From Hydrogenophaga sp. IBVHS2 (GTDB lineage: Bacteria; Pseudomonadota; Gammaproteobacteria; Burkholderiales; Burkholderiaceae_C), in NCBI RefSeq assembly GCF_002127215.1, contig NZ_NFUT01000002.1:62001-126000 (forward strand): a DNA stretch of 64,000 nucleotides, in the 5' to 3' direction. Positions 1 to 64,000 of the stretch are shown here, piece by piece. Under the pieces are notes generated by a model. It worked only from the letters and a program-made list of their open reading frames with translations. It was not told where the DNA came from and ran no database searches. How positions within the stretch are numbered: the first letter of the stretch is position 1; every line of letters starts with the position of its first letter. A program made the position numbers and the translations under genes.

Positions 1-2294
1 TCCGGCGCTGCGTTGCCGTCGGCACTGGTCTGGCCAGCCTCGGCGTTCACCGCGTCGGCATCCTGCCGGCGGCGCTCGCCACCCCGGCCGCCACGGCCAC
101 GGCGCTGCGGCTCCTGGCCCTCGGCGGTCGGTGCGCCATCGGCCACCACCGCCTGATCGGCGCTGGCCGGCGCTTCGATGCCGTCGGTGACGGGGGCTTC
201 GCGGCGTCCATCGCGACGACCGTCGCGGCGGCCTTCGCCGCGCTCGGTGCGCTCGCCCCGTTCACCGCCGCGGCGGCCTTCGCCATTGCGGCCCTCGCCG
301 CGCTCGTTGCGGCCATTCTCGCGACCCTCCACCGGGCGGGGTTCGCGGCCCTCGCCCTGGGCGGCGCGCTGGCCCTGGTTCTGGCGCTGGCCATCGCGCT
401 GACCGCGTTCGCCACGCTCCCCGTTGCGCTCGCCGCCACGGCCACCCCGGCCACGGCCGTCACGGCGGCCATCACGGCCTTCGGTCTTGTCGGCCGCGGG
501 AGTGGCCGGTGCGGGGGCGGCCGGTGCCGGTGCGGGCGCCGGGCTGCCGCCGAACAGCGACTTCAGCCAGCCGAAGAAACCGGGGCTGGCCGCCACCGGT
601 GCGGCCACCGGGGCTGCCGGTGCAGGCGCCACGGCAGGGGCAGCGGGCACCGGAGCAGCCGCCACCGGCTTGGGCGCGGCCACCGGGGCCGGACCGTCGG
701 GCAGCACGCCCTTGATGACCGGTTCCTGCTTGTTGGTGCGCTCCTGGCTGCGGCGGGTCACGGCGGCCACGTCCTCGACCTCGTCGGCCAGCTTGTAGCT
801 GGCGTCCAGGTTGTCCAGGCGCGGGTCGTCGTGCTTGATGCGTTCCAGCTTGTAGTGCGGGGTGTCCAGCGACTTGTTGGGCACCAGCAGCACGCTGATG
901 CGCTGCTTGAGTTCGATCTTGGTGATCTCGGTGCGCTTTTCGTTGAGCAGGAAGCTGGCCACTTCAACCGGCACCTGCACCAGCACGGCGGCCGTGCTGT
1001 CCTTGAGCGACTCTTCCTGGATGATGCGCAGGATCTGCAGCGCCGACGACTCGGTGTCGCGGATGTGGCCCGAGCCACCGCAGCGAGGGCAGGGGATGGA
1101 CGAACCTTCGTTCAGCGCGGGCTTGAGGCGCTGACGGCTCATTTCCAGCAGGCCGAACTTGCTGATGGCGCCGAACTGCACACGGGCGCGGTCCTGGCGC
1201 AGCGCGTCGCGCAGGCGGTTTTCCACGTCGCGCCGGTTCTTCGACTCGTCCATGTCGATGAAGTCGATCACGATCAGGCCACCCAGGTCGCGCAGGCGGG
1301 CCTGGCGGGCCACTTCGTCGGCCGCTTCCAGGTTGGTGCGGGTGGCGGTGTCTTCGATGTCGCCGCCCTTGATGGAGCGGGCCGAGTTCACGTCCACCGC
1401 CACCAGCGCTTCGGTCTGGTCGATCACGATGGCACCGCCGCTGGGCAGCTGCACGATGCGGCTGTACGCGGTCTCGATCTGGTGCTCGATCTGGAAGCGC
1501 GAGAACAGCGGTGCGTCGTCGCGGTAGCGCTTCACGCGGTGCCCGTGCTCGGGCATAACGTGGCTCATGAACTGGTGCGCCTGCTCGAAGATGTCGTCGG
1601 TGTCGATCAGGATCTCGCCGATGTCGCTGTTGAAGTAGTCGCGGATTGCGCGGATCACCAGGCTCGATTCCTGGTAGATCAGGTAGGCGCCCTTGCCGCC
1701 TTGTGCGGCGCCGTCAATGGCGTTCCACAGCTTGAGCAGGTAGTTCAGGTCCCACTGCAGCTCGGGCGCGTCGCGGCCGATGCCGGCGGTGCGGGCGATG
1801 ATGCTCATGCCGTTGGGGTACTCGAGCTGGTCGAGCGCGGCCTTGAGTTCCTGCCGGTCCTCGCCCTCGATGCGCCGGCTCACGCCGCCGCCGCGCGGGT
1901 TGTTGGGCATCAGCACGACATAGCGGCCGGCCAGGCTCACGAAGGTGGTGAGTGCCGCGCCCTTGTTGCCGCGCTCTTCCTTCTCGACCTGCACCAGCAG
2001 TTCCTGGCCTTCGCGGATCACGTCCTGGATGCGGGCCTGGGAGGGCGATGCGTTGCCCTGGAAATACTGGCGCGAGATTTCCTTGAAGGGCAGGAAGCCG
2101 TGGCGGTCTTCGCCGTAATCGACGAAGCAGGCTTCCAGCGAGGGCTCCACGCGGGTCACCACCGCCTTGTAGATGTTGCCCTTGCGCTGTTCGCGCCCTT
2201 CGATCTCGATTTCGTAGTCGAGGAGCTTCTGTCCGTCGACGATGGCCAGGCGGCGTTCTTCGGCCTGCGTGGCATTGATGAGCATGCGCTTCAT
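1..2294 (-). CDS. rne: Ribonuclease E, partial (C-terminus beyond left edge)
   Basis: Endoribonuclease that starts mRNA decay and processes rRNA and tRNA precursors; it normally scaffolds the degradosome at the inner membrane. About 764 residues are visible. The protein begins [21 protein letters not shown] and has an S1 RNA-binding domain at about residues 35-125, the DNase I-like catalytic core with VDVNSA and IDFIDM (metal-binding Asp residues), and the Zn-link CPRCGGSG that holds the tetramer. After about residue 520 it becomes an Ala/Pro-rich linker and then an Arg/Gly/Glu-rich low-complexity tail, as in other betaproteobacterial RNase E proteins. The ATG at 2294 follows an AAGGA ribosome site. 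The gene is divergent from rluC, a conserved arrangement. The true C-terminus lies outside the window. Confidence 0.97.
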
Positions 2295-2897
2295 GTTGGC
2301 GTTTCCTTCGTAACAACACACCAGGGCGCACGGGCGATGGCCCGCGACGCCGCATTGCCGTGAAGCTGCGGAGGAGGCGCGAACGGGGGGAGGAATTGCC
2401 GGAGAGCCGTTGACCCGAGGGATCGGGGGATGTCATCCGGGCGGCGCCGTGCGGCGCCGCGTCGAACCGCCGGGTCAGGGCGTAGGCGCGTGGATGTCGG
2501 GGCGCAGGGGAGGACGGGGGGGTCTCATGGACAGGTTTCCGGCCAGCGCTGCGGTATTCGCTTCATCCTCGCCCAGCCGCATGGTGACCATGGGCTGGCT
2601 GGGCGATTGGGGTATTCCGTATCGGGTTCGAGAGTCTTCAGCAGTTTCGCCCGCAGCGTCCACCGCACAGTCCAGGAGCGCGTTCACCGACGGGGTGACC
2701 GGGCCGCTGCCTTGAGCGGGTGATGCGGGATGGCATCCTGCCCGCCGGTGTCCGGCCACCAACATCGGCGGCGGGGGACCGGTGCATGCTCCGAGTGATG
2801 GCTCTGCCTTAAACTCAAGGCGAATCAATCACTTACAGCACACTGCGGGCGCTCTGCATTATAGACATGCCACTGCCGCCATGGTGGCTCATTTGCC
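2295..2897. promoter_or_regulatory. rne-rluC divergent intergenic region, probable long rne leader
   Basis: These 603 bases contain no gene I can support; the short open frames in them lack homology signals and a ribosome site. On the minus strand there is a TATAAT hexamer (complement of 2858-2863) with no good -35. If it is the rne -10, the rne leader would be about 555 nt. E. coli rne also has a long leader that RNase E cuts to regulate its own level. The leader contains GC-rich inverted repeats, for example GGCGCC-GTGC-GGCGCC near 2445-2460. Promoter position and autoregulation are inferences. Confidence 0.45.
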
Positions 2898-3875
2898 TTG
2901 TCCGAATCCGCTTCGCCCACCGCCGCCCGCTTCATCACCGTCGATGAGGAATCCAGCGGCCAGCGCCTCGACAATTTCCTGATGCGCGAGCTCAAGGGCG
3001 TGCCCAAGACCCACATCTACCGGATCATCCGTTCCGGCGAAGTGCGCCGCAACAAGGGCCGCGTCTCGGCCGATGACCGCGTCCAGGCCGGCGACATTCT
3101 CCGGATTCCGCCATTGCGCCTTTCGGCCCAGCCCGAGATCAAGGCGGCCGCCGCCGTGCCGGCGCGGGAATTCCGGGTGGTACATGAAGACGAGGCCTTC
3201 ATCGCCATCGACAAGCCCGCCGGCGTGGCGGTGCACGGTGGCAGCGGCGTGAGTTTCGGCGTCATCGAACAATTGCGCCGCAGCCGGCCGGACGCCCGCC
3301 TGCTGGAATTGGTGCACCGGCTCGACCGTGAAACCAGCGGATTGCTGCTGATCGCCAAGAAGAAGAGCGCGCTCAAGCAATTGCAGGACCAGTTCCGCGC
3401 CCGGGAAACCGGCAAGACCTATCTGGCGCTGGTGCGCGGCGATTGGCCGGCCCGGCTGAGCCGGCTGGATGCACCGCTGCACAAGTTCCTGCTGCCGGAC
3501 GGCGAACGCCGGGTGCGGGTGACCACGGCAGAAGATCCGGACGGTCAGCATGCGCTCACATTGGTCCGTGTGGCCCGCAGAATTCCCGTCCTGCCGGGCT
3601 GCCCCCAGGGTGCCACATTGCTGGAGGTCACCATCAAGACCGGGCGCACCCACCAGATCCGGGTGCATCTGGCCAGCGCCGGCCACCCCATCCTGGGCGA
3701 CGACAAATACGGCGATTTCGATCTCAATCGCGAATTGGCCCGGCATGGCTGCCGCCGCATGTTTCTGCATGCGTGGCGCCTGCGATTGAATCACCCGATC
3801 AGTGGCCAGTCACTGGAATTGCATGCCGAATTGCCGGAAGAACTCGATCGCTGGCTGCCGCCGGTTCAAACGTGA
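2898..3875 (+). CDS. rluC: 23S rRNA pseudouridine synthase, RluC/RluD family
   Basis: Converts specific uridines of 23S rRNA to pseudouridine in the cytoplasm; RluC of E. coli modifies positions 955, 2504 and 2580. The protein has 325 residues, the usual length. It has an N-terminal S4 RNA-binding domain (about residues 15-75), then the catalytic domain with HRLDRETSGLLLIAK, whose Asp near residue 142 is the nucleophile, and the later motif TGRTHQIRVHLASAGHPILGD. The start is the TTG at 2898, which gives the N-terminus MSESASPTAARF; no ATG in frame gives a better fit. Adjacency to divergent rne supports RluC over RluD or RluA. Confidence 0.93.
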   Translation: MSESASPTAARFITVDEESSGQRLDNFLMRELKGVPKTHIYRIIRSGEVRRNKGRVSADDRVQAGDILRIPPLRLSAQPEIKAAAAVPAREFRVVHEDEAFIAIDKPAGVAVHGGSGVSFGVIEQLRRSRPDARLLELVHRLDRETSGLLLIAKKKSALKQLQDQFRARETGKTYLALVRGDWPARLSRLDAPLHKFLLPDGERRVRVTTAEDPDGQHALTLVRVARRIPVLPGCPQGATLLEVTIKTGRTHQIRVHLASAGHPILGDDKYGDFDLNRELARHGCRRMFLHAWRLRLNHPISGQSLELHAELPEELDRWLPPVQT

Positions 3876-3979
3876 TTAGAATCGGGGACAGCCGGTCCGT
3901 TGAATTCATCACCCGATTTAATTCCGTTCCGGTGTTCTTCTGACATGCCGCCGCGGCGGATCCTGAAAGGAATGCCTTC

Positions 3980-4288
3980 ATGCCCACCTATTCCGAACTG
4001 ATGGCGCAAGCCCAATCCCTGATGGCCCAGGCCGAACAGGCCCGCAAAGCCGAGATTGCCGGCGTGATTGCCGACATCAAGGGCAAGATGAAGCAGTACG
4101 GCATCACCGTGGCCGATCTGGGCGGTGCCGCCCCTTCGGCCAAGAAACCCGGCAAGTCCAAATCGGCGGCACCGGCGAAGTACAAGGGCCCGAACGGCGA
4201 GCTGTGGGCCGGTGGCCCGGGCCGCAAGCCGGAGTGGGTGCGTGCCGTGCTGGCTGCCGGCAAGAGCATCGAGGATTACCGGATCTGA
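3980..4288 (+). CDS. H-NS-family nucleoid-associated DNA-binding protein
   Basis: A 102-residue H-NS-like protein. Residues 1-45 form an Ala/Gln/Lys-rich helical oligomerisation region. A flexible Ala/Lys/Pro linker follows, then the C-terminal AT-hook-like domain YKGPNGELWAGGPGRKPEWV that reads the minor groove of AT-rich DNA. Proteins of this type bridge DNA and silence acquired AT-rich genes. An AAAGGA ribosome site precedes the ATG. The gene is single, in the same direction as rluC, and closed by a strong terminator. Betaproteobacteria usually have several H-NS paralogues, so which one this is cannot be told. Confidence 0.9.
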   Translation: MPTYSELMAQAQSLMAQAEQARKAEIAGVIADIKGKMKQYGITVADLGGAAPSAKKPGKSKSAAPAKYKGPNGELWAGGPGRKPEWVRAVLAAGKSIEDYRI

Positions 4289-4309
4289 CCGGCCCTCGGG
4301 CCGAACAGC

Positions 4310-4336
4310 AAAAAGCCCGCCATCGGCGGGCTTTTT
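4310..4336. terminator. Bidirectional rho-independent terminator
   Basis: Perfect 12-bp inverted repeat AAAAAGCCCGCC / GGCGGGCTTTTT with a 3-base loop (ATC). It lies between the H-NS gene and the converging acyl-CoA ligase gene. U-runs occur in both directions, so it can end both transcripts. Confidence 0.93.
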
Positions 4337-4353
4337 CATGGGTGGCGCAAGCG

Positions 4354-6045
4354 TCAGTCCTTGATCCAGATCACCGGCTTGCCGCTGGCTTCCCAGCCCT
4401 CGTAGTGGCGGCCGTACACGTCCTCGATGCGGTTGCGCTTGACCTTGAAGGTGGGGGTGATCATGTCGTTGTCGACCGTCCAGGGCTGGGTGACCACGAT
4501 CAGTGCCTGCATCTGCTCGTGCGGGTCCAGGGTGGCGTTCACCGACTTGCGGTGGGCCGCCAGCGAGGTTTCGAGCTCGGCGCGGGCCGATGCATCGGCC
4601 ACCGAAGCCGCAGCGTCCGGGTTGAGCATGACGATGCCCAGCGGCTGACCCAGGTTGGCGCCGGTGACCACGCAGGCCTCGATGGCCGGGTGCATCATGA
4701 GCTTGTCCTCGATCGGCGAGGGCGCCACGTACTTGCCCTTGCCGGTCTTGAACAGGTCCTTGACCCGGCCGGTGATGCGCAGGCAGCCGCGCTGGTCGAT
4801 GCTGCCCTTGTCGCCGGTCCTGAGCCAGCCGTCTTCGGTGAACACCTCGCGGGTCTTCTCCGGCTCCAGGTAGTAGCCCAGCATGAGCGCCTGGCTGCGC
4901 ATCTGGATCTCGCCGGTCTGCGGGTCGATGCGCTGCTCCACGCCTTCGTAGGCCGGGCCGACCGTGCCTTTCTGGTCCTGGCCCGCCACCGTGATGTGCG
5001 AGAGCGCCAGGTTCTCGGTCATGCCGTAGCCTTCGTTGATGCGGATGCCCAGTCGCTCGTACCAGTTGAGCAGCGACACCGGCATGGGTGCGGCACCGCC
5101 GGCGGCGAACTTGCACTGGTCCAGGCCGAGCGCCTTCTGGATCTTGCGGCGCACCAGCCCGCCGATGAGGGGCAGGCCCAGCAGCTTCTGCAGCTTGGCA
5201 TCGGGCATCTTCTGGTGGATGCCCTGCTGGAACTTGACCCACAGGCGCGGCACCGAGAAGAACACCGTGGGACGTGCGCGCTGCAGGTCGGCCGCGAAGG
5301 TGTCGAGCGATTCGGCAAAGAACACGTGCATGCCGGTGCGCAGCCAGCCGTGCTCCACCAGCATGCGCTCGACCACGTGGGCCAGCGGCAGGTAGGACAG
5401 CATGCGGTCGCTGCCGGTGAGCGGGATCCGGCCCAGGCCTTTGTCCAGGGCCCAGGCAAAGTTGGCGAAGCTGTGCATCACGCCCTTGGGCATGCCGGTG
5501 GTGCCGGAGGTGTAGATGAGGGTGCAGAGCTCGTCGCCGTTGCGCACCGGGTTGCCCTGGAGCGGCGCGGTCTTGCTGCAGATGGCGTCCCAGCCGGTGT
5601 AGCTGTCGATGGCGTCTTTCGGCGAGAGAGGGTAGCTGATGCAGGGCAGGTCGGCGGGAACGCCCGGCTTCATGCCTTCCCAGCCGTCGAGCTTGCCGAC
5701 AAAGCAGGCCTTGGCCCCGCTGTGGGTGAGGATCTGGCGGATGGTGTCCGGCGCCAGGGTGGGGTAGAGCGGCACCGAGACGTAGCCCGCCATCCAGATG
5801 GCCAGGTCGGACATCATCCACCAGGCGCAGTTCTTGGACAGGATGGCGACCCGCGAACCCGGCTCCCAGCCTTGGGCCTGCAGGTAGGCGGCCATGCGGC
5901 GGACCTGATCGGCCACCTGGCCCCAGGTGTGGTCCTGCACCACCCCGTTCCCCATGGGCTGTGTCAGGGACACGCGTTGCGGGGCGGTGGATTCCCAGTG
6001 GTAGAGGCGTTGCAGCGCCAGCAGGTCGGGGGCGACGGAACTCAT
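4354..6045 (-). CDS. Acyl-CoA synthetase (AMP-forming), long-chain fatty acid CoA ligase type
   Basis: Activates a fatty acid to acyl-AMP and then acyl-CoA for beta-oxidation or lipid synthesis. The 563-residue protein has the AMP-binding P-loop YTSGTTGMPKG near residue 190, the adenine-binding motif NEGYGMTEN, and the hinge/C-terminal motifs GWLRTGDKG and GRVKDLFKTGKGKYVAP. The last resembles long-chain (FadD15/ACSL-like) rather than short-chain enzymes. Start at 6045 gives MSSVAPDLLALQRLYHWE. It is a single gene, convergent with the H-NS gene, so substrate preference is not shown by context. Confidence 0.9.
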   Translation of the reverse strand: MSSVAPDLLALQRLYHWESTAPQRVSLTQPMGNGVVQDHTWGQVADQVRRMAAYLQAQGWEPGSRVAILSKNCAWWMMSDLAIWMAGYVSVPLYPTLAPDTIRQILTHSGAKACFVGKLDGWEGMKPGVPADLPCISYPLSPKDAIDSYTGWDAICSKTAPLQGNPVRNGDELCTLIYTSGTTGMPKGVMHSFANFAWALDKGLGRIPLTGSDRMLSYLPLAHVVERMLVEHGWLRTGMHVFFAESLDTFAADLQRARPTVFFSVPRLWVKFQQGIHQKMPDAKLQKLLGLPLIGGLVRRKIQKALGLDQCKFAAGGAAPMPVSLLNWYERLGIRINEGYGMTENLALSHITVAGQDQKGTVGPAYEGVEQRIDPQTGEIQMRSQALMLGYYLEPEKTREVFTEDGWLRTGDKGSIDQRGCLRITGRVKDLFKTGKGKYVAPSPIEDKLMMHPAIEACVVTGANLGQPLGIVMLNPDAAASVADASARAELETSLAAHRKSVNATLDPHEQMQALIVVTQPWTVDNDMITPTFKVKRNRIEDVYGRHYEGWEASGKPVIWIKD

Positions 6046-6184
6046 GAAGCGGTTACTCCTGTGGGTGATGGGTGTCAGCCCGGCAATCTACCTGCGAACG
6101 GTCGTTCTATTCAGTGGGTTTTCCCCGGGGAACTTCGCGATTGGAGAGCGCTCCCCAGAAAACGCGTGCCGTTATGCTGGCCGG

Positions 6185-6892
6185 ATGAACGACCTGCCCC
6201 TGAACATCCTGGAAGGCCAGACCGGCCCCGAAGGCGCGCCGGTGGCCGCCAGCATCATCGTGCTGCATGGCCTGGGGGCCGACGGCAACGACTTCGTGCC
6301 GATCGCCCGCGAGCTCGACCTCTCGGCCATCGGCGTGGTGCGCTACGTGTTTCCCAGCGCGCCGGTGCGTCCGGTCAGCCTGAACAACGGCTACCCCATG
6401 CCGGCCTGGTACGACATCTTCCCGCCGCCCACCGACGCATCGCTGCCGCGCCGCGAGGACGAACCCGGCCTGCGCGAGGCGGCCGGCTGGGTGCAGCAGC
6501 TCATCGATCGCGAGGTGGAGCGCGGTGTGCCACCGGGCCGCATCGTGCTCATGGGCTTTTCGCAGGGCTGTGCCATGACGCTCATGACCGGCCTGCGTGC
6601 GCCGCAGCGGCTGGCGGGTCTGGCGGGCCTGTCGGGCTACCTGCCCCTGGCCGGCAGCCTGGCGGCCGAGGCGAGTGCAGCCAACCGCGACACGTCTGTC
6701 TTCCTGGCCCACGGCACCGAGGACGACATCGTGGTGCCCGAGCGGGGCGAGGCCACGCGCGATGCGCTCACCGCGCTGGGCTACCCGGTGCAGTGGCACA
6801 CCTATGCCATGGGGCACACCGTGTACCCCGAGGAGGTGGCCGACCTCAACCGCTGGCTGCTGGCGGTGCTGTCGGCGCCGGCGGCTGCCTGA
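6185..6892 (+). CDS. Alpha/beta-hydrolase carboxylesterase (phospholipase/carboxylesterase family)
   Basis: A 235-residue cytoplasmic serine esterase of the lysophospholipase/acyl-protein thioesterase-like family. The catalytic triad is visible: Ser in GFSQG (about residue 124), Asp in HGTEDDIVVP (about 180) and His in AMGHTVYPEE (about 210). The oxyanion region is LHGLGADGNDF. The ATG at 6185 is chosen because homologues begin just before the first beta strand; the open frame extends upstream to 6044. Its 3' end overlaps the converging downstream gene by 47 bases. The natural substrate is unknown. Confidence 0.9.
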   Translation: MNDLPLNILEGQTGPEGAPVAASIIVLHGLGADGNDFVPIARELDLSAIGVVRYVFPSAPVRPVSLNNGYPMPAWYDIFPPPTDASLPRREDEPGLREAAGWVQQLIDREVERGVPPGRIVLMGFSQGCAMTLMTGLRAPQRLAGLAGLSGYLPLAGSLAAEASAANRDTSVFLAHGTEDDIVVPERGEATRDALTALGYPVQWHTYAMGHTVYPEEVADLNRWLLAVLSAPAAA

Positions 6893-7544
6893 GCTGACGG
6901 CGGCACCAGCGCCAGGCCCAGGGGGCCAGGGCCAGGCCGACCAGCGCATACAGCACCTGCACCGGTGCCGGGGGCCACAGGCCGGCCTGGAAGCCGGCGG
7001 CCGGCACGTCCACGGCGGCGTGCAGGGCCATCACGCCCGCCAGGCTGAGCCACCAGCGCCGACGTGGTGCTGCGGATGTGCCGGCCAGCAGCGCCGTGAA
7101 CACGATCTGCAGGCTGAAGGCGGCGAGCCGCTCCAGCGGCAGGGCCAGCACGATCCACCCGCCCGCGTCGGTCACGGCCGACACCTGACGCGCCAGCACG
7201 GCCGCTGCCGGCGGCGGCAGGTCCGCCAAGGTCCGGGCCAGCCGATCGGGCTGCGAGGCCAGCAGCCACAGCTGCAGGCTGCCGGCCACGCCCACCAGCA
7301 GCAGCTCGGCCAGCGCCCAGCCCAGGGCCAGCCCGGCCAGCGTGCGCCCGGTGGGCCAGCCCTGCCAGCGCAGCAGCGCGGCACGGGTGCCTTCCTCGAA
7401 CAGGCCCACGCTGAGTGCGCCCACCAGCACGAAGGTCCAGCCTCCGTCGGGCAGCCCGGTCAGTTGCAGGCCCAGCGGCTTGAGCACCAGGGCGGCCAGC
7501 ACGAAGCCGGCTGCACCGGCCAGCAGAGGGCGCCACAGGCTCAT
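6846..7544 (-). CDS. Predicted membrane protein, YhfC/PrsW-like intramembrane protease type
   Basis: A 232-residue Ala/Leu-rich protein with about six or seven membrane segments. Paired acidic residues in GLFEEGTRAALLRW (about residues 48-60), a central LPLERLAAFSLQI and a late MALHAAVDV resemble the catalytic signature of YhfC-type intramembrane proteases and their PrsW/CAAX relatives. Function is assigned only by this pattern. The start codon overlaps the stop of the upstream EamA gene by four bases (ATGA), so the two are probably translated together. The 3' end runs 47 bases into the opposing esterase gene. Confidence 0.6.
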   Translation of the reverse strand: MSLWRPLLAGAAGFVLAALVLKPLGLQLTGLPDGGWTFVLVGALSVGLFEEGTRAALLRWQGWPTGRTLAGLALGWALAELLLVGVAGSLQLWLLASQPDRLARTLADLPPPAAAVLARQVSAVTDAGGWIVLALPLERLAAFSLQIVFTALLAGTSAAPRRRWWLSLAGVMALHAAVDVPAAGFQAGLWPPAPVQVLYALVGLALAPWAWRWCRRQLRQPPAPTAPPAASG

Positions 7545-8491
7545 GGCGTCACCGTCCGCCCGGGACGCAGGCGTTGCAGCCAGACAACCAGGTCATGGCC
7601 ATACAGGATGAGGGCCAGGGCCAGACCGATCAGGGGCAGGGCCACGAACACCCAGCCGGTCAGGCGTTCGCCACCCAGGCCCACGCCCACGGCCAGCGCC
7701 ACCACCGGATTCACGAAGGAATAGCTGCCGGCCAGCGCCGCACTGGTGTTCTGCAGCAGCCACAGGTAGGCATTGAGCGTGATCAGGGTGCCCGCCACCA
7801 TCAGGTAGACCCAGGCCAGACCGGAGGCCAGGCTCACCTGCGACAGGCTGAACGACCGCGTGGCCGGCTCCAGCACCAGCGCCGCCACCGTGCCCATCAG
7901 GCCGCCCAGCAGCCATTGCGCACCCGAAGCCATGGCCGGTGCGGGCAGCTTCAGCCGGCGCGAGGCGTACGAGCCGATGCTCCAGGCCAGTGGCGCGCCG
8001 AAGGCGCACAGGGTGCCCAGCAGGGTCGTGGAGAAGTCGCCTTCGAGCGCCAGCAGCAGGGCGCCACCGGCACCCAGCACCAGGCCGACCCAGCTGGTCA
8101 GCGGCACCTTCTCGCCGCCCCAGCGGGTCCACAGCGCCAGCCACATGGGCATGGTGGTGACCACGGTGGCCATGAGGCCCGAGCCGATGCCCAGCCGCTG
8201 CGCCAGCATCACCAGCCCCATGGCGGCGAACACCATCAGCCCGCCGATCAGGGCGCTGGCCTGCCATTCCGCGCGGGTCGGCCAGGGCAGGCCCTGCCAG
8301 CGCGCGATCGCCAGCATCACCAGACCGGCCACCACGAAGCGGCTGCCGTTCATGAGCAGCGGGGGCAGCGTCTGCATGCCCACATCCAGGGCGAAATAGG
8401 TGGTGCCCCAGACGATGTAGACCGTGAGCAGGGCGACCATCAGCCGCCAGGACTGGCGACCATCGGTGTTTGCATTGAAAATGGACGGCAT
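7541..8491 (-). CDS. EamA/DMT-superfamily exporter
   Basis: A 316-residue inner-membrane protein of the drug/metabolite transporter superfamily with two EamA repeats (about residues 15-145 and 160-300), ten predicted membrane helices and the first-helix motif YIVWGTTYFALDVGMQTLPPLLMNGSRF. It resembles YedA-like permeases that export amino acids or related metabolites. It is divergent from an Lrp/AsnC regulator across a 70-bp gap, an arrangement typical of regulated amino-acid exporters. The substrate is inferred only in that broad sense. Confidence 0.88.
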   Translation of the reverse strand: MPSIFNANTDGRQSWRLMVALLTVYIVWGTTYFALDVGMQTLPPLLMNGSRFVVAGLVMLAIARWQGLPWPTRAEWQASALIGGLMVFAAMGLVMLAQRLGIGSGLMATVVTTMPMWLALWTRWGGEKVPLTSWVGLVLGAGGALLLALEGDFSTTLLGTLCAFGAPLAWSIGSYASRRLKLPAPAMASGAQWLLGGLMGTVAALVLEPATRSFSLSQVSLASGLAWVYLMVAGTLITLNAYLWLLQNTSAALAGSYSFVNPVVALAVGVGLGGERLTGWVFVALPLIGLALALILYGHDLVVWLQRLRPGRTVTP

Positions 8492-8507
8492 GGCGGCTGA
8501 ATGACTG

Positions 8508-8544
8508 GAAAATGTTCGGCGCAGGAGCTGAGGCCCGAATTTTC
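8508..8544. promoter_or_regulatory. Candidate operator between EamA exporter and Lrp-type regulator
   Basis: Inverted hexamers GAAAAT (8508-8513) and ATTTTC (8539-8544) lie 25 bases apart in the 70-bp divergent gap. A third ATTTTC follows inside the regulator gene (near 8572-8577). Lrp-family octamers often bind such spaced AT-rich half-sites. This is a pattern match only. Confidence 0.3.
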
Positions 8545-8561
8545 AACGGAATCCCATCCAT

Positions 8562-9047
8562 ATGCAAGCAAATTTTCAGCTCGACGAGATAGACGCCGGA
8601 ATTCTGACGGCGCTCAGTCAGGACAGCCGACGTTCTTACGGCGATGTGGCCTCCGAGGTGGGTCTTTCCACGGCGGCGGTGCATGAGCGGGTGAAGAAGA
8701 TGCTGGAACGCGGCGTGATCGAGCGCTTTGCGCTGCGCGTCGACCCCGACAAGGTGGGTCTGCGCTTCACCGCCTTCGTGGCCATCCGCAACGACGGTGG
8801 CGTGCACTGCCGCGATGTGGCGCCGCGTCTGCGCGCGATGCCCGAGGTGCTGGAGCTGCACAGCGTGGCCGGCGAATACGACTTCCTGGCCAAGATCCGC
8901 ACCACCCATGCCCGGGCGCTGGAAGACGTGCTCTACCAGATCAAGGCCATCCCCGGCGTGGCCCGCACCACCAGCACCGTGGTCCTCAACACCGAGTTCG
9001 AGGAGCGGCCGCTGCGGCTGCCGGCGGGCCCGGAGGCGGCCGCCTGA
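8562..9047 (+). CDS. Lrp/AsnC-family transcriptional regulator
   Basis: A 161-residue regulator. The N-terminal winged helix covers about residues 6-60 (LDEIDAGILTALSQDSRRSYGDVASEVGLS), and the C-terminal RAM/AsnC ligand-binding domain covers about residues 70-145, including the effector loop near VAGEYDFLAKIRT. Such proteins bind amino acids and act locally or on their own promoters. Divergence from the EamA exporter suggests it controls that exporter. The last 12 residues are an Ala/Pro-rich extension. Confidence 0.92.
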   Translation: MQANFQLDEIDAGILTALSQDSRRSYGDVASEVGLSTAAVHERVKKMLERGVIERFALRVDPDKVGLRFTAFVAIRNDGGVHCRDVAPRLRAMPEVLELHSVAGEYDFLAKIRTTHARALEDVLYQIKAIPGVARTTSTVVLNTEFEERPLRLPAGPEAAA

Positions 9048-9078
9048 CCGGTGGTGCGGCGGACGGCACAATCGTCAT

Positions 9079-10404
9079 ATGACTTCCGCCACCGCCCCGT
9101 TCCAAGACATGCCTCCTGCCGAACTGCTGCGCCGTCTGTACGACGCTGCGGTGCAGCGTGCCCTGCCCCTGCACACGCTGGGTGCCCACCTGCCGCCGCC
9201 CCCCCGCGGCCGCACCGTGGTGATCGGTGCCGGCAAGGCCGGGGGCGCCATGGCGCAGGCGGTGGAGGCCTTGTGGCCGGCCGAGGCGCCGCTGTCGGGT
9301 CTGGTGGTCACCCGCTACCACCACACGCCGCCGCGCCCGCAAGGCCTGCCGCAGCGCATCGAGGTGGTGGAGGCCTCGCACCCGGTGCCGGACGAGGCCG
9401 GCATGGCGGCGGCCGAACGCATCCTGGCCGCCGTGCAGGGCCTCACCGCCGACGATCTGGTGCTGTGCCTGATCTCCGGCGGCGGTTCGGCCCTGCTCAC
9501 CCTGCCCTGCGAGGGCCTGACCCTGCAGGACAAGCAGCGCATCAACCGCGAGCTGCTGGAATGCGGCGCGCACATCGGCGAGATGAACACGGTGCGCAAG
9601 CACCTCTCCCGCATCAAGGGCGGGCGCCTGGCCACGCTGTGCGCGCCGGCCCGCATGATCACCCTGACCATCAGCGACGTGCCGGGCGACGACCCCAGCG
9701 TGATCGCCAGCGGCCCCACCGTGCCCGACGCCAGCACCTGTGCCGACGCGCTGGCCATCCTGGACCGCTACGGCATCGCCCTGCCTGCTGCGGTGCGTGC
9801 GCGGCTCGAGGCCGGCGAACTGGAGTCGCCCAAGCCGGACGATCCGCGTTTTGCCGGCCAGGAGGTGCGCATGATCGCCACACCGCAGCAGAGCCTGGAA
9901 GCGGCCGCCGCACTGGCCGCATCGCTGGGGCTGCCCGCGCACATCCTGAGCGACGAGGTGGAAGGCGAATCGCGCGAGGTCGGCAAGGTGCATGCGGCGC
10001 TGGCCCGATCGGTGGCCCTGGGTCGCAGTGCCTTTCAGGCGCCCTGCGTGCTGCTCAGCGGCGGCGAGACCACGGTCACCGTGCGGCCCCTGCAGCCGGG
10101 TCAGACCCGGGGCAAGGGCGGCCGCGCCGGCGAGTTCTGCCTGGGACTGGCGCAGTCGCTGGCCGGGCATCCGCGCATCTGGGCACTGGCGGCCGATACC
10201 GACGGCATCGACGGCATGGAAGAAAACGCCGGTGCCCGGGTCGACCCGGGCACGCTGGCGCGCGCAGCGGCGCAGGGGCTGAAGGTGACCGATCACCTGG
10301 CCCGCAACGATGCCCATGGCTTCTTCCAGGCGCTGGACGACCTGGTGGTGACCGGCCCCACCCACACCAACGTGAACGATTTCCGGGCCATCCTGATCCT
10401 CTGA
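9079..10404 (+). CDS. Glycerate 2-kinase, MOFRL family (GckA/TtuD type)
   Basis: Phosphorylates D-glycerate to 2-phosphoglycerate using ATP. It links tartrate, hydroxypyruvate or photorespiratory glycerate to glycolysis. The 441-residue protein has the family motifs VIGAGKAGGAMAQAVE, ISGGGSALLTLP, RKHLSRIKGGRLA and, at the C-terminus, the MOFRL domain with LAADTDGIDG. The start at 9079 matches the family N-terminus; the open frame extends upstream. In an autotroph with a phosphoglycolate phosphatase it could take part in glycerate-pathway salvage, but that is inference because no glycolate genes lie beside it. Confidence 0.9.
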   Translation: MTSATAPFQDMPPAELLRRLYDAAVQRALPLHTLGAHLPPPPRGRTVVIGAGKAGGAMAQAVEALWPAEAPLSGLVVTRYHHTPPRPQGLPQRIEVVEASHPVPDEAGMAAAERILAAVQGLTADDLVLCLISGGGSALLTLPCEGLTLQDKQRINRELLECGAHIGEMNTVRKHLSRIKGGRLATLCAPARMITLTISDVPGDDPSVIASGPTVPDASTCADALAILDRYGIALPAAVRARLEAGELESPKPDDPRFAGQEVRMIATPQQSLEAAAALAASLGLPAHILSDEVEGESREVGKVHAALARSVALGRSAFQAPCVLLSGGETTVTVRPLQPGQTRGKGGRAGEFCLGLAQSLAGHPRIWALAADTDGIDGMEENAGARVDPGTLARAAAQGLKVTDHLARNDAHGFFQALDDLVVTGPTHTNVNDFRAILIL

Positions 10405-10418
10405 GCGGCACCCTCCTT

Positions 10419-10440
10419 ATACTGTATGCATGAACAGTAT
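10419..10440 (+). promoter_or_regulatory. LexA-type SOS box upstream of radical SAM gene
   Basis: The 16-mer CTGTATGCATGAACAG fits the LexA consensus CTGT-N8-ACAG, and flanking bases extend the symmetry to ATA...TAT (10419-10440). A -10-like TATACT (10418-10423) overlaps the box, so bound LexA would block RNA polymerase. It ends 11 bases before the start codon of the radical SAM gene. Confidence 0.8.
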
Positions 10441-10451
10441 CGGGAGGCGCC

Positions 10452-11528
10452 ATGGCCACGGTTCACGGCATTCAGGTCCACAAGGGCCGCGGGGCAGCCA
10501 GCTGGCATGCGCACCGCTTTGCAAGCCAGCGGCGGGAGGGCTTTGACGATGGCTGGCCGGCCGATGAAGGCGACGGCCCACCCCCGCCTGCCACCACCGT
10601 CACCTGGGAAGACGCCCGCAGCGCCATCACCCGCCACGAATCGCCGGACATCGGTTTTCGCTACGGCCTCAACCCCTACCGGGGCTGTGAGCATGGCTGC
10701 ATCTACTGCTATGCGCGGCCCACCCACAGCTACCTCAACCTCTCGCCGGGCCTGGACTTTGAAACCCGGCTGATCGCCAAGCGCGGCCTGGCCGGGGTGC
10801 TGCGCCGCGAGCTCGCCCGTCCGCGCCACCAGGCCGACCTGCTGGCCCTGGGCACCGTGACCGACGCCTACCAGCCGGTGGAGCGCGAGCTGCGCATCAC
10901 CCGCAGCCTGCTGGAGGTGCTGGGCGAGGCCCGGCATCCGGTGGCCATCGTCACCAAGGGCAGCGGCGTGGAGCGCGACATCGACCTGCTGGCGCCCATG
11001 GCCGCCCAGGGTCTGGCAGCGGTGTACGTCACCATCACCACGCTGGATGCCGACCTGGCCCGCTCCCTCGAGCCCAGGGCTGCGGCCCCGCACCGCCGGC
11101 TGCGCACCATCCGCACGCTGGCCCAGGCCGGCATTCCGGTGGGGGTCAGCGTGTCGCCGCAGATCCCGTTCGTCAACGACGACATGGAGCAGGTGCTGCA
11201 GGCCGCGCGCGAAGCGGGTGCCGGCCGCGCCTTCTACCAGGTGCTGCGTCTGCCGTGGGAACTCTCGCCCCTGTTCCGGGAGTGGCTCTCGGTGCACCTG
11301 CCCGAGCGGGCCGAGCGGGTGATGGCCCGGGTGCAGGACCTGCACGGTGGCCGCGACTACGACGCCGACTTTGCCCGCCGCATGAAGGGCCGTGGCCTGT
11401 GGGCCGACCTGCTGCGCCAGCGCTTCGTGCGCGCCTGCGACCGCCTGGGACTCGCGCGCGAGCGCGCCGCCCTGGACACACGGCTTTTCAGGGCCGATGA
11501 GGCCCCGGTCCAGGGACGGCTATTCTGA
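10452..11528 (+). CDS. PA0069-type radical SAM protein, spore photoproduct lyase-like
   Basis: A 358-residue radical SAM enzyme. The cluster-binding motif CX3CX2C is in YRGCEHGCIYCYARP (Cys 79, 83, 86), which is also the spacing of spore photoproduct lyases. The SAM-binding barrel extends to about residue 270, followed by a C-terminal region shared by the PA0069 family. The substrate is unknown. The ATG at 10452 has a GGGAGG ribosome site. A LexA box lies directly upstream, so the gene is probably induced by DNA damage. That fits a role in repair of DNA photoproducts or other lesions, though the reaction is not demonstrated. Confidence 0.85.
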   Translation: MATVHGIQVHKGRGAASWHAHRFASQRREGFDDGWPADEGDGPPPPATTVTWEDARSAITRHESPDIGFRYGLNPYRGCEHGCIYCYARPTHSYLNLSPGLDFETRLIAKRGLAGVLRRELARPRHQADLLALGTVTDAYQPVERELRITRSLLEVLGEARHPVAIVTKGSGVERDIDLLAPMAAQGLAAVYVTITTLDADLARSLEPRAAAPHRRLRTIRTLAQAGIPVGVSVSPQIPFVNDDMEQVLQAAREAGAGRAFYQVLRLPWELSPLFREWLSVHLPERAERVMARVQDLHGGRDYDADFARRMKGRGLWADLLRQRFVRACDRLGLARERAALDTRLFRADEAPVQGRLF

Positions 11529-11535
11529 CCCGGGC

Positions 11536-11997
11536 TCAGTGGAGGGACAGGATCTCGTCGGCGGTGGCCAGCTCGCTGTCGAGCTGTACATGCAGCCAGA
11601 TCTGCACGCTCTGGGCGGCGTCGATCAGGTCCAGCAAGGCGGCCTGCAGATCGGCGGCCGAGCACGCGCCCGCCGGTTGATCGCACAGCAGGTGCAGCGC
11701 ATGACCCGGCCCTTCCGAGGCCACGCGCATGCTGCGGTTCAGGCCGGCCACGCCGTTGTAGGCCAGCAGGGCCTGGTACAGGGCCGCCGGCGCATCGTCG
11801 GGCAGTTCGCCGATCGCCAGGGTCAGTTCGAGCCGGGCAGGGTTGTCGAGCCATCGCAGCCGGATGACGTGGGGACACATCTGAAGCTGCCACACCGACG
11901 CCCCGTCGGTGGCATGAAGCGCCAGCATCGGCATGACCGTCTGCAGTTCGTTCAGGAGCCGTTCGGGCGGTGGCAATGAAGCTGGCTGACTGGACAT
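11536..11997 (-). CDS. Type III secretion chaperone-like (CesT-fold) protein
   Basis: A 153-residue acidic protein with the alpha/beta layout of CesT/SycE-type chaperones. It has the order helix, strands (LRWLDNPARLELTLAIGEL), helix (AALYQALLAYNG), strands (GHALHLLCDQPAG) and a C-terminal helix (LQAALLDLIDAAQSVQIWL). These chaperones keep effectors partly unfolded for secretion, but no secretion-system gene is in the window. The ATG at 11997 has a GGGAG ribosome site. It is a single gene, tail to tail with the radical SAM gene. A distant relative lies at 32611-33063. Confidence 0.6.
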   Translation of the reverse strand: MSSQPASLPPPERLLNELQTVMPMLALHATDGASVWQLQMCPHVIRLRWLDNPARLELTLAIGELPDDAPAALYQALLAYNGVAGLNRSMRVASEGPGHALHLLCDQPAGACSAADLQAALLDLIDAAQSVQIWLHVQLDSELATADEILSLH

Positions 11998-12104
11998 GGA
12001 CGGTGTCTCCCGGATGGACGTGCAAGGTTGCAGCCCTTGGGTCACAGCCCGGACGCCACCGGTTCCCGCCGGATCGGCCGTTCAGCCCTGATGAAAGCCT
12101 GTCG

Positions 12105-12566
12105 TCAGCCCTGAGCCAGCCGGACCACCACCTCGTCCCGCCAGTGGCCCAGTGCGGCATGAAAGCCTTCCCACACGCAGCCGTTGCAGCCACGGCCACA
12201 GCAGGTGGTGGGCTCGGGCGGTGGTGGACGCAAGGCGGCGTCGATGTCGATGCCCTGACGGCGGGCGAGTCCCCGCAGGTGGGCCACCAGGGCGCGGGCA
12301 CCGGGCAGGTCCACGGTCTGCAGGCCGGCGACGTCATGGCGCATGAAGCGCGGTTGCCGCCGACCCTCGAAGTCGGCGGTCTCGCCGAACATCGCGGCCG
12401 GTCGCACCCACAGGCCGAAGCCGCCGTAGAGCGCGCGGTACAGCGTCATGCCCTGCAGGGTCTCGCTGCACCGAACCGTGTCGATCACCTCGTACCAGCC
12501 GCCCTTGTAATGGCGGTACAGACCGGGCGGGGTGGGCTGGAGCGGGGGCAGGTCGTCGTCGGTCAT
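12105..12566 (-). CDS. DUF1653 domain fused to an oxidoreductase-like Cys-rich domain
   Basis: A 153-residue protein made of two small families. The N-terminal part (about residues 12-80) is a DUF1653 domain: PPGLYRHYKGGWYEVIDTVR, then ALYGGFGLWVRPAAMF. The C-terminal part (about residues 112-145) holds PPPPEPTTCCGRGCNGCVW, the signature of the small oxidoreductase-like (PF09791-type) domain with CC...C..C that may bind metal. Its ATG overlaps the thiDE stop by four bases, so it is the translationally coupled last gene of the thiamine operon. A role in thiamine synthesis or Fe-S handling is possible but unproven. Confidence 0.75.
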   Translation of the reverse strand: MTDDDLPPLQPTPPGLYRHYKGGWYEVIDTVRCSETLQGMTLYRALYGGFGLWVRPAAMFGETADFEGRRQPRFMRHDVAGLQTVDLPGARALVAHLRGLARRQGIDIDAALRPPPPEPTTCCGRGCNGCVWEGFHAALGHWRDEVVVRLAQG

Positions 12567-14164
12567 GGATCGGTGAGATGTGCCGGCGGATTCTGCCCCA
12601 GCGTCGGATGTGGCAGCGCCGGCACCGGCCAGGCCGCTGCCTGCCGACCCCGGGCCCAGGCGGCCGACCAGTCGGGCAGTCGGGCGGCCGGGTCCTCGCC
12701 CAGGCCACGCACCACGCAGCCCAGTGCGGCTCCGGTGCTGGCCACCTGCGCCAGCTGCTCGGCGGCCAGCACACCGCCGATACCGACCACCGGCGCGCCC
12801 GCCATGTGCGCCCACCAGGCCAGGTTGTCCAGACCCTGCGGGTGCCAGGGCATGGCCTTGGTGGCCGTGCGCCACACCGGACCGCAGGCGATCAGGTCCG
12901 GCTGCAGGGCACGCGCACGGCACAGTTCCCACAGGCTGTGCGAACTCAGACCCAGCGACACACCGGATGCGCGTGCCTGCGCCAGCAGGCGGTGATCGTC
13001 GGCATCCAGCGCCAGCAGGTCTTCCTGGCCCAGGTGCAGCGCAACGGCCCCGAGCTCCAGTGCCAGCCGCCAGTGGTCGTTGATGACCACCGGCACGCCG
13101 CTGCGCCGGCCGGCCTCGATGGCCCGCGACAGCTCGGTGCGCAGAGGGGGGGACGCCACCCCGGCGCCGTCGGTCTTGATGCGCAGCTGCACCAGCGCGG
13201 CACCGCCGGCGATGCAGCGCTCCACGCGCGCGGCGCTGTCGACGATGGCATACACGCCCTGTGGGCCCGGCCTGTTGCGCTCGGCCGGGTTGGGCCAGCG
13301 GGGGGCCGCTTCGCCCGGCGAGAGCACCGGCAGCAGCGAGGGGTCGTGGCCGAAGCCGGGGGTGGCGATCACCGGGCCGGCGCCCTGGCCCACCGGGCGT
13401 GCGTGGCGCAGCGCGTGCGTGGCCAGCATCTTGCCCAGCACGGCGGCGTCGGTGGCCACCCAGCCCAGCGCCATGGCGGCCGCTGCACCGCTGGCCAGCG
13501 TGCAGCCGGTGCCGTGGTTGTGCGGTGAGGCCAGGCGGGGCAGGGCGAGCCACCCACGGGCGTGCGGCGAATCCAGCCAGTCGCACGACAGCGCACCGCC
13601 CTCGTCACCCCCGGTGATCAGCACCGCCTCGGCACCCAGCGCCCGCAGCGCGGCGGCCAGCATCGGAGACGCAGTGGTGTCGGTCGGCGGCAGCCCCAGC
13701 AGGGCCAGCGCTTCGCGCCGGTTGGGCGTGGCCAGACTGGCCCGGGGCAGCAGCCAGCGCACCAGGGCCTGCCGGAGCGCGTCGTCGGCCAGGGTGGCGC
13801 CGGTGGTGGCGCGCAGCACCGGGTCCACCACCACCGGCAGCGGGCCTTGCGCGCGCAGCCGGTCGATGCGCTGCGCCAGCGCCTGCACCTGCTCGGGATC
13901 GCCCAGCAGTCCGGTCTTGATGGCGCGGGGCGGCAGATCGGCCTGCAGCGTGTCGAGCTGCGCCGTGAACAGGTCGGCCGGGATCGGTGCCACGCGGGTG
14001 ACGGCCACAGTGCTCTGGGCCGTGATGGCCGCCAGCACCGGACACAGGTGCACGCCGAAGGCGTCGGCCGCGCGCTGGTCGGCCGACAGGCCGGCGCCGC
14101 CGCCGCTGTCGTGGCCGGCCACGCTCCAGATCACGGGGGGCGGGGGGGTGGGTCGGTCGTTCAT
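12563..14164 (-). CDS. thiDE: Bifunctional HMP-P kinase / thiamine-phosphate synthase (ThiD-ThiE fusion)
   Basis: The N-terminal half (about residues 10-260) is ThiD, which phosphorylates hydroxymethylpyrimidine phosphate to the diphosphate. It shows SVAGHDSGGGAGLSADQRA, VVVDPVLRATTGATL and the anion-hole HNHGTGCTLASG. The C-terminal half (about residues 325-520) is ThiE, which joins HMP-PP and thiazole phosphate. It shows GVYAIVDSAARVERCI, VQLRIKTD, VVINDHWRLAL, HLGQEDL and the phosphate-binding VVGIGGVLAAEQLA. The ThiE half is somewhat divergent: the usual Q(L/Y)R(D/E)K is QLRIK. The fused order places two consecutive steps in one 533-residue chain. It lies four bases after thiG. Confidence 0.93.
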   Translation of the reverse strand: MNDRPTPPPPVIWSVAGHDSGGGAGLSADQRAADAFGVHLCPVLAAITAQSTVAVTRVAPIPADLFTAQLDTLQADLPPRAIKTGLLGDPEQVQALAQRIDRLRAQGPLPVVVDPVLRATTGATLADDALRQALVRWLLPRASLATPNRREALALLGLPPTDTTASPMLAAALRALGAEAVLITGGDEGGALSCDWLDSPHARGWLALPRLASPHNHGTGCTLASGAAAAMALGWVATDAAVLGKMLATHALRHARPVGQGAGPVIATPGFGHDPSLLPVLSPGEAAPRWPNPAERNRPGPQGVYAIVDSAARVERCIAGGAALVQLRIKTDGAGVASPPLRTELSRAIEAGRRSGVPVVINDHWRLALELGAVALHLGQEDLLALDADDHRLLAQARASGVSLGLSSHSLWELCRARALQPDLIACGPVWRTATKAMPWHPQGLDNLAWWAHMAGAPVVGIGGVLAAEQLAQVASTGAALGCVVRGLGEDPAARLPDWSAAWARGRQAAAWPVPALPHPTLGQNPPAHLTDP

Positions 14165-14168
14165 GGCG

Positions 14169-15002
14169 TCATCCGATCAGCAGGGGACGACCGGCCACCG
14201 GCGTGCTGGCCACTGCCATTGCCTGCGGCGCCATGGCACCGCTCTCGAAGGCCAGACGGCCGGCCTGCACCGCATGGCCGAAGGCCCGGGCCATGCCCAC
14301 CGGGTCGCGCGCCTGGGCCACCGCCGAGTTGAGCAGCACCGCATCGAAGCCCAGTTCCAGCGCCTGTGCGGCATGGCTGGGCGTGCCGATGCCGGCATCG
14401 ACGATGAGCGTGGCATCCGGCAGCCGCTCGCGCAGGGTGCGCAGCGCCCACGGGTTGATCAGGCCCTGGCCGGAGCCGATGGGCGCGCCCCAGGGCATGA
14501 GCACCTCGCAGCCGGCATCGAGCAGGCGCTGGCAGCTGACCAGATCGTCGGTGCAGTAGGGGAACACCGCGAAGCCCTCGCGCACCAGTTCGGTGGCGGC
14601 TTCCAGCGTGCCCCAGGGATCGGGCTGCAGCGTGTGTTCGTCGCCCACCACCTCCAGCTTGATCCAGTGCGTGCCGTACAGCTCGCGCGCCATGTGGGCC
14701 AGGGCCACGGCCTCGCGTGCGGTGCGGCAACCGGCGGTGTTGGGCAGCAGCCGGGCGCCGCGCTGGCGCAGGCCGGGCAGCAGCTGGCCGATGAAGCCGT
14801 TGTCGCCACCGCCGGCCAGCACCCGGCGCAAGCCCACGGTGACCACCTGGGTGCCGCAGACCTGCAGCGCCTGCTCCAGCACGGCGGGCGAGGGGTAGCC
14901 GGCGGTGCCCAGCAGCAGCCGGCTGTGCAGCGGGGTGCCGTGCACCGTCCAGGCGGTGTCGGGCCCGTTGTCGATGGGGGATGCGGCCGGGTGGTGGTGC
15001 AT
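14169..15002 (-). CDS. thiG: Thiazole synthase
   Basis: Forms the thiazole phosphate ring from deoxyxylulose 5-phosphate, dehydroglycine and sulfur delivered by ThiS thiocarboxylate. The protein is a 277-residue TIM barrel. Motifs seen are [20 protein letters not shown], the Schiff-base Lys in [18 protein letters not shown], and [41 protein letters not shown]. It is two bases from thiS, with ThiO as the glycine oxidase supplying dehydroglycine, so the aerobic route of thiazole synthesis is complete here. Confidence 0.95.
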
Positions 15003-15004
15003 GG

Positions 15005-15244
15005 TCAGCCTCCGGTGATGGGTTCGAACGTGGTGATGCGGTCGCGTTCGTGCAGCACGGTGGTGGCACGCGCGGCGCGGGGCACGAAGCGCTGGTTGAC
15101 GGCGGTGGCCACGGCGTCGGGGGCCACGCCACGCAGGGCCAGCAGGTCGGCCAGGGTGGTGCCGACGGGCAGGGTGCAGGGGTGACCGTCGAGGTCGACC
15201 GTGGCGAACCCGTTGACGGAACGGGCAGCGGAATGCGGGTTCAT
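15005..15244 (-). CDS. thiS: Sulfur carrier protein ThiS
   Basis: A 79-residue ubiquitin-like carrier. It ends in the diagnostic Gly-Gly (TTFEPITGG), which is adenylated by ThiF and converted to a thiocarboxylate that gives sulfur to ThiG. It also has [15 protein letters not shown] and [10 protein letters not shown]-like segments (here [14 protein letters not shown]). The N-terminus is about 12 residues longer than most ThiS proteins. ThiF is not in the window. The start codon overlaps the thiO stop by four bases. Confidence 0.93.
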
Positions 15245-16326
15245 GCCGGGGCTCCTTCGGTGTGACCGGCCGTGTGCAGGCCGGCGAGTTGCAAGGCGTC
15301 CTGCGCCAGGGCCGGTGCGATCAGCCAGCCGTGCCGGAACAGGCCATTGATCTGCAGCAGGCCGTCCTCGTGGTGCACATGCGGCAGGTGGTCGGGGGTG
15401 GCGGGGCGCAGCTGGGTGTCGTGGTGCAGCAGCCGGGCCTCGGCCAGTTCGGGCAGCACGCTGTGGGCGGCGCTCATCAGTTCCACGGCGGTGCGCAGGC
15501 TGATGGGCGAGCGGTCCTCGCTCTCGATCTCGCTGGCACCCACCACCACCACATCGCCGGGCCGGGGCACCAGGTAGATGCGGTGGCGCGGGTGCAGCAG
15601 CCGCAGCGGCCGATGCAGCGGCACGCCAGGCGCGTGCAGCCACAGGATCTCGCCGCGCACGCCGCGCAGGGTCAGGCCGGCGCGGCGGGCACCCAGGCCG
15701 CGCACGTCGATGGCCAGGTCGCAGGTCAGGGTGCTGCCGCCGTCCAGCAGGAGGGCGCCGGGGCGCACGTCGCTCACCTGGCGGCCCCAGTGCCACTGCA
15801 CGCCGGTGGCGTGTTCGGCCAGGGCCTGCAGCAACTCGCGCGGCATCACCTGGCCTTCGCCCGGCAGCGACCAGGCGTGCAGGCCCGAAGCCAGGGCCGG
15901 CTCCAGCGCGTGCAGGCCGGCCGCGTCCAGCGGCCGCACCGCCTCGGGGCCGGCGGCGGCCTGCAGGCGCGCAAGCACCCGCTGCGCACTGCCCAGGTCG
16001 CTGCGGTGGGCCAGCAGCAGGCTGCCGTGGCAACGCATCAGCGGCGGCTCGGCCGGCAACGCTGCTGCCACCTGGGCCCACAGCGGGATCGATCGCCAGC
16101 CCAGCGCGGCGATGCGGCCGTCCGCATGGTCCAGCTCGGCCAGCGGGCTGAGCATGCCGGCGGCGGTGAAGCCGGCGGCGCGGGGTCCGGCGGCGGGAGC
16201 CGACAGCGCCGGTGCCTGCGGTCCGGGTGCCGGGTCGACCACGCTGACCTGATGGCCTGCGCGCGCGAGCTGCCAGGCCAGCAGCCGGCCCAGCACGCCG
16301 GCGCCGGCGATGCCGATGCGTGCCAT
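15241..16326 (-). CDS. thiO: Glycine oxidase ThiO, FAD-dependent
   Basis: Oxidises glycine to the imine (dehydroglycine) needed by ThiG, with O2 reduced to H2O2. The 361-residue D-amino-acid-oxidase-fold protein begins with the dinucleotide fold [20 protein letters not shown]. The substrate domain includes [11 protein letters not shown] and [19 protein letters not shown]. The C-terminal FAD motif is [11 protein letters not shown]...[14 protein letters not shown]. It is three bases from thiC and shares ATGA with thiS, so it lies within the operon. Its presence instead of ThiH marks the oxygen-dependent branch. Confidence 0.92.
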
Positions 16327-16329
16327 GCC

Positions 16330-18436
<2,107 letters not shown>

Positions 18437-18449
18437 GGCGCAGTGTAGT

Positions 18450-19787
18450 TCAGGGCAGCCGCAGCTCCGCACAAAGCCCGCCGCAGCGGGCGGTTTCCAG
18501 CGTCAGCGTGCCGCCATAGGTCTCGGCGATGTCGCTGGCAATCGCCAGTCCCAGGCCGTGGCCCTCGGCCTGCTGATCGAAGCGCTGTCCCCGTTGCAGG
18601 GCGGCCTCGCGTTGTTCGGGGGGCAGGCCGGGGCCATTGTCCTCGATGGCGATGCGCACGCCGCCATCGGCCGGCGTCACGTTCACCGTCACGGCGCTGC
18701 GGGCCCACTTGCCGGCGTTGTCCAGCAGATTGCCCAGCATTTCCTCCAGATCGGCTGGCGAACCGTTCCACCACACCGGCCCGGGCGCCTGCAGGGTCCA
18801 GCGCAGATCCCTCGCCGCGTGCAGCCGCTGCACCAGGGCCAGGACCTGGCGTGCGGCAGCCGCCGCATCGGTGCGCCCGACGCTGCCGGCGCCGCTGGCC
18901 AGCCGGGCCAGGTGGCGGTCGATGACGCGTTCCATGGCCTGGGCCTGGGTCTGCAGGGTGGTGCGGTCGGGTGCCGACTGCTGGGCTTCGAGCGAGAGCA
19001 CCGTCAGCGGCTTCTTCAGCGCATGGCTCAGGTCGGCAGCCTGGTGGCGGGCCCGTTCCACCACCCGGGCGTTGCGCTCCAGCACCGCATCCAGCGTGCG
19101 GGCCAGCGGGTCCAGATCGGGCCCGAAGCCCTGGCCGGCCCGGACCACGGTCGGCGCGTGTCCGGTCTGCACCGCCCCCAGCGCCGCCTGCAGCCGCTGC
19201 AGGGGGCGCAGTCCCACCCGGGCCTGCAGCCAGGTGGCGATGGCCACCGCCAGCAGGAACAGGCTGGCGGCCCCCAGCAGCACCCGGTCGATGCGGTCCA
19301 GGTCGGTCAGCACCTGCTCCATGGGCCCGAACACCCGCAGCGTGGCGGGCATGCCCAGGGCATCGAGGTCCTTTTCCAGCACCAGCAGGCGCTCCTGGCG
19401 CGGGCCCCGGGTCTGCAGCAGCACGCCGGAGCGGCCGGGCAGGGCGGTGTCGCGCGGCACCGCCAGGGTCGCGTCCCAGAGCGATCGCGAACGCAGCTCC
19501 CGCCCCTGCAGCCCGATGGTCCAGTACCAGCCGGAGAAGATGGCATTGAACTCCAGCAGCTGGTTGCTGAAGTTGGGATCGTTCAGGCGGCCGTCGGCCA
19601 CCAGCTCGGCCTCGATGCGTTCGGCCCGATCGGCCAGCTCGCCCTCCAGGCTGCGCAGCACCACGGCGTGCAGCTCGGTGCGCAGCCACCAGCCGGCCGC
19701 CGCCGAGCACAGCAGGGCGGCCAGCAGGCCCAGCACCGTCAGGCGCCCGGCCAGGCTGAGCCGTTCAGTCCGGCGCCGTGCCGGCAT
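18450..19787 (-). CDS. Sensor histidine kinase (PhoQ/QseC-like)
   Basis: A 445-residue inner-membrane sensor. TM1 is at about residues 12-33, followed by a periplasmic domain of about 130 residues with the segment GWYWTI and a second TM at about 170-190. A HAMP linker follows, then the H-box DLSHALKKPLTVLSLEAQ and a GHKL ATPase domain with N-box NLLDNAGKWA, G1 DNGPGL and G2 GHGLGLAIASDI. The SHALKKPL form of the H-box is like that of PhoQ. Its start lies inside the response-regulator gene (23-base overlap). The signal is unknown; the neighbours suggest metal or envelope stress. Confidence 0.92.
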   Translation of the reverse strand: MPARRRTERLSLAGRLTVLGLLAALLCSAAAGWWLRTELHAVVLRSLEGELADRAERIEAELVADGRLNDPNFSNQLLEFNAIFSGWYWTIGLQGRELRSRSLWDATLAVPRDTALPGRSGVLLQTRGPRQERLLVLEKDLDALGMPATLRVFGPMEQVLTDLDRIDRVLLGAASLFLLAVAIATWLQARVGLRPLQRLQAALGAVQTGHAPTVVRAGQGFGPDLDPLARTLDAVLERNARVVERARHQAADLSHALKKPLTVLSLEAQQSAPDRTTLQTQAQAMERVIDRHLARLASGAGSVGRTDAAAAARQVLALVQRLHAARDLRWTLQAPGPVWWNGSPADLEEMLGNLLDNAGKWARSAVTVNVTPADGGVRIAIEDNGPGLPPEQREAALQRGQRFDQQAEGHGLGLAIASDIAETYGGTLTLETARCGGLCAELRLP

Positions 19788-20460
19788 GGTCGTGCTGCAG
19801 CCGGTAGCCGCGCCCGCGCTCGGTGTGGATCAGGGCATGCGGCGCCAGCTTGCGGCGGATGCGCCCGATCAGCACGTCCAGGCTGTTGGAGTCCGGGTCG
19901 AGATCGCGGGCATAGACATGGCGGATCAGGTCCTCACGGGTCACCAGCGCACCGGCGCGGGTGATCAGGTGGGCCAGGATGCGCTGCTCCTGCGCGGTCA
20001 GCGTCAGTGGCTGGCCGTCCAGGCTGAAGGTGGCGGCCACGGTGTCGTAGCCCAGCGGGCCCTGGTGCACCACCGGGCGGGGCAGGCCGACCTGGCGGCG
20101 CTGCAGCACCCGCAGCCGGGTGACCACCTCCTCCATCAGGAAGGGTTTGGTGAGGTAGTCGTCGGCGCCGGCCTGGAAGGCTTCCAGCTTGTCGCTCCAG
20201 CGCCCGCGGGCGGTCAGCACCAGCACCGAGAAGCTGCGGCCCCGCGCCCGCCACTGGCGCAGCACCGACAGGCCGTCCAGCCCCGGCAGGCCCAGGTCGA
20301 GCACCGCCACATCCACCGCGCCCGGCGTGCCCGGGTCCTGCGCCTGGCGCACGGCCGAGGGGCCGTCGTGGCAATGTTCCACCACCATGCCTTCACGGAC
20401 CATGGCGTCGCTCATGCCGCGCGCCAGCGCGAGATCGTCTTCGACCAGCAGGACTTTCAT
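19765..20460 (-). CDS. OmpR/PhoB-family response regulator
   Basis: A 231-residue regulator. The receiver domain covers residues 1-115: acidic pocket VEDD, phospho-acceptor Asp in VAVLDLGLPGLDG, switch Thr in VLVLTARG, and Lys in DDYLTKPF. The winged-helix output domain (about residues 128-220) has RILAHLITRAGALVTREDL and SLDVLIGRIRRKL. Its start overlaps the upstream PepSY gene's stop by four bases and its end overlaps the kinase gene, so the three form one tightly coupled operon. Confidence 0.95.
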   Translation of the reverse strand: MKVLLVEDDLALARGMSDAMVREGMVVEHCHDGPSAVRQAQDPGTPGAVDVAVLDLGLPGLDGLSVLRQWRARGRSFSVLVLTARGRWSDKLEAFQAGADDYLTKPFLMEEVVTRLRVLQRRQVGLPRPVVHQGPLGYDTVAATFSLDGQPLTLTAQEQRILAHLITRAGALVTREDLIRHVYARDLDPDSNSLDVLIGRIRRKLAPHALIHTERGRGYRLQHDHAGTAPD

Positions 20461-21161
20461 CGGCGGGGTTCGGTGTCGTTGATCACCTGGCCGGTGGTGG
20501 CGTCCACCAGCAGGCTCAGGCGGCGGCCCTGCGCGTTGAGCAGGGCCATGTCGTAGTACAGGCGGCCTGCGGGTTCGCGGCGCAGTTCCAGTTCGGTCAC
20601 GCGGGCGGCGTAGCGCGCCTCCAGCGGCTCCAGCAGGTTGACCAGGGGCATCAGCTTGCCGACCGCGCTGCGGTCGGGCACCGGCAGATCCAGCACCGCA
20701 CCGCTGTAGGCGTCCAGACGCAGCACCTGCCGCTGGCCCCCGGGCGGCAGCAGCCGGACCTCGTAGACCGCCCGCTGGTCGGGCGCGGATTCGAGCTCGA
20801 TCTCCAGCACGGTGGTGCCGCGCAGCGCGTCGGCCCGGCGCAGCAGTTCGGTGATCGACAGCACCCCGGCCGGCCGCCGTGCCGGTGCGGCCACCTCCTG
20901 CCCGGTCACGGCGTCCACATGCACCTCGGTGCGCGAACCGTCCTTCTGCATCAGGCGCAACAGGTACCAGCGCTGGCCGGCCGGCCCGGGCACCAGCTGA
21001 ACGTCCAGCAGACGCCCGGGGTGGCTGGCCTGCACCGACTGCAGGATGTCGGCCAGCGGCTTGAGGCGCCCGGCCTCCACGTCGCGCCGCACCAGGTCCT
21101 GCTCGCCGGCCAGGGCCGCGGCGCAGGCCAGGGAGAGAAGCAGGCTGATCGGTCGGCTCAT
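20457..21161 (-). CDS. Exported PepSY-domain protein, first gene of a two-component operon
   Basis: A 234-residue protein with an N-terminal signal peptide (MSRPISLLLSLACAAALAG). Three successive copies of a PepSY-like beta unit can be seen. They end in HVDAVTGQEV (about residue 90), RLDAYSGAVLD (about 160) and LVDATTGQVIND (about 225), each preceded by a strand pair of the form Y-x-L/V-R-L. PepSY proteins in such operons usually act in the periplasm and often modulate sensor kinases. It starts the PepSY-regulator-kinase operon and is divergent from the TonB-dependent receptor. The partner is inferred. Confidence 0.85.
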   Translation of the reverse strand: MSRPISLLLSLACAAALAGEQDLVRRDVEAGRLKPLADILQSVQASHPGRLLDVQLVPGPAGQRWYLLRLMQKDGSRTEVHVDAVTGQEVAAPARRPAGVLSITELLRRADALRGTTVLEIELESAPDQRAVYEVRLLPPGGQRQVLRLDAYSGAVLDLPVPDRSAVGKLMPLVNLLEPLEARYAARVTELELRREPAGRLYYDMALLNAQGRRLSLLVDATTGQVINDTEPRR

Positions 21162-21271
21162 GGGCCCAAGAATACCGGGCGGGGTGGTGCTCGTCGGGCC
21201 ACCGGGGCTGGGGATGTCCCTAGGGAGCCGCCCGGAAATCGGTGAAATGTTAAATCTGGATTAATAATATA

Positions 21272-21290
21272 GATGCGAACGATTCGCATC
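21272..21290 (+). promoter_or_regulatory. Fur-box-like palindrome upstream of TonB receptor
   Basis: The 19-mer GATGCGAACGATTCGCATC has perfect 8-base arms around CGA and closely resembles betaproteobacterial Fur sites of the form TGCGAATGATTCGCA. It lies 26 bases before the receptor ATG. A possible -10 TAATAT (21265-21270), with a weak -35 TGAAAT (21243-21248), sits just upstream, so bound Fur would cover the transcription start. Confidence 0.75.
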
Positions 21291-21315
21291 ACGCTTATTA
21301 TTCATCAGGGATACC

Positions 21316-23541
21316 ATGACATCGTCCATTGCTTTTTCCTCGGCGGCGTTGCGCCACCTGCGACCCCGTGCCATCGCCCTGGCCGCCGCCAGCCTGGCCG
21401 GTTCGGCCTTGGCCCAGACCGCCAGTTCCCCCTCTGTTGCCGCTGCGGCGGGTGCCGTGCTCGACGAGGTCCGGGTGATCGACTTCCGCGGCCAGCAGAT
21501 GGACAGCATCAAATACACGCGCGACCTCAAGGACACGCCGCGCATCATCAGCGTGCTGCCCAGCGACCTGCTGGAAGAGCAGAACGTCACCTCCATCAAG
21601 GACGCGCTGCGCAACATCCCGGGCATCAGCCTGCAGGCCGGGGAGGGCAACCCGCCCGGTGGCGACCAGCTCAAGATCCGGGGCTTCAACGCCCGTGACG
21701 ATCTGAATGTGAATGGCACGCGCGACCTGGGCAACTACTTCCGCGATCCGTTCTACATCGACCAGCTCGAGGTGGTGAAGGGCCCGAATTCGGCCTTCTC
21801 TGGCCGGGGGTCGGCCGGCGGCACCATCAACTTCGTCACGAAGAAACCCGGGCTGGAAGCCTTCAACCGCGCCGAGGTGAGTGTGGGCACCGACAGCTAT
21901 TTCCGCGCCACCGCCGACCTGAACCGTCCACTTGACGACAACAGCGCGGTGCGCATCAACCTCATGCGCCACCAGAGCGACAAGCCAGGACGGGACGTGG
22001 CCGAGGAGAGCCGCTACGGCCTGTACGCCGCCTACACCTGGGGCTTCAAGGGCCCGACGCAGATCACGGTCGATTTCCTGCACACCCGCCAGGACGATCT
22101 GCCTGATGCTGGCCTGCCGCTGGACCGCACCAACGTGCTGGGCAACGGCGGCGTGCTGCCGCCAGGGCTGGATTTCGACAATTTCTACGGCCACCTGGAC
22201 GACTACAAGAAGGTCGAGGTCAACCAGGTGGGCCTGTCGGTGCAGCACAGCTTCGGCAACGGTCTGGTGCTGCGCAACCAGACCCGCATCAGCCAGGTCG
22301 AGAACGACTCCATCACGTCGTCACCGCGCATCGTCAATGCCACCACCGCGCGGGGCGACACCAAGCCGCGCGACCAGACCGACCAGGGCTTCAACAACCA
22401 GACCGACCTGCTGTGGAGCTTTGCCACCGGCACGGTACAGCACGACCTGGTGACCGGTGTGGAGGTGGCGCGTTACACCTACGAGAACCGCCGCCGCCGC
22501 GACACCCAGGGCCCCAGCACCTCGCTCTACAACCCGGCGCTGCGGGTGCTGGGCGCGGCCACGCCGGTGTACGACGGCACGGTCTACAGCTTCCGGACCG
22601 AGGAGGTCGGCATCTATGCGCTGGACACCATGAAGCTGTCCGACCGCTGGGAGTTCAGCCTGGGCGGCCGTTGGGACAGCGTGCGCGCCGAGGCCAACCG
22701 GCGCGGTTTCACCGGCGCCCTGGCCGTCAACAACACCGACCATGTGCGCAAGGACACCGAGTTCAGCTGGAGCACAGGCCTGGTCTACAAGCTGCGGCCC
22801 GACACCTCGCTGTACGCGGCCTACGGCAATGCCTACAACATCTCGGGCAGCTTCGACCGCAACCAGGTGCAGCTGGCCGGCGGCGGTGCCACCGAGGCGG
22901 TGGTCGGCCCGACCTTCAACACCCCGCCGGAGAAGGTGCAGGCCATCGAACTGGGCGCCAAATGGGACATCGGCTCCGACCTCGACCTCAACATGGCGGT
23001 GTTCCGCACCGAGACCAGCGAAGGCCGCTTCCCGGCCGCCGTCCCGGGTGCGGTGACCATTCCCAATGTGAAGTACCACATCAACGGTTTCGAGGTGCTG
23101 GCCGCCGGCAACCTGAGCAAGCGCTGGAAGCTCTACGGCGGCTATACCTACCTCGACTCGAAAGTGACCGCCGCACCGACCAATCCGTTTGCCGTGGGGC
23201 AGGGCCTGGGCGGCACGCCGCAGCACACCTTCAACCTGTTCACCACCTACGACGTCACACCGCAGTGGACACTGGGTGGCGGTCTGCAGCATGTGTCGGA
23301 GCAGACCAGCGGCGTGGAGCCCTCGCCGCCGGCGGGCAATGCCAACCGGGTGGTGCGCATACCGGCCTATACCGTGGCCGACCTGTACGCCACCTACAAG
23401 TTCTCGCCCAAGACCCAGGTGCGGCTCAACCTGTTCAATGCCTTCGACAAGCGCTACATCCAGCAGCTGGCCGAGGGCGGCGGGCAGGGCATTCCCGGCC
23501 CGGGGCGGCAGTTCATCGTGACCCTGCGTCACGACTTCTGA
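21316..23541 (+). CDS. TonB-dependent siderophore receptor (catecholate/Fiu-like)
   Basis: A 741-residue outer-membrane receptor that imports ferric siderophores using TonB energy. The signal peptide ends near SALAQ (about residue 33). The plug domain (about residues 50-190) shows RIISVLPSDLLEEQNVTSIKDAL, QLKIRGFNARDD, FYIDQLEVVKGP and AGGTINFVTKKP. A 22-strand barrel ends in the C-terminal aromatic residue (VTLRHDF). A typical TonB box is not obvious; the segment VLDEVRVID near residue 48 occupies its place. The Fur-like box upstream and the PiuC gene eight bases downstream place it in an iron-starvation module. Confidence 0.95.
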   Translation: MTSSIAFSSAALRHLRPRAIALAAASLAGSALAQTASSPSVAAAAGAVLDEVRVIDFRGQQMDSIKYTRDLKDTPRIISVLPSDLLEEQNVTSIKDALRNIPGISLQAGEGNPPGGDQLKIRGFNARDDLNVNGTRDLGNYFRDPFYIDQLEVVKGPNSAFSGRGSAGGTINFVTKKPGLEAFNRAEVSVGTDSYFRATADLNRPLDDNSAVRINLMRHQSDKPGRDVAEESRYGLYAAYTWGFKGPTQITVDFLHTRQDDLPDAGLPLDRTNVLGNGGVLPPGLDFDNFYGHLDDYKKVEVNQVGLSVQHSFGNGLVLRNQTRISQVENDSITSSPRIVNATTARGDTKPRDQTDQGFNNQTDLLWSFATGTVQHDLVTGVEVARYTYENRRRRDTQGPSTSLYNPALRVLGAATPVYDGTVYSFRTEEVGIYALDTMKLSDRWEFSLGGRWDSVRAEANRRGFTGALAVNNTDHVRKDTEFSWSTGLVYKLRPDTSLYAAYGNAYNISGSFDRNQVQLAGGGATEAVVGPTFNTPPEKVQAIELGAKWDIGSDLDLNMAVFRTETSEGRFPAAVPGAVTIPNVKYHINGFEVLAAGNLSKRWKLYGGYTYLDSKVTAAPTNPFAVGQGLGGTPQHTFNLFTTYDVTPQWTLGGGLQHVSEQTSGVEPSPPAGNANRVVRIPAYTVADLYATYKFSPKTQVRLNLFNAFDKRYIQQLAEGGGQGIPGPGRQFIVTLRHDF

Positions 23542-23549
23542 GGCCGACC

Positions 23550-24230
23550 ATGCTGGTGAGCTTCGACGCCATCCTGTCGGCGGACGAACTGGCGGCGGTG
23601 CGCGCGCTGCTGGCCCAGGCGCCCTGGGCCAGCGGCCTGAGTGCAGGGCCGCAGGCGCTCGCGGCCAAACGCAACCAGCAGCTGCCCGAGGACTTCGGGC
23701 CGCTGCCGGACCTGCGGCGCATGGTCATGCGGGCGCTCAACCGCTCGCCGCTGCTGCTGTCGGCTGCGCTGCCGAACAAGGTGGTGCCGCCGCAGTTCAA
23801 CCGCTACACACCCGAGCACAGCCACTACGGCTGGCACACCGACAGCACGCTGCGCTACCTGCCCGACGGCAGCAGCCTGCGCACCGACATTTCGGCCACC
23901 CTCTTCCTGAGCGATCCGGCCGATTACGACGGTGGCGAACTGCACATTGAAGACACGTATGGCAGCCATCGCGTCAAGCTGCCGGCCGGCAGCCTGGTCA
24001 TCTATCCGTCCGGGTCGATCCACGAGGTCACGCCGGTCACGCGCGGTGAGCGCCTGGCCTGCTACCTGTTCCTGCAGAGCGCGGTCAAGGACACCGAATG
24101 CCGCCGCCACCTGTGGGAGATGGACCAGGCCTTGATGGAGCTGCGCCAGCGCCACGGCGAGGCCGACCCCGCCCTGGTACGCCTGACCGGGCTCTACAAC
24201 AACCTGGTGCGGCGCTGGTCGGAATGCTGA
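23550..24230 (+). CDS. Fe(II)/2-oxoglutarate dioxygenase, PiuC/PKHD-hydroxylase family
   Basis: A 226-residue member of the PiuC (YbiX) family, the usual length. Iron ligands are visible as H96 and D98 in YGWHTDS and H158 in SGSIHEV; R168 (RGERLA) is the likely 2-oxoglutarate anchor. The N-terminal half has the family motif KVVPPQFNRYTPEHSHYGWH. Such genes follow TonB siderophore receptors and are Fur-regulated; a role in handling or modifying siderophores is suspected but the substrate is not established. It is probably co-transcribed with the receptor. Its stop abuts the stop of the converging kinase gene. Confidence 0.93.
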   Translation: MLVSFDAILSADELAAVRALLAQAPWASGLSAGPQALAAKRNQQLPEDFGPLPDLRRMVMRALNRSPLLLSAALPNKVVPPQFNRYTPEHSHYGWHTDSTLRYLPDGSSLRTDISATLFLSDPADYDGGELHIEDTYGSHRVKLPAGSLVIYPSGSIHEVTPVTRGERLACYLFLQSAVKDTECRRHLWEMDQALMELRQRHGEADPALVRLTGLYNNLVRRWSEC

Positions 24231-26216
24231 TCAGCCCGGCGCATGGCGGCCGGCCAGGCCGGCGATCAGGCCGGCCAGTTCGCGGCTGGTGTCGGGCTTC
24301 TCGATCACATGGTCGATGCCGGCGGCCCGCGCCTGATCGCGCAGCTCGTCGGTGACGTGGCCGGACGTCAGGATGATGGGCAGCCGTGCATCCAGGGTGC
24401 GGATGGCCCGCGCCAGCGAGATGCCCGACATCTGCGGCATGTTGTAGTCCAGGATGACCACGTCGGGCCGCCGCTGCGGCTCGCGCAACCGGTCGATGGC
24501 TTCCTGCGGGTTGTCCATCGACTCCACCACATAGCCCTGGCGGGCCAGCATGCGCGACATGACCGAGATCAGCGCCTCATCGTCGTCCACGTACAGCAGG
24601 GTGTGGCTGTGCGCGCCGGGCCGCAGCGGGGCGGCGGCCGGGTCGTCGGGCACCGCCGGACGTTCGGTGGTGGCCGGCAGCCAGAGCGTGAAGCTGGTGC
24701 CCTCGCCCGGGCGCGACCGCAGCTGCAGGCAGGCGGCATGTTCCATGAGCACGCCGTGCACCACCGACAGGCCCAGCCCCGAGCCCTGACCGGTCGGCTT
24801 GGTGGAATAGAACGGTTCGAACAGCCGGCCGACCGCCGACGGGTCGATGCCATGACCGTTGTCGTGCACCTCCACCTTCAGGCCCGGTCGCAGGGTCCGA
24901 TCGGACGGCGCCATCACCTCCACGCTGCCGTCCGCAAGGCCGGGGGGACCTGCGCAGGCGGTGGCCGCCACCACCACCTCGGCGCCGTCCCGGCCCTGGA
25001 CCGCCTGGATGGCATTGGTCACCAGGTTCAGGAACACCTGGGCCAGCTGGGTGGCATTGCCCATCACCGACGGCAGCTCGGGCGGCACCGAAAAGCGCAG
25101 CTGCACACCGGCGGGCAGCGTGGAGCGCAGGATGCCGTGGGTCTCGCGCAGCACCTCGCCGGGGTCCAGCGCCGCACGCCCCTGGGCCTGCCGGCGCGCA
25201 AAGGTGAGGATCTGCTGCACCAGCGAGCGGGCGCGCCGCGCCGCCTTGCGGATCTCGGTCAGGCTGACATGCGCCGGGGAGTCGGCAGGCACGTCGCCCA
25301 GCGCCAGTTCGGTGTTGCCCAGGATGGCGGCCACGATGTTGTTGAAGTCGTGCGCGATGCCGCCGGCCAGCGTGCCCAGCGCCTCCATCTTCTGGGCCTG
25401 CTGCAGCTGTTCGGTCAGGGCCCGCTGCGTGGCCTCGGCCGCCAGCCGCTCCGACAGGTCGAAGTCGATGCAGAAGAACATCGGGGCCTGACCCGGCACC
25501 TCCACCAGCACATGGCCGGAATGCACGTGCACCGGCGAGCCGTCCCGGTTGCGCAGCGTGAGTGTCTCGCTGGGGATGGCCTGGCCGGTGCGCAGCATGG
25601 TGTCCACCGCCTGCACCACCAGGGGCTGCATGGCCTCGGGAATGATCAGGTCGAGCAGGCTGCTGCCCACCGCCTCGGCCCTGCTGTAGCCGTACAGGCG
25701 CTCGGAGGCGCTGTTCCAGAAGCGGCAGACCAGCTGGCTGTCGTAGCCCTGCACCGCGACGTTCGGAATGCCCTCGATCAGCTGGCTCAGCCGGTCTTCG
25801 CTCTCGCGCAGCCGTTCCCGGGCCACCAGGTTGTCGGTCTGGTCCACCACGAACACATGCCAGATGATGTCGCCGCCCGGCGCCCGCTGCACCCGCCCCA
25901 GCCCGTGCAGCCATTTGCGCCGCCCCGACGGGGTGCAGATGCGCCATTGCCAGTCCCAGTCCCGCCCGGTGGCCACGCATTCGTCGATGCTGAGCTTCAT
26001 GGCCGGCATGTCGGCCGGGTCCACCATGGCCCACAGCGAGCTCATGTCGGCATCGAGCTCTTCGAGCGACTTTTCCCAGATGTCCGCGCACCCGCGCGAC
26101 ATGTATTCCAGCCGCCGCCGGCCGTCGGGGCTGGTGCGGGAGCGGAAGAAGGCTCCTGGCAGGTGGTCGGCAAAAGAGCCGAAGGCGCCGGGGTCGGCGC
26201 CAAGGAAGGCGGACAC
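24231..26216 (-). CDS. Hybrid sensor histidine kinase: PAS-PAS-kinase-receiver
   Basis: A 661-residue cytoplasmic hybrid kinase with no clear membrane segments. PAS domains cover about residues 15-130 and 140-260. The phospho-acceptor H-box is GTLAGGIAHDFNNIVAAIL. The ATPase domain has NLVTNAIQAVQ, HDNGHGID and GSGLGLSVVHGV. A C-terminal receiver (about residues 535-655) has YVDDDEA, the acceptor Asp in VVILDYNMPQMSG, TSGH and EKP. The H-box and receiver resemble the CckA/NtrB-like group. No separate regulator or phosphotransfer gene is adjacent, so its output is unknown. Confidence 0.92.
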   Translation of the reverse strand: MSAFLGADPGAFGSFADHLPGAFFRSRTSPDGRRRLEYMSRGCADIWEKSLEELDADMSSLWAMVDPADMPAMKLSIDECVATGRDWDWQWRICTPSGRRKWLHGLGRVQRAPGGDIIWHVFVVDQTDNLVARERLRESEDRLSQLIEGIPNVAVQGYDSQLVCRFWNSASERLYGYSRAEAVGSSLLDLIIPEAMQPLVVQAVDTMLRTGQAIPSETLTLRNRDGSPVHVHSGHVLVEVPGQAPMFFCIDFDLSERLAAEATQRALTEQLQQAQKMEALGTLAGGIAHDFNNIVAAILGNTELALGDVPADSPAHVSLTEIRKAARRARSLVQQILTFARRQAQGRAALDPGEVLRETHGILRSTLPAGVQLRFSVPPELPSVMGNATQLAQVFLNLVTNAIQAVQGRDGAEVVVAATACAGPPGLADGSVEVMAPSDRTLRPGLKVEVHDNGHGIDPSAVGRLFEPFYSTKPTGQGSGLGLSVVHGVLMEHAACLQLRSRPGEGTSFTLWLPATTERPAVPDDPAAAPLRPGAHSHTLLYVDDDEALISVMSRMLARQGYVVESMDNPQEAIDRLREPQRRPDVVILDYNMPQMSGISLARAIRTLDARLPIILTSGHVTDELRDQARAAGIDHVIEKPDTSRELAGLIAGLAGRHAPG

Positions 26217-26419
26217 ATCGTCCTCTCTGCGCCGGTGGGGCGCCTGGCGGCACGTCGATTCATTGTGTTACAGATGGGGGCGCCTGAACGTGGGATGTCC
26301 CGGTGTTTTCGGCGGTTTTTATCGGCCTGGGGGCCGGGCGGCATGGGCTACCCGGTCGGGTGTTACATTGCCCGGCTTCGCCGGGCGCACGGCCGCCCGG
26401 CGCTTCCTCCCGCACACCC
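26217..26419. promoter_or_regulatory. Divergent region between hybrid kinase and nucleoside ABC importer
   Basis: 203 bases without a gene. The best-defined structure is the hairpin GCCCGGC-TTC-GCCGGGC at 26370-26386, about 34 bases before the importer's ATG, without a U-run. I see no recognisable purine riboswitch core and no clear sigma-70 promoter. Confidence 0.4.
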
Positions 26420-27976
26420 ATGACACCGCACAACCCTGTTCCGCGCCTGCGGCTTGACGGCATCACCAAGCGTTACCCCGGCGTGGTGGCCAACGACGGC
26501 GTGGCCCTGACCGTGCAGCCCGGCGAGATCCATGCCGTGCTGGGCGAGAACGGCGCCGGCAAGTCCACCCTCATGAAGATCATCTACGGCGCGGTCAAGC
26601 CCGACGCCGGTCAGGTGCTGTTCAACGGCCAGCCGGTGCAGGTGCGCAACCCGCAGGAAGCGCGTGCGCTGGGCATCAGCATGGTGTTCCAGCACTTCAG
26701 CCTGTTCGAGACGCTGACCGTGGCCGAAAACGTCTGGCTGGGCCTGGATCGCAGCCTCACGCTGGCCGAGGTGACCGCCAGCATCGCGGCCAAGGCGGCC
26801 GAATACGGGCTGGACATCGATCCCGAGCGCCCGGTGCACACGCTGTCGGTGGGCGAGATGCAGCGGGTGGAGATCATCCGCGCGCTGCTGGGCCGCCCGC
26901 AGCTGCTCATCCTGGACGAGCCCACGTCGGTGCTCACGCCGCAGGCGGTGGAGCGCCTGTTCGAGGTGCTGCGCCAGCTCGCGGCGCAGGGCTGCAGCAT
27001 CCTCTACATCAGCCACAAGCTGCACGAGATCCGCAGCCTGTGCACCGCCTGCACCGTGCTGCGGGGCGGCCGCGTGAGCGGCACCTGCGACCCGCGCACC
27101 GAGAGCAACGCGTCGCTCTCCCGCCTGATGATCGGTGCCGAGCCGCCGCCGCTGGAGGCCCACCCCGCCACCCCGGGTGCGCCGGTGCTGCAGGTGCAGG
27201 GCCTGAGCCTGCCGTGCAGCGATCCGTTCGGCACCCCGCTGGGCGCCATCGCCCTGCAGGTGCGCGCCGGGGAGGTGCTGGGCCTGGCGGGCGTGTCCGG
27301 CAACGGCCAGCGCGAGCTGCTGATGGCGCTGTCGGGCGAGGACACCCGGGCGCCGGCCGGCAGCATCCGCCTGGCGGGCCGGGACGTGTCGGCCCTGGGG
27401 CCGCAGCAACGTCGGGCCCTGGGCCTGCATTTCGTGCCCGAGGAACGGCTGGGCCGGGGTGCCGTGCCCACCCTGTCGCTGGCCCACAACCTGCTGCTGT
27501 CCCGCAGCGAGGCGGTCGGGCCCCTGGGCTGGCTGAACGTGGGCGCCCTGCGGCGCCAGGCGGCCGATCTGATCGGTCGTTACCAGGTCAAGGCCCATGG
27601 CCCGGACGCCGCGGCGCGTTCGCTGTCCGGCGGCAACCTGCAGAAGTTCATCGTCGGGCGCGAGATCGAGGCGCTGCGTGCGCGCGATGGCGCCCGGCTG
27701 CTCATCGTCAGCCAGCCCACCTGGGGCGTGGACGTGGGCGCGGCGGCCCAGATCCGTGCCGCCATCCTGGCCCTGCGCGATGCCGGCTGCGCCGTGCTGC
27801 TGGTCAGCGAGGAGCTCGACGAACTCTTCGAGATGGCCGACACCCTGCAGGTGCTGGCCAAGGGGCGGCTGTCGCCTCCGCTGTCCCGGGCCGAGGCCAC
27901 GGTGGAGCGCATCGGTGAATGGATGTCCGGCCTGTGGGACGGCGCGGCACAGGGGGTGGACCATGCTGCGGCTTGA
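26420..27976 (+). CDS. Nucleoside/BMP-type ABC transporter, double ATP-binding protein
   Basis: A 518-residue protein with two ABC domains, as in sugar and nucleoside (NupA/YufO-type) importers. Domain 1 (about residues 10-240) has Walker A GENGAGKST, signature LSVGEMQRVEIIRALL and Walker B LLILDEPTS. Domain 2 (about 260-500) has a degenerate Walker A GVSGNGQRE, signature LSGGNLQKFIVGRE and a weakened Walker B region LLIVSQPTWGVDVG, so only one site is probably fully catalytic. The ATG at 26420 starts MTPHNPVPRLRLDGITKRYPGV. It overlaps the next gene by 14 bases and heads a four-gene importer operon. Confidence 0.93.
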   Translation: MTPHNPVPRLRLDGITKRYPGVVANDGVALTVQPGEIHAVLGENGAGKSTLMKIIYGAVKPDAGQVLFNGQPVQVRNPQEARALGISMVFQHFSLFETLTVAENVWLGLDRSLTLAEVTASIAAKAAEYGLDIDPERPVHTLSVGEMQRVEIIRALLGRPQLLILDEPTSVLTPQAVERLFEVLRQLAAQGCSILYISHKLHEIRSLCTACTVLRGGRVSGTCDPRTESNASLSRLMIGAEPPPLEAHPATPGAPVLQVQGLSLPCSDPFGTPLGAIALQVRAGEVLGLAGVSGNGQRELLMALSGEDTRAPAGSIRLAGRDVSALGPQQRRALGLHFVPEERLGRGAVPTLSLAHNLLLSRSEAVGPLGWLNVGALRRQAADLIGRYQVKAHGPDAAARSLSGGNLQKFIVGREIEALRARDGARLLIVSQPTWGVDVGAAAQIRAAILALRDAGCAVLLVSEELDELFEMADTLQVLAKGRLSPPLSRAEATVERIGEWMSGLWDGAAQGVDHAAA

Positions 27977-29021
27977 ACCCCGTCCCCAGCCGTCGCGCTG
28001 GTGGAGCCTGGCCTCGCCGCTGCTGGCGCTGCTGATCACGGTCGTGATCGGCACCCTCCTGTTCTCGGCCCTGGGCAAGGACCCGGTGCGCGGCCTGCAG
28101 GTGTTCTTCGTGGAGCCGCTGCGCAACGCCTATGCCGTCTCCGAGCTGCTGGTCAAGGCCACGCCGCTGCTGATCATCGCGCTGGGCCTGGCGGTGTGCT
28201 TCCGCTCCAACGTGTGGAACATCGGTGCCGAGGGCCAGTACATCATCGGCGCGGTGCTCGCCAGCGGTGTGGCGCTGCAGGCCGGCCCGGGCACCGGCCC
28301 GTGGATCGTGGGGGCGGTGCTGCTGGCCGGCGTGCTGGGCGGCATGGTGTGGGCCGGCATCACCGCGCTGCTGCGCGACCGTTTCAGCGCCAACGAGATC
28401 CTGGTCAGCCTGATGCTGGTCTATGTGGCGGTGCAGGTGCTCAACTACCTGGTCTACGGCCCCTGGAAGGACCCGCAGGGCTACAACTTCCCGCAGACCA
28501 AGACCTTCGAGAAGGTGGCCCAGATGCCGCGCCTGATGGACGGCTCGCGGGTCAACATCGGCCTGCTCATGGCCCTGGCGGGGGTGGCGGCGGTCTGGGT
28601 CTTCCTGTTCCGCACCCGCGCCGGCTATGCCCAGACCGTGGGTGGTCTGGCACCGGCGGCGGCGCGTTACGCCGGCTTCTCGTCGCGCCGCGCGCTCTGG
28701 ACCGCGCTGCTGCTGTCCGGCGGTGCGGCCGGGCTGGCCGGCGCGCTGGAGGTGGCCGGCCCCATCGGCCAGCTCACCCCGTACGTGCCGGCCGGCTACG
28801 GCTTTGCGGCCATCATCGTGGCCTTCGTGGGGCGGCTGCACCCGGTGGGCATCGTGTTCTCGGCGCTGCTCATGAGCATGTTCTACATCGGCGGTGAACT
28901 GGCGCAGTCGCGCCTGGGCCTGCCCAAGTCCATCACCGGGGTGTTCCAGGGTCTGCTGCTGTTCTCGCTGCTGGCCTGCGACACCCTGGTGGCCTACCGC
29001 GTGCGTTTCGGAAAGGCCTGA
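27963..29021 (+). CDS. Nucleoside/BMP-type ABC transporter permease 1
   Basis: A 352-residue inner-membrane permease of the BPD_transp_2 family (NupB/YufP type) with about nine membrane helices. The family signature is seen in [19 protein letters not shown] and [18 protein letters not shown]. It forms the channel with permease 2, is driven by the double ATPase, and is fed by the BMP lipoprotein. Its ATG lies inside the end of the ATPase gene. The likely cargo is a purine nucleoside or base. Confidence 0.93.
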
Positions 29022-29023
29022 CC

Positions 29024-29944
29024 ATGGAATCGACCGCGCTGCTGCTGGCAGCCACCTTCAACGCCGGCACCGTGCTGGCGATTGCCGCACTCGGCCTGCT
29101 CATCAACGAGAAGGCCGGCATCGTCAACCTGGGGGCCGAGGGCATGATGCTGTGCGCCGCCCTAGCGGGTTTCGCCACCGTCGTCCACACCGGCAGCACC
29201 GCGCTGGGCTTCGTGGCCGGCATGGGCGCGGGCGCGCTGCTGGCGGCCCTCTTCGGGGTGCTGGTGATCTGGCTCAACACCAACCAGTACGCCACCGGCC
29301 TGGCGCTCAGCCTGTTCGGGGCCGGCTTCTCCGCATTCGCCGGCACCAGCTATGTGCAGCACAAGCTGCCCGAGCAGGTGGTGTTCGCCATTCCGGTGCT
29401 CTCCGACATTCCCTTTTTCGGTGCGGCGCTGTTCCGCCACCATCCGACGGTGTACGCCGCCGTGGCCCTGGCGCTGGGGCTGATCTGGTTCCTGTACCGC
29501 TCGCGCGCCGGTCTGGTGCTGCGCAGCGTGGGCGAGAGCCCCGAGTCGGCCCATGCGCTGGGCTATCCGGTGCGCCGCATCCGCCTGCTGGCGGTGGTGG
29601 CCGGCGGCGCCCTGTGCGGTCTGGCGGGGGCCTATGTGTCCACCGTGTACACCCCGCTGTGGGTGGAGGGCATGATCGCCGGCAAGGGCTGGATCGCCCT
29701 GGCCCTGACCACCTTTGCCACCTGGCGGCCGGCACGTGTCTTGCTGGGTGCCTACCTGTTCGGCGGCGTCACCATGCTGCAGTTCCACCTGCAGGGCATG
29801 GGCGTGCAGCTGCCGAGCCAGTTCCTGACCATGCTGCCCTACCTGGCCACCATCGTGGTGCTGGTGCTGATCTCCCGCAATCCGACCTGGATCCGGGTGA
29901 ACATGCCCGGCTCGCTCGGGAAGCCGTTCCACCCCGGGACATAA
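29024..29944 (+). CDS. Nucleoside/BMP-type ABC transporter permease 2
   Basis: A 306-residue inner-membrane permease (NupC/YufQ type) with eight to nine membrane helices. Signature segments are LINEKAGIVNLGAEGMMLCAAL near the N-terminus and SVGESPESAHALGYPVRRIR in the cytoplasmic coupling loop. It starts two bases after permease 1 and is the second half of the transmembrane channel. The C-terminus is NMPGSLGKPFHPGT. Confidence 0.93.
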   Translation: MESTALLLAATFNAGTVLAIAALGLLINEKAGIVNLGAEGMMLCAALAGFATVVHTGSTALGFVAGMGAGALLAALFGVLVIWLNTNQYATGLALSLFGAGFSAFAGTSYVQHKLPEQVVFAIPVLSDIPFFGAALFRHHPTVYAAVALALGLIWFLYRSRAGLVLRSVGESPESAHALGYPVRRIRLLAVVAGGALCGLAGAYVSTVYTPLWVEGMIAGKGWIALALTTFATWRPARVLLGAYLFGGVTMLQFHLQGMGVQLPSQFLTMLPYLATIVVLVLISRNPTWIRVNMPGSLGKPFHPGT

Positions 29945-29998
29945 TTCCGGGTTTCACACCCCGTCCGGTATCCAACCCTCCATCCGCAAGGCCCCTCC

Positions 29999-31144
29999 AT
30001 GACCGACCTGAGCAAACGATCCCTGATCAAAGCCGCCGCGCTGACCGCGCTGGCCAGCGCAGCCCTGATCGGCTGCGGCAAGAAGGAAGAAGCCGCTGCC
30101 CCTGCGCCGGCGCCCGCCGCGGCCCCCGCTCCGGCCAAGCCCGAGCCGCTGAAGATCGCCTTCGCCTACGTCGGCCCGGTGGGCGACGGCGGCTGGACCT
30201 TCGCCCACGACAACGGCCGCAAGGCCATCGAGGCCGAGTTCGGCGACAAGGTGTCCACCAGCTTCGTCGAGAGCGTGCCCGAGAGCGCCGACGCCGAGCG
30301 CGTCATCCGCGACATGGCCGCCCAGGGCAACAAGCTGATCTTCGGCACCACCTTCGGCTACATGGAGCCCATGCTCAAGGTCGCGCCCGACTTCAAGGAC
30401 GTGAAGTTCGAGCACGCCACCGGCTACAAGACCGCCGAGAACATGCGCACCTACGACAGCCGCACCTACGAAGGCGCCTACATGGCCGGCGTGATCGCGG
30501 GCAAGATGACCAAGACCAACACCCTGGGTGTGGTCGGCTCGATCCCGATCCCCGAGGTGATCCGCAACATCAACAGCTTCACGCTGGGCGCGCAGTCCGT
30601 GAACCCCAAGGTCAAGACCCGCGTGGTCTGGGTGGGTGACTGGTTCAACCCGCCGAAGGAAACCGAAGCCGCCACCGCCCTGATCAACGGCGGCGCCGAC
30701 GTGCTGATGCAGAACACCGACTCCTCGGCCGTGCTGCAGACCGCCGAGAAGATGGGCAAGCGCGCCTTCGGCTGGGATTCCGACATGACCGCCTACGGCC
30801 CCAAGGCCCACCTGGGTTCGGCCGTGATCAACTGGGGCCCGTACTACGTCAAGGCCGTCAAGGACGCGCTGGAAGGCACCTGGACCACCGGCGGCGTCTG
30901 GTGGGGCCACAAGGAAGGCGCCATCGACATGGTGTCGGTTGCCGAGGACGTGCCGGCCGACATCAAGGCCAAGGTCGACACCATCAAGGCCGGCCTGAAG
31001 GACGGCAGCTTCCACCCCTGGACCGGCCCCATCGTCGGTCAGGACGGCAAGGAAGTTTTGCCCAAGGGCGCCAAGGCCGATGACGCCTTCCTGGGCGGCA
31101 TCAAGTTCTATGTGAAGGGCGTCGAGGGCAAGGTCCCGAACTGA
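29999..31144 (+). CDS. BMP-family nucleoside-binding lipoprotein
   Basis: A 381-residue periplasmic substrate-binding lipoprotein of the BMP/Med family. A twin-basic N-terminus (LSKRSLIKAAALTALASAAL) leads to the lipobox LIGC, so Cys 22 is lipidated. An Ala/Pro spacer follows, then the two-lobed binding domain with AYVGPVGDGGWTFAHDNGR, FGTTFGYMEPM, EGAYMAGVIAGKMT and MQNTDSSAVLQTAEK. It is the capture component of the preceding importer and ends the operon at a strong terminator. The following guanine deaminase supports purine as cargo. Confidence 0.94.
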   Translation: MTDLSKRSLIKAAALTALASAALIGCGKKEEAAAPAPAPAAAPAPAKPEPLKIAFAYVGPVGDGGWTFAHDNGRKAIEAEFGDKVSTSFVESVPESADAERVIRDMAAQGNKLIFGTTFGYMEPMLKVAPDFKDVKFEHATGYKTAENMRTYDSRTYEGAYMAGVIAGKMTKTNTLGVVGSIPIPEVIRNINSFTLGAQSVNPKVKTRVVWVGDWFNPPKETEAATALINGGADVLMQNTDSSAVLQTAEKMGKRAFGWDSDMTAYGPKAHLGSAVINWGPYYVKAVKDALEGTWTTGGVWWGHKEGAIDMVSVAEDVPADIKAKVDTIKAGLKDGSFHPWTGPIVGQDGKEVLPKGAKADDAFLGGIKFYVKGVEGKVPN

Positions 31145-31163
31145 TCCCCCCTCGCGCCGTGCC

Positions 31164-31193
31164 AGGGCTGCCCTCGGGCAGCCCTTTGTTTTT
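31164..31193 (+). terminator. Rho-independent terminator of the ABC importer operon
   Basis: Inverted repeat AGGGCTGCC / GGCAGCCCT closed by a 4-base loop, followed by TTTGTTTTT. It lies 20 bases after the BMP lipoprotein stop and before guaD, so guaD probably needs read-through or its own promoter. Confidence 0.9.
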
Positions 31194-31205
31194 GGGCTCC
31201 CCTGA

Positions 31206-32501
31206 ATGCATCATCCGACCATGCACGCGTACCGCGCCTCCCTGCTGCGCTTCGACGACCACGGCCAGCCGCTGTTCGATACCGACGGCCTGCTGGTGGT
31301 CGGCCCGGGGCCGCAAGGCTGGAATGTGGTGATCGATGCCGGCGGCCATGCGGACGTGTCGCGCCGCCATCCCGATGTGCCGGTCACGCACTGGCCCGGC
31401 CGCCTGATCGCACCGGGCTTCATCGACCTGCACCTGCACTACCCGCAGACCGACGTCATCGGCTCGCCGGCCGACGGCCTGCTGCCCTGGCTGGAGCGTT
31501 ACACCTTTCCGCACGAGGCCCGGTTTGCCGATCCGGCCCATGCGGCCGAGGTCGCCACCTTCTTCTTCGACGAGCTGCAGCGCCACGGTGTCACCACCGC
31601 GCTGACCTTCGCCACCTCCCATGTGGCCTCGGTGGACGCCGCCATGGCCGAGGCACGGCGGCGCGGCCTGCGCTTCATCACCGGCAAGGTGCTGCAGGAC
31701 CGGCACAGCCCCGACGGCGTGCGCGATGCCACCGAACAGAGCCTGATCGACACCGAAGCCCTGATCCGCCGCTGGCACGGTGTGGATCGCCTGGGCTACG
31801 CCATCACGCCCCGCTTCGCGCCCACCAGCACCGACGCCCAGCTGCAAGGTGCGGGCGAGCTGGCCGCGCGCCATCCGGACGTGTGGGTGCAGTCCCATGT
31901 GGCCGAGAACCGCGACGAGGTGCGCTGGGTGGCCGAGCTCTATCCCCGGGCCCGCAGCTACCTGGAGGTGTATGGCGGCTTCGGCCTGCTGCGCGAGCGG
32001 GCGGTGTATGCGCACTGCATCCACCTCGATGCGGTCGATCGCGCGCTGATGGCCGCCACCGGCACGGCTGCGGCGGCCAGCCCCACCAGCAACCTGTTCC
32101 TGGGCAGCGGTTTCTTCGACTTTGCGGCCGCCCGCGCCGCCGGCATGCGGCACGGCCTGGCCAGCGATGTGGGGGGCGGCACCAGCTTCTCGCCGTTCCA
32201 CACCATGCTGGCGGCCTACACCGTGGCGCGCGAGGGCCAGACCAAACCCGGCGAGAGCCTGGCGCCCTCGCACCTGTGGTGGCTGCACACGGCGGGGGCC
32301 GCGCAGGCCCTGGGCCTGCAGGGTATCGTGGGCAATCTGATGCCCGGGTGTGAGGCCGACTTCGTGGTGCTGAACCCGCAGGCCACGCCGTTGCTGGCCC
32401 GCCGGGCAGCGCAGGCCGGCAGCCTAGAGGAGCTGCTGTTTGCGCTCATCGTGTTGGCAGACGAACGGGCGGTGGAGCGGGTCGTTCCCGCAGCGCACTG
32501 A
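31206..32501 (+). CDS. guaD: Guanine deaminase
   Basis: Amidohydrolase that converts guanine to xanthine and ammonia. The 431-residue form has metal-binding H76 and H78 in FIDLHLHYPQ, the family motif PWLERYTFPHEARF, a later metal His in VQSHVAENRDEV, His in YAHCIHLD, and Asp in LASDVGGGTSFSPFHTM. The length is usual for GuaD. An alternative ATG at 31221 would remove five residues; neither has a clear ribosome site. It lies directly behind the nucleoside importer, making a purine scavenging unit. Confidence 0.93.
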   Translation: MHHPTMHAYRASLLRFDDHGQPLFDTDGLLVVGPGPQGWNVVIDAGGHADVSRRHPDVPVTHWPGRLIAPGFIDLHLHYPQTDVIGSPADGLLPWLERYTFPHEARFADPAHAAEVATFFFDELQRHGVTTALTFATSHVASVDAAMAEARRRGLRFITGKVLQDRHSPDGVRDATEQSLIDTEALIRRWHGVDRLGYAITPRFAPTSTDAQLQGAGELAARHPDVWVQSHVAENRDEVRWVAELYPRARSYLEVYGGFGLLRERAVYAHCIHLDAVDRALMAATGTAAAASPTSNLFLGSGFFDFAAARAAGMRHGLASDVGGGTSFSPFHTMLAAYTVAREGQTKPGESLAPSHLWWLHTAGAAQALGLQGIVGNLMPGCEADFVVLNPQATPLLARRAAQAGSLEELLFALIVLADERAVERVVPAAH

Positions 32502-32610
32502 CGGCGCATTCCCGTCGACGAGCGCCCGGAACCAGGATCCGGGCCGCGTCACACACCAGCATCTCGTCTCAGCGGGGGAGCTGCCGGTGTCGCTTCAAGT
32601 CACGTAACGC

Positions 32611-33063
32611 ATGGATGCCCTGTGGTCTGCCCTGGCCCACGAGCTTCCTTCTGTCGAAGCCATCACCTACCACGAGCCCACCGACGACTGTCCGCCGTCC
32701 TGGGCCGTGGGGTTCGAGGGCGGAGACATCCTGCTGGTCGATGCCCTGCCCGACCCCGAGCGGCTGGTGTTCAGCATGACCCTGGGCGAGGTGCCCCCCG
32801 ACCAGCGGCTCCTCATGTACGAGACCGTGCTGCGGGTCAATGCCTGGCTCGCCACCCAGGACGATGTGGTGTGCGGCATCGTGCTCAGCGGCTCGCAGAT
32901 CGTGCTCAGGGGCCAGCAACGCGTGGCAGAACTGGATCTGCAGGCCCTGCGCCGGACGGTCCTCGACATTCAGGGTGCCGCCCATGCATGGTGGTACTTT
33001 TTGCAGACGCGCGAACTTGGTGTGGAAGAGGTGGTGCTCGATGCCCACTTTGCGCGCGCCTGA
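32611..33063 (+). CDS. Type III secretion chaperone-like (CesT-fold) protein, second copy
   Basis: A 150-residue acidic protein with the same predicted helix-strand order as the 11536-11997 gene. It shows GDILLVDALPDPERLVFSMTLGEVP, then LLMYETVLRVNAW, CGIVLSGSQIVLRG and a C-terminal helix LRRTVLDIQGAAHAWWYFL. This matches the CesT/SycE chaperone layout, although sequence identity between the two copies looks low. No secretion-system genes are near. A 64-residue gene with a good ribosome site follows 32 bases later and could be its client, which is inference. Confidence 0.55.
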   Translation: MDALWSALAHELPSVEAITYHEPTDDCPPSWAVGFEGGDILLVDALPDPERLVFSMTLGEVPPDQRLLMYETVLRVNAWLATQDDVVCGIVLSGSQIVLRGQQRVAELDLQALRRTVLDIQGAAHAWWYFLQTRELGVEEVVLDAHFARA

Positions 33064-33095
33064 CCCGCCCTTGTCGTTCATCCCAGGAGCTCCGC

Positions 33096-33290
33096 ATGCG
33101 CATTTCGTTGTCGCACCTCGACCTCAGAGCCTTCGCACCGCCGGATGGCACCCGCGGACTGGCGCCTGCCGAACGCGTGCTGTTCGAGCGCAAGCCCGGC
33201 GTCGCTGCCCACCTTCGGTCTGCCATGGCCGAGCACCGCCAGCAGATGCGGGCCAGCGCGTCCCTGGTCCGCCAGGCCCGATTTCCCTGA
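33096..33290 (+). CDS. Small protein of unknown function downstream of chaperone-like gene
   Basis: A 64-residue basic protein, MRISLSHLDLRAFAPPDG at its start and a helical Arg/Gln/Ala-rich second half. I do not recognise a family. The AGGAG ribosome site five bases before the ATG, and its position 32 bases after the chaperone-like gene on the same strand, support it as a real gene. Small unstructured clients or anchors next to CesT-type chaperones are common. It has no signal peptide or membrane segment. Confidence 0.55.
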   Translation: MRISLSHLDLRAFAPPDGTRGLAPAERVLFERKPGVAAHLRSAMAEHRQQMRASASLVRQARFP

Positions 33291-33296
33291 TCGGGG

Positions 33297-34301
33297 TCAC
33301 TGGTAGCTCAGTGCCTTGGCCTTGCCCCAGAACACCTTGTACATGAAGGCGGTGTACAGAATGATCACCGGCAGGGTGATGGCCACCCCCACGAAGATCA
33401 CGTTGAGCGAAGCCGTGCCGATGGCGGCCTGCCACACCGTCATGCGGCCGATGACGATGTCCGGATAAATGCTGTAGGACAGGCCGAAGAAGGCCAGCAC
33501 GAAGATCAGCACCGTGGCGGCAAACACCACCCAGCCGTAACCGGCCTTCACCACCTCCGGGCGGGTCACCACCCAGCGCACGGCAAAGAAGGCCACGGCG
33601 CACATCAGCGGCACCGGCAGGAGCGCAAACACCATCGGGAAGCTGAACCACTTGGTCACCACCGCCGGGTTCACCAGCGGCGTGGCCGCCGAGATGCCCA
33701 CCAGCGCTGCGCCCATGGGCCACAGCACCCGCCGTGCCCAGAACACCGAGCGCACCTGCAGCTCGCCTTCCGTCTTCATGATCAGCCAGCCGGCGCCCAG
33801 CAGGGTATAGGCCGCCGGCAGCGTGATGGCGATGCCCAGGCTGAAGGCCAGGCCCAGCGGGCCGGGATCGAAGCCGGTGATGTAGCTGCCCAGCATCCAG
33901 CCTTGCGACGCGCTGGCGAGCAGCGAGCCGGCGAAGAAGGCCTTGTTCCAGAACGCCTTGTACTGCAGGGGGGCCTTCACCCGGAAGTCGAAGGCCACAC
34001 CGCGCAGGATCAGGCCGATCAGCATGATGGCCACCGGCAGGTAGAGGGCCTGCAGCACCAGGCCGTGGGCATGCGGAAAGGCCACCAGCAGCACGCCCAC
34101 ACCCAGCACCAGCCAGGTCTCGTTGGCATCCCAGAACGGGCCGATGCTCGAGATCATGGTGTCCTTCTGGGCGTCGTCGGCCAGGGGCAGCAGCAGGCCC
34201 ACCCCCAGGTCGTAGCCGTCGAGCACCACATAGGCCAGCAGGGCCAGCCCCATCACGGCCAGGAAGATCAGCGGCAGCAGTTCGGGCCAGGCCATGGTCA
34301 C
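33297..34301 (-). CDS. cioB: Cyanide-insensitive quinol oxidase (bd-type) subunit II
   Basis: A 334-residue inner-membrane subunit with eight to nine membrane helices and the CydB family start (LLPLIFLAVMGLALLAYVVLDGYDLGVGLL). It pairs with subunit I to hold the quinol oxidase complex that reduces O2 to water without proton pumping. Its start overlaps the cioA stop by four bases. The GYDLGVG motif and length are typical. No small CydX-like gene is apparent after it; the next gene downstream is on the other strand. Confidence 0.92.
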   Translation of the reverse strand: MTMAWPELLPLIFLAVMGLALLAYVVLDGYDLGVGLLLPLADDAQKDTMISSIGPFWDANETWLVLGVGVLLVAFPHAHGLVLQALYLPVAIMLIGLILRGVAFDFRVKAPLQYKAFWNKAFFAGSLLASASQGWMLGSYITGFDPGPLGLAFSLGIAITLPAAYTLLGAGWLIMKTEGELQVRSVFWARRVLWPMGAALVGISAATPLVNPAVVTKWFSFPMVFALLPVPLMCAVAFFAVRWVVTRPEVVKAGYGWVVFAATVLIFVLAFFGLSYSIYPDIVIGRMTVWQAAIGTASLNVIFVGVAITLPVIILYTAFMYKVFWGKAKALSYQ

Positions 34302-35656
34302 ACCCCCGCCTTGCCGAGGTCGGCGCCGGTCACCGGCACCGGTGCGTGCTTCACCGGGTTCTCGGCCATGTACTTGAGCACGCCGATGTAGGTCACCAGC
34401 AGCAGGCCATAGACCACGATGTAGGCCGTCAGGGTGAGCGCGATCATCGGCGGCGGCACGCTGGTGGCCACCTCGCTGGTGCGCAGGGCGCCGTAGACGA
34501 CATAGGGCTGGCGTCCGATCTCGGTCACATACCAGCCGGCCAGCGTGGCCACCCAGCCCGAGAAGGTCATGCCGGCCAGGCTCCAGAGCACCGGGCGGGG
34601 CAGCTTCACCTGCGCTTCACGGCGGCCCTTCCAGAGCTGCCAGGCGGCCGCCGCAGCCACCAGCATCATGAGCGTGCCCACGCCCACCATCACGCGGAAG
34701 CCCCAGAACACCGGGCCCACCGGCGGTGCGGAATCACCGAACTCGTTGATGCCCTTGATCTCGCCATTGAGGTCGTGGGTCAGGATCAGGCTGGCCAGCT
34801 TGGGGATCTTGATGGCGTAGTGGGTGGTGCCTTCCTCGCTGTCGGGGATGCCGAACAGGGTCAGCGGGGCGCCGCGTTCGGTCTCCCAGATGCCTTCCAT
34901 GGCGGCCACCTTGGCCGGCTGGTGTTCCAGCGTGTTGAGGCCGTGCATGTCACCGGCCAGGAACTGCAGCGGCATGGCCACCACGGCCACGGTGATGGCC
35001 GCGCGCATGGCCTTGTGCGTGCCCCGCGTGGCGCTGCCCTTGAGCAGCTGCCAGGCACACAGGCCGGCGATCAGGAACGAGGCGGTCAGCGTGGAGGCCA
35101 GCAGCTTGTGGGTGAAGCGGTACGGGAACGACGGGTTGAAGATCACGGCCAGCCAGTCGGTGGGCAGGAACTCGCCGTTGACGATCTCGTAGCCGGCGGG
35201 TGTCTGCATCCACGAGTTGAGGCTCAGGATCCAGAACGCCGACATGGTGGTGCCGAAGGCCACCAGGAAGGTGGCGATCAGGTGCACCCGTTCGCTCACC
35301 CGGCCACGCCCGAACAGCATGATGCCCAGGAAGCTGGCCTCCAGGAAGAACGCGGTCAGCACCTCGTAGCCCAGCAGGGGGCCGGCGATGTTGCCGGTCT
35401 TCTCCATGAAGCCCGGCCAGTTGGTGCCGAACTGGAAGCTCATGACGATGCCCGAGACCACACCCAGGGCGAAGGTGAGTGCGAACACCTTGGTCCAGAA
35501 GTAATAGGCCTCTTCCCAGGCCGGGTCGCGCGTCTGCACGAAGCGCAGGCGGAAGAACAGCAGGAACCAGCACAGCGCGATGGTGATGGTCGGGAACAGG
35601 ATGTGGAAACTGATGTTGGCCGCGAACTGCATGCGCGACAGGATGAGGGCGTCCAT
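34298..35656 (-). CDS. cioA: Cyanide-insensitive quinol oxidase (bd-type) subunit I
   Basis: A 452-residue CydA-family subunit carrying the hemes. His 18 in FAANISFHILFPTITIAL corresponds to the heme ligand of E. coli CydA, and GWYVTEIGRQPYVVYG is the conserved quinol-side motif. At 452 residues it has the short Q-loop of the CIO/CioA branch rather than the long loop of E. coli CydA. CIO enzymes tolerate cyanide and often sulfide, which would suit a sulfide oxidiser. It lies 27 bases after a MarR/GbsR-type regulator on the same strand. Confidence 0.92.
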   Translation of the reverse strand: MDALILSRMQFAANISFHILFPTITIALCWFLLFFRLRFVQTRDPAWEEAYYFWTKVFALTFALGVVSGIVMSFQFGTNWPGFMEKTGNIAGPLLGYEVLTAFFLEASFLGIMLFGRGRVSERVHLIATFLVAFGTTMSAFWILSLNSWMQTPAGYEIVNGEFLPTDWLAVIFNPSFPYRFTHKLLASTLTASFLIAGLCAWQLLKGSATRGTHKAMRAAITVAVVAMPLQFLAGDMHGLNTLEHQPAKVAAMEGIWETERGAPLTLFGIPDSEEGTTHYAIKIPKLASLILTHDLNGEIKGINEFGDSAPPVGPVFWGFRVMVGVGTLMMLVAAAAAWQLWKGRREAQVKLPRPVLWSLAGMTFSGWVATLAGWYVTEIGRQPYVVYGALRTSEVATSVPPPMIALTLTAYIVVYGLLLVTYIGVLKYMAENPVKHAPVPVTGADLGKAGV

Positions 35657-35683
35657 GGCGGGGCTCCGGGGGCAGTGAAACGT

Positions 35684-36268
35684 TCAGGCGGCGGCGGGCG
35701 GGTTCTGGCGCGACGATCGACCGGTCAGGCGGTCCTTGAGTTCGAGCACGCGCGTCACCGTGGCGCCCATGCCCATGAGCTGCAGGGCGGTCTCGGGGGC
35801 CAGCTTCTGCACATCGTCGAACCAGGTCATGAGGCGGTCGATCAGGTCGTGCATTTCACGCATGCGGTTCTGGGCATGCTGCTCGGCCTCGGTCTTGGGG
35901 GTTTCCAGCAGGGCGGTGCGCAGCATGGACAGGGTGGGCTCGATCTCGCGGCGGCGGCGCTCCTCGGCCAGCACGCGGAAGATTTCCCAGACATCGGCCG
36001 GCGCCTCGAAAAACTCACGCCGGTCGCCCGGCTGGTGGCGCAGGCGCACCAGGCGCCAGGCCTGCAGCTCCTTCAGGCCCATGCTGACGTTGGAACGCGA
36101 GAACCCCAGGGTCTCGGCGATCTCGTCGGCGCACAGGGCCTGGGGCGAGATGTAGAGCAGGGCATAGATCTGCCCCACGGTGCGGTTGATGCCCCATTTG
36201 CTGCCCATCTCGCCGAAATGGGCCACGAACTCGCGGTTCAGGGGCGGAAGCTGGTCTTGTAGCGGCAT
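35684..36268 (-). CDS. GbsR/MarR-family transcriptional regulator
   Basis: A 194-residue winged-helix regulator. The N-terminal part has [29 protein letters not shown], followed by the recognition helix region [27 protein letters not shown] and the wing [18 protein letters not shown]. The C-terminal helices are for dimerisation. It precedes cioAB in the same direction and probably controls it and itself; a perfect inverted repeat lies just upstream. The start at 36268 ([10 protein letters not shown]) is preferred; an ATG at 36289 would add seven residues. The effector is not known. Confidence 0.85.
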
Positions 36269-36291
36269 GGCAAGGATGATACCGGTCATGG

Positions 36292-36321
36292 CTGAATTTT
36301 CAGGAAAAACTGAAAATTCAG
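36292..36321. promoter_or_regulatory. Perfect 12-6-12 inverted repeat, probable operator of GbsR/MarR regulator
   Basis: CTGAATTTTCAG (36292-36303), spacer GAAAAA, then its exact reverse complement CTGAAAATTCAG (36310-36321). Each arm is itself nearly palindromic (CTGAA...TTCAG), so two dimers could bind side by side. It is AT-rich in a GC-rich region and lies 23 bases upstream of the regulator start and 41 bases before dcd, so it could control either gene. Confidence 0.75.
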
Positions 36322-36362
36322 AAGGTTTTGGGTGCTCCGACGCCCCCCTACAATCGCCGCCC

Positions 36363-36929
<567 letters not shown>

Positions 36930-36990
36930 GTCGCCGGGGCTTGACCTGCGTCAAGCCGCCCGGGGCGGCCCGGGCCTAGCATGCCGGCCC

Positions 36991-38085
36991 ATGTCGATGC
37001 TGCCCCCGCTCCTGCCGCCCACCGTCCCCCTCGACCAGCCGCTGCCGCACCGCAAGGTGATCCGGGGTTGGCTCACCCCCTGGGCCGATCGCCGCACGCT
37101 CCTGGCCCTGGGCCTGCTGGCCACCGATCTGCTGCTGTATGCCGCCTTCCTGACAGGCACGGTGTGGCTGGAGGCGGCGTGGGCCCGCCTGCTGTGCGGT
37201 CTGGCCCTGGGCTTCATGATCGGGCGGCTGTTCATCATCGGGCACGACGCCTGCCACCAGAGCTTCACACCGCATCGGCGCCTGAACCGCTGGCTCGGCC
37301 GGCTGGCTTTCCTGCCCTCGCTCACCCCCTACAGCCTGTGGGAGGTGGGCCACAACTTGGTCCATCATGGCTACACCAATCTCAAGGGGGTCGATTTCGT
37401 GTGGGCACCGCTCACACGGGCCGAGTTCCTGGCCCTGAGTCCTGCGCGTCGGTGGCTCGAGCGCCTCTACCGCAGCGGCTGGGGGCCGGCGCTGTATTAC
37501 CTGATCGAGATGTGGTGGCTGCGCATGTTCTTCCCCAGCCGTGCGCGGATGGCCACGCGTCGGCGGGAGTTCTGGCTCGACAGCCTGCTGGCCCTGGCCG
37601 CCGGGGTGACATGGGTGGGTGGTCTGGCGGGGGCCGCCCTGGCGCTGGACCGTCCCGTCCTGCCCATGCTGGGCTATGGTTTCGTGGTGCCCTTCCTGTT
37701 CTGGAACGCCATGATCGGTTTCGTGGTGTATGTGCACCACACCCACACCGCCGTGCAATGGCACGACGACAAGACCGCCTGGGCCAGCGCCGCGCCTTTC
37801 GTGTCGACCACGGTGCACCTGGTGTTCCCCTGGCGCATCGGTGCCCTCATGCACCACATCATGGAGCACACGGCGCACCATGTGGACATGAGCATCCCGC
37901 TCTACCGGCTGCCGGGCGCGCAGCAGCTGCTCGAGCAGACCCTGCCCGGCCGGATCGTGGTGCAGCGCTTTTCGTGGCGCTGGTATTTCGAGACCGCCCG
38001 ACGCTGCAAGCTCTACGACTTCGAACAGGCTTGCTGGACGGATTTCAACGGTCAACGCACCGGTTCTGCCCCGATTTCGGTCTGA
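36991..38085 (+). CDS. Membrane fatty acid desaturase
   Basis: A 364-residue di-iron membrane desaturase. The three histidine boxes are HDACH (residues 85-89), HNLVHH (121-126) and HTAHH (near 290), with four predicted membrane helices between them. This pattern is of the acyl-lipid (DesA/omega-6-like) group, which adds a cis double bond to membrane lipid chains, rather than of AlkB hydroxylases. Such enzymes usually adjust membrane fluidity. Position specificity cannot be read from sequence. Confidence 0.88.
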   Translation: MSMLPPLLPPTVPLDQPLPHRKVIRGWLTPWADRRTLLALGLLATDLLLYAAFLTGTVWLEAAWARLLCGLALGFMIGRLFIIGHDACHQSFTPHRRLNRWLGRLAFLPSLTPYSLWEVGHNLVHHGYTNLKGVDFVWAPLTRAEFLALSPARRWLERLYRSGWGPALYYLIEMWWLRMFFPSRARMATRRREFWLDSLLALAAGVTWVGGLAGAALALDRPVLPMLGYGFVVPFLFWNAMIGFVVYVHHTHTAVQWHDDKTAWASAAPFVSTTVHLVFPWRIGALMHHIMEHTAHHVDMSIPLYRLPGAQQLLEQTLPGRIVVQRFSWRWYFETARRCKLYDFEQACWTDFNGQRTGSAPISV

Positions 38086-38126
38086 AAACCCTGCGGTGCG
38101 ACAATACGGGGCTAACTTCGACCGCA

Positions 38127-39641
38127 ATGACCCAATCCTTTTCCGAACTCAACCTGTCGCCGTCCCTGGCGCGCGCCGTGGCCGAAATGGGCTACGAGAG
38201 CATGACGCCCATCCAGGCGCAGGCCATTCCGCACGTGCTGACCGGCCGTGACGTGATGGGAGCGGCCCAGACCGGCACCGGCAAGACCGCTGCCTTCTCG
38301 CTGCCGCTGCTGCAACGCCTGCTCAAGCACGAGAACGCGTCCACCTCGCCGGCCCGGCATCCGGTGCGGGCCCTGGTGCTGCTGCCCACCCGCGAGCTGG
38401 CCGACCAGGTGGCCGAACAGATCAGGCTGTACGCCAAGTACACCCAGCTGCGCAGCACGGTGGTGTTCGGCGGCATGGACATGAAACCGCAGACCGCCGA
38501 GCTGAAGAAGGGCGTTGAGGTGCTGGTGGCCACGCCGGGCCGCCTGCTGGACCACATCGAGGCCAAGAACGCGGTGCTCAACCAGGTCGAGTACGTGGTG
38601 CTGGACGAGGCCGACCGCATGCTCGACATCGGCTTCCTGCCCGACCTGCAGCGCATCCTGTCGTACCTGCCCAAGCAGCGCACCACGCTGCTGTTCTCGG
38701 CCACCTTCTCGCCCGAGATCAAGCGCCTGGCCAACAGTTACCTGCAGGACCCGATCACCGTGGAGGTGGCCCGTTCCAACGCCACCGCGTCCACGGTGGA
38801 GCAGCATTTCTACCGGGTCGAGGAAGACGACAAGCGTGCCGTGCTGCGCCAGATCGTGCGCGAGCGGGGCATCAAGCAGGCCTTCGTGTTCGTCAACAGC
38901 AAGCTGGGCTGCGCCCGGCTGGCCCGCGCGCTGGAGCGCGACGGCCTCAACACCACCGCCCTGCACGGCGACAAGAGCCAGGACGAACGCCTCAAGGCCC
39001 TGGAGGCCTTCAAGTCGGGTGCGGTCGATCTGCTGATCTGCACCGACGTGGCCGCCCGGGGTCTGGACATCAAGGATGTGCCGGCGGTGTTCAACATCGA
39101 CATCCCGTTCAACGCCGAGGACTATGTGCACCGCATCGGCCGCACCGGTCGTGCGGGCGCGTCCGGGCTGGCGGTGTCCTTCGTGAGCGGGCGCGATGCC
39201 CGCCAGATGGCCGACATCGAGAAGCTGCTGGGCCGCAAGTTCGAGCTCGAAGCCCTGGAGCTGGAAGCCGACCGCCGTCCGGCCGGCCGCTTCAACGACG
39301 GCCAGCGGGCCTGGCAGCGCGATGGCGAACGCGGTGAGCGCAGCGAACGTGGGGAGCGCGAGGACCGTGCCCCGCGCGAGGCCCGGTCTGCGCCGGTGCG
39401 CCCGGCCCGTGCACCCCGTGCGCCGGCCGATCCGCTGTTCGACAAGCCGTATGAGCCCAGCGGTGCCGCTGCTGCGCCCGCGCCCTGGGAATCGGCGCAG
39501 AAGCAGCCCGCGCGCCTGTCGCCCAACATCAAGACCCGCCGCAAGGTGCCGGCGCTGTTCCGCAGCCCCCCGCCTGCAACCGAGCCGGAGCCGGTCGCAT
39601 CGGGTGCGGACGCAGCCGCCCCCGACGGGCAGGGCAGCTGA
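38127..39641 (+). CDS. rhlE: DEAD-box ATP-dependent RNA helicase, RhlE type
   Basis: A 504-residue RNA helicase. It has the Q motif (GYESMTPIQAQAIP), motif I AQTGTGKT, Ia PTRELADQ, Ib TPGRLLD, II DEAD in VVLDEADRML, III SAT, V TDVAARGLDI and VI HRIGRTGRAG. The C-terminal 110 residues are Arg/Glu- and Pro/Ala-rich and disordered, similar in style to the RNase E tail. RhlE proteins act in ribosome maturation and RNA decay. Confidence 0.93.
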   Translation: MTQSFSELNLSPSLARAVAEMGYESMTPIQAQAIPHVLTGRDVMGAAQTGTGKTAAFSLPLLQRLLKHENASTSPARHPVRALVLLPTRELADQVAEQIRLYAKYTQLRSTVVFGGMDMKPQTAELKKGVEVLVATPGRLLDHIEAKNAVLNQVEYVVLDEADRMLDIGFLPDLQRILSYLPKQRTTLLFSATFSPEIKRLANSYLQDPITVEVARSNATASTVEQHFYRVEEDDKRAVLRQIVRERGIKQAFVFVNSKLGCARLARALERDGLNTTALHGDKSQDERLKALEAFKSGAVDLLICTDVAARGLDIKDVPAVFNIDIPFNAEDYVHRIGRTGRAGASGLAVSFVSGRDARQMADIEKLLGRKFELEALELEADRRPAGRFNDGQRAWQRDGERGERSERGEREDRAPREARSAPVRPARAPRAPADPLFDKPYEPSGAAAAPAPWESAQKQPARLSPNIKTRRKVPALFRSPPPATEPEPVASGADAAAPDGQGS

Positions 39642-39645
39642 TCCC

Positions 39646-40482
39646 TCAGCCCTTGCCGGGCTTCGCCGCCTGTTCGCAGCGAACCGCCATGCGTTCCACC
39701 GAAGAGCCTCCGTCGCCCAGGCGGGCCGCCGTCAGACATCCTCCCCAGACACAGCCGGTGTCCAGGGCCAGCAGGCCCGGCCGGTCCACCGTGCCCAGCG
39801 TGGACCAGTGGCCGAACGCGATGCGTTCGTCCGCGCTGCGCCGGCCCGGCACGTCGAACCAGGGCATGAAGCCTTCCGGTGCCGCACCGGCGCTGTCCTT
39901 GGTCTTGAACTCCATCACGCCGTCGGCGGTGCAGAAGCGCAGCCGGGTGAGCGCATTGACGATCACCCGCAGCCGGTCGCTGCCTTGCAGGCCGTTGCTC
40001 CAGCGGTCGGGTGTGTTGCCGTACATCCCGCGCAGGAAGTCGGCCCAGTCGGCGCTGCGCAGCACCTGCGCCAGCTCGTCGGCCAGCGCCAGCGTCTGTG
40101 CAGCGTCCCACTGGGGCAGCACGCCGGCATGCACCATCAGCCAGCCATGGGCCTGCAGGGCCAGTGGCCTCTGGCGCAGCCAGTCCAGCAGGGCAGGGCG
40201 GTCGGGCGCCTGCAGGATGTCGTCCAGCGTGTCGCTGCGGTGCGGCGGCCGGATGCCCTGCGACACCGCCAGCAGGTGCAGGTCGTGGTTGCCCAGCAGG
40301 CAGTGGGCGGAACTCCCCAGGGTCATGAGGCGTCGCACCGTGGCCAGTGAAGCTGGCCCCCGGTTGACCAGATCCCCCAGCACATACGCGGTGTCACGGC
40401 TCGCCGAGAAGCCCACCTCGTCCAGCAGGCGGCCCAGCGCGTCGTCGCAGCCCTGCACATCACCGATCAAGTAAACAGCCAT
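39646..40482 (-). CDS. apaH: Symmetrical diadenosine tetraphosphatase
   Basis: Hydrolyses Ap4A symmetrically to two ADP and can decap Np4-capped RNA. The 278-residue calcineurin-like phosphoesterase shows the metal motifs GDVQGC, GDLVNRGP, GNHD and VHAGV, followed by GNTPDRWSN, FGHWSTLG and LDTGCVWGG. The length matches E. coli ApaH. It converges on rhlE with four bases between stops, and is divergent from the CorC-like gene across nine bases. Confidence 0.96.
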   Translation of the reverse strand: MAVYLIGDVQGCDDALGRLLDEVGFSASRDTAYVLGDLVNRGPASLATVRRLMTLGSSAHCLLGNHDLHLLAVSQGIRPPHRSDTLDDILQAPDRPALLDWLRQRPLALQAHGWLMVHAGVLPQWDAAQTLALADELAQVLRSADWADFLRGMYGNTPDRWSNGLQGSDRLRVIVNALTRLRFCTADGVMEFKTKDSAGAAPEGFMPWFDVPGRRSADERIAFGHWSTLGTVDRPGLLALDTGCVWGGCLTAARLGDGGSSVERMAVRCEQAAKPGKG

Positions 40483-40491
40483 CGTCCGATT

Positions 40492-41802
40492 ATGGATTTC
40501 CTGCTCATTGCCTTCCTGACCGTGCTCAACGGTGCCTTCGCCATGTCGGAGCTGGCGCTGGCGTCCAGCCGCAAGGCGCGCCTGGCGGCCATGGCCGAGG
40601 CCGGCGACAAGGGCGCGCAGACGGCGCTCGATCTGATGGACAACCCCACGCAGTTCCTGTCTTCGGTGCAGGTGGGCATCACGTCCATCGGCATGCTCAA
40701 CGGCATCGTGGGCGAGGCGGCGTTCAGCGACGACCTGGGGCTGTGGCTGCAGGGCATGGGCATGACCGAGGGCACGGCCTCCATCGTGGCCACGGCCGTG
40801 GTGGTGGTGGTCATCACCTTCATCACCATCGTGTTCGGCGAACTGGTGCCCAAACGCATCGGCCAGCTGTATCCGGAGGCGGTGTCGCGCTTCGTGTCGC
40901 GGCCCATGGCCTGGGTGGCCAAGGGTGCCAAGCCCTTCGTCTGGCTGCTCACCCACACCACGCAATGGACGCTCAAGCTGCTGCGCATCGACACCAATGC
41001 GGTCCAGCATGTGACCGAGGAGGAGATCAACGCCAGCCTGGAAGAGGGCGTGGATGCCGGCATCATCGAGCAGCACGAGCACCAGATGGTGCGCAACGTG
41101 TTCCAGCTGGACGACCGCCAGCTCACCTCCATCATGATCCCGGCCTCCGACATCGAATGGCTGGACGCCCAGGACACCATCGACGAGGCGGTGCAGAAGG
41201 CCTGGGCCACCGGCCACTCGTGGTACCCGGTGTGCCGGGGCGGGCTGGATGACGTGGTGGGCGTGGTCCACCTGCCGCGCCTGCTGGCCCTGCAGGCCGA
41301 AGGCGTGCAGGACGCCATCGCCGGACATCTGCAGCCGGCGGTGTTCGTGCCCGAGACCCTGAGCGGCATGGAGCTGCTGGAGCAGTTCCGCTCACGTGCC
41401 ACCCGCATGGTGTTCGTGGTGGACGAATACGGCGTGGTGCAGGGGCTGCTCACGCCGCTGGACATGCTGGAGGCCATCACCGGCGAGCTCAAGCCGGAGA
41501 CCCCGGTGGACGCCTGGGCCACCCGGCGCGAGGACGGGGCCTGGCTGGTCGATGGCGCCATGCCGGTGGCCGAGCTCAAGGCCCGGCTGGACATCGACGA
41601 ACTGCCCGACGAGGACCGGGGCCGCTACAACACGGTCGCCGGCCTGATGCAGACGGTGGCCGGCGCCTTGCTGGCGCAGGGCGAAGCCGTCGACTGCGCG
41701 GGCTGGCGCTTCGAGGTGACCGAACTGGTCGGCCGCCGCATCGAGCGGGTCCTGATCACGCCGCTGCCCGCCGCCGATGCGGGCGACGACAGCGACGGCT
41801 GA
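40492..41802 (+). CDS. CNNM/CorC-family (TlyC-type) membrane protein
   Basis: A 436-residue protein. The DUF21/CNNM transmembrane domain (about residues 1-180) has NGAFAMSELALASSRKARL and FITIVFGELVPKRIGQLYPE. Two CBS domains (about residues 205-330) follow, with RMVFVVDEYGVVQGLLTPLDMLEAITGE. A C-terminal CorC/HlyC domain (about 345-425) has DGAMPVAELKARLDID. Members transport or control Mg2+ or related divalent ions; the name hemolysin is historical. It starts nine bases from the divergent apaH start, so the two probably share one short promoter region. Confidence 0.9.
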   Translation: MDFLLIAFLTVLNGAFAMSELALASSRKARLAAMAEAGDKGAQTALDLMDNPTQFLSSVQVGITSIGMLNGIVGEAAFSDDLGLWLQGMGMTEGTASIVATAVVVVVITFITIVFGELVPKRIGQLYPEAVSRFVSRPMAWVAKGAKPFVWLLTHTTQWTLKLLRIDTNAVQHVTEEEINASLEEGVDAGIIEQHEHQMVRNVFQLDDRQLTSIMIPASDIEWLDAQDTIDEAVQKAWATGHSWYPVCRGGLDDVVGVVHLPRLLALQAEGVQDAIAGHLQPAVFVPETLSGMELLEQFRSRATRMVFVVDEYGVVQGLLTPLDMLEAITGELKPETPVDAWATRREDGAWLVDGAMPVAELKARLDIDELPDEDRGRYNTVAGLMQTVAGALLAQGEAVDCAGWRFEVTELVGRRIERVLITPLPAADAGDDSDG

Positions 41803-41812
41803 CCTGCCGTGA

Positions 41813-42238
41813 TCAGCGGTGGTTCGGGCCGTCGTCCGAACCCCGTGCGCGGCGGGAGGCACCGGCACTGTCGTCGGCGCCGCGGGTGCGTCCGCCATCG
41901 TCGGCGCCGCGATTGCGGCCGCCACCATCGGCCGTGCCGCCATCGTCACCTCCCCGGCCTCGGCCGCGGCCCTGGCCATGACCGCCTTCGCCGCCGTCGC
42001 CCGCGCCATCACCACCCCGACCATGCCCGTGGCCATGTCCATGGCCGCCAGACGAGGACGAGGAGGCACTGCCGCCCTTGCCGCCGCCCGAGCTGCTGCC
42101 AGACCCACCCGAGCCGCCCGAACCGCCACCGGACCCCCCGCCGGAGCCGCCGTTCTTGGCCAGTGCAATGCCCGACCCGAGGGACAGGACGAGTACGGTG
42201 ATGAGGGTTCCCAGCAGGGGGCGGCGCGACGTCTTCAT
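41813..42238 (-). CDS. Exported Ser/Gly-rich low-complexity protein with Gly-His repeat
   Basis: A 141-residue protein of unknown function. A signal peptide (MKTSRRPLLGTLITVLVLSLGSGIALA) is followed by a mature part made of Gly, Ser, Asp, Arg and His. It has (GGGS)n-like repeats, the tract SSSGGGKGG, a run GHGHGHGHGRGG and repeats GADDGGR. The His-Gly run could bind metal; the rest should be disordered. AAGGAG lies six bases before the ATG. It is divergent from the DUF6502 gene across a region with three palindromes, and its SSGGGKG tract recurs at the end of the DUF5666-type lipoprotein. Confidence 0.75.
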   Translation of the reverse strand: MKTSRRPLLGTLITVLVLSLGSGIALAKNGGSGGGSGGGSGGSGGSGSSSGGGKGGSASSSSSGGHGHGHGHGRGGDGAGDGGEGGHGQGRGRGRGGDDGGTADGGGRNRGADDGGRTRGADDSAGASRRARGSDDGPNHR

Positions 42239-42260
42239 GGAAGGCTCCTTGTGTTGATGT

Positions 42261-42277
42261 GTGGGAATATTTCCCAC
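42261..42277. promoter_or_regulatory. 17-bp palindromic operator candidate, site 1
   Basis: GTGGGAATATTTCCCAC: perfect GTGGGAA/TTCCCAC arms around three A/T bases. It lies just upstream of the ribosome site of the leftward exported-protein gene (start at 42238). Confidence 0.8.
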
Positions 42278-42290
42278 GAACCCAGTATCT

Positions 42291-42307
42291 GTGGGAAATA
42301 TTCCCAC
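42291..42307. promoter_or_regulatory. 17-bp palindromic operator candidate, site 2
   Basis: GTGGGAAATATTCCCAC, the exact reverse complement of site 1. Its start is 30 bases from the start of site 1, i.e. about three turns of the helix. Confidence 0.8.
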
Positions 42308-42319
42308 GTCAACGTTTTT

Positions 42320-42336
42320 GTGGGTTTTTTTCCCAC
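42320..42336. promoter_or_regulatory. 17-bp palindromic operator candidate, site 3
   Basis: GTGGG-TTTTTTT-CCCAC: the GTGGG/CCCAC arms are kept, but the centre is a T-run. It starts 29 bases after site 2 and ends 24 bases before the DUF6502 start, so it would affect rightward transcription. Confidence 0.7.
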
Positions 42337-42360
42337 GCTTGGCGTTACCATCGTGTCCAG

Positions 42361-43230
42361 ATGTCAGCCAGCCCCCGCCCCGACCCAGCGACCCCGCAGC
42401 CGCCCCAGGCACTGACGGCCGGGCTGCGCCGTCTGCTGCGCCCGCTGGTGCGGTTGATGGTGGCGCGTGGCATCACCTACCCGTATCTGGCCGATCTGCT
42501 CAAGGGCCTGTTCGTGGAGGTGGCCGACGCCGACTTCCGCATCGATGGCAAGCCCCCCACCGACAGCCGCGTGTCATTGCTCAGCGGCGTGCACCGCAAG
42601 GACGTCAGCCGCCTGCGCGCGCTGGACCCGTCGCGCACGCTGCCGGCACCGGTTCCGCTCACGGCGCAGGTGTTCGCCCGCTGGGTGGGTGATGCGGCCT
42701 GGCGCAACCGGCGCGGCCAGCCGCTGCCGCTGCCCCGGCTGGCCAGCGATGGCGGCGAGCGCTCGTTCGAGGCCCTGGTGGCCGGCATCAGCACCGACAT
42801 CCGCCCCCGTGTGCTGCTGGACGAGTGGCTGGACCGTGGGCTGGTGGTGCTGGACGACCAGGACCGGGTCTGCCTGCAGCCGCAGGCCCTGGTGCCGTCG
42901 GCCGACGAGCACGAAAAGCTGCACTACTTCATTCACCAGCTCCACGACCACGCGGCCGCCGCCACCCACAACCTGCTGGGGGGCGAGCCACATTTCGACC
43001 GCTGCGTGCATGCCGACGGCCTTACCGCTGCCGATGTGGCGGTGCTGCGCGACCTGGCCCGAGCCCAGGGCATGCAGGCGTTGCTGGTGCTCAACGACGA
43101 GGTGCAGCGGCTGCAGGCGGCGCACCGTCCCGACGACCCCGATCAACCGCCCGCGCAGGAGCGATTCACCCTGGGGGTCTATTTCTTCAGCGAGACGGTC
43201 GATGCCACGGCCGACGGAGCGCCACGATGA
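42361..43230 (+). CDS. DUF6502-family protein, possible DNA-binding regulator
   Basis: A 289-residue soluble protein of the DUF6502 type, function not established. The N-terminal third (LRRLLRPLVRLMVARGITYPYLADLLKGLFVEVA, then GVHRKDVSRLRAL) reads like a winged-helix DNA-binding domain. The remainder is helical with a DEHEKLHYFIHQLHDH segment. The ATG at 42361 (MSASPRPDP) is chosen; the frame upstream would read through the palindromes. No clear ribosome site. Its stop overlaps the next start (ATGA). Its place beside three palindromes suggests it binds them and controls both neighbours. Confidence 0.75.
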   Translation: MSASPRPDPATPQPPQALTAGLRRLLRPLVRLMVARGITYPYLADLLKGLFVEVADADFRIDGKPPTDSRVSLLSGVHRKDVSRLRALDPSRTLPAPVPLTAQVFARWVGDAAWRNRRGQPLPLPRLASDGGERSFEALVAGISTDIRPRVLLDEWLDRGLVVLDDQDRVCLQPQALVPSADEHEKLHYFIHQLHDHAAAATHNLLGGEPHFDRCVHADGLTAADVAVLRDLARAQGMQALLVLNDEVQRLQAAHRPDDPDQPPAQERFTLGVYFFSETVDATADGAPR

Positions 43231-44486
43231 CCGGCCAACGACTTGTCCTTCTCCTGTCCATGGTGGCCCTGTCCGGCTGCGCCGCCCTGGATGCACCGTG
43301 GCTGCGACCAGGCACCGACCCTGCCGCCCCGCGTCCCGCTCCGGCCTGCTTGGCCCCGTCGCAGACCAACCCGGCCCTGGCATCACCCGGCGGCATGGGC
43401 GGTACCGGCGCGGTGGCGGCGGTACCGCCCGGTGGCGGGGACGGCATCGGTGGCACCGGGCGCACGGCAGACGCCGGACCGCCGGGGCTGGGCGGCACCG
43501 GCATCGTGGGCGTGGTGACCGGTTTCGCCAGCGTCTGTGTCAACGGGGTGGAGGTGGAGCTGCAGCCCGATACCCAGCTGCGCCGGGACGGCGTGTCGGT
43601 GGGGCCGCGCGAGCTGGCGGTGGGTCAGCTGGTGGCGATTGCCGCCACCGGTGTCGGCCGCGAAGTGACCGCCTGGCGCATCGAGGTGATCGACACCCTG
43701 GTCGCGCCGGTCGAGACGGTGGACGTTGCGCGGCGGGAGCTCACCGCGCTGGGGCAGCGGGTGGTGCTGCTCAATCCGTCCGACGCTGCCGGGCTGCAGC
43801 GCGGCGACTGGGTGCGCATCAGCGGGCATCGGGGTGCGGCCGACGAGATCCGGGCGTCCGCGCTGGTCCGTGGGGCGGGCATCGAGCCGCGCGCCCGGTT
43901 GCTGGGGCGCGTGGCACGCGATGCCCAGGGGCAGTTGCAAGTGGCCGGCACCCGGGTGGAGGTGCCCCCCGGGCTGGCGCAGGCCCGGCCGGGGGACGAG
44001 GTGCTGGTGGTCGGGCTCTGGGACGGACAACAGCTCACCGCCAGCCGCGTCGATGTGCAGCCGATCCGCCGTGCCATCGGGGAGGCCACGAACCAGGCCG
44101 TGCTGCAGGGCTATGTGCAGTCCCGCCAGGGGCAGGTGGTGCAGCTCGGCTACGAGCAGGTGGAGCTGCAGACCACGACCCGGGTGTTCGGTGGTTCGCT
44201 GGACGCGCTGCAGACCGGTCGACCGGTGCAGGTGAAGGTCCGGCGCGGCGAGGATGGCCGCTGGCGGGTGGACGAGCTCTACCTGGGCCGCGAGGGCGGC
44301 CGCGGTGCGCGCAGCAGCGGCGAGCGGGGCGACGACGGCGGTGGCCGGCGTGGCCGCGGCAGCGATGGCGGTGGCGATGACGGCGGCAGCTCGGGCAGCT
44401 CGGGCGGGGAGAGCGGCAGTTCGGGATCGTCCGGGTCGTCGGGCTCGTCCGGCGGGGGCAAGGGCCGGGGGCGCGGCGGCAAGTGA
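43227..44486 (+). CDS. DUF5666-type lipoprotein with Ser/Gly/Arg-rich tail
   Basis: A 419-residue predicted lipoprotein. The signal ends in the lipobox ALSGC (Cys 17). A Gly/Pro-rich stretch with GGTG repeats follows, then several DUF5666-like small beta domains between about residues 90 and 350. Their repeating strands include VVGVVTGF-like, RISGHRGAADEIRAS and LGRVARDAQGQLQVAGTRVEV. The last 65 residues are low complexity (GDDGG, SSGSSGG, GGGKGRGRGGK). It is translationally coupled to the DUF6502 gene. A surface or periplasmic structural role is likely; no enzyme motif is seen. Confidence 0.75.
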   Translation: MTGQRLVLLLSMVALSGCAALDAPWLRPGTDPAAPRPAPACLAPSQTNPALASPGGMGGTGAVAAVPPGGGDGIGGTGRTADAGPPGLGGTGIVGVVTGFASVCVNGVEVELQPDTQLRRDGVSVGPRELAVGQLVAIAATGVGREVTAWRIEVIDTLVAPVETVDVARRELTALGQRVVLLNPSDAAGLQRGDWVRISGHRGAADEIRASALVRGAGIEPRARLLGRVARDAQGQLQVAGTRVEVPPGLAQARPGDEVLVVGLWDGQQLTASRVDVQPIRRAIGEATNQAVLQGYVQSRQGQVVQLGYEQVELQTTTRVFGGSLDALQTGRPVQVKVRRGEDGRWRVDELYLGREGGRGARSSGERGDDGGGRRGRGSDGGGDDGGSSGSSGGESGSSGSSGSSGSSGGGKGRGRGGK

Positions 44487-44493
44487 GCCGCGG

Positions 44494-44712
44494 TCAGTAG
44501 TGCGGCGGCAGCTCGTCGCGCAGGCTGCGCGGCTCCCCGCCCGGCTCGTCTTCCCGGCGGCGGCGCAGCTCGGCGACTTCGGCCCGCAGGCGGTCGATCA
44601 GGTCCTGCTGCCGGGCCACCTGGGCATTGAGGGTGTCCAGCAGGTCATCGGCGAAGCTGAACCGGATTTCCAGATCGATCAGTCGCTGTTCGAGGGGGTG
44701 TGGCGTGCTCAT
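44494..44712 (-). CDS. slyX: SlyX family protein
   Basis: A 72-residue coiled-coil protein of the SlyX family: LEQRLIDLEIRFSFADDLLDTLNAQVARQQDLIDRLRAEVAELRRR, ending in the conserved PPHY. Function is not established in any organism. Length and the C-terminal motif match the family. It converges on the DUF5666 gene. Confidence 0.9.
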   Translation of the reverse strand: MSTPHPLEQRLIDLEIRFSFADDLLDTLNAQVARQQDLIDRLRAEVAELRRRREDEPGGEPRSLRDELPPHY

Positions 44713-44863
44713 GCCCCGTATTGGACACCCACCGGGGTGTCTTCAGTCATCGCTGAAGGGGGTCTGAAGATTTCCTGAATTCCCCTGGCGGCGATGCACC
44801 CCTACATTGGACCGGTTGCCCCCCTCCCACCTGCCGGCACCCCGGCCACCGAAAGGCCCCACC

Positions 44864-45586
44864 ATGCTGCAAGCCCTGATCTTCGACGTCGACGGCACCC
44901 TGGCCGACACCGAACGTGTGCACCTGGAGGCGTTCAACCACGCCTTCACCGAGGAAGGCATGGACTGGCACTGGGACGAGGCCCGCTACCGCGACCTGCT
45001 GGAGATCTCGGGCGGCAAGGAGCGCATGCTCCATTTCTGGAAAGAGCGCTACCCCGAGCTGCGGGAGCTGGACCACGGCGCGGTGCGCAGCCGCATCGAG
45101 CGGCTGCACGAGATCAAGACCGCCTACTACGAGAGCGCCGTGCTCGACGGTCGGGTGAGCCTGCGCCCCGGCGTGCTCCACCTCATCGAGGAAGCGCTGC
45201 ACGCCGGTCTGCAGCTGGCCATTGCCACCACCACCTCGCCGGTCAACATTGCGGCCCTGCTGCGCGCCGCCATGGGGCCGGACTGGCGCACCCACTTCGC
45301 GGCGGTGGGCGATGCATCGTCGGCCCCGGTGAAGAAACCGAACCCGCAGGTCTACCTGCAGGTATTGCGGGACCTCGATGTGCCCGCCGGCCGTTGCCTG
45401 GCCTTCGAGGATTCGCGCAACGGCCTGCTGGCCGCGCGGGCTGCCGGGCTCCAGACGGTCATCACCCCGACCGCCTTCAGCGGCCACCATGTGTTCGACG
45501 GCGCCTTGCGGGTGTTGCCCGACCTCGACGGCGTGGGCGTGGCCGACCTGCGCGCCTGGCATGCCGGGGTGGCGGTGCCGGCCTGA
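44864..45586 (+). CDS. cbbY: CbbY-type HAD phosphatase, probable xylulose-1,5-bisphosphate phosphatase
   Basis: A 240-residue HAD-superfamily hydrolase. Motif I is FDVDGTLADTE, with motif II Thr in ATTTS, motif III Lys in VKKPNP and motif IV FEDSRNG. CbbY enzymes dephosphorylate xylulose-1,5-bisphosphate, a dead-end inhibitor formed by RuBisCO, and so work with the CbbX activase. It is close to beta-phosphoglucomutases, but the cbb context favours CbbY. It lies tail to tail with cbbR, outside the cbbLSXFPZ operon, with its own ribosome site (GAAAGG). Confidence 0.88.
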   Translation: MLQALIFDVDGTLADTERVHLEAFNHAFTEEGMDWHWDEARYRDLLEISGGKERMLHFWKERYPELRELDHGAVRSRIERLHEIKTAYYESAVLDGRVSLRPGVLHLIEEALHAGLQLAIATTTSPVNIAALLRAAMGPDWRTHFAAVGDASSAPVKKPNPQVYLQVLRDLDVPAGRCLAFEDSRNGLLAARAAGLQTVITPTAFSGHHVFDGALRVLPDLDGVGVADLRAWHAGVAVPA

Positions 45587-45597
45587 GCCCGCAAGGC

Positions 45598-46527
45598 TCA
45601 GGCCTTGAGCAGCGGCGTGTCGTGTTCCACCAGCAGGGCTTCGCCGCGCTCGATCACGAAGTAGCGGAAGGCTTCCGCAGCCGGTGACAGCACCTTGCTC
45701 TGCAGGTGCACCACATGCCAGGTGCGCATGACCGGCGTGCCTTCCACGTCCACCCGCTGCAGCAGGCCCAGCCGCAGCTCCAGGCCCACGGTGTGCAGCG
45801 ACAGGAAGCTGATGCCCATGTCCGCCATGACCGCCTGCTTGAGGGCTTCGTTGCTGCTCATCTCCATGGTGATCTGCGGCTCGAAGCGCTGTTCGGCGAA
45901 AAAGCTCTCCATCGCGCTGCGCGTGCCCGAACCCTGTTCCCGCACGATGAAGGGGTAACCCGCCAGCGCCTTGAGCGGTGGATGGCCGATGCGCATGAGC
46001 GGATGGCCCGGGGGCGCCACGAACACCAGCGGGTGGGCGGCGAACGCCTCGCTGCGGGTGGAGAGCTCCGGCGGCGGTCGGCCCATGATCGAGAGGTCGA
46101 CCTCGCCGGCCTCCATCTGCGCCATCAGCGCCTCGCGGTTGTTGGCCACCGTCAGCCGCACCTCGATGCCCGGGTGCTCCTCGCGGAACAGGGCCAGCAG
46201 GCGGGGCACGAAGTACTTGGCGGTGCTCACCATGCCCACGGTGAGCAGGCCATGTTCGAGCTTCTTGAACCGCGCCATGGCGTTCTCGGCGTCGCGCAGG
46301 GCGCCCAGCATGCGCTTGGCATGCACCACGAAGTATTCGCCGGCGGTCGACAGCGTCAGGGTGCGGCCGTGGCGGTCGAACAGCTGCAGGCCGACCTGGT
46401 TCTCCAGCTCCTTGATCTGCATCGACACGGCCGGCGGCGTGAGGTGCAGGGCGTTGGCCGCCGCCGTGATGCCACCGCGCTGGGCCACTTCCAGGAAGAC
46501 CCGCAACTGCCTGAAGCTCAGGTTCAT
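45598..46527 (-). CDS. cbbR: LysR-type regulator of the Calvin cycle operon
   Basis: A 309-residue LysR-family regulator, divergent from cbbL, the standard position for CbbR. The winged helix (residues 1-60) is MNLSFRQLRVFLEVAQRGGITAAANALHLTPPAVSMQIKELE. The effector domain (about 90-295) resembles CbbR, with GMVSTAKYFVPRLLALF and REQGSGTRSAMESFF. CbbR usually activates cbb operons and senses metabolites such as phosphoenolpyruvate or NADPH. The start has an AGGAAAGG ribosome site. Confidence 0.93.
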   Translation of the reverse strand: MNLSFRQLRVFLEVAQRGGITAAANALHLTPPAVSMQIKELENQVGLQLFDRHGRTLTLSTAGEYFVVHAKRMLGALRDAENAMARFKKLEHGLLTVGMVSTAKYFVPRLLALFREEHPGIEVRLTVANNREALMAQMEAGEVDLSIMGRPPPELSTRSEAFAAHPLVFVAPPGHPLMRIGHPPLKALAGYPFIVREQGSGTRSAMESFFAEQRFEPQITMEMSSNEALKQAVMADMGISFLSLHTVGLELRLGLLQRVDVEGTPVMRTWHVVHLQSKVLSPAAEAFRYFVIERGEALLVEHDTPLLKA

Positions 46528-48130
<1,603 letters not shown>

Positions 48131-48156
48131 TCCACCGCACCACCGGAGCCAACGCC

Positions 48157-48591
48157 ATGATGACCAACCCCACCGGCCGCGTGACCCAGGGCCAGTTCAG
48201 CTTCCTGCCCGACCTCAGCGACGACGAGATCCGTGCCCAGATCGACTACGGCCTGGCCCGTGGCTACGCCTGGAGCGTGGAATACACCGACGACCCGCAC
48301 CCGCGCAACACCTACTGGGAGATGTTCGGCATGCCGATGTTCGACCTGACGGATGCGGCCGGCGTCATGCTGGAGCTGGCGAGCTGCCGCCAGACCTTTC
48401 CGCAGCACTACATCCGCCTCATGGCCTTCGACAGCACGCGCGGCATCGAGAGCATCGCCATGAGCTTCATGGTCAACCGGCCGACCACCGAGCCCGGCTT
48501 CGGTCTGGTGCGCCAGGAAGCCGACGGTCGCCAGATCCGCTACACCATCCACAGCTACGCCACGGACCGACCCGAGGCCCAACGCTACTGA
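48157..48591 (+). CDS. cbbS: RuBisCO form I (red-type) small subunit
   Basis: A 144-residue small subunit with the conserved [31 protein letters not shown] and the extended C-terminal beta-hairpin typical of red-type RuBisCO ([23 protein letters not shown]). This hairpin lines the central pore of the hexadecamer and helps assembly. It lies 26 bases after cbbL. Two ATG codons occur in a row (48157 and 48160). Confidence 0.97.
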
Positions 48592-48598
48592 GGCCGGC

Positions 48599-49561
48599 AT
48601 GAACATGCTCTACGCCATTCCGGGGTCGGAGACCCGTGCCGCCGAGGGGGCTGCGCCCGCCGCCGTGGCCGTGCCCCGCAGTGCGCCCCGCACCGTCGGC
48701 GAGGTGCTGGCCCACAGCCAGGTCGAGCCGGTGCTGGCCGAGCTCGATGCCGACCTGGTGGGGCTGCAACCGGTCAAGCAGCGCATCCGCGACATCGCCG
48801 CGCTGCTGGTGATCGACTGGCTGCGCATGGGTCACGGGCTGCAGGCGCAGACCCCGTCGCTGCACATGTGCTTCACCGGCAACCCCGGCACCGGCAAGAC
48901 CACCGTGGCCCTGCGCATGGCGACCATCCTGCACCGGCTGGGCTATGTGCGCAAAGGCCATCTGGTGGCGGTCACGCGCGACGATCTGGTGGGCCAGTAC
49001 ATCGGCCACACCGCACCCAAGACGCGCGAGGTGCTCAAGAAGGCCATGGGCGGCGTGCTGTTCATCGACGAGGCCTACTACCTCTACAAGCCCGAAAACG
49101 AGCGCGACTATGGGGGCGAAGCCATCGAGATCCTGCTGCAGGTCATGGAGAACCAGCGCGACGACCTGGTCGTCATCCTGGCCGGCTACAAGGACCGCAT
49201 GGACACCTTCTTCCAGAGCAATCCCGGCATGAGCAGCCGGGTGGCCCACCACCTCGACTTCCCCGACTACGCGCACGACGAGCTGCTGGCCATTGGCGAC
49301 CGCATGCTGGGTGCCATGAACTACCGCCTGGCCCCGGGCGCCCGCGAGGTGTTTGCCGAGTACCTGCAGCGCCGCCAGGGCCAGCCGCACTTTGCCAATG
49401 CCCGCAGCGTGCGCAATGCGCTGGACCGCATCCGCCTGCGCCAGGCCAGCCGCCTGTTTGCCGACCGCGACCGGCCTCTCTCCGAGGACGATCTGGTCAC
49501 GCTGCAGCCCGAAGACATCCGCGCCAGCCGGGTGTTCACCCTGCCGGTTGCCTCCCCCTGA
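48599..49561 (+). CDS. cbbX: Red-type RuBisCO activase
   Basis: A 320-residue AAA+ protein that remodels inhibited red-type RuBisCO by pulling on the large-subunit C-terminus. Walker [10 protein letters not shown] is near residue 95, with Walker [11 protein letters not shown] near 155 and sensor/arginine-finger region [18 protein letters not shown]. The N-terminal 35 residues are a variable Ala/Pro-rich extension. The start at 48599 or the ATG six bases later are both possible. It is seven bases after cbbS. Confidence 0.96.
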
Positions 49562-49594
49562 TCGACCCACTTGCCGTTCCCCGGTGCCCATGCC

Positions 49595-50680
49595 ATGCCG
49601 CTCTCCCGCCGCTCCACCCTGACCCAGTTCCTGATCGAGGAACGACGCCGCTACCCCGAGGCCAGCGGTGACTTCAATGCCCTCATCCTCAACGTGGCGC
49701 TGGCCTGCAAGGCGATCGCCCGCAGTGTGTCCTTCGGCGCCCTGGGCGACGCGATGGGCTCGCACGGCAGCACCAATGTGCAGGGCGAGGTGCAGCAGAA
49801 GCTCGACGTGCTGAGCAACGACATGTTCATCCGCGCCACCGAATGGGGCGGCCACCTGGCCGGCCTGGCGTCGGAAGAGATGGAACTGCCCTGGCCCATG
49901 CCGCGCGAGTTCCCGCGCGGCAAGTACCTGCTGGTGTTCGACCCGCTGGATGGCTCGGGCAACATCGACGTGAACGTGTCGGTGGGCAGCATCTTCAGCG
50001 TGCTGCGGGCGCCGGCCGACGTGCTGGCCACCGGCCGCGACGTGACGGTGGACGACTTCCTGCAGCCCGGCGCCCGGCAGGTGGCTGCCGGTTACGCCAT
50101 CTATGGCCCCACCACCATGCTGGTGCTCACCGTGGGCAGTGGCGTGCATGGCTTCACGCTCGACCCCAACCTGGGCGAGTTCAAGCTGACCCACCCGGCC
50201 ATCCGCATCCCCGAAGAAACCCACGAGTTCGCCATCAATGCCTCCAACAGCCGGTTCTGGGAAGCGCCGGTCAAGCGCTATGTGGACGAATGCATGGCCG
50301 GGCGCAGCGGCGTGCGCGGCAAGGACTTCAACATGCGCTGGATCGCCAGCATGGTGGCCGAGGCGCACCGCATCCTGATGGGGGGCGGCGTGTTCCTGTA
50401 CCCGCGCGACAGCAAGGACCCGTCCCGCGCCGGGCGCCTGCGCCTGCTCTACGAAGCCAACCCGATTGCCATGCTGATGGAGCAGGCCGGCGGTCGGGCC
50501 AGCACCGGCCGCGAGCCGGTGCTGTCGGTGCAGCCGACTTCGCTGCACCAGCGCATCGGCCTGGTGTTCGGCTCGCGCAGCGAGGTCGAGCGCATCGAGC
50601 GCTACCACGCCGAGCCGCTGTCGTGGAAGGACAGCAACCCCCTGTTCGCCGAACGCAGCCTGTTCCGCGACGCGGCCTGA
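49595..50680 (+). CDS. cbbF: Fructose-1,6-bisphosphatase class I (Calvin cycle)
   Basis: Hydrolyses fructose-1,6-bisphosphate (and often sedoheptulose-1,7-bisphosphate) in the regenerative phase of the cycle. The 361-residue protein has [23 protein letters not shown] (metal-binding and phosphate site), [12 protein letters not shown] and [21 protein letters not shown]. The ATG at 49595 ([13 protein letters not shown]) is preferred over a TTG 24 bases upstream. It is the fourth gene of the cbb operon. Confidence 0.95.
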
Positions 50681-50702
50681 TCGCCCTCCCTCAGAGACCC
50701 CC

Positions 50703-51587
50703 ATGTCCGAACGCCACCCCATCATCGCCATCACCGGCTCCAGCGGTGCCGGCACCTCCACCGTCACCCGCACCTTCGAGAACATCTTCCGCCGCGAGGG
50801 CGTGAGGGCCGCCATCGTCGAGGGCGACAGCTACCACCGCTTCGACCGCCAGGCCATGAAACAGCGCATGGCCGAGGCCGAACGCGCCGGCGACATGAAC
50901 TTCAGCCACTTCGGTGCCGAGGCCAACCTGTTCGAGGAGATCGAGGCGCTGTTCCGCGAATACGCCGCCACCGGCCAGGGCCGCAGCCGCAAGTACCTGC
51001 ACAACGCCGAAGAGGCCGCACCCTACGGCCAGGAGCCCGGCACCTTCACCGCGTGGGAGCCGCTGCCGCCCGACACCGCCATGCTGTTCTACGAAGGGCT
51101 GCACGGCGCGGTGGTCACGCCCGAGGTGAACGTGGCCCGTTACCCCGACCTGCTGGTGGGGGTGGTGCCGGTGATCAACCTGGAGTGGATCCAGAAGCTC
51201 TGGCGCGACAAGCACCTGCGCGGCTACAGCGCCGAGGCGGTCACCGACACCATCCTGCGCCGCATGCCCGACTACGTGAACTACATCTGCCCGCAGTTCC
51301 AGCACACGCATGTGAACTTCCAGCGCGTGCCGGTGGTGGACACCTCCAACCCCTTCGTGGCGCGCGACGTGCCCACGGCCGACGAGAGCATGGTGGTGAT
51401 CCGTTTTGCCAAGCCCAAGGGCATCGACTTCCAGTACCTGCTGAGCATGATCAACGGGTCGTGGATGAGCCGCGCCAACACCATCGTGGTCCCGGGCGGC
51501 AAGATGGAGCTGGCCATGCAGCTGATCTTCACGCCCTTCATCTGGCGCATGATGGAGCGGCGCCAGCGCGCGCTGGGCCCGGCATGA
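50703..51587 (+). CDS. cbbP: Phosphoribulokinase
   Basis: Phosphorylates ribulose-5-phosphate to ribulose-1,5-bisphosphate, the CO2 acceptor. The 294-residue class I bacterial enzyme has P-loop GSSGAGTST (the GAGTS form is typical of this group), EGDSYHRFDR, FYEGLHGAVVTPEVNVA and VPGGKMELAMQLIFTPFIW. Its stop overlaps the start of cbbZ. With cbbL it completes the two reactions unique to the Calvin cycle. Confidence 0.97.
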   Translation: MSERHPIIAITGSSGAGTSTVTRTFENIFRREGVRAAIVEGDSYHRFDRQAMKQRMAEAERAGDMNFSHFGAEANLFEEIEALFREYAATGQGRSRKYLHNAEEAAPYGQEPGTFTAWEPLPPDTAMLFYEGLHGAVVTPEVNVARYPDLLVGVVPVINLEWIQKLWRDKHLRGYSAEAVTDTILRRMPDYVNYICPQFQHTHVNFQRVPVVDTSNPFVARDVPTADESMVVIRFAKPKGIDFQYLLSMINGSWMSRANTIVVPGGKMELAMQLIFTPFIWRMMERRQRALGPA

Positions 51588-52255
51588 TGCGGCGCTTCGA
51601 ACTGGTGCTGTTCGATCTGGACGGCACCCTCATCGAGACCGCGCCCGAGATCGCGGACGCGGTCAATGACACCCTGGCCGCAGTCGGCAAGCCGGCGGTC
51701 ACGCAGCAGCAGGTGAACGGCTGGATCGGTCACGGCACACGCGAGCTGCTCATCCAGGCGCTGGCCTGGTGCGAGGGCTCATCCGCCGATTCGGTGCGGC
51801 ACAGCGCCGGGTTTGCGCAGACCGAAGCCGTGTTCGCACGGCACTACCTGGCCCGCTGCGGCACCCGCAGCCACCTGTATCCGCAGGTGCGCGAGACCCT
51901 CACCGAACTGCGCGCTCAGGGCGTGAGGCTGGTGGTGGTGACCAACAAGGAAGACCGCTACACCCGCACCGTGCTGGATGCCCACCGGCTCATGCCGATG
52001 TTCGACCGGGTCATCAGCGGCGACACGCTGCCGGTCAAGAAGCCCGACCCCACCGCCATCCGCACCTGCCTGCACGACTTCGGCGTGGCGCCGGCGCAGG
52101 CGCTGTTCGTGGGGGATTCGTCCATCGACGTGGCCACCGCCCGCAATGGCGGCATCGCGGTGTGGGCGCTGCCCTATGGCTACAACATGGGCGACCCGAT
52201 CGAGGCCTGCGGCCCCGACCGGGTGATCGCCGACGTGTCGGCGCTGCTGTCCTGA
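51584..52255 (+). CDS. cbbZ: Phosphoglycolate phosphatase
   Basis: A 223-residue HAD hydrolase that removes 2-phosphoglycolate made by RuBisCO oxygenation. Motifs are FDLDGTLIETAPEIADAVN, the cap segment GWIGHGTRELL, VVTNKEDRYT, VKKPDP and FVGDSSIDVATARNGG. It starts inside the cbbP stop (ATGATG). It is the last cbb gene seen; transketolase, phosphoglycerate kinase, GAPDH, aldolase and epimerase genes, which often follow, are not in this operon. Its stop is one base from that of the opposing flavocytochrome gene. Confidence 0.94.
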   Translation: MMRRFELVLFDLDGTLIETAPEIADAVNDTLAAVGKPAVTQQQVNGWIGHGTRELLIQALAWCEGSSADSVRHSAGFAQTEAVFARHYLARCGTRSHLYPQVRETLTELRAQGVRLVVVTNKEDRYTRTVLDAHRLMPMFDRVISGDTLPVKKPDPTAIRTCLHDFGVAPAQALFVGDSSIDVATARNGGIAVWALPYGYNMGDPIEACGPDRVIADVSALLS

Positions 52256-52256
52256 A

Positions 52257-53534
52257 TCAGGCCAGGGTGTCGGCCCAGATGTTGCGCGCCCAGGCCATGG
52301 CGTACTGGCCTTCCAGCGCGCTGGCCTGTGCCGACAGGCCGCCCGATCCGGGCACGGTGAGCATGGTCTTCTTCTCGGCGTCGTAGCGGTGCACGCTGGC
52401 CACGTGCACCACGTCGGTGGCGGTGACGAAGCTGTAGCAGGTGTTGGCGTAGATCGGCAGGGCCGGCGGTTCCTTGCCCTGCAGCAGCGACACCACGGCG
52501 GCCGCGCAGGTCTTGCCGTGCTGGTTCGCCATGTGACCCGACTTGGGCATGAGCGGTGCCACCTGGATGGCGTCGCCCAGCACGTGGATGTTCTTCTGCG
52601 CCTTGGATTCGAAGGTCAGGAAGTCCACCTCGCACCAGCGGTTGTTGGCGGTGGCCAGACCGGTCTTGACCGCGATGCTGCCGGCGCTCTGGTTGGGAAT
52701 GACGTTGAGGATGGCGGCCTTGAAGTCGTCGTTGAACTCGAACTTCAGGGTGCTGGTGGCCACATCCACATCGACCACCTTGTGCTTGGGGCGGTACTCG
52801 ATCATGCCCTTGTAGTGCTCGTCCCAGGCCTTGAGGAACAGGCCCTTCTTGGACGTGATGTCGTCGTTGGCGTCGAAGATCACCACCTTGCTGCGCGGCT
52901 TGGCCTGCTTGAAGTAGCTGGCCACCATGCAGGCGCGCTCGTACGGGCCGGGCGGGCAGCGGTAGGGCGCCAGCGGGATCGACATGGCGAACACACCGCC
53001 GTCGGGCATGGCTTCGAGCTGGGCGCGCAGGGCGGCGGTCTGGGGGCCGGCCTTCCAGGCGTGCAGCACCTTGTCCTGTGCGCCGGGCTTGTTCAGGCCC
53101 GGGATGTCGTTGAGGAAGTCGATGCCGGGCGAGACGATCAGCCGGTCGTAGGGCAGTTCGGCACCACCGGCCAGCTTCACCGTGCGCTTGGTGGCGTCGA
53201 TGCTGTCCACCCGGTCGCGCACCAGGCGCACGCCGTGGCGCTTGCTCAGGTTGTCGTAGGGCGTGGTGATGTCGGCCATGGTCTTGTGACCGCCCACCAC
53301 CAGGTTGGAGATGGGGCACGACACGAACATGGCGCTGGGCTCGATCAGCGTCACGTCGATCTGGTAGTCGGAGAACATGCGCACGTACTTGGCGGCGGTG
53401 GCGCCGGCGTAGCCGCCACCGATCACCACCACCTTGGCGCTGCTGCCCCCGGTGCTGGCGCAACCCCCCAGCAGACCCAGTCCGGCCACGGCCGAGCCTG
53501 CGCCCAGCGTCTGTACGAATTGACGGCGTTTCAT
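52257..53534 (-). CDS. soxF: Flavocytochrome c sulfide dehydrogenase flavoprotein (SoxF/FccB)
   Basis: A 425-residue periplasmic FAD protein that oxidises sulfide and passes electrons to its cytochrome partner. A Tat-type signal (MKRRQFVQTLGAGSAVAGLGLLGGC) is followed by the FAD fold KVVVIGGGYAGATAAKYV. The redox-active Cys residues are seen in FVSCPISN and YANTCYSF, with others in YRCPPGPYERAC. The C-terminal FCSD domain covers about residues 350-415. The SGGC-like segment near residue 25 could instead be a lipobox, an open question. It follows the small cytochrome gene by 11 bases, forming an fccAB/soxEF pair. Confidence 0.93.
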   Translation of the reverse strand: MKRRQFVQTLGAGSAVAGLGLLGGCASTGGSSAKVVVIGGGYAGATAAKYVRMFSDYQIDVTLIEPSAMFVSCPISNLVVGGHKTMADITTPYDNLSKRHGVRLVRDRVDSIDATKRTVKLAGGAELPYDRLIVSPGIDFLNDIPGLNKPGAQDKVLHAWKAGPQTAALRAQLEAMPDGGVFAMSIPLAPYRCPPGPYERACMVASYFKQAKPRSKVVIFDANDDITSKKGLFLKAWDEHYKGMIEYRPKHKVVDVDVATSTLKFEFNDDFKAAILNVIPNQSAGSIAVKTGLATANNRWCEVDFLTFESKAQKNIHVLGDAIQVAPLMPKSGHMANQHGKTCAAAVVSLLQGKEPPALPIYANTCYSFVTATDVVHVASVHRYDAEKKTMLTVPGSGGLSAQASALEGQYAMAWARNIWADTLA

Positions 53535-53545
53535 GGTGGCGCTCC

Positions 53546-53848
53546 TCAGGGTTTCTGTGCGGCGAAGTAGGCCGAGATCTGGGCCAGCTGCTCGTCGGTG
53601 TAGCCCTTGGTCAGCTGGTGCATGATGGTCGCGGGACGCTGGCCGTTCTTGTAGGCCAGCAACTTGGCGAGCATCTCGTCCTTGTTCTGGCCGGCCAGGT
53701 TGAAGCCGCCTTGTTGTGCCCGGCCGTCGGTGCCGTGGCAGTTGGCGCAGGCCGCAGCCCACACCTTGACTTGATTGACTTGGGCTTGGGCGCCCAGGGA
53801 AGCGGCCAGCAGCGTGCCTGCGGCCAGCCATTTCAACGTGGTGTGCAT
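53546..53848 (-). CDS. Small c-type cytochrome, partner of flavocytochrome (SoxE/FccA-like)
   Basis: A 100-residue periplasmic cytochrome. The signal peptide ends near GAQAQ (residue 23), and the single heme motif CANCH is at Cys 34, Cys 37, His 38. The Met ligand is probably in the ATIMHQL segment. The ATG at 53848 is chosen for its GGAG ribosome site; ATG at 53863 is possible. It has one heme, as in class I FccA-like cytochromes. It is the first gene of the pair and is divergent from soxC. Confidence 0.9.
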   Translation of the reverse strand: MHTTLKWLAAGTLLAASLGAQAQVNQVKVWAAACANCHGTDGRAQQGGFNLAGQNKDEMLAKLLAYKNGQRPATIMHQLTKGYTDEQLAQISAYFAAQKP

Positions 53849-54058
53849 CGTGATCTCCAGCATCTCGTCGGGAAAGGTCCTCGGAAAATGTAGCAGACAC
53901 CCCCCATGGCGTCGCAGCGGCATGACGGCGCCGAGAGGGTATTGGAGATGAGGGTTAGTACCCATCCAAATATTAGCAATCACTCATATATTCATGTTTA
54001 TGGGTCCGGGCACTTGCGCGGGCCGTCCGCTTCTCTGTGCCTTTTCAAGGAAGACCCC
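53849..54058. promoter_or_regulatory. AT-rich divergent region between sulfide dehydrogenase and sox operons
   Basis: 210 bases with a markedly AT-rich core (about 53955-54003: TTAGTA, AAATATTAG, CATATATTCATG) in otherwise GC-rich DNA. It must hold the promoters of both divergent operons; TATATT (53987-53992) and, on the other strand, TAATAT are possible -10 hexamers without good -35s. A SoxR-type operator is expected in such regions, but I see no perfect palindrome. Confidence 0.4.
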
Positions 54059-55399
54059 GTGTCCGACGACCTTCGCCATGTGATCGGCCGCATCCTGCCG
54101 GCACCGGAAAACCACCTGGACGCCGCCCGCATGGAGGCCGCGCGCAAGGCTCGCCGCTCCTTCATGGGCAAGGCGCTGGCCATGGGTGCGGGTGCGGTGG
54201 CGGCCGCCGGTGCGGCCCGTCCGGCCCGGGCCGAAGGCGAGGACGCCATCCTGAAGCTGCCCGAACACACCACCGGCCTGGGCCAGGGCGTGGCCACCGA
54301 CGGCTACGGCAAGCCCAGTAGGTGGGAAGGCAACCTGCAGCGCCGCCAGAGTCCGGGCCTGACCCGCGTCAACCAGGCTTCGGTCAGCTTCACGCCGCTG
54401 CAGGGCCTGTTCGGCATCATCACGCCCAACGGGCTGCACTTCGAGCGGCACCACCAGGGCTGGTGGGACATCGACCCCTCGAAGCACCGGCTCATGGTGC
54501 ACGGCCTGGTCAAGCGCGAGCGCGTCTTCACCATGGACGACCTGATGCGCCTGCCCAGCGTCTCGCGCATCCATTTCATCGAATGCGGTGCCAACACGGC
54601 GCCCGAGTGGGGCAACGTGGCGCTGCCGTCGGTGCAGTACACGCACGGCATGCTGAGCTGTTCGGAATTCACCGGCGTGCTCCTGTCCACCCTGCTGGAG
54701 ATGTGCGGCTACGACAGGAAGCTGGGCCGGTATGTGCTGGCCGAAGGCGCAGACGGTTCGTCCATGACCCGAACCATCGACATCGAGCGCGCCATGGACG
54801 ACTGCATCGTCGCCTGGGCCATGAACGGCGAGATGCTGCGGCCCGAAAACGGCTATCCGTTGCGTCTGGTCGTACCCGGCATTCAGGGCGTGAGCTGGGT
54901 GAAGTACCTGCGGCGTCTGGAGGTGGGCGACCAGAAATGGGCCACCAAGGACGAAGCCATCCACTACATCGACCACATGCCCGACGGCACCCACCGCCAG
55001 TACACCGGCATCCAGGAGTGCAAGAGCGTCATCACCACGCCCTCGGGCAGTCAGACGCTGCTGGACAAGGGCTACTACAACGTGACCGGTCTGGCCTGGT
55101 CGGGCCGGGGCGCCATCAAACGGGTCGACGTGAGCGTGGACGGCGGCCGCAACTGGCGCACCGCACGGCTCGAAGGCCCGGTGCTGCCCAAGGCCCTGAC
55201 CCGTTTCAACATCGACTGGGTGTGGGACGGCAGGCCCGCCATCCTGCAGAGCCGGGCCATCGACAGCACCGGCTATGTGCAGCCCAAGATCAACCAGCTT
55301 CGTGCGGTGCGCGGCACCCGCTCGGTCTACCACCAGAACGCGATCCAGTCGTGGCGGGTGGCCGAGAACGGCGAAGTCTCCAACGTTCAGGTGTTCTGA
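54059..55399 (+). CDS. soxC: Sulfane dehydrogenase subunit SoxC
   Basis: Molybdenum-cofactor subunit of the Sox sulfur dehydrogenase, which oxidises the sulfane sulfur bound to SoxY. The 446-residue protein has a Tat signal with RRSFMGKALAMGAGAV. Its sulfite-oxidase-fold Moco domain has the Cys ligand in IHFIECGANTAPEWG and the LRLVVPGIQGVSWVKYLRRLEV segment. A C-terminal dimerisation domain follows. The GTG at 54059 is the start, supported by AAGGA. Its presence means thiosulfate is probably oxidised fully to sulfate without stored sulfur globules. Confidence 0.95.
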   Translation: MSDDLRHVIGRILPAPENHLDAARMEAARKARRSFMGKALAMGAGAVAAAGAARPARAEGEDAILKLPEHTTGLGQGVATDGYGKPSRWEGNLQRRQSPGLTRVNQASVSFTPLQGLFGIITPNGLHFERHHQGWWDIDPSKHRLMVHGLVKRERVFTMDDLMRLPSVSRIHFIECGANTAPEWGNVALPSVQYTHGMLSCSEFTGVLLSTLLEMCGYDRKLGRYVLAEGADGSSMTRTIDIERAMDDCIVAWAMNGEMLRPENGYPLRLVVPGIQGVSWVKYLRRLEVGDQKWATKDEAIHYIDHMPDGTHRQYTGIQECKSVITTPSGSQTLLDKGYYNVTGLAWSGRGAIKRVDVSVDGGRNWRTARLEGPVLPKALTRFNIDWVWDGRPAILQSRAIDSTGYVQPKINQLRAVRGTRSVYHQNAIQSWRVAENGEVSNVQVF

Positions 55400-55401
55400 T
55401 C

Positions 55402-56466
55402 ATGCGCCCCGTTCTTGCTGCCCTCGCACTGGTTGCATCGTCTGTCGCCCTACCGGTGTTCGCGCAGGCTCAGCCCTGGCATGAACTGGGGCGCCCGGCC
55501 ACCCAGGCCGAGATCAAGGCGTGGGACATTGACGTACGCCCGGACTTCAAGGGCCTGCCGGCTGGTGCGGGCAGCGTGTCGCTGGGCGAGCGGGTGTGGG
55601 AGGCCCAGTGCGCGTCCTGCCACGGCGTGTTCGGTGAATCCAACGAGGTGTTCACGCCCATCGTGGGCGGCACCACGAAAGCGGACATCGAGCGCGGCCG
55701 GGTGAAGAACCTGGAGCAGGGCAGCACCTTCCCCCAGAAGACCACCATGATGAAGGTGGCCACGGTCTCCACGCTGTGGGACTACATCAACCGCGCCATG
55801 CCCTGGAACGCGCCCAAGTCGCTCAAGACCGAAGAGGTCTATGGCGTGGTGGCCTACATCCTGCACCTGGCCGATGTGGTGCCGGCCGACTTCACCCTGA
55901 GCGACAAGAACATCGCCGAGGTGCAGCAGCGCATGCCCAACCGCAACGGCATGGTGTTCCACGAGCCGCTGTGGAAGGTGAACGGCAAGGGCGATGTGAA
56001 GAACGTGGCCTGCATGAAGGACTGCCCGACCGAGGCTGCGGTGCGCTCCTACCTGCCCGATTTCGCCCGCGATGCCCACGGCAACATCCTGGAGCAGAAC
56101 CGGGTCGTCGGCCCGGTGCGCGGCGCCGACACCACCCGCCCGCCGCCGGCCAGCCTGCCCAAGGGTGCCGCTGCTGCACCCTTGGTGGTGGCCGCTGCTG
56201 CCGCCACCGGCCCTGACGTGAAAGGCCTGCTCTCGAAGCATTCCTGCACTGCCTGCCACGGCATGACCAGCAAGATCGTGGGTCCCGGCTTCAACGAGAT
56301 TGCCGCCAGGTACAAAGGCCGTGCCGATGCCGAGGCCTACCTGACCGGCAAGATCAGGAGCGGTGGCTCCGGCGTGTTCGGCCCGGTGCCCATGCCGCCC
56401 CAGCCCCAGCTCTCCGAGTCCGATGCCCAGGCCATGGCCCGCTGGATCGCTGCGGGCGCCCGCTGA
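55402..56466 (+). CDS. soxD: Diheme cytochrome c subunit SoxD
   Basis: Electron-transfer partner of SoxC. The 354-residue periplasmic protein has a signal peptide (residues 1-23) and two c-type heme motifs, CASCH (Cys 70/73, His 74) and CTACH (Cys 282/285, His 286). They are separated by a Pro/Ala linker near residue 255, so the chain is two cytochrome domains. It lies two bases after soxC. Confidence 0.95.
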   Translation: MRPVLAALALVASSVALPVFAQAQPWHELGRPATQAEIKAWDIDVRPDFKGLPAGAGSVSLGERVWEAQCASCHGVFGESNEVFTPIVGGTTKADIERGRVKNLEQGSTFPQKTTMMKVATVSTLWDYINRAMPWNAPKSLKTEEVYGVVAYILHLADVVPADFTLSDKNIAEVQQRMPNRNGMVFHEPLWKVNGKGDVKNVACMKDCPTEAAVRSYLPDFARDAHGNILEQNRVVGPVRGADTTRPPPASLPKGAAAAPLVVAAAAATGPDVKGLLSKHSCTACHGMTSKIVGPGFNEIAARYKGRADAEAYLTGKIRSGGSGVFGPVPMPPQPQLSESDAQAMARWIAAGAR

Positions 56467-56586
56467 AGCACCACGAATGGAGCCTTTCGATTGACCATGA
56501 CCGCGATGCGCCCGTAATTCCCACAGTCGCAGCGCCATGCCCCCCTCGGTACACTCGCCCTTCGCTTTTTTCCACAGGAGCCATCC

Positions 56587-57042
56587 ATGAACCGCTCACG
56601 CCGCGTTGCCCTCCAGTCCACGGGCGCTTTTGCCACCCTCGTGTCGCTGGGTCTCATCACCCAGAGCCAGGCCCAGGCTGCCGTCAGCGCCGCCGGCTTC
56701 GAGGCCAAGAACCTGGCCGATGCCCTCAAGGCCATCGGCGGCACGCCGGCCACCAGCGACCAGGTCACCGTGGTGGCCCCCGACATCGCCGAGAACGGCG
56801 CCGTGGTGCCGGTGGGCGCGGTCAGCAAGCTGCCCAACACCACCGACATCATGATCGTGGTGGAGAAGAACCCCTCGCCCCTGGCGGCGGCCTTCACCAT
56901 CCCTGCCGGCACCAATGCCGATGTGCAGACCCGCATCAAGATGGGCCAGAGCTCCAACGTGATCGCCGTGGTCAAGGCCGACGGCAAGCTGTACTCGGCC
57001 ACCAAGGAAACCAAGGTCACCCTCGGCGGCTGCGGCGGCTGA
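56587..57042 (+). CDS. soxY: Sulfur carrier subunit SoxY
   Basis: Carries the sulfur intermediates covalently on a C-terminal Cys. The 151-residue protein ends in the swinging-arm motif TLGGCGG (Cys 149). A twin-Arg signal (MNRSRRVALQSTG) sends it to the periplasm, probably with SoxZ as a folded complex. It begins 120 bases after soxD; that gap has a TTGACC hexamer (56491-56496), so a separate promoter is possible but the -10 is poor. Confidence 0.96.
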   Translation: MNRSRRVALQSTGAFATLVSLGLITQSQAQAAVSAAGFEAKNLADALKAIGGTPATSDQVTVVAPDIAENGAVVPVGAVSKLPNTTDIMIVVEKNPSPLAAAFTIPAGTNADVQTRIKMGQSSNVIAVVKADGKLYSATKETKVTLGGCGG

Positions 57043-57093
57043 ACGCCCGCGTCCCGAGCCGATCCTTCCCACCGAACATCTCAGGAGATTCCC

Positions 57094-57405
57094 ATGGCAG
57101 ATCCGATGCGCATCCGCGCCGCCGTCGCCGGCGACGAAACCACCGTCCGCGTGCTCATGTCCCACATCATGGAGACCGGCACCCGCAAGGACGCGAACGG
57201 CGCCACCATCCCGGCGCACCACATCAAGGACGTGCAGGCCACCCACAACGGCAAGGTGGTCCTGCAGGCCCAGTTCAGCGGCGCTGTGGCCCAGAACCCC
57301 TTCCTGTCCTTCAAGTTCAAGGGCGGCGCCAAGGGCGACAAGGTCGTGGTCAAGTGGACCGACAACAAGGGCGACAGCCGCACCGACGAAGCGGTGATCA
57401 GCTGA
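57094..57405 (+). CDS. soxZ: SoxZ, partner of SoxY
   Basis: A 103-residue beta-sandwich protein without a signal peptide; it is exported as a complex with SoxY. Recognised by MRIRAAVAGDETTVRVLMSHIMETGTRKDANG at the start (segment shown in parts: RIRAAV, VRVLMSHIMETG) and DNKGDSRTDEAVI at the end. It has a CAGGAG ribosome site. Confidence 0.96.
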   Translation: MADPMRIRAAVAGDETTVRVLMSHIMETGTRKDANGATIPAHHIKDVQATHNGKVVLQAQFSGAVAQNPFLSFKFKGGAKGDKVVVKWTDNKGDSRTDEAVIS

Positions 57406-57412
57406 CCCCCCC

Positions 57413-57475
57413 GCCGCGCTGCGCGCGACCCCCCCAGGGGGGCGTCACCGGTGGGCCGGCGGAGCCGGACCCACG
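57413..57475 (+). repeat. REP-like double-hairpin element between soxZ and soxA
   Basis: A GC-rich intergenic element: a C7-A-G6 dyad (57429-57442), then GTGGGCCGGC-GGA-GCCGGACCCAC (57451-57474), with one bulged base. Elements of this form (a poly-C/poly-G hairpin followed by GGCCGGCGGAGCCGG) recur between genes in Comamonadaceae chromosomes, from memory. It could stabilise the upstream soxYZ mRNA or weaken read-through. Confidence 0.5.
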
Positions 57476-57541
57476 GTGACCCTGGATCCAGACACGCGGC
57501 TCGACGAAGCCTGTGGTCGAAGACATAGGAGGAGACATTCC

Positions 57542-58348
57542 ATGACACACACCATTCCCCGTGCCGCGCTGGCGCTCGCCGGTCTGCTGGCTGCTGCCGC
57601 TGCGCATGCCCAGTCGTCCACGGCCGAGGGCATCGCCAAGTACCGCGAGATGCTGCAGGACGGCAACCCGGCCGAGCTGTTCGAGATGAAGGGCGAGGAG
57701 CTCTGGAAGCAGAAGCGGGGCCCGAAGAACGCGTCGCTGGAGCAGTGCGATCTGGGCAAGGGCCCGGGCGTGATCGCCGGTGCTTTTGTCGAGCTGCCGC
57801 GCTACTTCAAGGACACCGGCCGCGTGCAGGACCTGGAGACCCGCCTGATCACCTGCATGGAAACGCTGCAGGGCTTCAAGGCCGACGAGATCATGCGCAC
57901 CCCGTTCGGTCGCGGCGAGATGGCCAACGTCACCGCCCTGGCCACCTATGTGGCCACCGCCTCGCGCGGCATGAAGTTCAACCTGCCGCAGAGCCATGCG
58001 CAGGAAAAGCTGATGTACGAGACCGGCAAGCGCCTGTTCTTCACGCGCGGCGGCACGCACGACTTCTCGTGCGCGTCCTGCCACGGCGCCGATGACAAGC
58101 GCATCCGCCTGCAGGACCTGCCCAACCTCACCAGGAACCCCGGCGACGGCATCGGCTTTGCCGCCTGGCCGGCCTACCGCGTGTCCAACTCCCAGATGTG
58201 GGGCATGCAGTTGCGCCTGAACGACTGCTTCCGCCAGATGCGCTGGCCCGAGCCCAAGTTCGGCAGCGACGCCACCCTGGCCCTGTCGGTCTACATGGGC
58301 GTGAACGCCAAGTCGGCCGAGTCCATCGTGCCTGCCATCAAGCGCTGA
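57542..58348 (+). CDS. soxA: Cytochrome c subunit SoxA
   Basis: With SoxX it links thiosulfate to the SoxY Cys by oxidation. The 268-residue periplasmic protein has a signal peptide ending AHAQ (residue 24) and one heme motif CASCH (Cys 177/180, His 181). The N-terminal domain keeps paired Cys (EQCDLGKG and LITCMETL) but no CXXCH, so this is the monoheme form of SoxA. The active-site persulfurated Cys expected near the C-terminus is probably that in LRLNDCFRQMRWP. The start at 57542 has an AGGAGG-type ribosome site. Confidence 0.94.
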   Translation: MTHTIPRAALALAGLLAAAAAHAQSSTAEGIAKYREMLQDGNPAELFEMKGEELWKQKRGPKNASLEQCDLGKGPGVIAGAFVELPRYFKDTGRVQDLETRLITCMETLQGFKADEIMRTPFGRGEMANVTALATYVATASRGMKFNLPQSHAQEKLMYETGKRLFFTRGGTHDFSCASCHGADDKRIRLQDLPNLTRNPGDGIGFAAWPAYRVSNSQMWGMQLRLNDCFRQMRWPEPKFGSDATLALSVYMGVNAKSAESIVPAIKR

Positions 58349-58360
58349 AGGGATATCCAG

Positions 58361-59008
58361 ATGACTCCATTCGCCATCGTAGCCGTGATCGTGGCGGCCG
58401 TTGCAGCGACTACCCAGGTCGGTCAACCTTCTCCCGCCGAAGTCGAGAAGGCCTCCGCCACCATGCTGCAGCAGTCCTTCCAGGCGCGCGGCATTGCCAC
58501 CCTCGACCGCCTCGATCAGGACCAGGCCAACGCAGCCTGTGCGACCGCCGAGATCGAAGGCAAGCCGCTGGACGAGAAGCTGGCCAAGGCCATCGAAGAC
58601 GCCAACATGAAGACGGTCAAATGGCCGTCGGACGGCCAGTTCCTGGGCGACTGGAAGCAGGGCGAGGCCATTGCCCAGAGCGGCCGCGGCCTTACCTGGA
58701 CCGACAAGGCCGGCGATGCCAACGGCGGCAACTGCTACAACTGCCACCAGATCAGCAAGGAAGAGATTTCCTTCGGCACCCTGGGGCCCAGCCTGTACCA
58801 GTACGGCAAGCTGCGCGGCGTGACCGACCCGAACAGCCCCGCCGCCCGGCCGATGCTGGAGTACACCTGGGGCAAGCTGTGGAACGCGCGTGCCTACAAC
58901 GCCTGCTCGCAGATGCCGCGCGTGGGCCACAAGGGCATCCTGACCGAAGCCCAGCTGCGCCACGTGATGGCCCTGCTGCTCGACCCGGCATCGCCCGTCA
59001 ATCGCTGA
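58361..59008 (+). CDS. soxX: Cytochrome c subunit SoxX
   Basis: Monoheme partner of SoxA. The 215-residue protein has heme motif CYNCH (Cys 125/128, His 129). An N-terminal hydrophobic stretch (FAIVAVIVAAVAATT) acts as signal peptide. An extra N-terminal helical domain of about 80 residues comes before the cytochrome fold, as in larger SoxX proteins. The C-terminal TWGKLWNARAYNACSQMPR is typical. It lies 12 bases after soxA and is followed by a terminator. Confidence 0.94.
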   Translation: MTPFAIVAVIVAAVAATTQVGQPSPAEVEKASATMLQQSFQARGIATLDRLDQDQANAACATAEIEGKPLDEKLAKAIEDANMKTVKWPSDGQFLGDWKQGEAIAQSGRGLTWTDKAGDANGGNCYNCHQISKEEISFGTLGPSLYQYGKLRGVTDPNSPAARPMLEYTWGKLWNARAYNACSQMPRVGHKGILTEAQLRHVMALLLDPASPVNR

Positions 59009-59017
59009 TCGCCCCTG

Positions 59018-59048
59018 GCCCCGGAAGCCCAAGGCGCCCGGGGCTTTT
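59018..59048 (+). terminator. Rho-independent terminator between soxX and soxB
   Basis: GCCCCGG (59018-59024) pairs with CCGGGGC (59038-59044) across a 13-base loop, followed by TTTTCT. It would end or attenuate the soxAX transcript before soxB. The AT-rich bases after it (GTAAATATCAGTCATCAGTTATCAAG) are a plausible soxB promoter and leader. Confidence 0.75.
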
Positions 59049-59090
59049 CTCCGTCGTAAATATCAGTCATCAGTTATCAAGAAGGCCCCC

Positions 59091-60812
59091 ATGAGCTTGA
59101 GCCGCCGCGAATTCCTGCAGATGCTGGCCGTGGCCAGCGCCACCGGCATGGCGCTGGATCACCACGACGTGCTGGCCGCGACCCCGGGTGCCGGCGAACG
59201 GCTGTACGACGTGCCGACCTTCGGCAACGTGAGCTTCCTGCACTTCACCGACTGCCACGCGCAGCTCACGCCCATCCACTTCCGCGAACCCAGCGTGAAC
59301 CTGGGCGTGGCCGAAGCGGTGGGTCGCCCGCCGCACCTGGTGGGCGAGAAGCTGCTCAAGCACTTCAACATCCGGCCCGGCACCGCCAGTGCCCATGCCT
59401 TCAGCTACCTGGACTTCACCCAGGCGGCGCGCACCTACGGCAAGGTGGGCGGCTTTGCCCACCTGGCGACCCTGATCCGGCAGATGCGCGCCAGCCGGCC
59501 GCACGCGCTGCTGCTGGATGGCGGCGACACCTGGCAGGGTTCGGCCACCTCGTTGTGGACCAACGCCCAGGACATGGTGGACGCCTGCAAGCTGCTGGGC
59601 GTGGACATGATGACCTCGCACTGGGAGCACACCTTCGGGGCGAAGCGGGTGCAGGAGATCGTCGAGAAGGATCTCAAGGGCCACATGGAATTCCTGGCCC
59701 AGAACATCAAGACCACCGACTTCGAGGACCTCGTCTTCAAGCCCTACGCGCTGCGCGAGATGAACGGTGTGAAGGTGGCGGTCATCGGCCAGGCCTTCCC
59801 CTACACCCCGATCGCCAACCCCCGCTACATGGTGCCCGACTGGACCTTCGGCATCCAGGACGAACACCTGCAGAAGATGGTCGACCTGGCCCGGGGCGAG
59901 GGTGCGCAGGTGGTGGTGGTGCTCTCGCACAACGGCATGGACGTGGACATCAAGATGGCCTCGCGCGTGCGCGGCGTCGACGCCATCCTGGGTGGCCACA
60001 CCCACGACGGCATGCCGGCTCCGGTGGTGGTGCGCAACGGCGGCGGGCAGACCCTGGTGACCAACGCCGGCTCCAACAGCAAGTTCCTGGGTGTGCTCGA
60101 CTTCGACGTGCGCGGCGGCCGCGTGCAGGGTTACCAGTACCGCCTGCTGCCCGTCTTCAGCAACCTGCTCAAGGCCGACCCCACCATGCAGGCCTTCATC
60201 GATGGCGTGCGGGCCCCCTTCAAGGCCCGGCTGGACGAGAAGCTCGCCGTCACCGAAGACCTGCTCTACCGCCGCGGCAACTTCAATGGTTCGTGGGATC
60301 AGGTCATCTGCGACGCCCTGATGCAGAACAAGGGCGCCGAGATCGCCTTCTCGCCTGGCGTGCGCTGGGGCACCTCGCTGCTGCCGGGCGACGTCATCAC
60401 CTACGAACGCCTGATGGACCAGGTGGCACTGACCTATCCGGCCACCACGCTCAACGAGTTCAGCGGCGAACAGATCAAGACCATCATGGAAGATGTGGCC
60501 GACAACATCTTCAACCCCGACCCCTACTACCAGCAGGGCGGCGACATGGTGCGCGTGGGCGGCATGACCTACACCATCCGGCCCACCGCCCCCATGGGCC
60601 AGCGCATCCACAACATGATGCTCAAGGGCAAGCCCATCGAGGCCGGCAAGAAGTACAAGGTGGCCGGCTGGGCCTCGGTGCAGGAAGGCGCCCAGGGCGA
60701 GCCCATCTGGGACGTGGTGGCCGGCTACCTGCGCGACAAGAAAGTGGTCAAGGGCGTGCGCATCAACAGCCCGCGCATCGACGGCATGAAGGGCAATCCG
60801 GGTCTGGCATGA
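59091..60812 (+). CDS. soxB: Thiosulfohydrolase SoxB
   Basis: Hydrolyses the terminal sulfone from SoxY-bound thiosulfate to release sulfate. The 573-residue dimanganese 5'-nucleotidase-like protein has a Tat signal (MSLSRREFLQMLAVASATG). Metal-site segments are LHFTDCHAQLTPIHFREP, LLLDGGDTWQGSATSLW, SHWEHTFG, LSHNGMDVDIKM and GGHTHDGMP. The C-terminal domain ends SPRIDGMKGNPGLA. It is the standard marker gene for Sox thiosulfate oxidation and closes the cluster. Confidence 0.97.
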   Translation: MSLSRREFLQMLAVASATGMALDHHDVLAATPGAGERLYDVPTFGNVSFLHFTDCHAQLTPIHFREPSVNLGVAEAVGRPPHLVGEKLLKHFNIRPGTASAHAFSYLDFTQAARTYGKVGGFAHLATLIRQMRASRPHALLLDGGDTWQGSATSLWTNAQDMVDACKLLGVDMMTSHWEHTFGAKRVQEIVEKDLKGHMEFLAQNIKTTDFEDLVFKPYALREMNGVKVAVIGQAFPYTPIANPRYMVPDWTFGIQDEHLQKMVDLARGEGAQVVVVLSHNGMDVDIKMASRVRGVDAILGGHTHDGMPAPVVVRNGGGQTLVTNAGSNSKFLGVLDFDVRGGRVQGYQYRLLPVFSNLLKADPTMQAFIDGVRAPFKARLDEKLAVTEDLLYRRGNFNGSWDQVICDALMQNKGAEIAFSPGVRWGTSLLPGDVITYERLMDQVALTYPATTLNEFSGEQIKTIMEDVADNIFNPDPYYQQGGDMVRVGGMTYTIRPTAPMGQRIHNMMLKGKPIEAGKKYKVAGWASVQEGAQGEPIWDVVAGYLRDKKVVKGVRINSPRIDGMKGNPGLA

Positions 60813-60847
60813 CAAAGCCCGCCGGCCTTGTGGGCGGGCGGGCTTTG
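60813..60847. terminator. Hairpin terminator after soxB, shared with converging porin gene
   Basis: Perfect 11-bp stem CAAAGCCCGCC / GGCGGGCTTTG with a 13-base loop, directly after the soxB stop. The T-runs on both sides are short (TTT), so it may be a weak bidirectional terminator between soxB and the opposing porin gene. Confidence 0.7.
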
Positions 60848-60888
60848 CCTTGAAGTGCCCGCATATGGCGGGCCGCTTCAAGCCTTCA

Positions 60889-61962
60889 TCAGAAGGTGTG
60901 GATCAGACCCAGGGCGTAGATGTCGCGCTGGCGAAGCTTGGTGCCGGCCGCGTCCTTGATGTCGCCGTTGGTCAGGGCTGCGTAGGCACGGGTGCGCTTG
61001 GACAGCGAGTAGGTGACGCCGGCCGAGAAGGCGCTGCCTTTTTCGAAGGTGGCACCCGCCTGCTTGGCCTTGGCTGTGCTGTAACCCACCGAGAAGTCGA
61101 ATGCACTGACCGGTACGTTCACACCGACGCTGTAGGTGTTGGACTTGCGATCGGTCTGGTTCTTGGCCTGGTTCCAGCCACCGGACACGCGGAACGAGCC
61201 GAAGTTGTAAGCGGCAGCCAGGGTGTTGTACTCAATGGTGGTATCCACCAGTGTGGCGTTGATGTTCTTGTTCTCCTGGTAGCCGTAGCCGACGTCCAGG
61301 TCACCGGCCTTGTAGCGCAGGTTGAATGCCGTGATGTCGGTCTTCGCAGGTTTCGTGGCCTCTCCGAAGCCGTAGCTCGCGCCGAAGGTGAAGCCGCTGA
61401 ACGACGGCGACTCGTAGCGGATCTGGTTGCTGGCCCGGTCGCCGTAGTCGGGCAGCGCGTTGGTGGCACCCGTGCCGCCGCCCACGCCGAAGACTGCCGG
61501 AACGGCACTGTTTGCATCAGCTCCCAGAATGGTTTCGGTGGAGGCCAGCTGACCCGAATCCCACAGGTTGCTGCTGGTGCTCAGATCGCGGATGTCGTCG
61601 AACGAGGTGTCATGCCGACCCAGTTTGATGGTGCCGAAGCCACCGGACAGGCCGACCACGGCAGCGCGGTTGCCCAAGGTGGTGGCACCCGGGGCATCCG
61701 GCGTCAGGCCGGTCTCGATGATGAACAGCGCGCTCAGCCCACCACCCAGGTCTTCGGTGCCGCGGAAACCGAGGCGGCTGGTGGTGATGTTGTTCGAGAA
61801 CATCTGGTCCACGCTCGCCGGGCCGACGCCGGCAGCCACCGGACCCACCTTGGCCGAGCCGATGGAGGCGTCCAGACGGCCGTAAACCGTGACCGACGAT
61901 TGCGCCATCGCGGCGCCCGACAGGGCCATGGCGGCCACTGCAATCAGTTGCTTGCTGTTCAT
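60889..61962 (-). CDS. Gram-negative general porin (trimeric), copy 1
   Basis: A 357-residue outer-membrane porin of the betaproteobacterial OmpC-like (Porin_4) family. It has a signal peptide (MNSKQLIAVAAMALSGAAMA), then QSSVTVYGRLDASIGSAKVG, SRLGFRGTEDLGGGLSALF, the loop-3 region FGTIKLGRHDTSFDDIRDL, and a final strand with C-terminal Phe (YALGLIHTF). It passes small anions or solutes passively. It is a paralogue of the next porin upstream and lies behind it on the same strand. Confidence 0.95.
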   Translation of the reverse strand: MNSKQLIAVAAMALSGAAMAQSSVTVYGRLDASIGSAKVGPVAAGVGPASVDQMFSNNITTSRLGFRGTEDLGGGLSALFIIETGLTPDAPGATTLGNRAAVVGLSGGFGTIKLGRHDTSFDDIRDLSTSSNLWDSGQLASTETILGADANSAVPAVFGVGGGTGATNALPDYGDRASNQIRYESPSFSGFTFGASYGFGEATKPAKTDITAFNLRYKAGDLDVGYGYQENKNINATLVDTTIEYNTLAAAYNFGSFRVSGGWNQAKNQTDRKSNTYSVGVNVPVSAFDFSVGYSTAKAKQAGATFEKGSAFSAGVTYSLSKRTRAYAALTNGDIKDAAGTKLRQRDIYALGLIHTF

Positions 61963-62119
61963 TACCGGAGATCTCCAGGGGTTGTGTCATGCCGGTCGGC
62001 ATGCATGCACCACAGGCACCGTGCCTGCGGCCGCCGCAGTATCGAAACCCCCGAATGCGGGTACCTTGCCGGGTACTGTGAGTTTTTGGTGTCCGCGCAA
62101 CACCCTTGGTCGGCGCAAG

Positions 62120-62153
62120 AAAAAAGCCCCCCGGCCTTGCGACCGGAGGGCTT
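62120..62153 (-). terminator. Rho-independent terminator between the two porin genes
   Basis: On the minus strand, GAAGCCCTCCGG and CCGGGGGGCTT pair around a loop of about eight bases and are followed by TTTTTT. It lies 40 bases after the copy 2 porin stop, so the two porins are separate transcription units. Confidence 0.88.
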
Positions 62154-62192
62154 CAACGAACCTGGGAGAACCGGAATTCCGGTCGGTCAGGA

Positions 62193-63224
62193 TCAGAAGG
62201 TGTGTGCCACGCCGACGGCGTAGATGTCGCGCTGGCGAGTCTTCACGCCGGCGGCGTTCTCGATATCGCCATTGGTCAGCAGCGCGTACAGGCGGGTGCG
62301 CTTAGACAGCGAGTAGGTCACGCCAGCTGAGAAGGCATCACCCTTCTCGAAGGTGCCTGCGGGACGCTTGGCTTTGGAGGTGCTGTAGCCCACCGAGAAG
62401 TCCAGTGCGTCGACCGGCACGTTCACACCGACGGTGTAGGTGTCGGCCTTGGTGGGGGTTGCGCCTTTGTTCTTGGCCTGGTTCCAGCCGCCGGAAACGC
62501 GGAAGGCGCCAAAGTTGTAGGCAGCAGCCAGGGTGTTGTACTCGATGTTGCTGGCCAGAGCGGTGTTGTCCTTGTTCTCCTGGTAGCCGTAGCCGACGTC
62601 CAGGTTGCCGGCCTTGTAGCGCAGGTTGAACGCGGTACGGTCCTGCTTGGTCGGTGCAGCAACTTCGTCGAAGGCGTAGCTGACGCCAGCCGAGAAGCCG
62701 CCGAAGGTCGGCGACTCGTAACGGATCTGGTTGCTGGCGCGGTCGCCGTAATCAGCCAGGTTGCCCACGCCAGCGAAGCCGGTGGTGCCCACGATGGTCT
62801 CGGTGGAGGCGAAGTTGGTGGAGTCCCACAGGTTGCTGCTGACCATCAGGTCGCGGATGTCGTCGAACGAGGTGTCGTGACGGCCCAGCTTGATGGTGCC
62901 GAAGCCGCCGGACAGGCCGACGAAGGCAGCGCGGTCACCCAGGCTGGAGGCGACGGGGCTGTCGACGCCAACGCTGGTCTCGATCGCGAAGATGGCCTTC
63001 AGGCCACCGCCCAGGTCTTCCGTGCCACGGAAGCCCAGGCGGCTGCTGGTCAGGCTGCTGTTGAACAGCTGGGTGTTGCTGGCGGGGCCCACACCGTTGG
63101 TGATGTTGCCGACCTTGCCGGAACCCACCGATGCGTCCAGACGGCCGTAAACGGTGACGGAAGATTGCGCCATGGCGGCGCCGGAAGCGGCCAGAACGGC
63201 CAGAGCAATCAGGCTCTTTTTCAT
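62193..63224 (-). CDS. Gram-negative general porin (trimeric), copy 2
   Basis: A 343-residue porin closely related to copy 1. Signal peptide MKKSLIALAVLAASGAAMA, then SSVTVYGRLDASVGSGKVG, SRLGFRGTEDLGGGLKAIF, FGTIKLGRHDTSFDDIRDL and the C-terminal strand ending VGVAHTF. Differences from copy 1 are mainly in outer loops (after SNLWDS and around the DYGDRASNQIRYESP segment), as expected for a tandem duplication with altered pores. An own leader of about 200 bases precedes it. Confidence 0.95.
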   Translation of the reverse strand: MKKSLIALAVLAASGAAMAQSSVTVYGRLDASVGSGKVGNITNGVGPASNTQLFNSSLTSSRLGFRGTEDLGGGLKAIFAIETSVGVDSPVASSLGDRAAFVGLSGGFGTIKLGRHDTSFDDIRDLMVSSNLWDSTNFASTETIVGTTGFAGVGNLADYGDRASNQIRYESPTFGGFSAGVSYAFDEVAAPTKQDRTAFNLRYKAGNLDVGYGYQENKDNTALASNIEYNTLAAAYNFGAFRVSGGWNQAKNKGATPTKADTYTVGVNVPVDALDFSVGYSTSKAKRPAGTFEKGDAFSAGVTYSLSKRTRLYALLTNGDIENAAGVKTRQRDIYAVGVAHTF

Positions 63225-63448
63225 GAGGATGTGACTCCGTGTGGAATGAGGTCAAGGCCGCGGGGCCTTCGTCTCCTGCACCGTGCAGGGGGACGGGAGT
63301 ATTTTCCCCAATCACGTGGGACATTTTGTCGTTATGGAAAAAATAGCCGGGGTATTCACTGATTTACGACACCCCTCATGCCTCGGGCTTCTTTTCATAT
63401 GTCTGACACATTGGTTCGGCCCCTGAACCCCCGCTCGAAAGCCCATCC

Positions 63449-63850
63449 ATGAACCGCTGCAGCACCATCGAACTGCGCGACCTGCGCATCAACGCCGACA
63501 TCGGCACCTATGGTCCGCACGACACCGTGCCCGACCACCACTGGCTCGACCTCACGCTGCACATCCGGCCCGATCTGGTGCTGATCGATGCCGACGGCAT
63601 GGAGCGGGTGTTCGATTACGACCCGCTGGTGGTCGAGATCGATCGCCTGGCGGGGGATGGCCAATACGACACCCAGGAGCGCCTCATGACCCGCATCGTG
63701 CAGGCCTGCGCTGCCTACCCGGATGTGCTGGCGCTGGAGATCGGCCTGCGCAAGACGCCGGTGCGCGCCGGCTTGGGGTCGCTCGGCGTGCGCCTACGGC
63801 TGGATGCGGCGGGGCTGGCCGCATGGCGACCCCAGGTGTCCCGTGCCTGA
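63449..63850 (+). CDS. folB: Dihydroneopterin aldolase family protein
   Basis: Cleaves dihydroneopterin to hydroxymethyl-dihydropterin and glycolaldehyde in folate synthesis. The 133-residue T-fold protein has IELRDLRINADIGTYGPHDTVPDHHWLDLTLHI, FDYDPLVVEIDRLA and LEIGLRKTPVRAGLGSLGVRL (cited in parts). It is a single gene divergent from the porin gene. Proteins of this type include FolB and FolX, so activity on the triphosphate cannot be excluded. Confidence 0.85.
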   Translation: MNRCSTIELRDLRINADIGTYGPHDTVPDHHWLDLTLHIRPDLVLIDADGMERVFDYDPLVVEIDRLAGDGQYDTQERLMTRIVQACAAYPDVLALEIGLRKTPVRAGLGSLGVRLRLDAAGLAAWRPQVSRA

Positions 63851-63860
63851 GGGCGCCGGC

Positions 63861-64000
63861 TCATTTGTAGTGGGCGCGCTGGTCCGAGAAGCGTCGCACC
63901 CGGCGCCGCCAGGCCCGGTAGCTGCCCGGCGCCAGTTCGCGGCGCATCAGCGCCTTCACCTGGTCTTCGTTCAGACCGTGCTGGGCACGGATCTGCTCGA
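63861..64000 (-). CDS. C-terminal end of TIGR03643/DUF2805-like small protein (partial)
   Basis: The last 45 residues of a gene that begins outside the right edge. The visible part is EQIRAQHGLNEDQVKALMRR followed by ELAPGSYRAWRRRVRRFSDQRAHYK and a TGA stop. The helix-turn-helix-like QHGLNEDQVKALMRREL and the following S(Y/F)..WR..V match a small conserved family of unknown function (TIGR03643/DUF2805, from memory). The rest is needed to confirm. Confidence 0.5.
   Translation of the reverse strand, partial: EQIRAQHGLNEDQVKALMRRELAPGSYRAWRRRVRRFSDQRAHYK

Follow-up and report, generated by a model that had tools for sequence, protein, structure and literature searches.

In the genome of Hydrogenophaga sp. 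IBVHS2, three palindromes lie between a divergent minus-strand gene and a plus-strand gene encoding a protein of the DUF6502 family (Table 1). The locus raises the question of which protein recognizes these sites and which genes that protein would control. The stretch studied, here termed the window, is the whole 64-kb length of DNA analysed from contig NZ_NFUT01000002.1. The letters, starts and arm lengths given to the three sites by the first-pass annotation are all exact on re-reading of the sequence, and its spacings of 30 and 29 bp are correct. Site 2 is the exact reverse complement of site 1.

Table 1. Features of the DUF6502 locus, in positions of the window
Feature	Position	Strand	Description
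Divergent gene	41813..42238	-	141-aa small protein; signal-peptide-like start, Gly/Ser/Asp-rich body
Site 1	42261..42277		GTGGGAATATTTCCCAC; 7-base arms, 3-base centre
-10 hexamer GATACT, divergent promoter	42284..42289	-	promoter consensus scan; 17-bp spacer
Site 2	42291..42307		GTGGGAAATATTCCCAC; 7-base arms, 3-base centre; fills divergent promoter spacer
-35 hexamer TTGACG, divergent promoter	42307..42312	-	promoter consensus scan
Site 3	42320..42336		GTGGGTTTTTTTCCCAC; 5-base arms, T7 centre; DUF6502-proximal
Putative -10-like TACCAT, DUF6502 promoter	42346..42351	+	9 bases after site 3; gap conserved
DUF6502 gene	42361..43230	+	289 aa; Pfam PF20112, E 6.4e-30
Predicted helix-turn-helix	42562..42618	+	DUF6502 codons 68-86; model, VIA, alignments
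DUF5666 gene	43227..44486	+	Pfam PF18914, E 1.5e-11; lipoprotein-like N-terminus

Promoters and genes of the locus

The sigma-70-like TTGACG-N17-GATACT (minus strand, 42312 to 42284) is the sole promoter found in 42150-42500, where shuffles give an expectation of 0.1. Site 2 occupies its 17-bp spacer, the kind of promoter overlap that marks a local autoregulatory operator, and the edge of site 1 coincides with the predicted transcription start of the divergent gene, as placed from the -10 hexamer. No clear -35 is visible for the DUF6502 promoter, the consensus scan having found the divergent promoter only. With the putative TACCAT box so near the DUF6502 ATG, the DUF6502 transcript would have little or no leader, a layout that recurs in several close relatives (loci L029, L032, L033, L038 and L039).

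Arrays were surveyed across 99 loci, 82 of them with sites, after loci that share their first 300 coding bases had been merged. A TAnnnT box is found 5-10 bases past the DUF6502-proximal site with a count of 72 over the 82 loci (summed over gaps, such that one locus could count twice), compared to 0-6 at each of the other gaps within 0-39 bases. The minus-strand -35, read as GTCAA, directly abuts the middle site in 25 of the 31 three-site arrays; across 165 sites it occurs 32 times in the scanned offsets, all at one offset. This divergent -35 is noted in 1 of 30 single-site loci versus 26 sites in the 31 three-site arrays. With the -35 tied to three-site arrays and a box placed after the proximal site, the array thus reflects two promoters to control and not a helical repeat. 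The conserved feature is the position of the sites relative to the two promoters.

The first-pass annotation had placed all three sites on one face of the DNA and envisaged a cooperative array that forms a loop or filament. An architectural role of this type would suit the three near-equally spaced sites found here and in close relatives. At 10.5 bp per turn, however, the helical offset is -51 degrees for 30 bp and -86 degrees for 29 bp, and the 59 bp from site 1 to site 3 make 5.62 turns. The spacing pairs of the 31 three-site arrays are also spread (34/29 in 7, 30/29 in 4, 32/28 in 3, 34/30 in 3, and others). On this turn arithmetic and spread of spacings, phasing on one face is rejected. 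Cooperativity, looping or filament formation finds no support here; 30 of the 82 loci with sites have just one, and a phased architectural array is considered improbable.

The DUF6502 protein is a member of PF20112 (104.3 bits against a gathering score of 27, spanning profile positions 2-264 of 268), and the stop codon of its gene overlaps the DUF5666 start as ATGA. An NTGA overlap of the DUF6502 stop with a start codon, whatever the family of the downstream gene, is found in 55 of 80 orthologous loci (the best 80 of 193). A raw search of the Hydrogenophaga genome for DUF5666 returned one match, the gene of the locus, below the cut-off of that search. The small divergent protein matched no Pfam family, and PADLOC profiles for anti-phage defence gave no match at E 0.1 to the DUF6502 or DUF5666 protein. 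In some Nitrosomonas loci, the gene divergent to DUF6502 encodes an envelope or redox-type protein, namely a multihaem cytochrome c in L092 and a beta-propeller protein in L079; in another locus (L132) a Phenol_MetA_deg-type protein (PF13557) is encoded just downstream of DUF6502. The neighbours (DUF5666, the small exported protein, cytochrome c and the beta-propeller protein) suggest a putative role at the cell envelope or in electron transfer. Elsewhere in the window (45598-49561), open reading frame translations were read as a LysR-type regulator, the large and small subunits of RuBisCO and a CbbX-like ATPase, a gene set that suggests an autotroph.

Distribution of the motif

In the 64-kb window, exact GTGGG-N7-CCCAC is found at sites 1-3 only. 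Genome-wide, it is found at 11 places in 3.17 Mb, 3 of them at the locus; the remaining 8 have no AT centre, their centres being mixed or GC-rich. The longer GTGGGAAN3TTCCCAC, which the first-pass annotation proposed as the pattern for a genome scan, is exact in this genome at sites 1 and 2 only; two mismatches add site 3 and one other place only, and at three or fewer mismatches the total of 55 falls below the reversed-pattern control (118). The scan thus reveals no genome-wide scatter, the AT-centred motif being local to the DUF6502 locus. As the exact AT-centred motif is restricted in this manner, the scatter test does not refute an operator reading. No regulon beyond the locus was detected by whole-genome motif scans of the organism.

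Palindromes can in principle form hairpins, and GTGGG-N7-CCCAC with two or fewer mismatches is not enriched in the window (68 matches versus 97 in shuffles), as might be said in favour of chance, a compositional artefact or RNA hairpins as the origin of the sites. Such an origin is scarcely credible in view of the shuffle and window controls and the conservation in many genera described below, and no terminator is called at the sites. The three palindromes are not chance.

Among 100 relatives (a set that overlaps with the 80-locus and 299-genome sets below, several genomes being in more than one), DUF6502 was detected in 22. The strict motif is present in 5 of the 100, with 6 distinct sites, every one directly upstream of DUF6502, and is absent from all 78 of the 78 relatives without DUF6502. 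The DUF6502 family is found in 118 of 299 genomes of the window's own family and in 21 of 398 genomes drawn from the phylum. Across the 299 family genomes, a relaxed pattern matched 13 distinct sites in 10 genomes, and 10 of these sites (7 genomes) are directly upstream of DUF6502.

Scanning named genomes with alignment A2 yielded 193 relatives, and the 80 best orthologous loci were retained. Hosts include Hydrogenophaga, Polaromonas, Rhodoferax, Aromatoleum, Nitrosomonas and Pseudomonas. The first-pass annotation had called for a check upstream of DUF6502 orthologues, and here the motif is present: a site (11 of 14 or better, a rule chosen after the sites were inspected) lies within 260 bp upstream in 72 of the 80 loci, with two or more sites in 47 and three or more in 28. 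In the controls, a site was found in 34 of 2,442 windows taken from these loci and in 32 of 4,000 shuffles of the upstream regions (single-base shuffles in which dinucleotides are not kept, as also used for the 177-locus and 40-locus sets below). Start codons were set by rule and in one locus (L073) the site overlaps the assigned start, while three loci (L101, L104 and L105) have near-sites with altered spacing; thus, some of the 8 misses are false.

With a clade-specific pattern, 11 of 13 Pseudomonas genomes have one exact site per genome, all at -55 of DUF6502. A further 23 genomes were chosen, 20 of which have a match; they contain 42 distinct sites, 36 at the DUF6502 promoter and 6 elsewhere. 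Both sets were picked for DUF6502 with patterns tuned on DUF6502, and they test only the other occurrences of the pattern. The sites are confined to the DUF6502 locus in the Hydrogenophaga genome, the 100 relatives and Pseudomonas, and exceptions exist in other genomes. A plasmid search gave 74 records with a DUF6502 relative, at less than 60 percent identity, including 66 of Rhizobium.

The sites away from the DUF6502 promoter have varied contexts. In the 299-genome set, one is inside a penicillin-binding-protein-like reading frame (G357) and one is near the start of a Rieske-like reading frame (G161), both as read here from the translations. These two were rejected as operators and taken as chance, because the reversed control pattern also matched one genome. 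A site in G263 (contig 6), about 2.35 kb beyond where the DUF6502 match ends, precedes a predicted exported protein of 263 aa without a Pfam family (L146 621-1409). Of the six off-promoter sites in the chosen genomes, one is before a small same-strand gene just upstream of DUF6502 (G797), two are in an apparent second copy of the operator region near the locus (G806) and one is without an assigned context (G804). In Nitrosomonas oligotropha (the genome of locus L135), a site on contig 3 of G807 (L294 2001-2472) is before an exported protein of 131 aa without a Pfam family, which is a candidate second target. Similarly, an exact site on contig 2 of G796 (L293 628-3051), in the Gallionellaceae genome of locus L074, is flanked by the genes of a ferredoxin/FAD oxidoreductase and a 295-aa membrane protein, a region that is a candidate electron-transfer target. 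Some off-promoter sites of the chosen genomes may be true regulon members.

Operator classes and the DUF6502 protein

Operator classes, chosen after the sites were inspected, were compared with the predicted recognition helix in a discovery set of 187 loci (177 after merging identical protein stretches). The His class (137 of 177 loci) has KTGKG..CCCAY in 96, TTGGG in 2 and TGTGC in 3. The [TS]RK[DE] class (18 of 177) has TTGGG..CCCAA in 16 and KTGKG in 1, while the RRE class (18 of 177) has TGTGC..GCACA in 10, KTGKG in 6 and TTGGG in 1. Shuffled rates for the 177-locus set are 3.2, 1.3 and 0.4 percent for KTGKG, TTGGG and TGTGC, respectively. Under a fixed scan, no class is matched in 50 of the 177 discovery loci, 2 of 18 loci of a phylum-wide held-out set and 21 of 40 loci of a family held-out set.

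The class prediction was written before the two held-out sets were examined. Of the 18 new phylum-wide loci, 16 have a site and 16 of these 16 are in the expected class; the set includes two loci of one genus (L230 and L231), two from the window's own family (L243 and L244) and a near-identical pair with QRRD, which the written prediction does not strictly cover (L245 and L246). The phylum draw gave 24 loci: the 18 examined, 5 already in the discovery set, and a sixth (L250) that is the same place as L329 of the 40-locus set, where the class was wrong. The family held-out set comprises 40 more diverged loci from the 299 family genomes that also fed class discovery, and has 18 loci with a single best class (16 as predicted, 2 not) and 1 tied. 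In total, 32 of 34 classifiable held-out loci are in the expected class, or 30 of 32 without L245 and L246.

A tree was built from the part of the protein that follows the recognition helix; of 115 loci, 84 are classifiable, and all 84 agree. Operator class changes about 3 times on the tree, with one independent pair on supported branches; thus, descent is inseparable from residue-by-residue recognition, and the tree-based test of class association has low power. Operator class follows DUF6502 clade and the predicted recognition helix. DUF6502 proteins with GLRRPEV helices are encoded at three loci (L186, L189 and L316). Upstream of L186 and L189 is another palindrome, AAATGTATTATTCGTACATTT, which is perhaps a fourth operator class, while L316 has no match to any of the three operator classes.

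A structure model of the DUF6502 protein (m3b0e9c6c6b9c), built from an 81-row alignment, has a mean pLDDT of 75 and a pTM of 0.49, with a weak C-terminal part. Helices 68-75 and 79-86 are modelled at a pLDDT of about 83-91, with residues 79-86 (motif GVHRKDV) as the predicted recognition helix, and a helix-helix-hairpin is found later at 136-172. By VIA, residues 40-94 match sigma-factor, TrpR and DeoR helix-turn-helix domains (Z 5.5-6.3) and residues 96-179 match winged helices including IclR, IdeR and MCM8 (Z 5.5-7.5). A Z of 5.5-7.5 is in the range of common arrangements, and these moderate matches fit a DNA-binding protein without proving one. The likeness to the helix-turn-helix (sigma-factor, TrpR, DeoR) and winged-helix (IclR, IdeR) domains is in a small fold (rmsd mostly 2.5-4.3), whereas identity to DUF6502 is 6-16 percent. 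The order of helix-turn-helix, winged helix and helical domain has no whole-chain match of credible rmsd among the 50 VIA matches listed. Foldseek with the model gave no match at E 0.001 or below, and a sequence search of solved structures gave only a ribosomal match (E 0.59). At E 0.01, the protein matches PF20112 only in Pfam and nothing in NCBIfam, with no profile match to the TrpR, DeoR, IclR, IdeR or MarR families. HetR was rejected as a structural relative (rmsd 9.6-11.3), and a single-sequence model of the protein was unusable (pLDDT 36). Residues 195-204 in the C-terminal helical domain (42943-42972) form a His/Asn-containing motif, HDHAAAATHN, which is strongly conserved in alignment A3 but varies in distant DUF6502 members; this motif could be a sensing site.

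The link between protein class and site class, a correlation of sequences, offers stronger ground for DUF6502 as the probable binder than the fold scores. A regulator encoded elsewhere could instead bind the palindromes, with DUF6502 merely a target. Binding by DUF6502 is itself deduced, the class association has few independent switches and some sites are away from DUF6502 (3 of the 13 distinct sites family-wide and 6 of the 42 in the chosen genomes), all of which would suit such a regulator. The motif is, however, mostly at DUF6502 in Beta- and Gammaproteobacteria as well as in one other class of the phylum, the strict motif is missing from the relatives without DUF6502, and operator class tracks the DUF6502 helix class. 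A regulator from elsewhere is accordingly given very little credence.

Proposed regulation and its meaning

The DUF6502 protein is quite probably the binder of the three palindromes and a regulator of the helix-turn-helix type that most likely represses its own gene, DUF5666 and the divergent gene. An operator array in the divergent promoter, local to DUF6502 genes, had been put forward in the first-pass annotation and is supported by the motif distribution and promoter geometry. Its choice of the adjacent DUF6502 protein as likely binder agrees with the orthologue, locus-restriction and class data, from which binding is inferred.

The protein is predicted to have an N-terminal helix-turn-helix (~40-94), a winged-helix-like domain (~96-179) and, at the C-terminus, a helical domain with a possible role in signal sensing, and probably occupies each palindrome in dimeric form. 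The divergent promoter would be blocked, and the small exported protein turned off, by protein on its spacer (site 2) and on its transcription start (site 1). Protein on site 3 would mask the -35 region of the DUF6502 promoter and turn off DUF6502-DUF5666. A signal would presumably release the protein from the operators. The simplest reading is repression by occlusion. Activation retains some probability because the DUF6502 promoter, with its -10-like box at a conserved distance, shows no good -35; the protein may bind the sites but activate its own promoter, while repressing or also activating the divergent one. Activation is nevertheless rather unlikely, as the proximal site is 5-10 bases from the -10-like box, over the -35 place, and activators outside the MerR type rarely sit there.

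Palindromic operators and a divergent target are well known from local autoregulators such as the TetR-, TrpR- and MarR-type repressors. As a proposed repressor, DUF6502 is like these in having operators within the divergent intergenic region and few or no other sites in the genome, with one site in the spacer of the target promoter and one before the regulator's own -10-like box. By contrast, DUF6502 has no match to these families (Pfam and NCBIfam, E 0.01) and no solved-structure relative by sequence.

The family entry for DUF6502 (PF20112) assigns it no function, and both the DNA-binding role and the cognate operators are proposals of this analysis. No paper naming DUF6502, PF20112 or IPR045445 was found in 5.39 million open-licence full texts, a collection with few subscription papers and with preprints outside it. 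Within the reach of this open-licence literature, the assignment of DUF6502 to the local autoregulators appears new. DUF5666 is listed in gene tables of PMC10714799 and PMC12455991 and is named in PMC13255231 and PMC12894976 as well.

DUF6502 is probably an unrecognised Proteobacteria family of self-regulating DNA-binding proteins with their own palindromic operators, a readable code, and a module of DUF5666 and surface exported or electron-transfer proteins. As part of this joint reading, the proposed code would pair (i) G-[VLI]-His-Arg-[KR]-[DE] with [GA]TG[GT]G..CCCA[CT], (ii) [TS]-Arg-Lys-[DE] with TTGGG..CCCAA, and (iii) x-Arg-Arg-Glu with TGTGC..GCACA. A domain of unknown function would thereby become a predicted transcription factor for which binding site, promoters and targets are all proposed, and this would also open a first way into the roles of the DUF5666 protein and the small exported protein beside it. 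The clade-specific operators would form a natural set for study of the joint change of recognition helices and operators.
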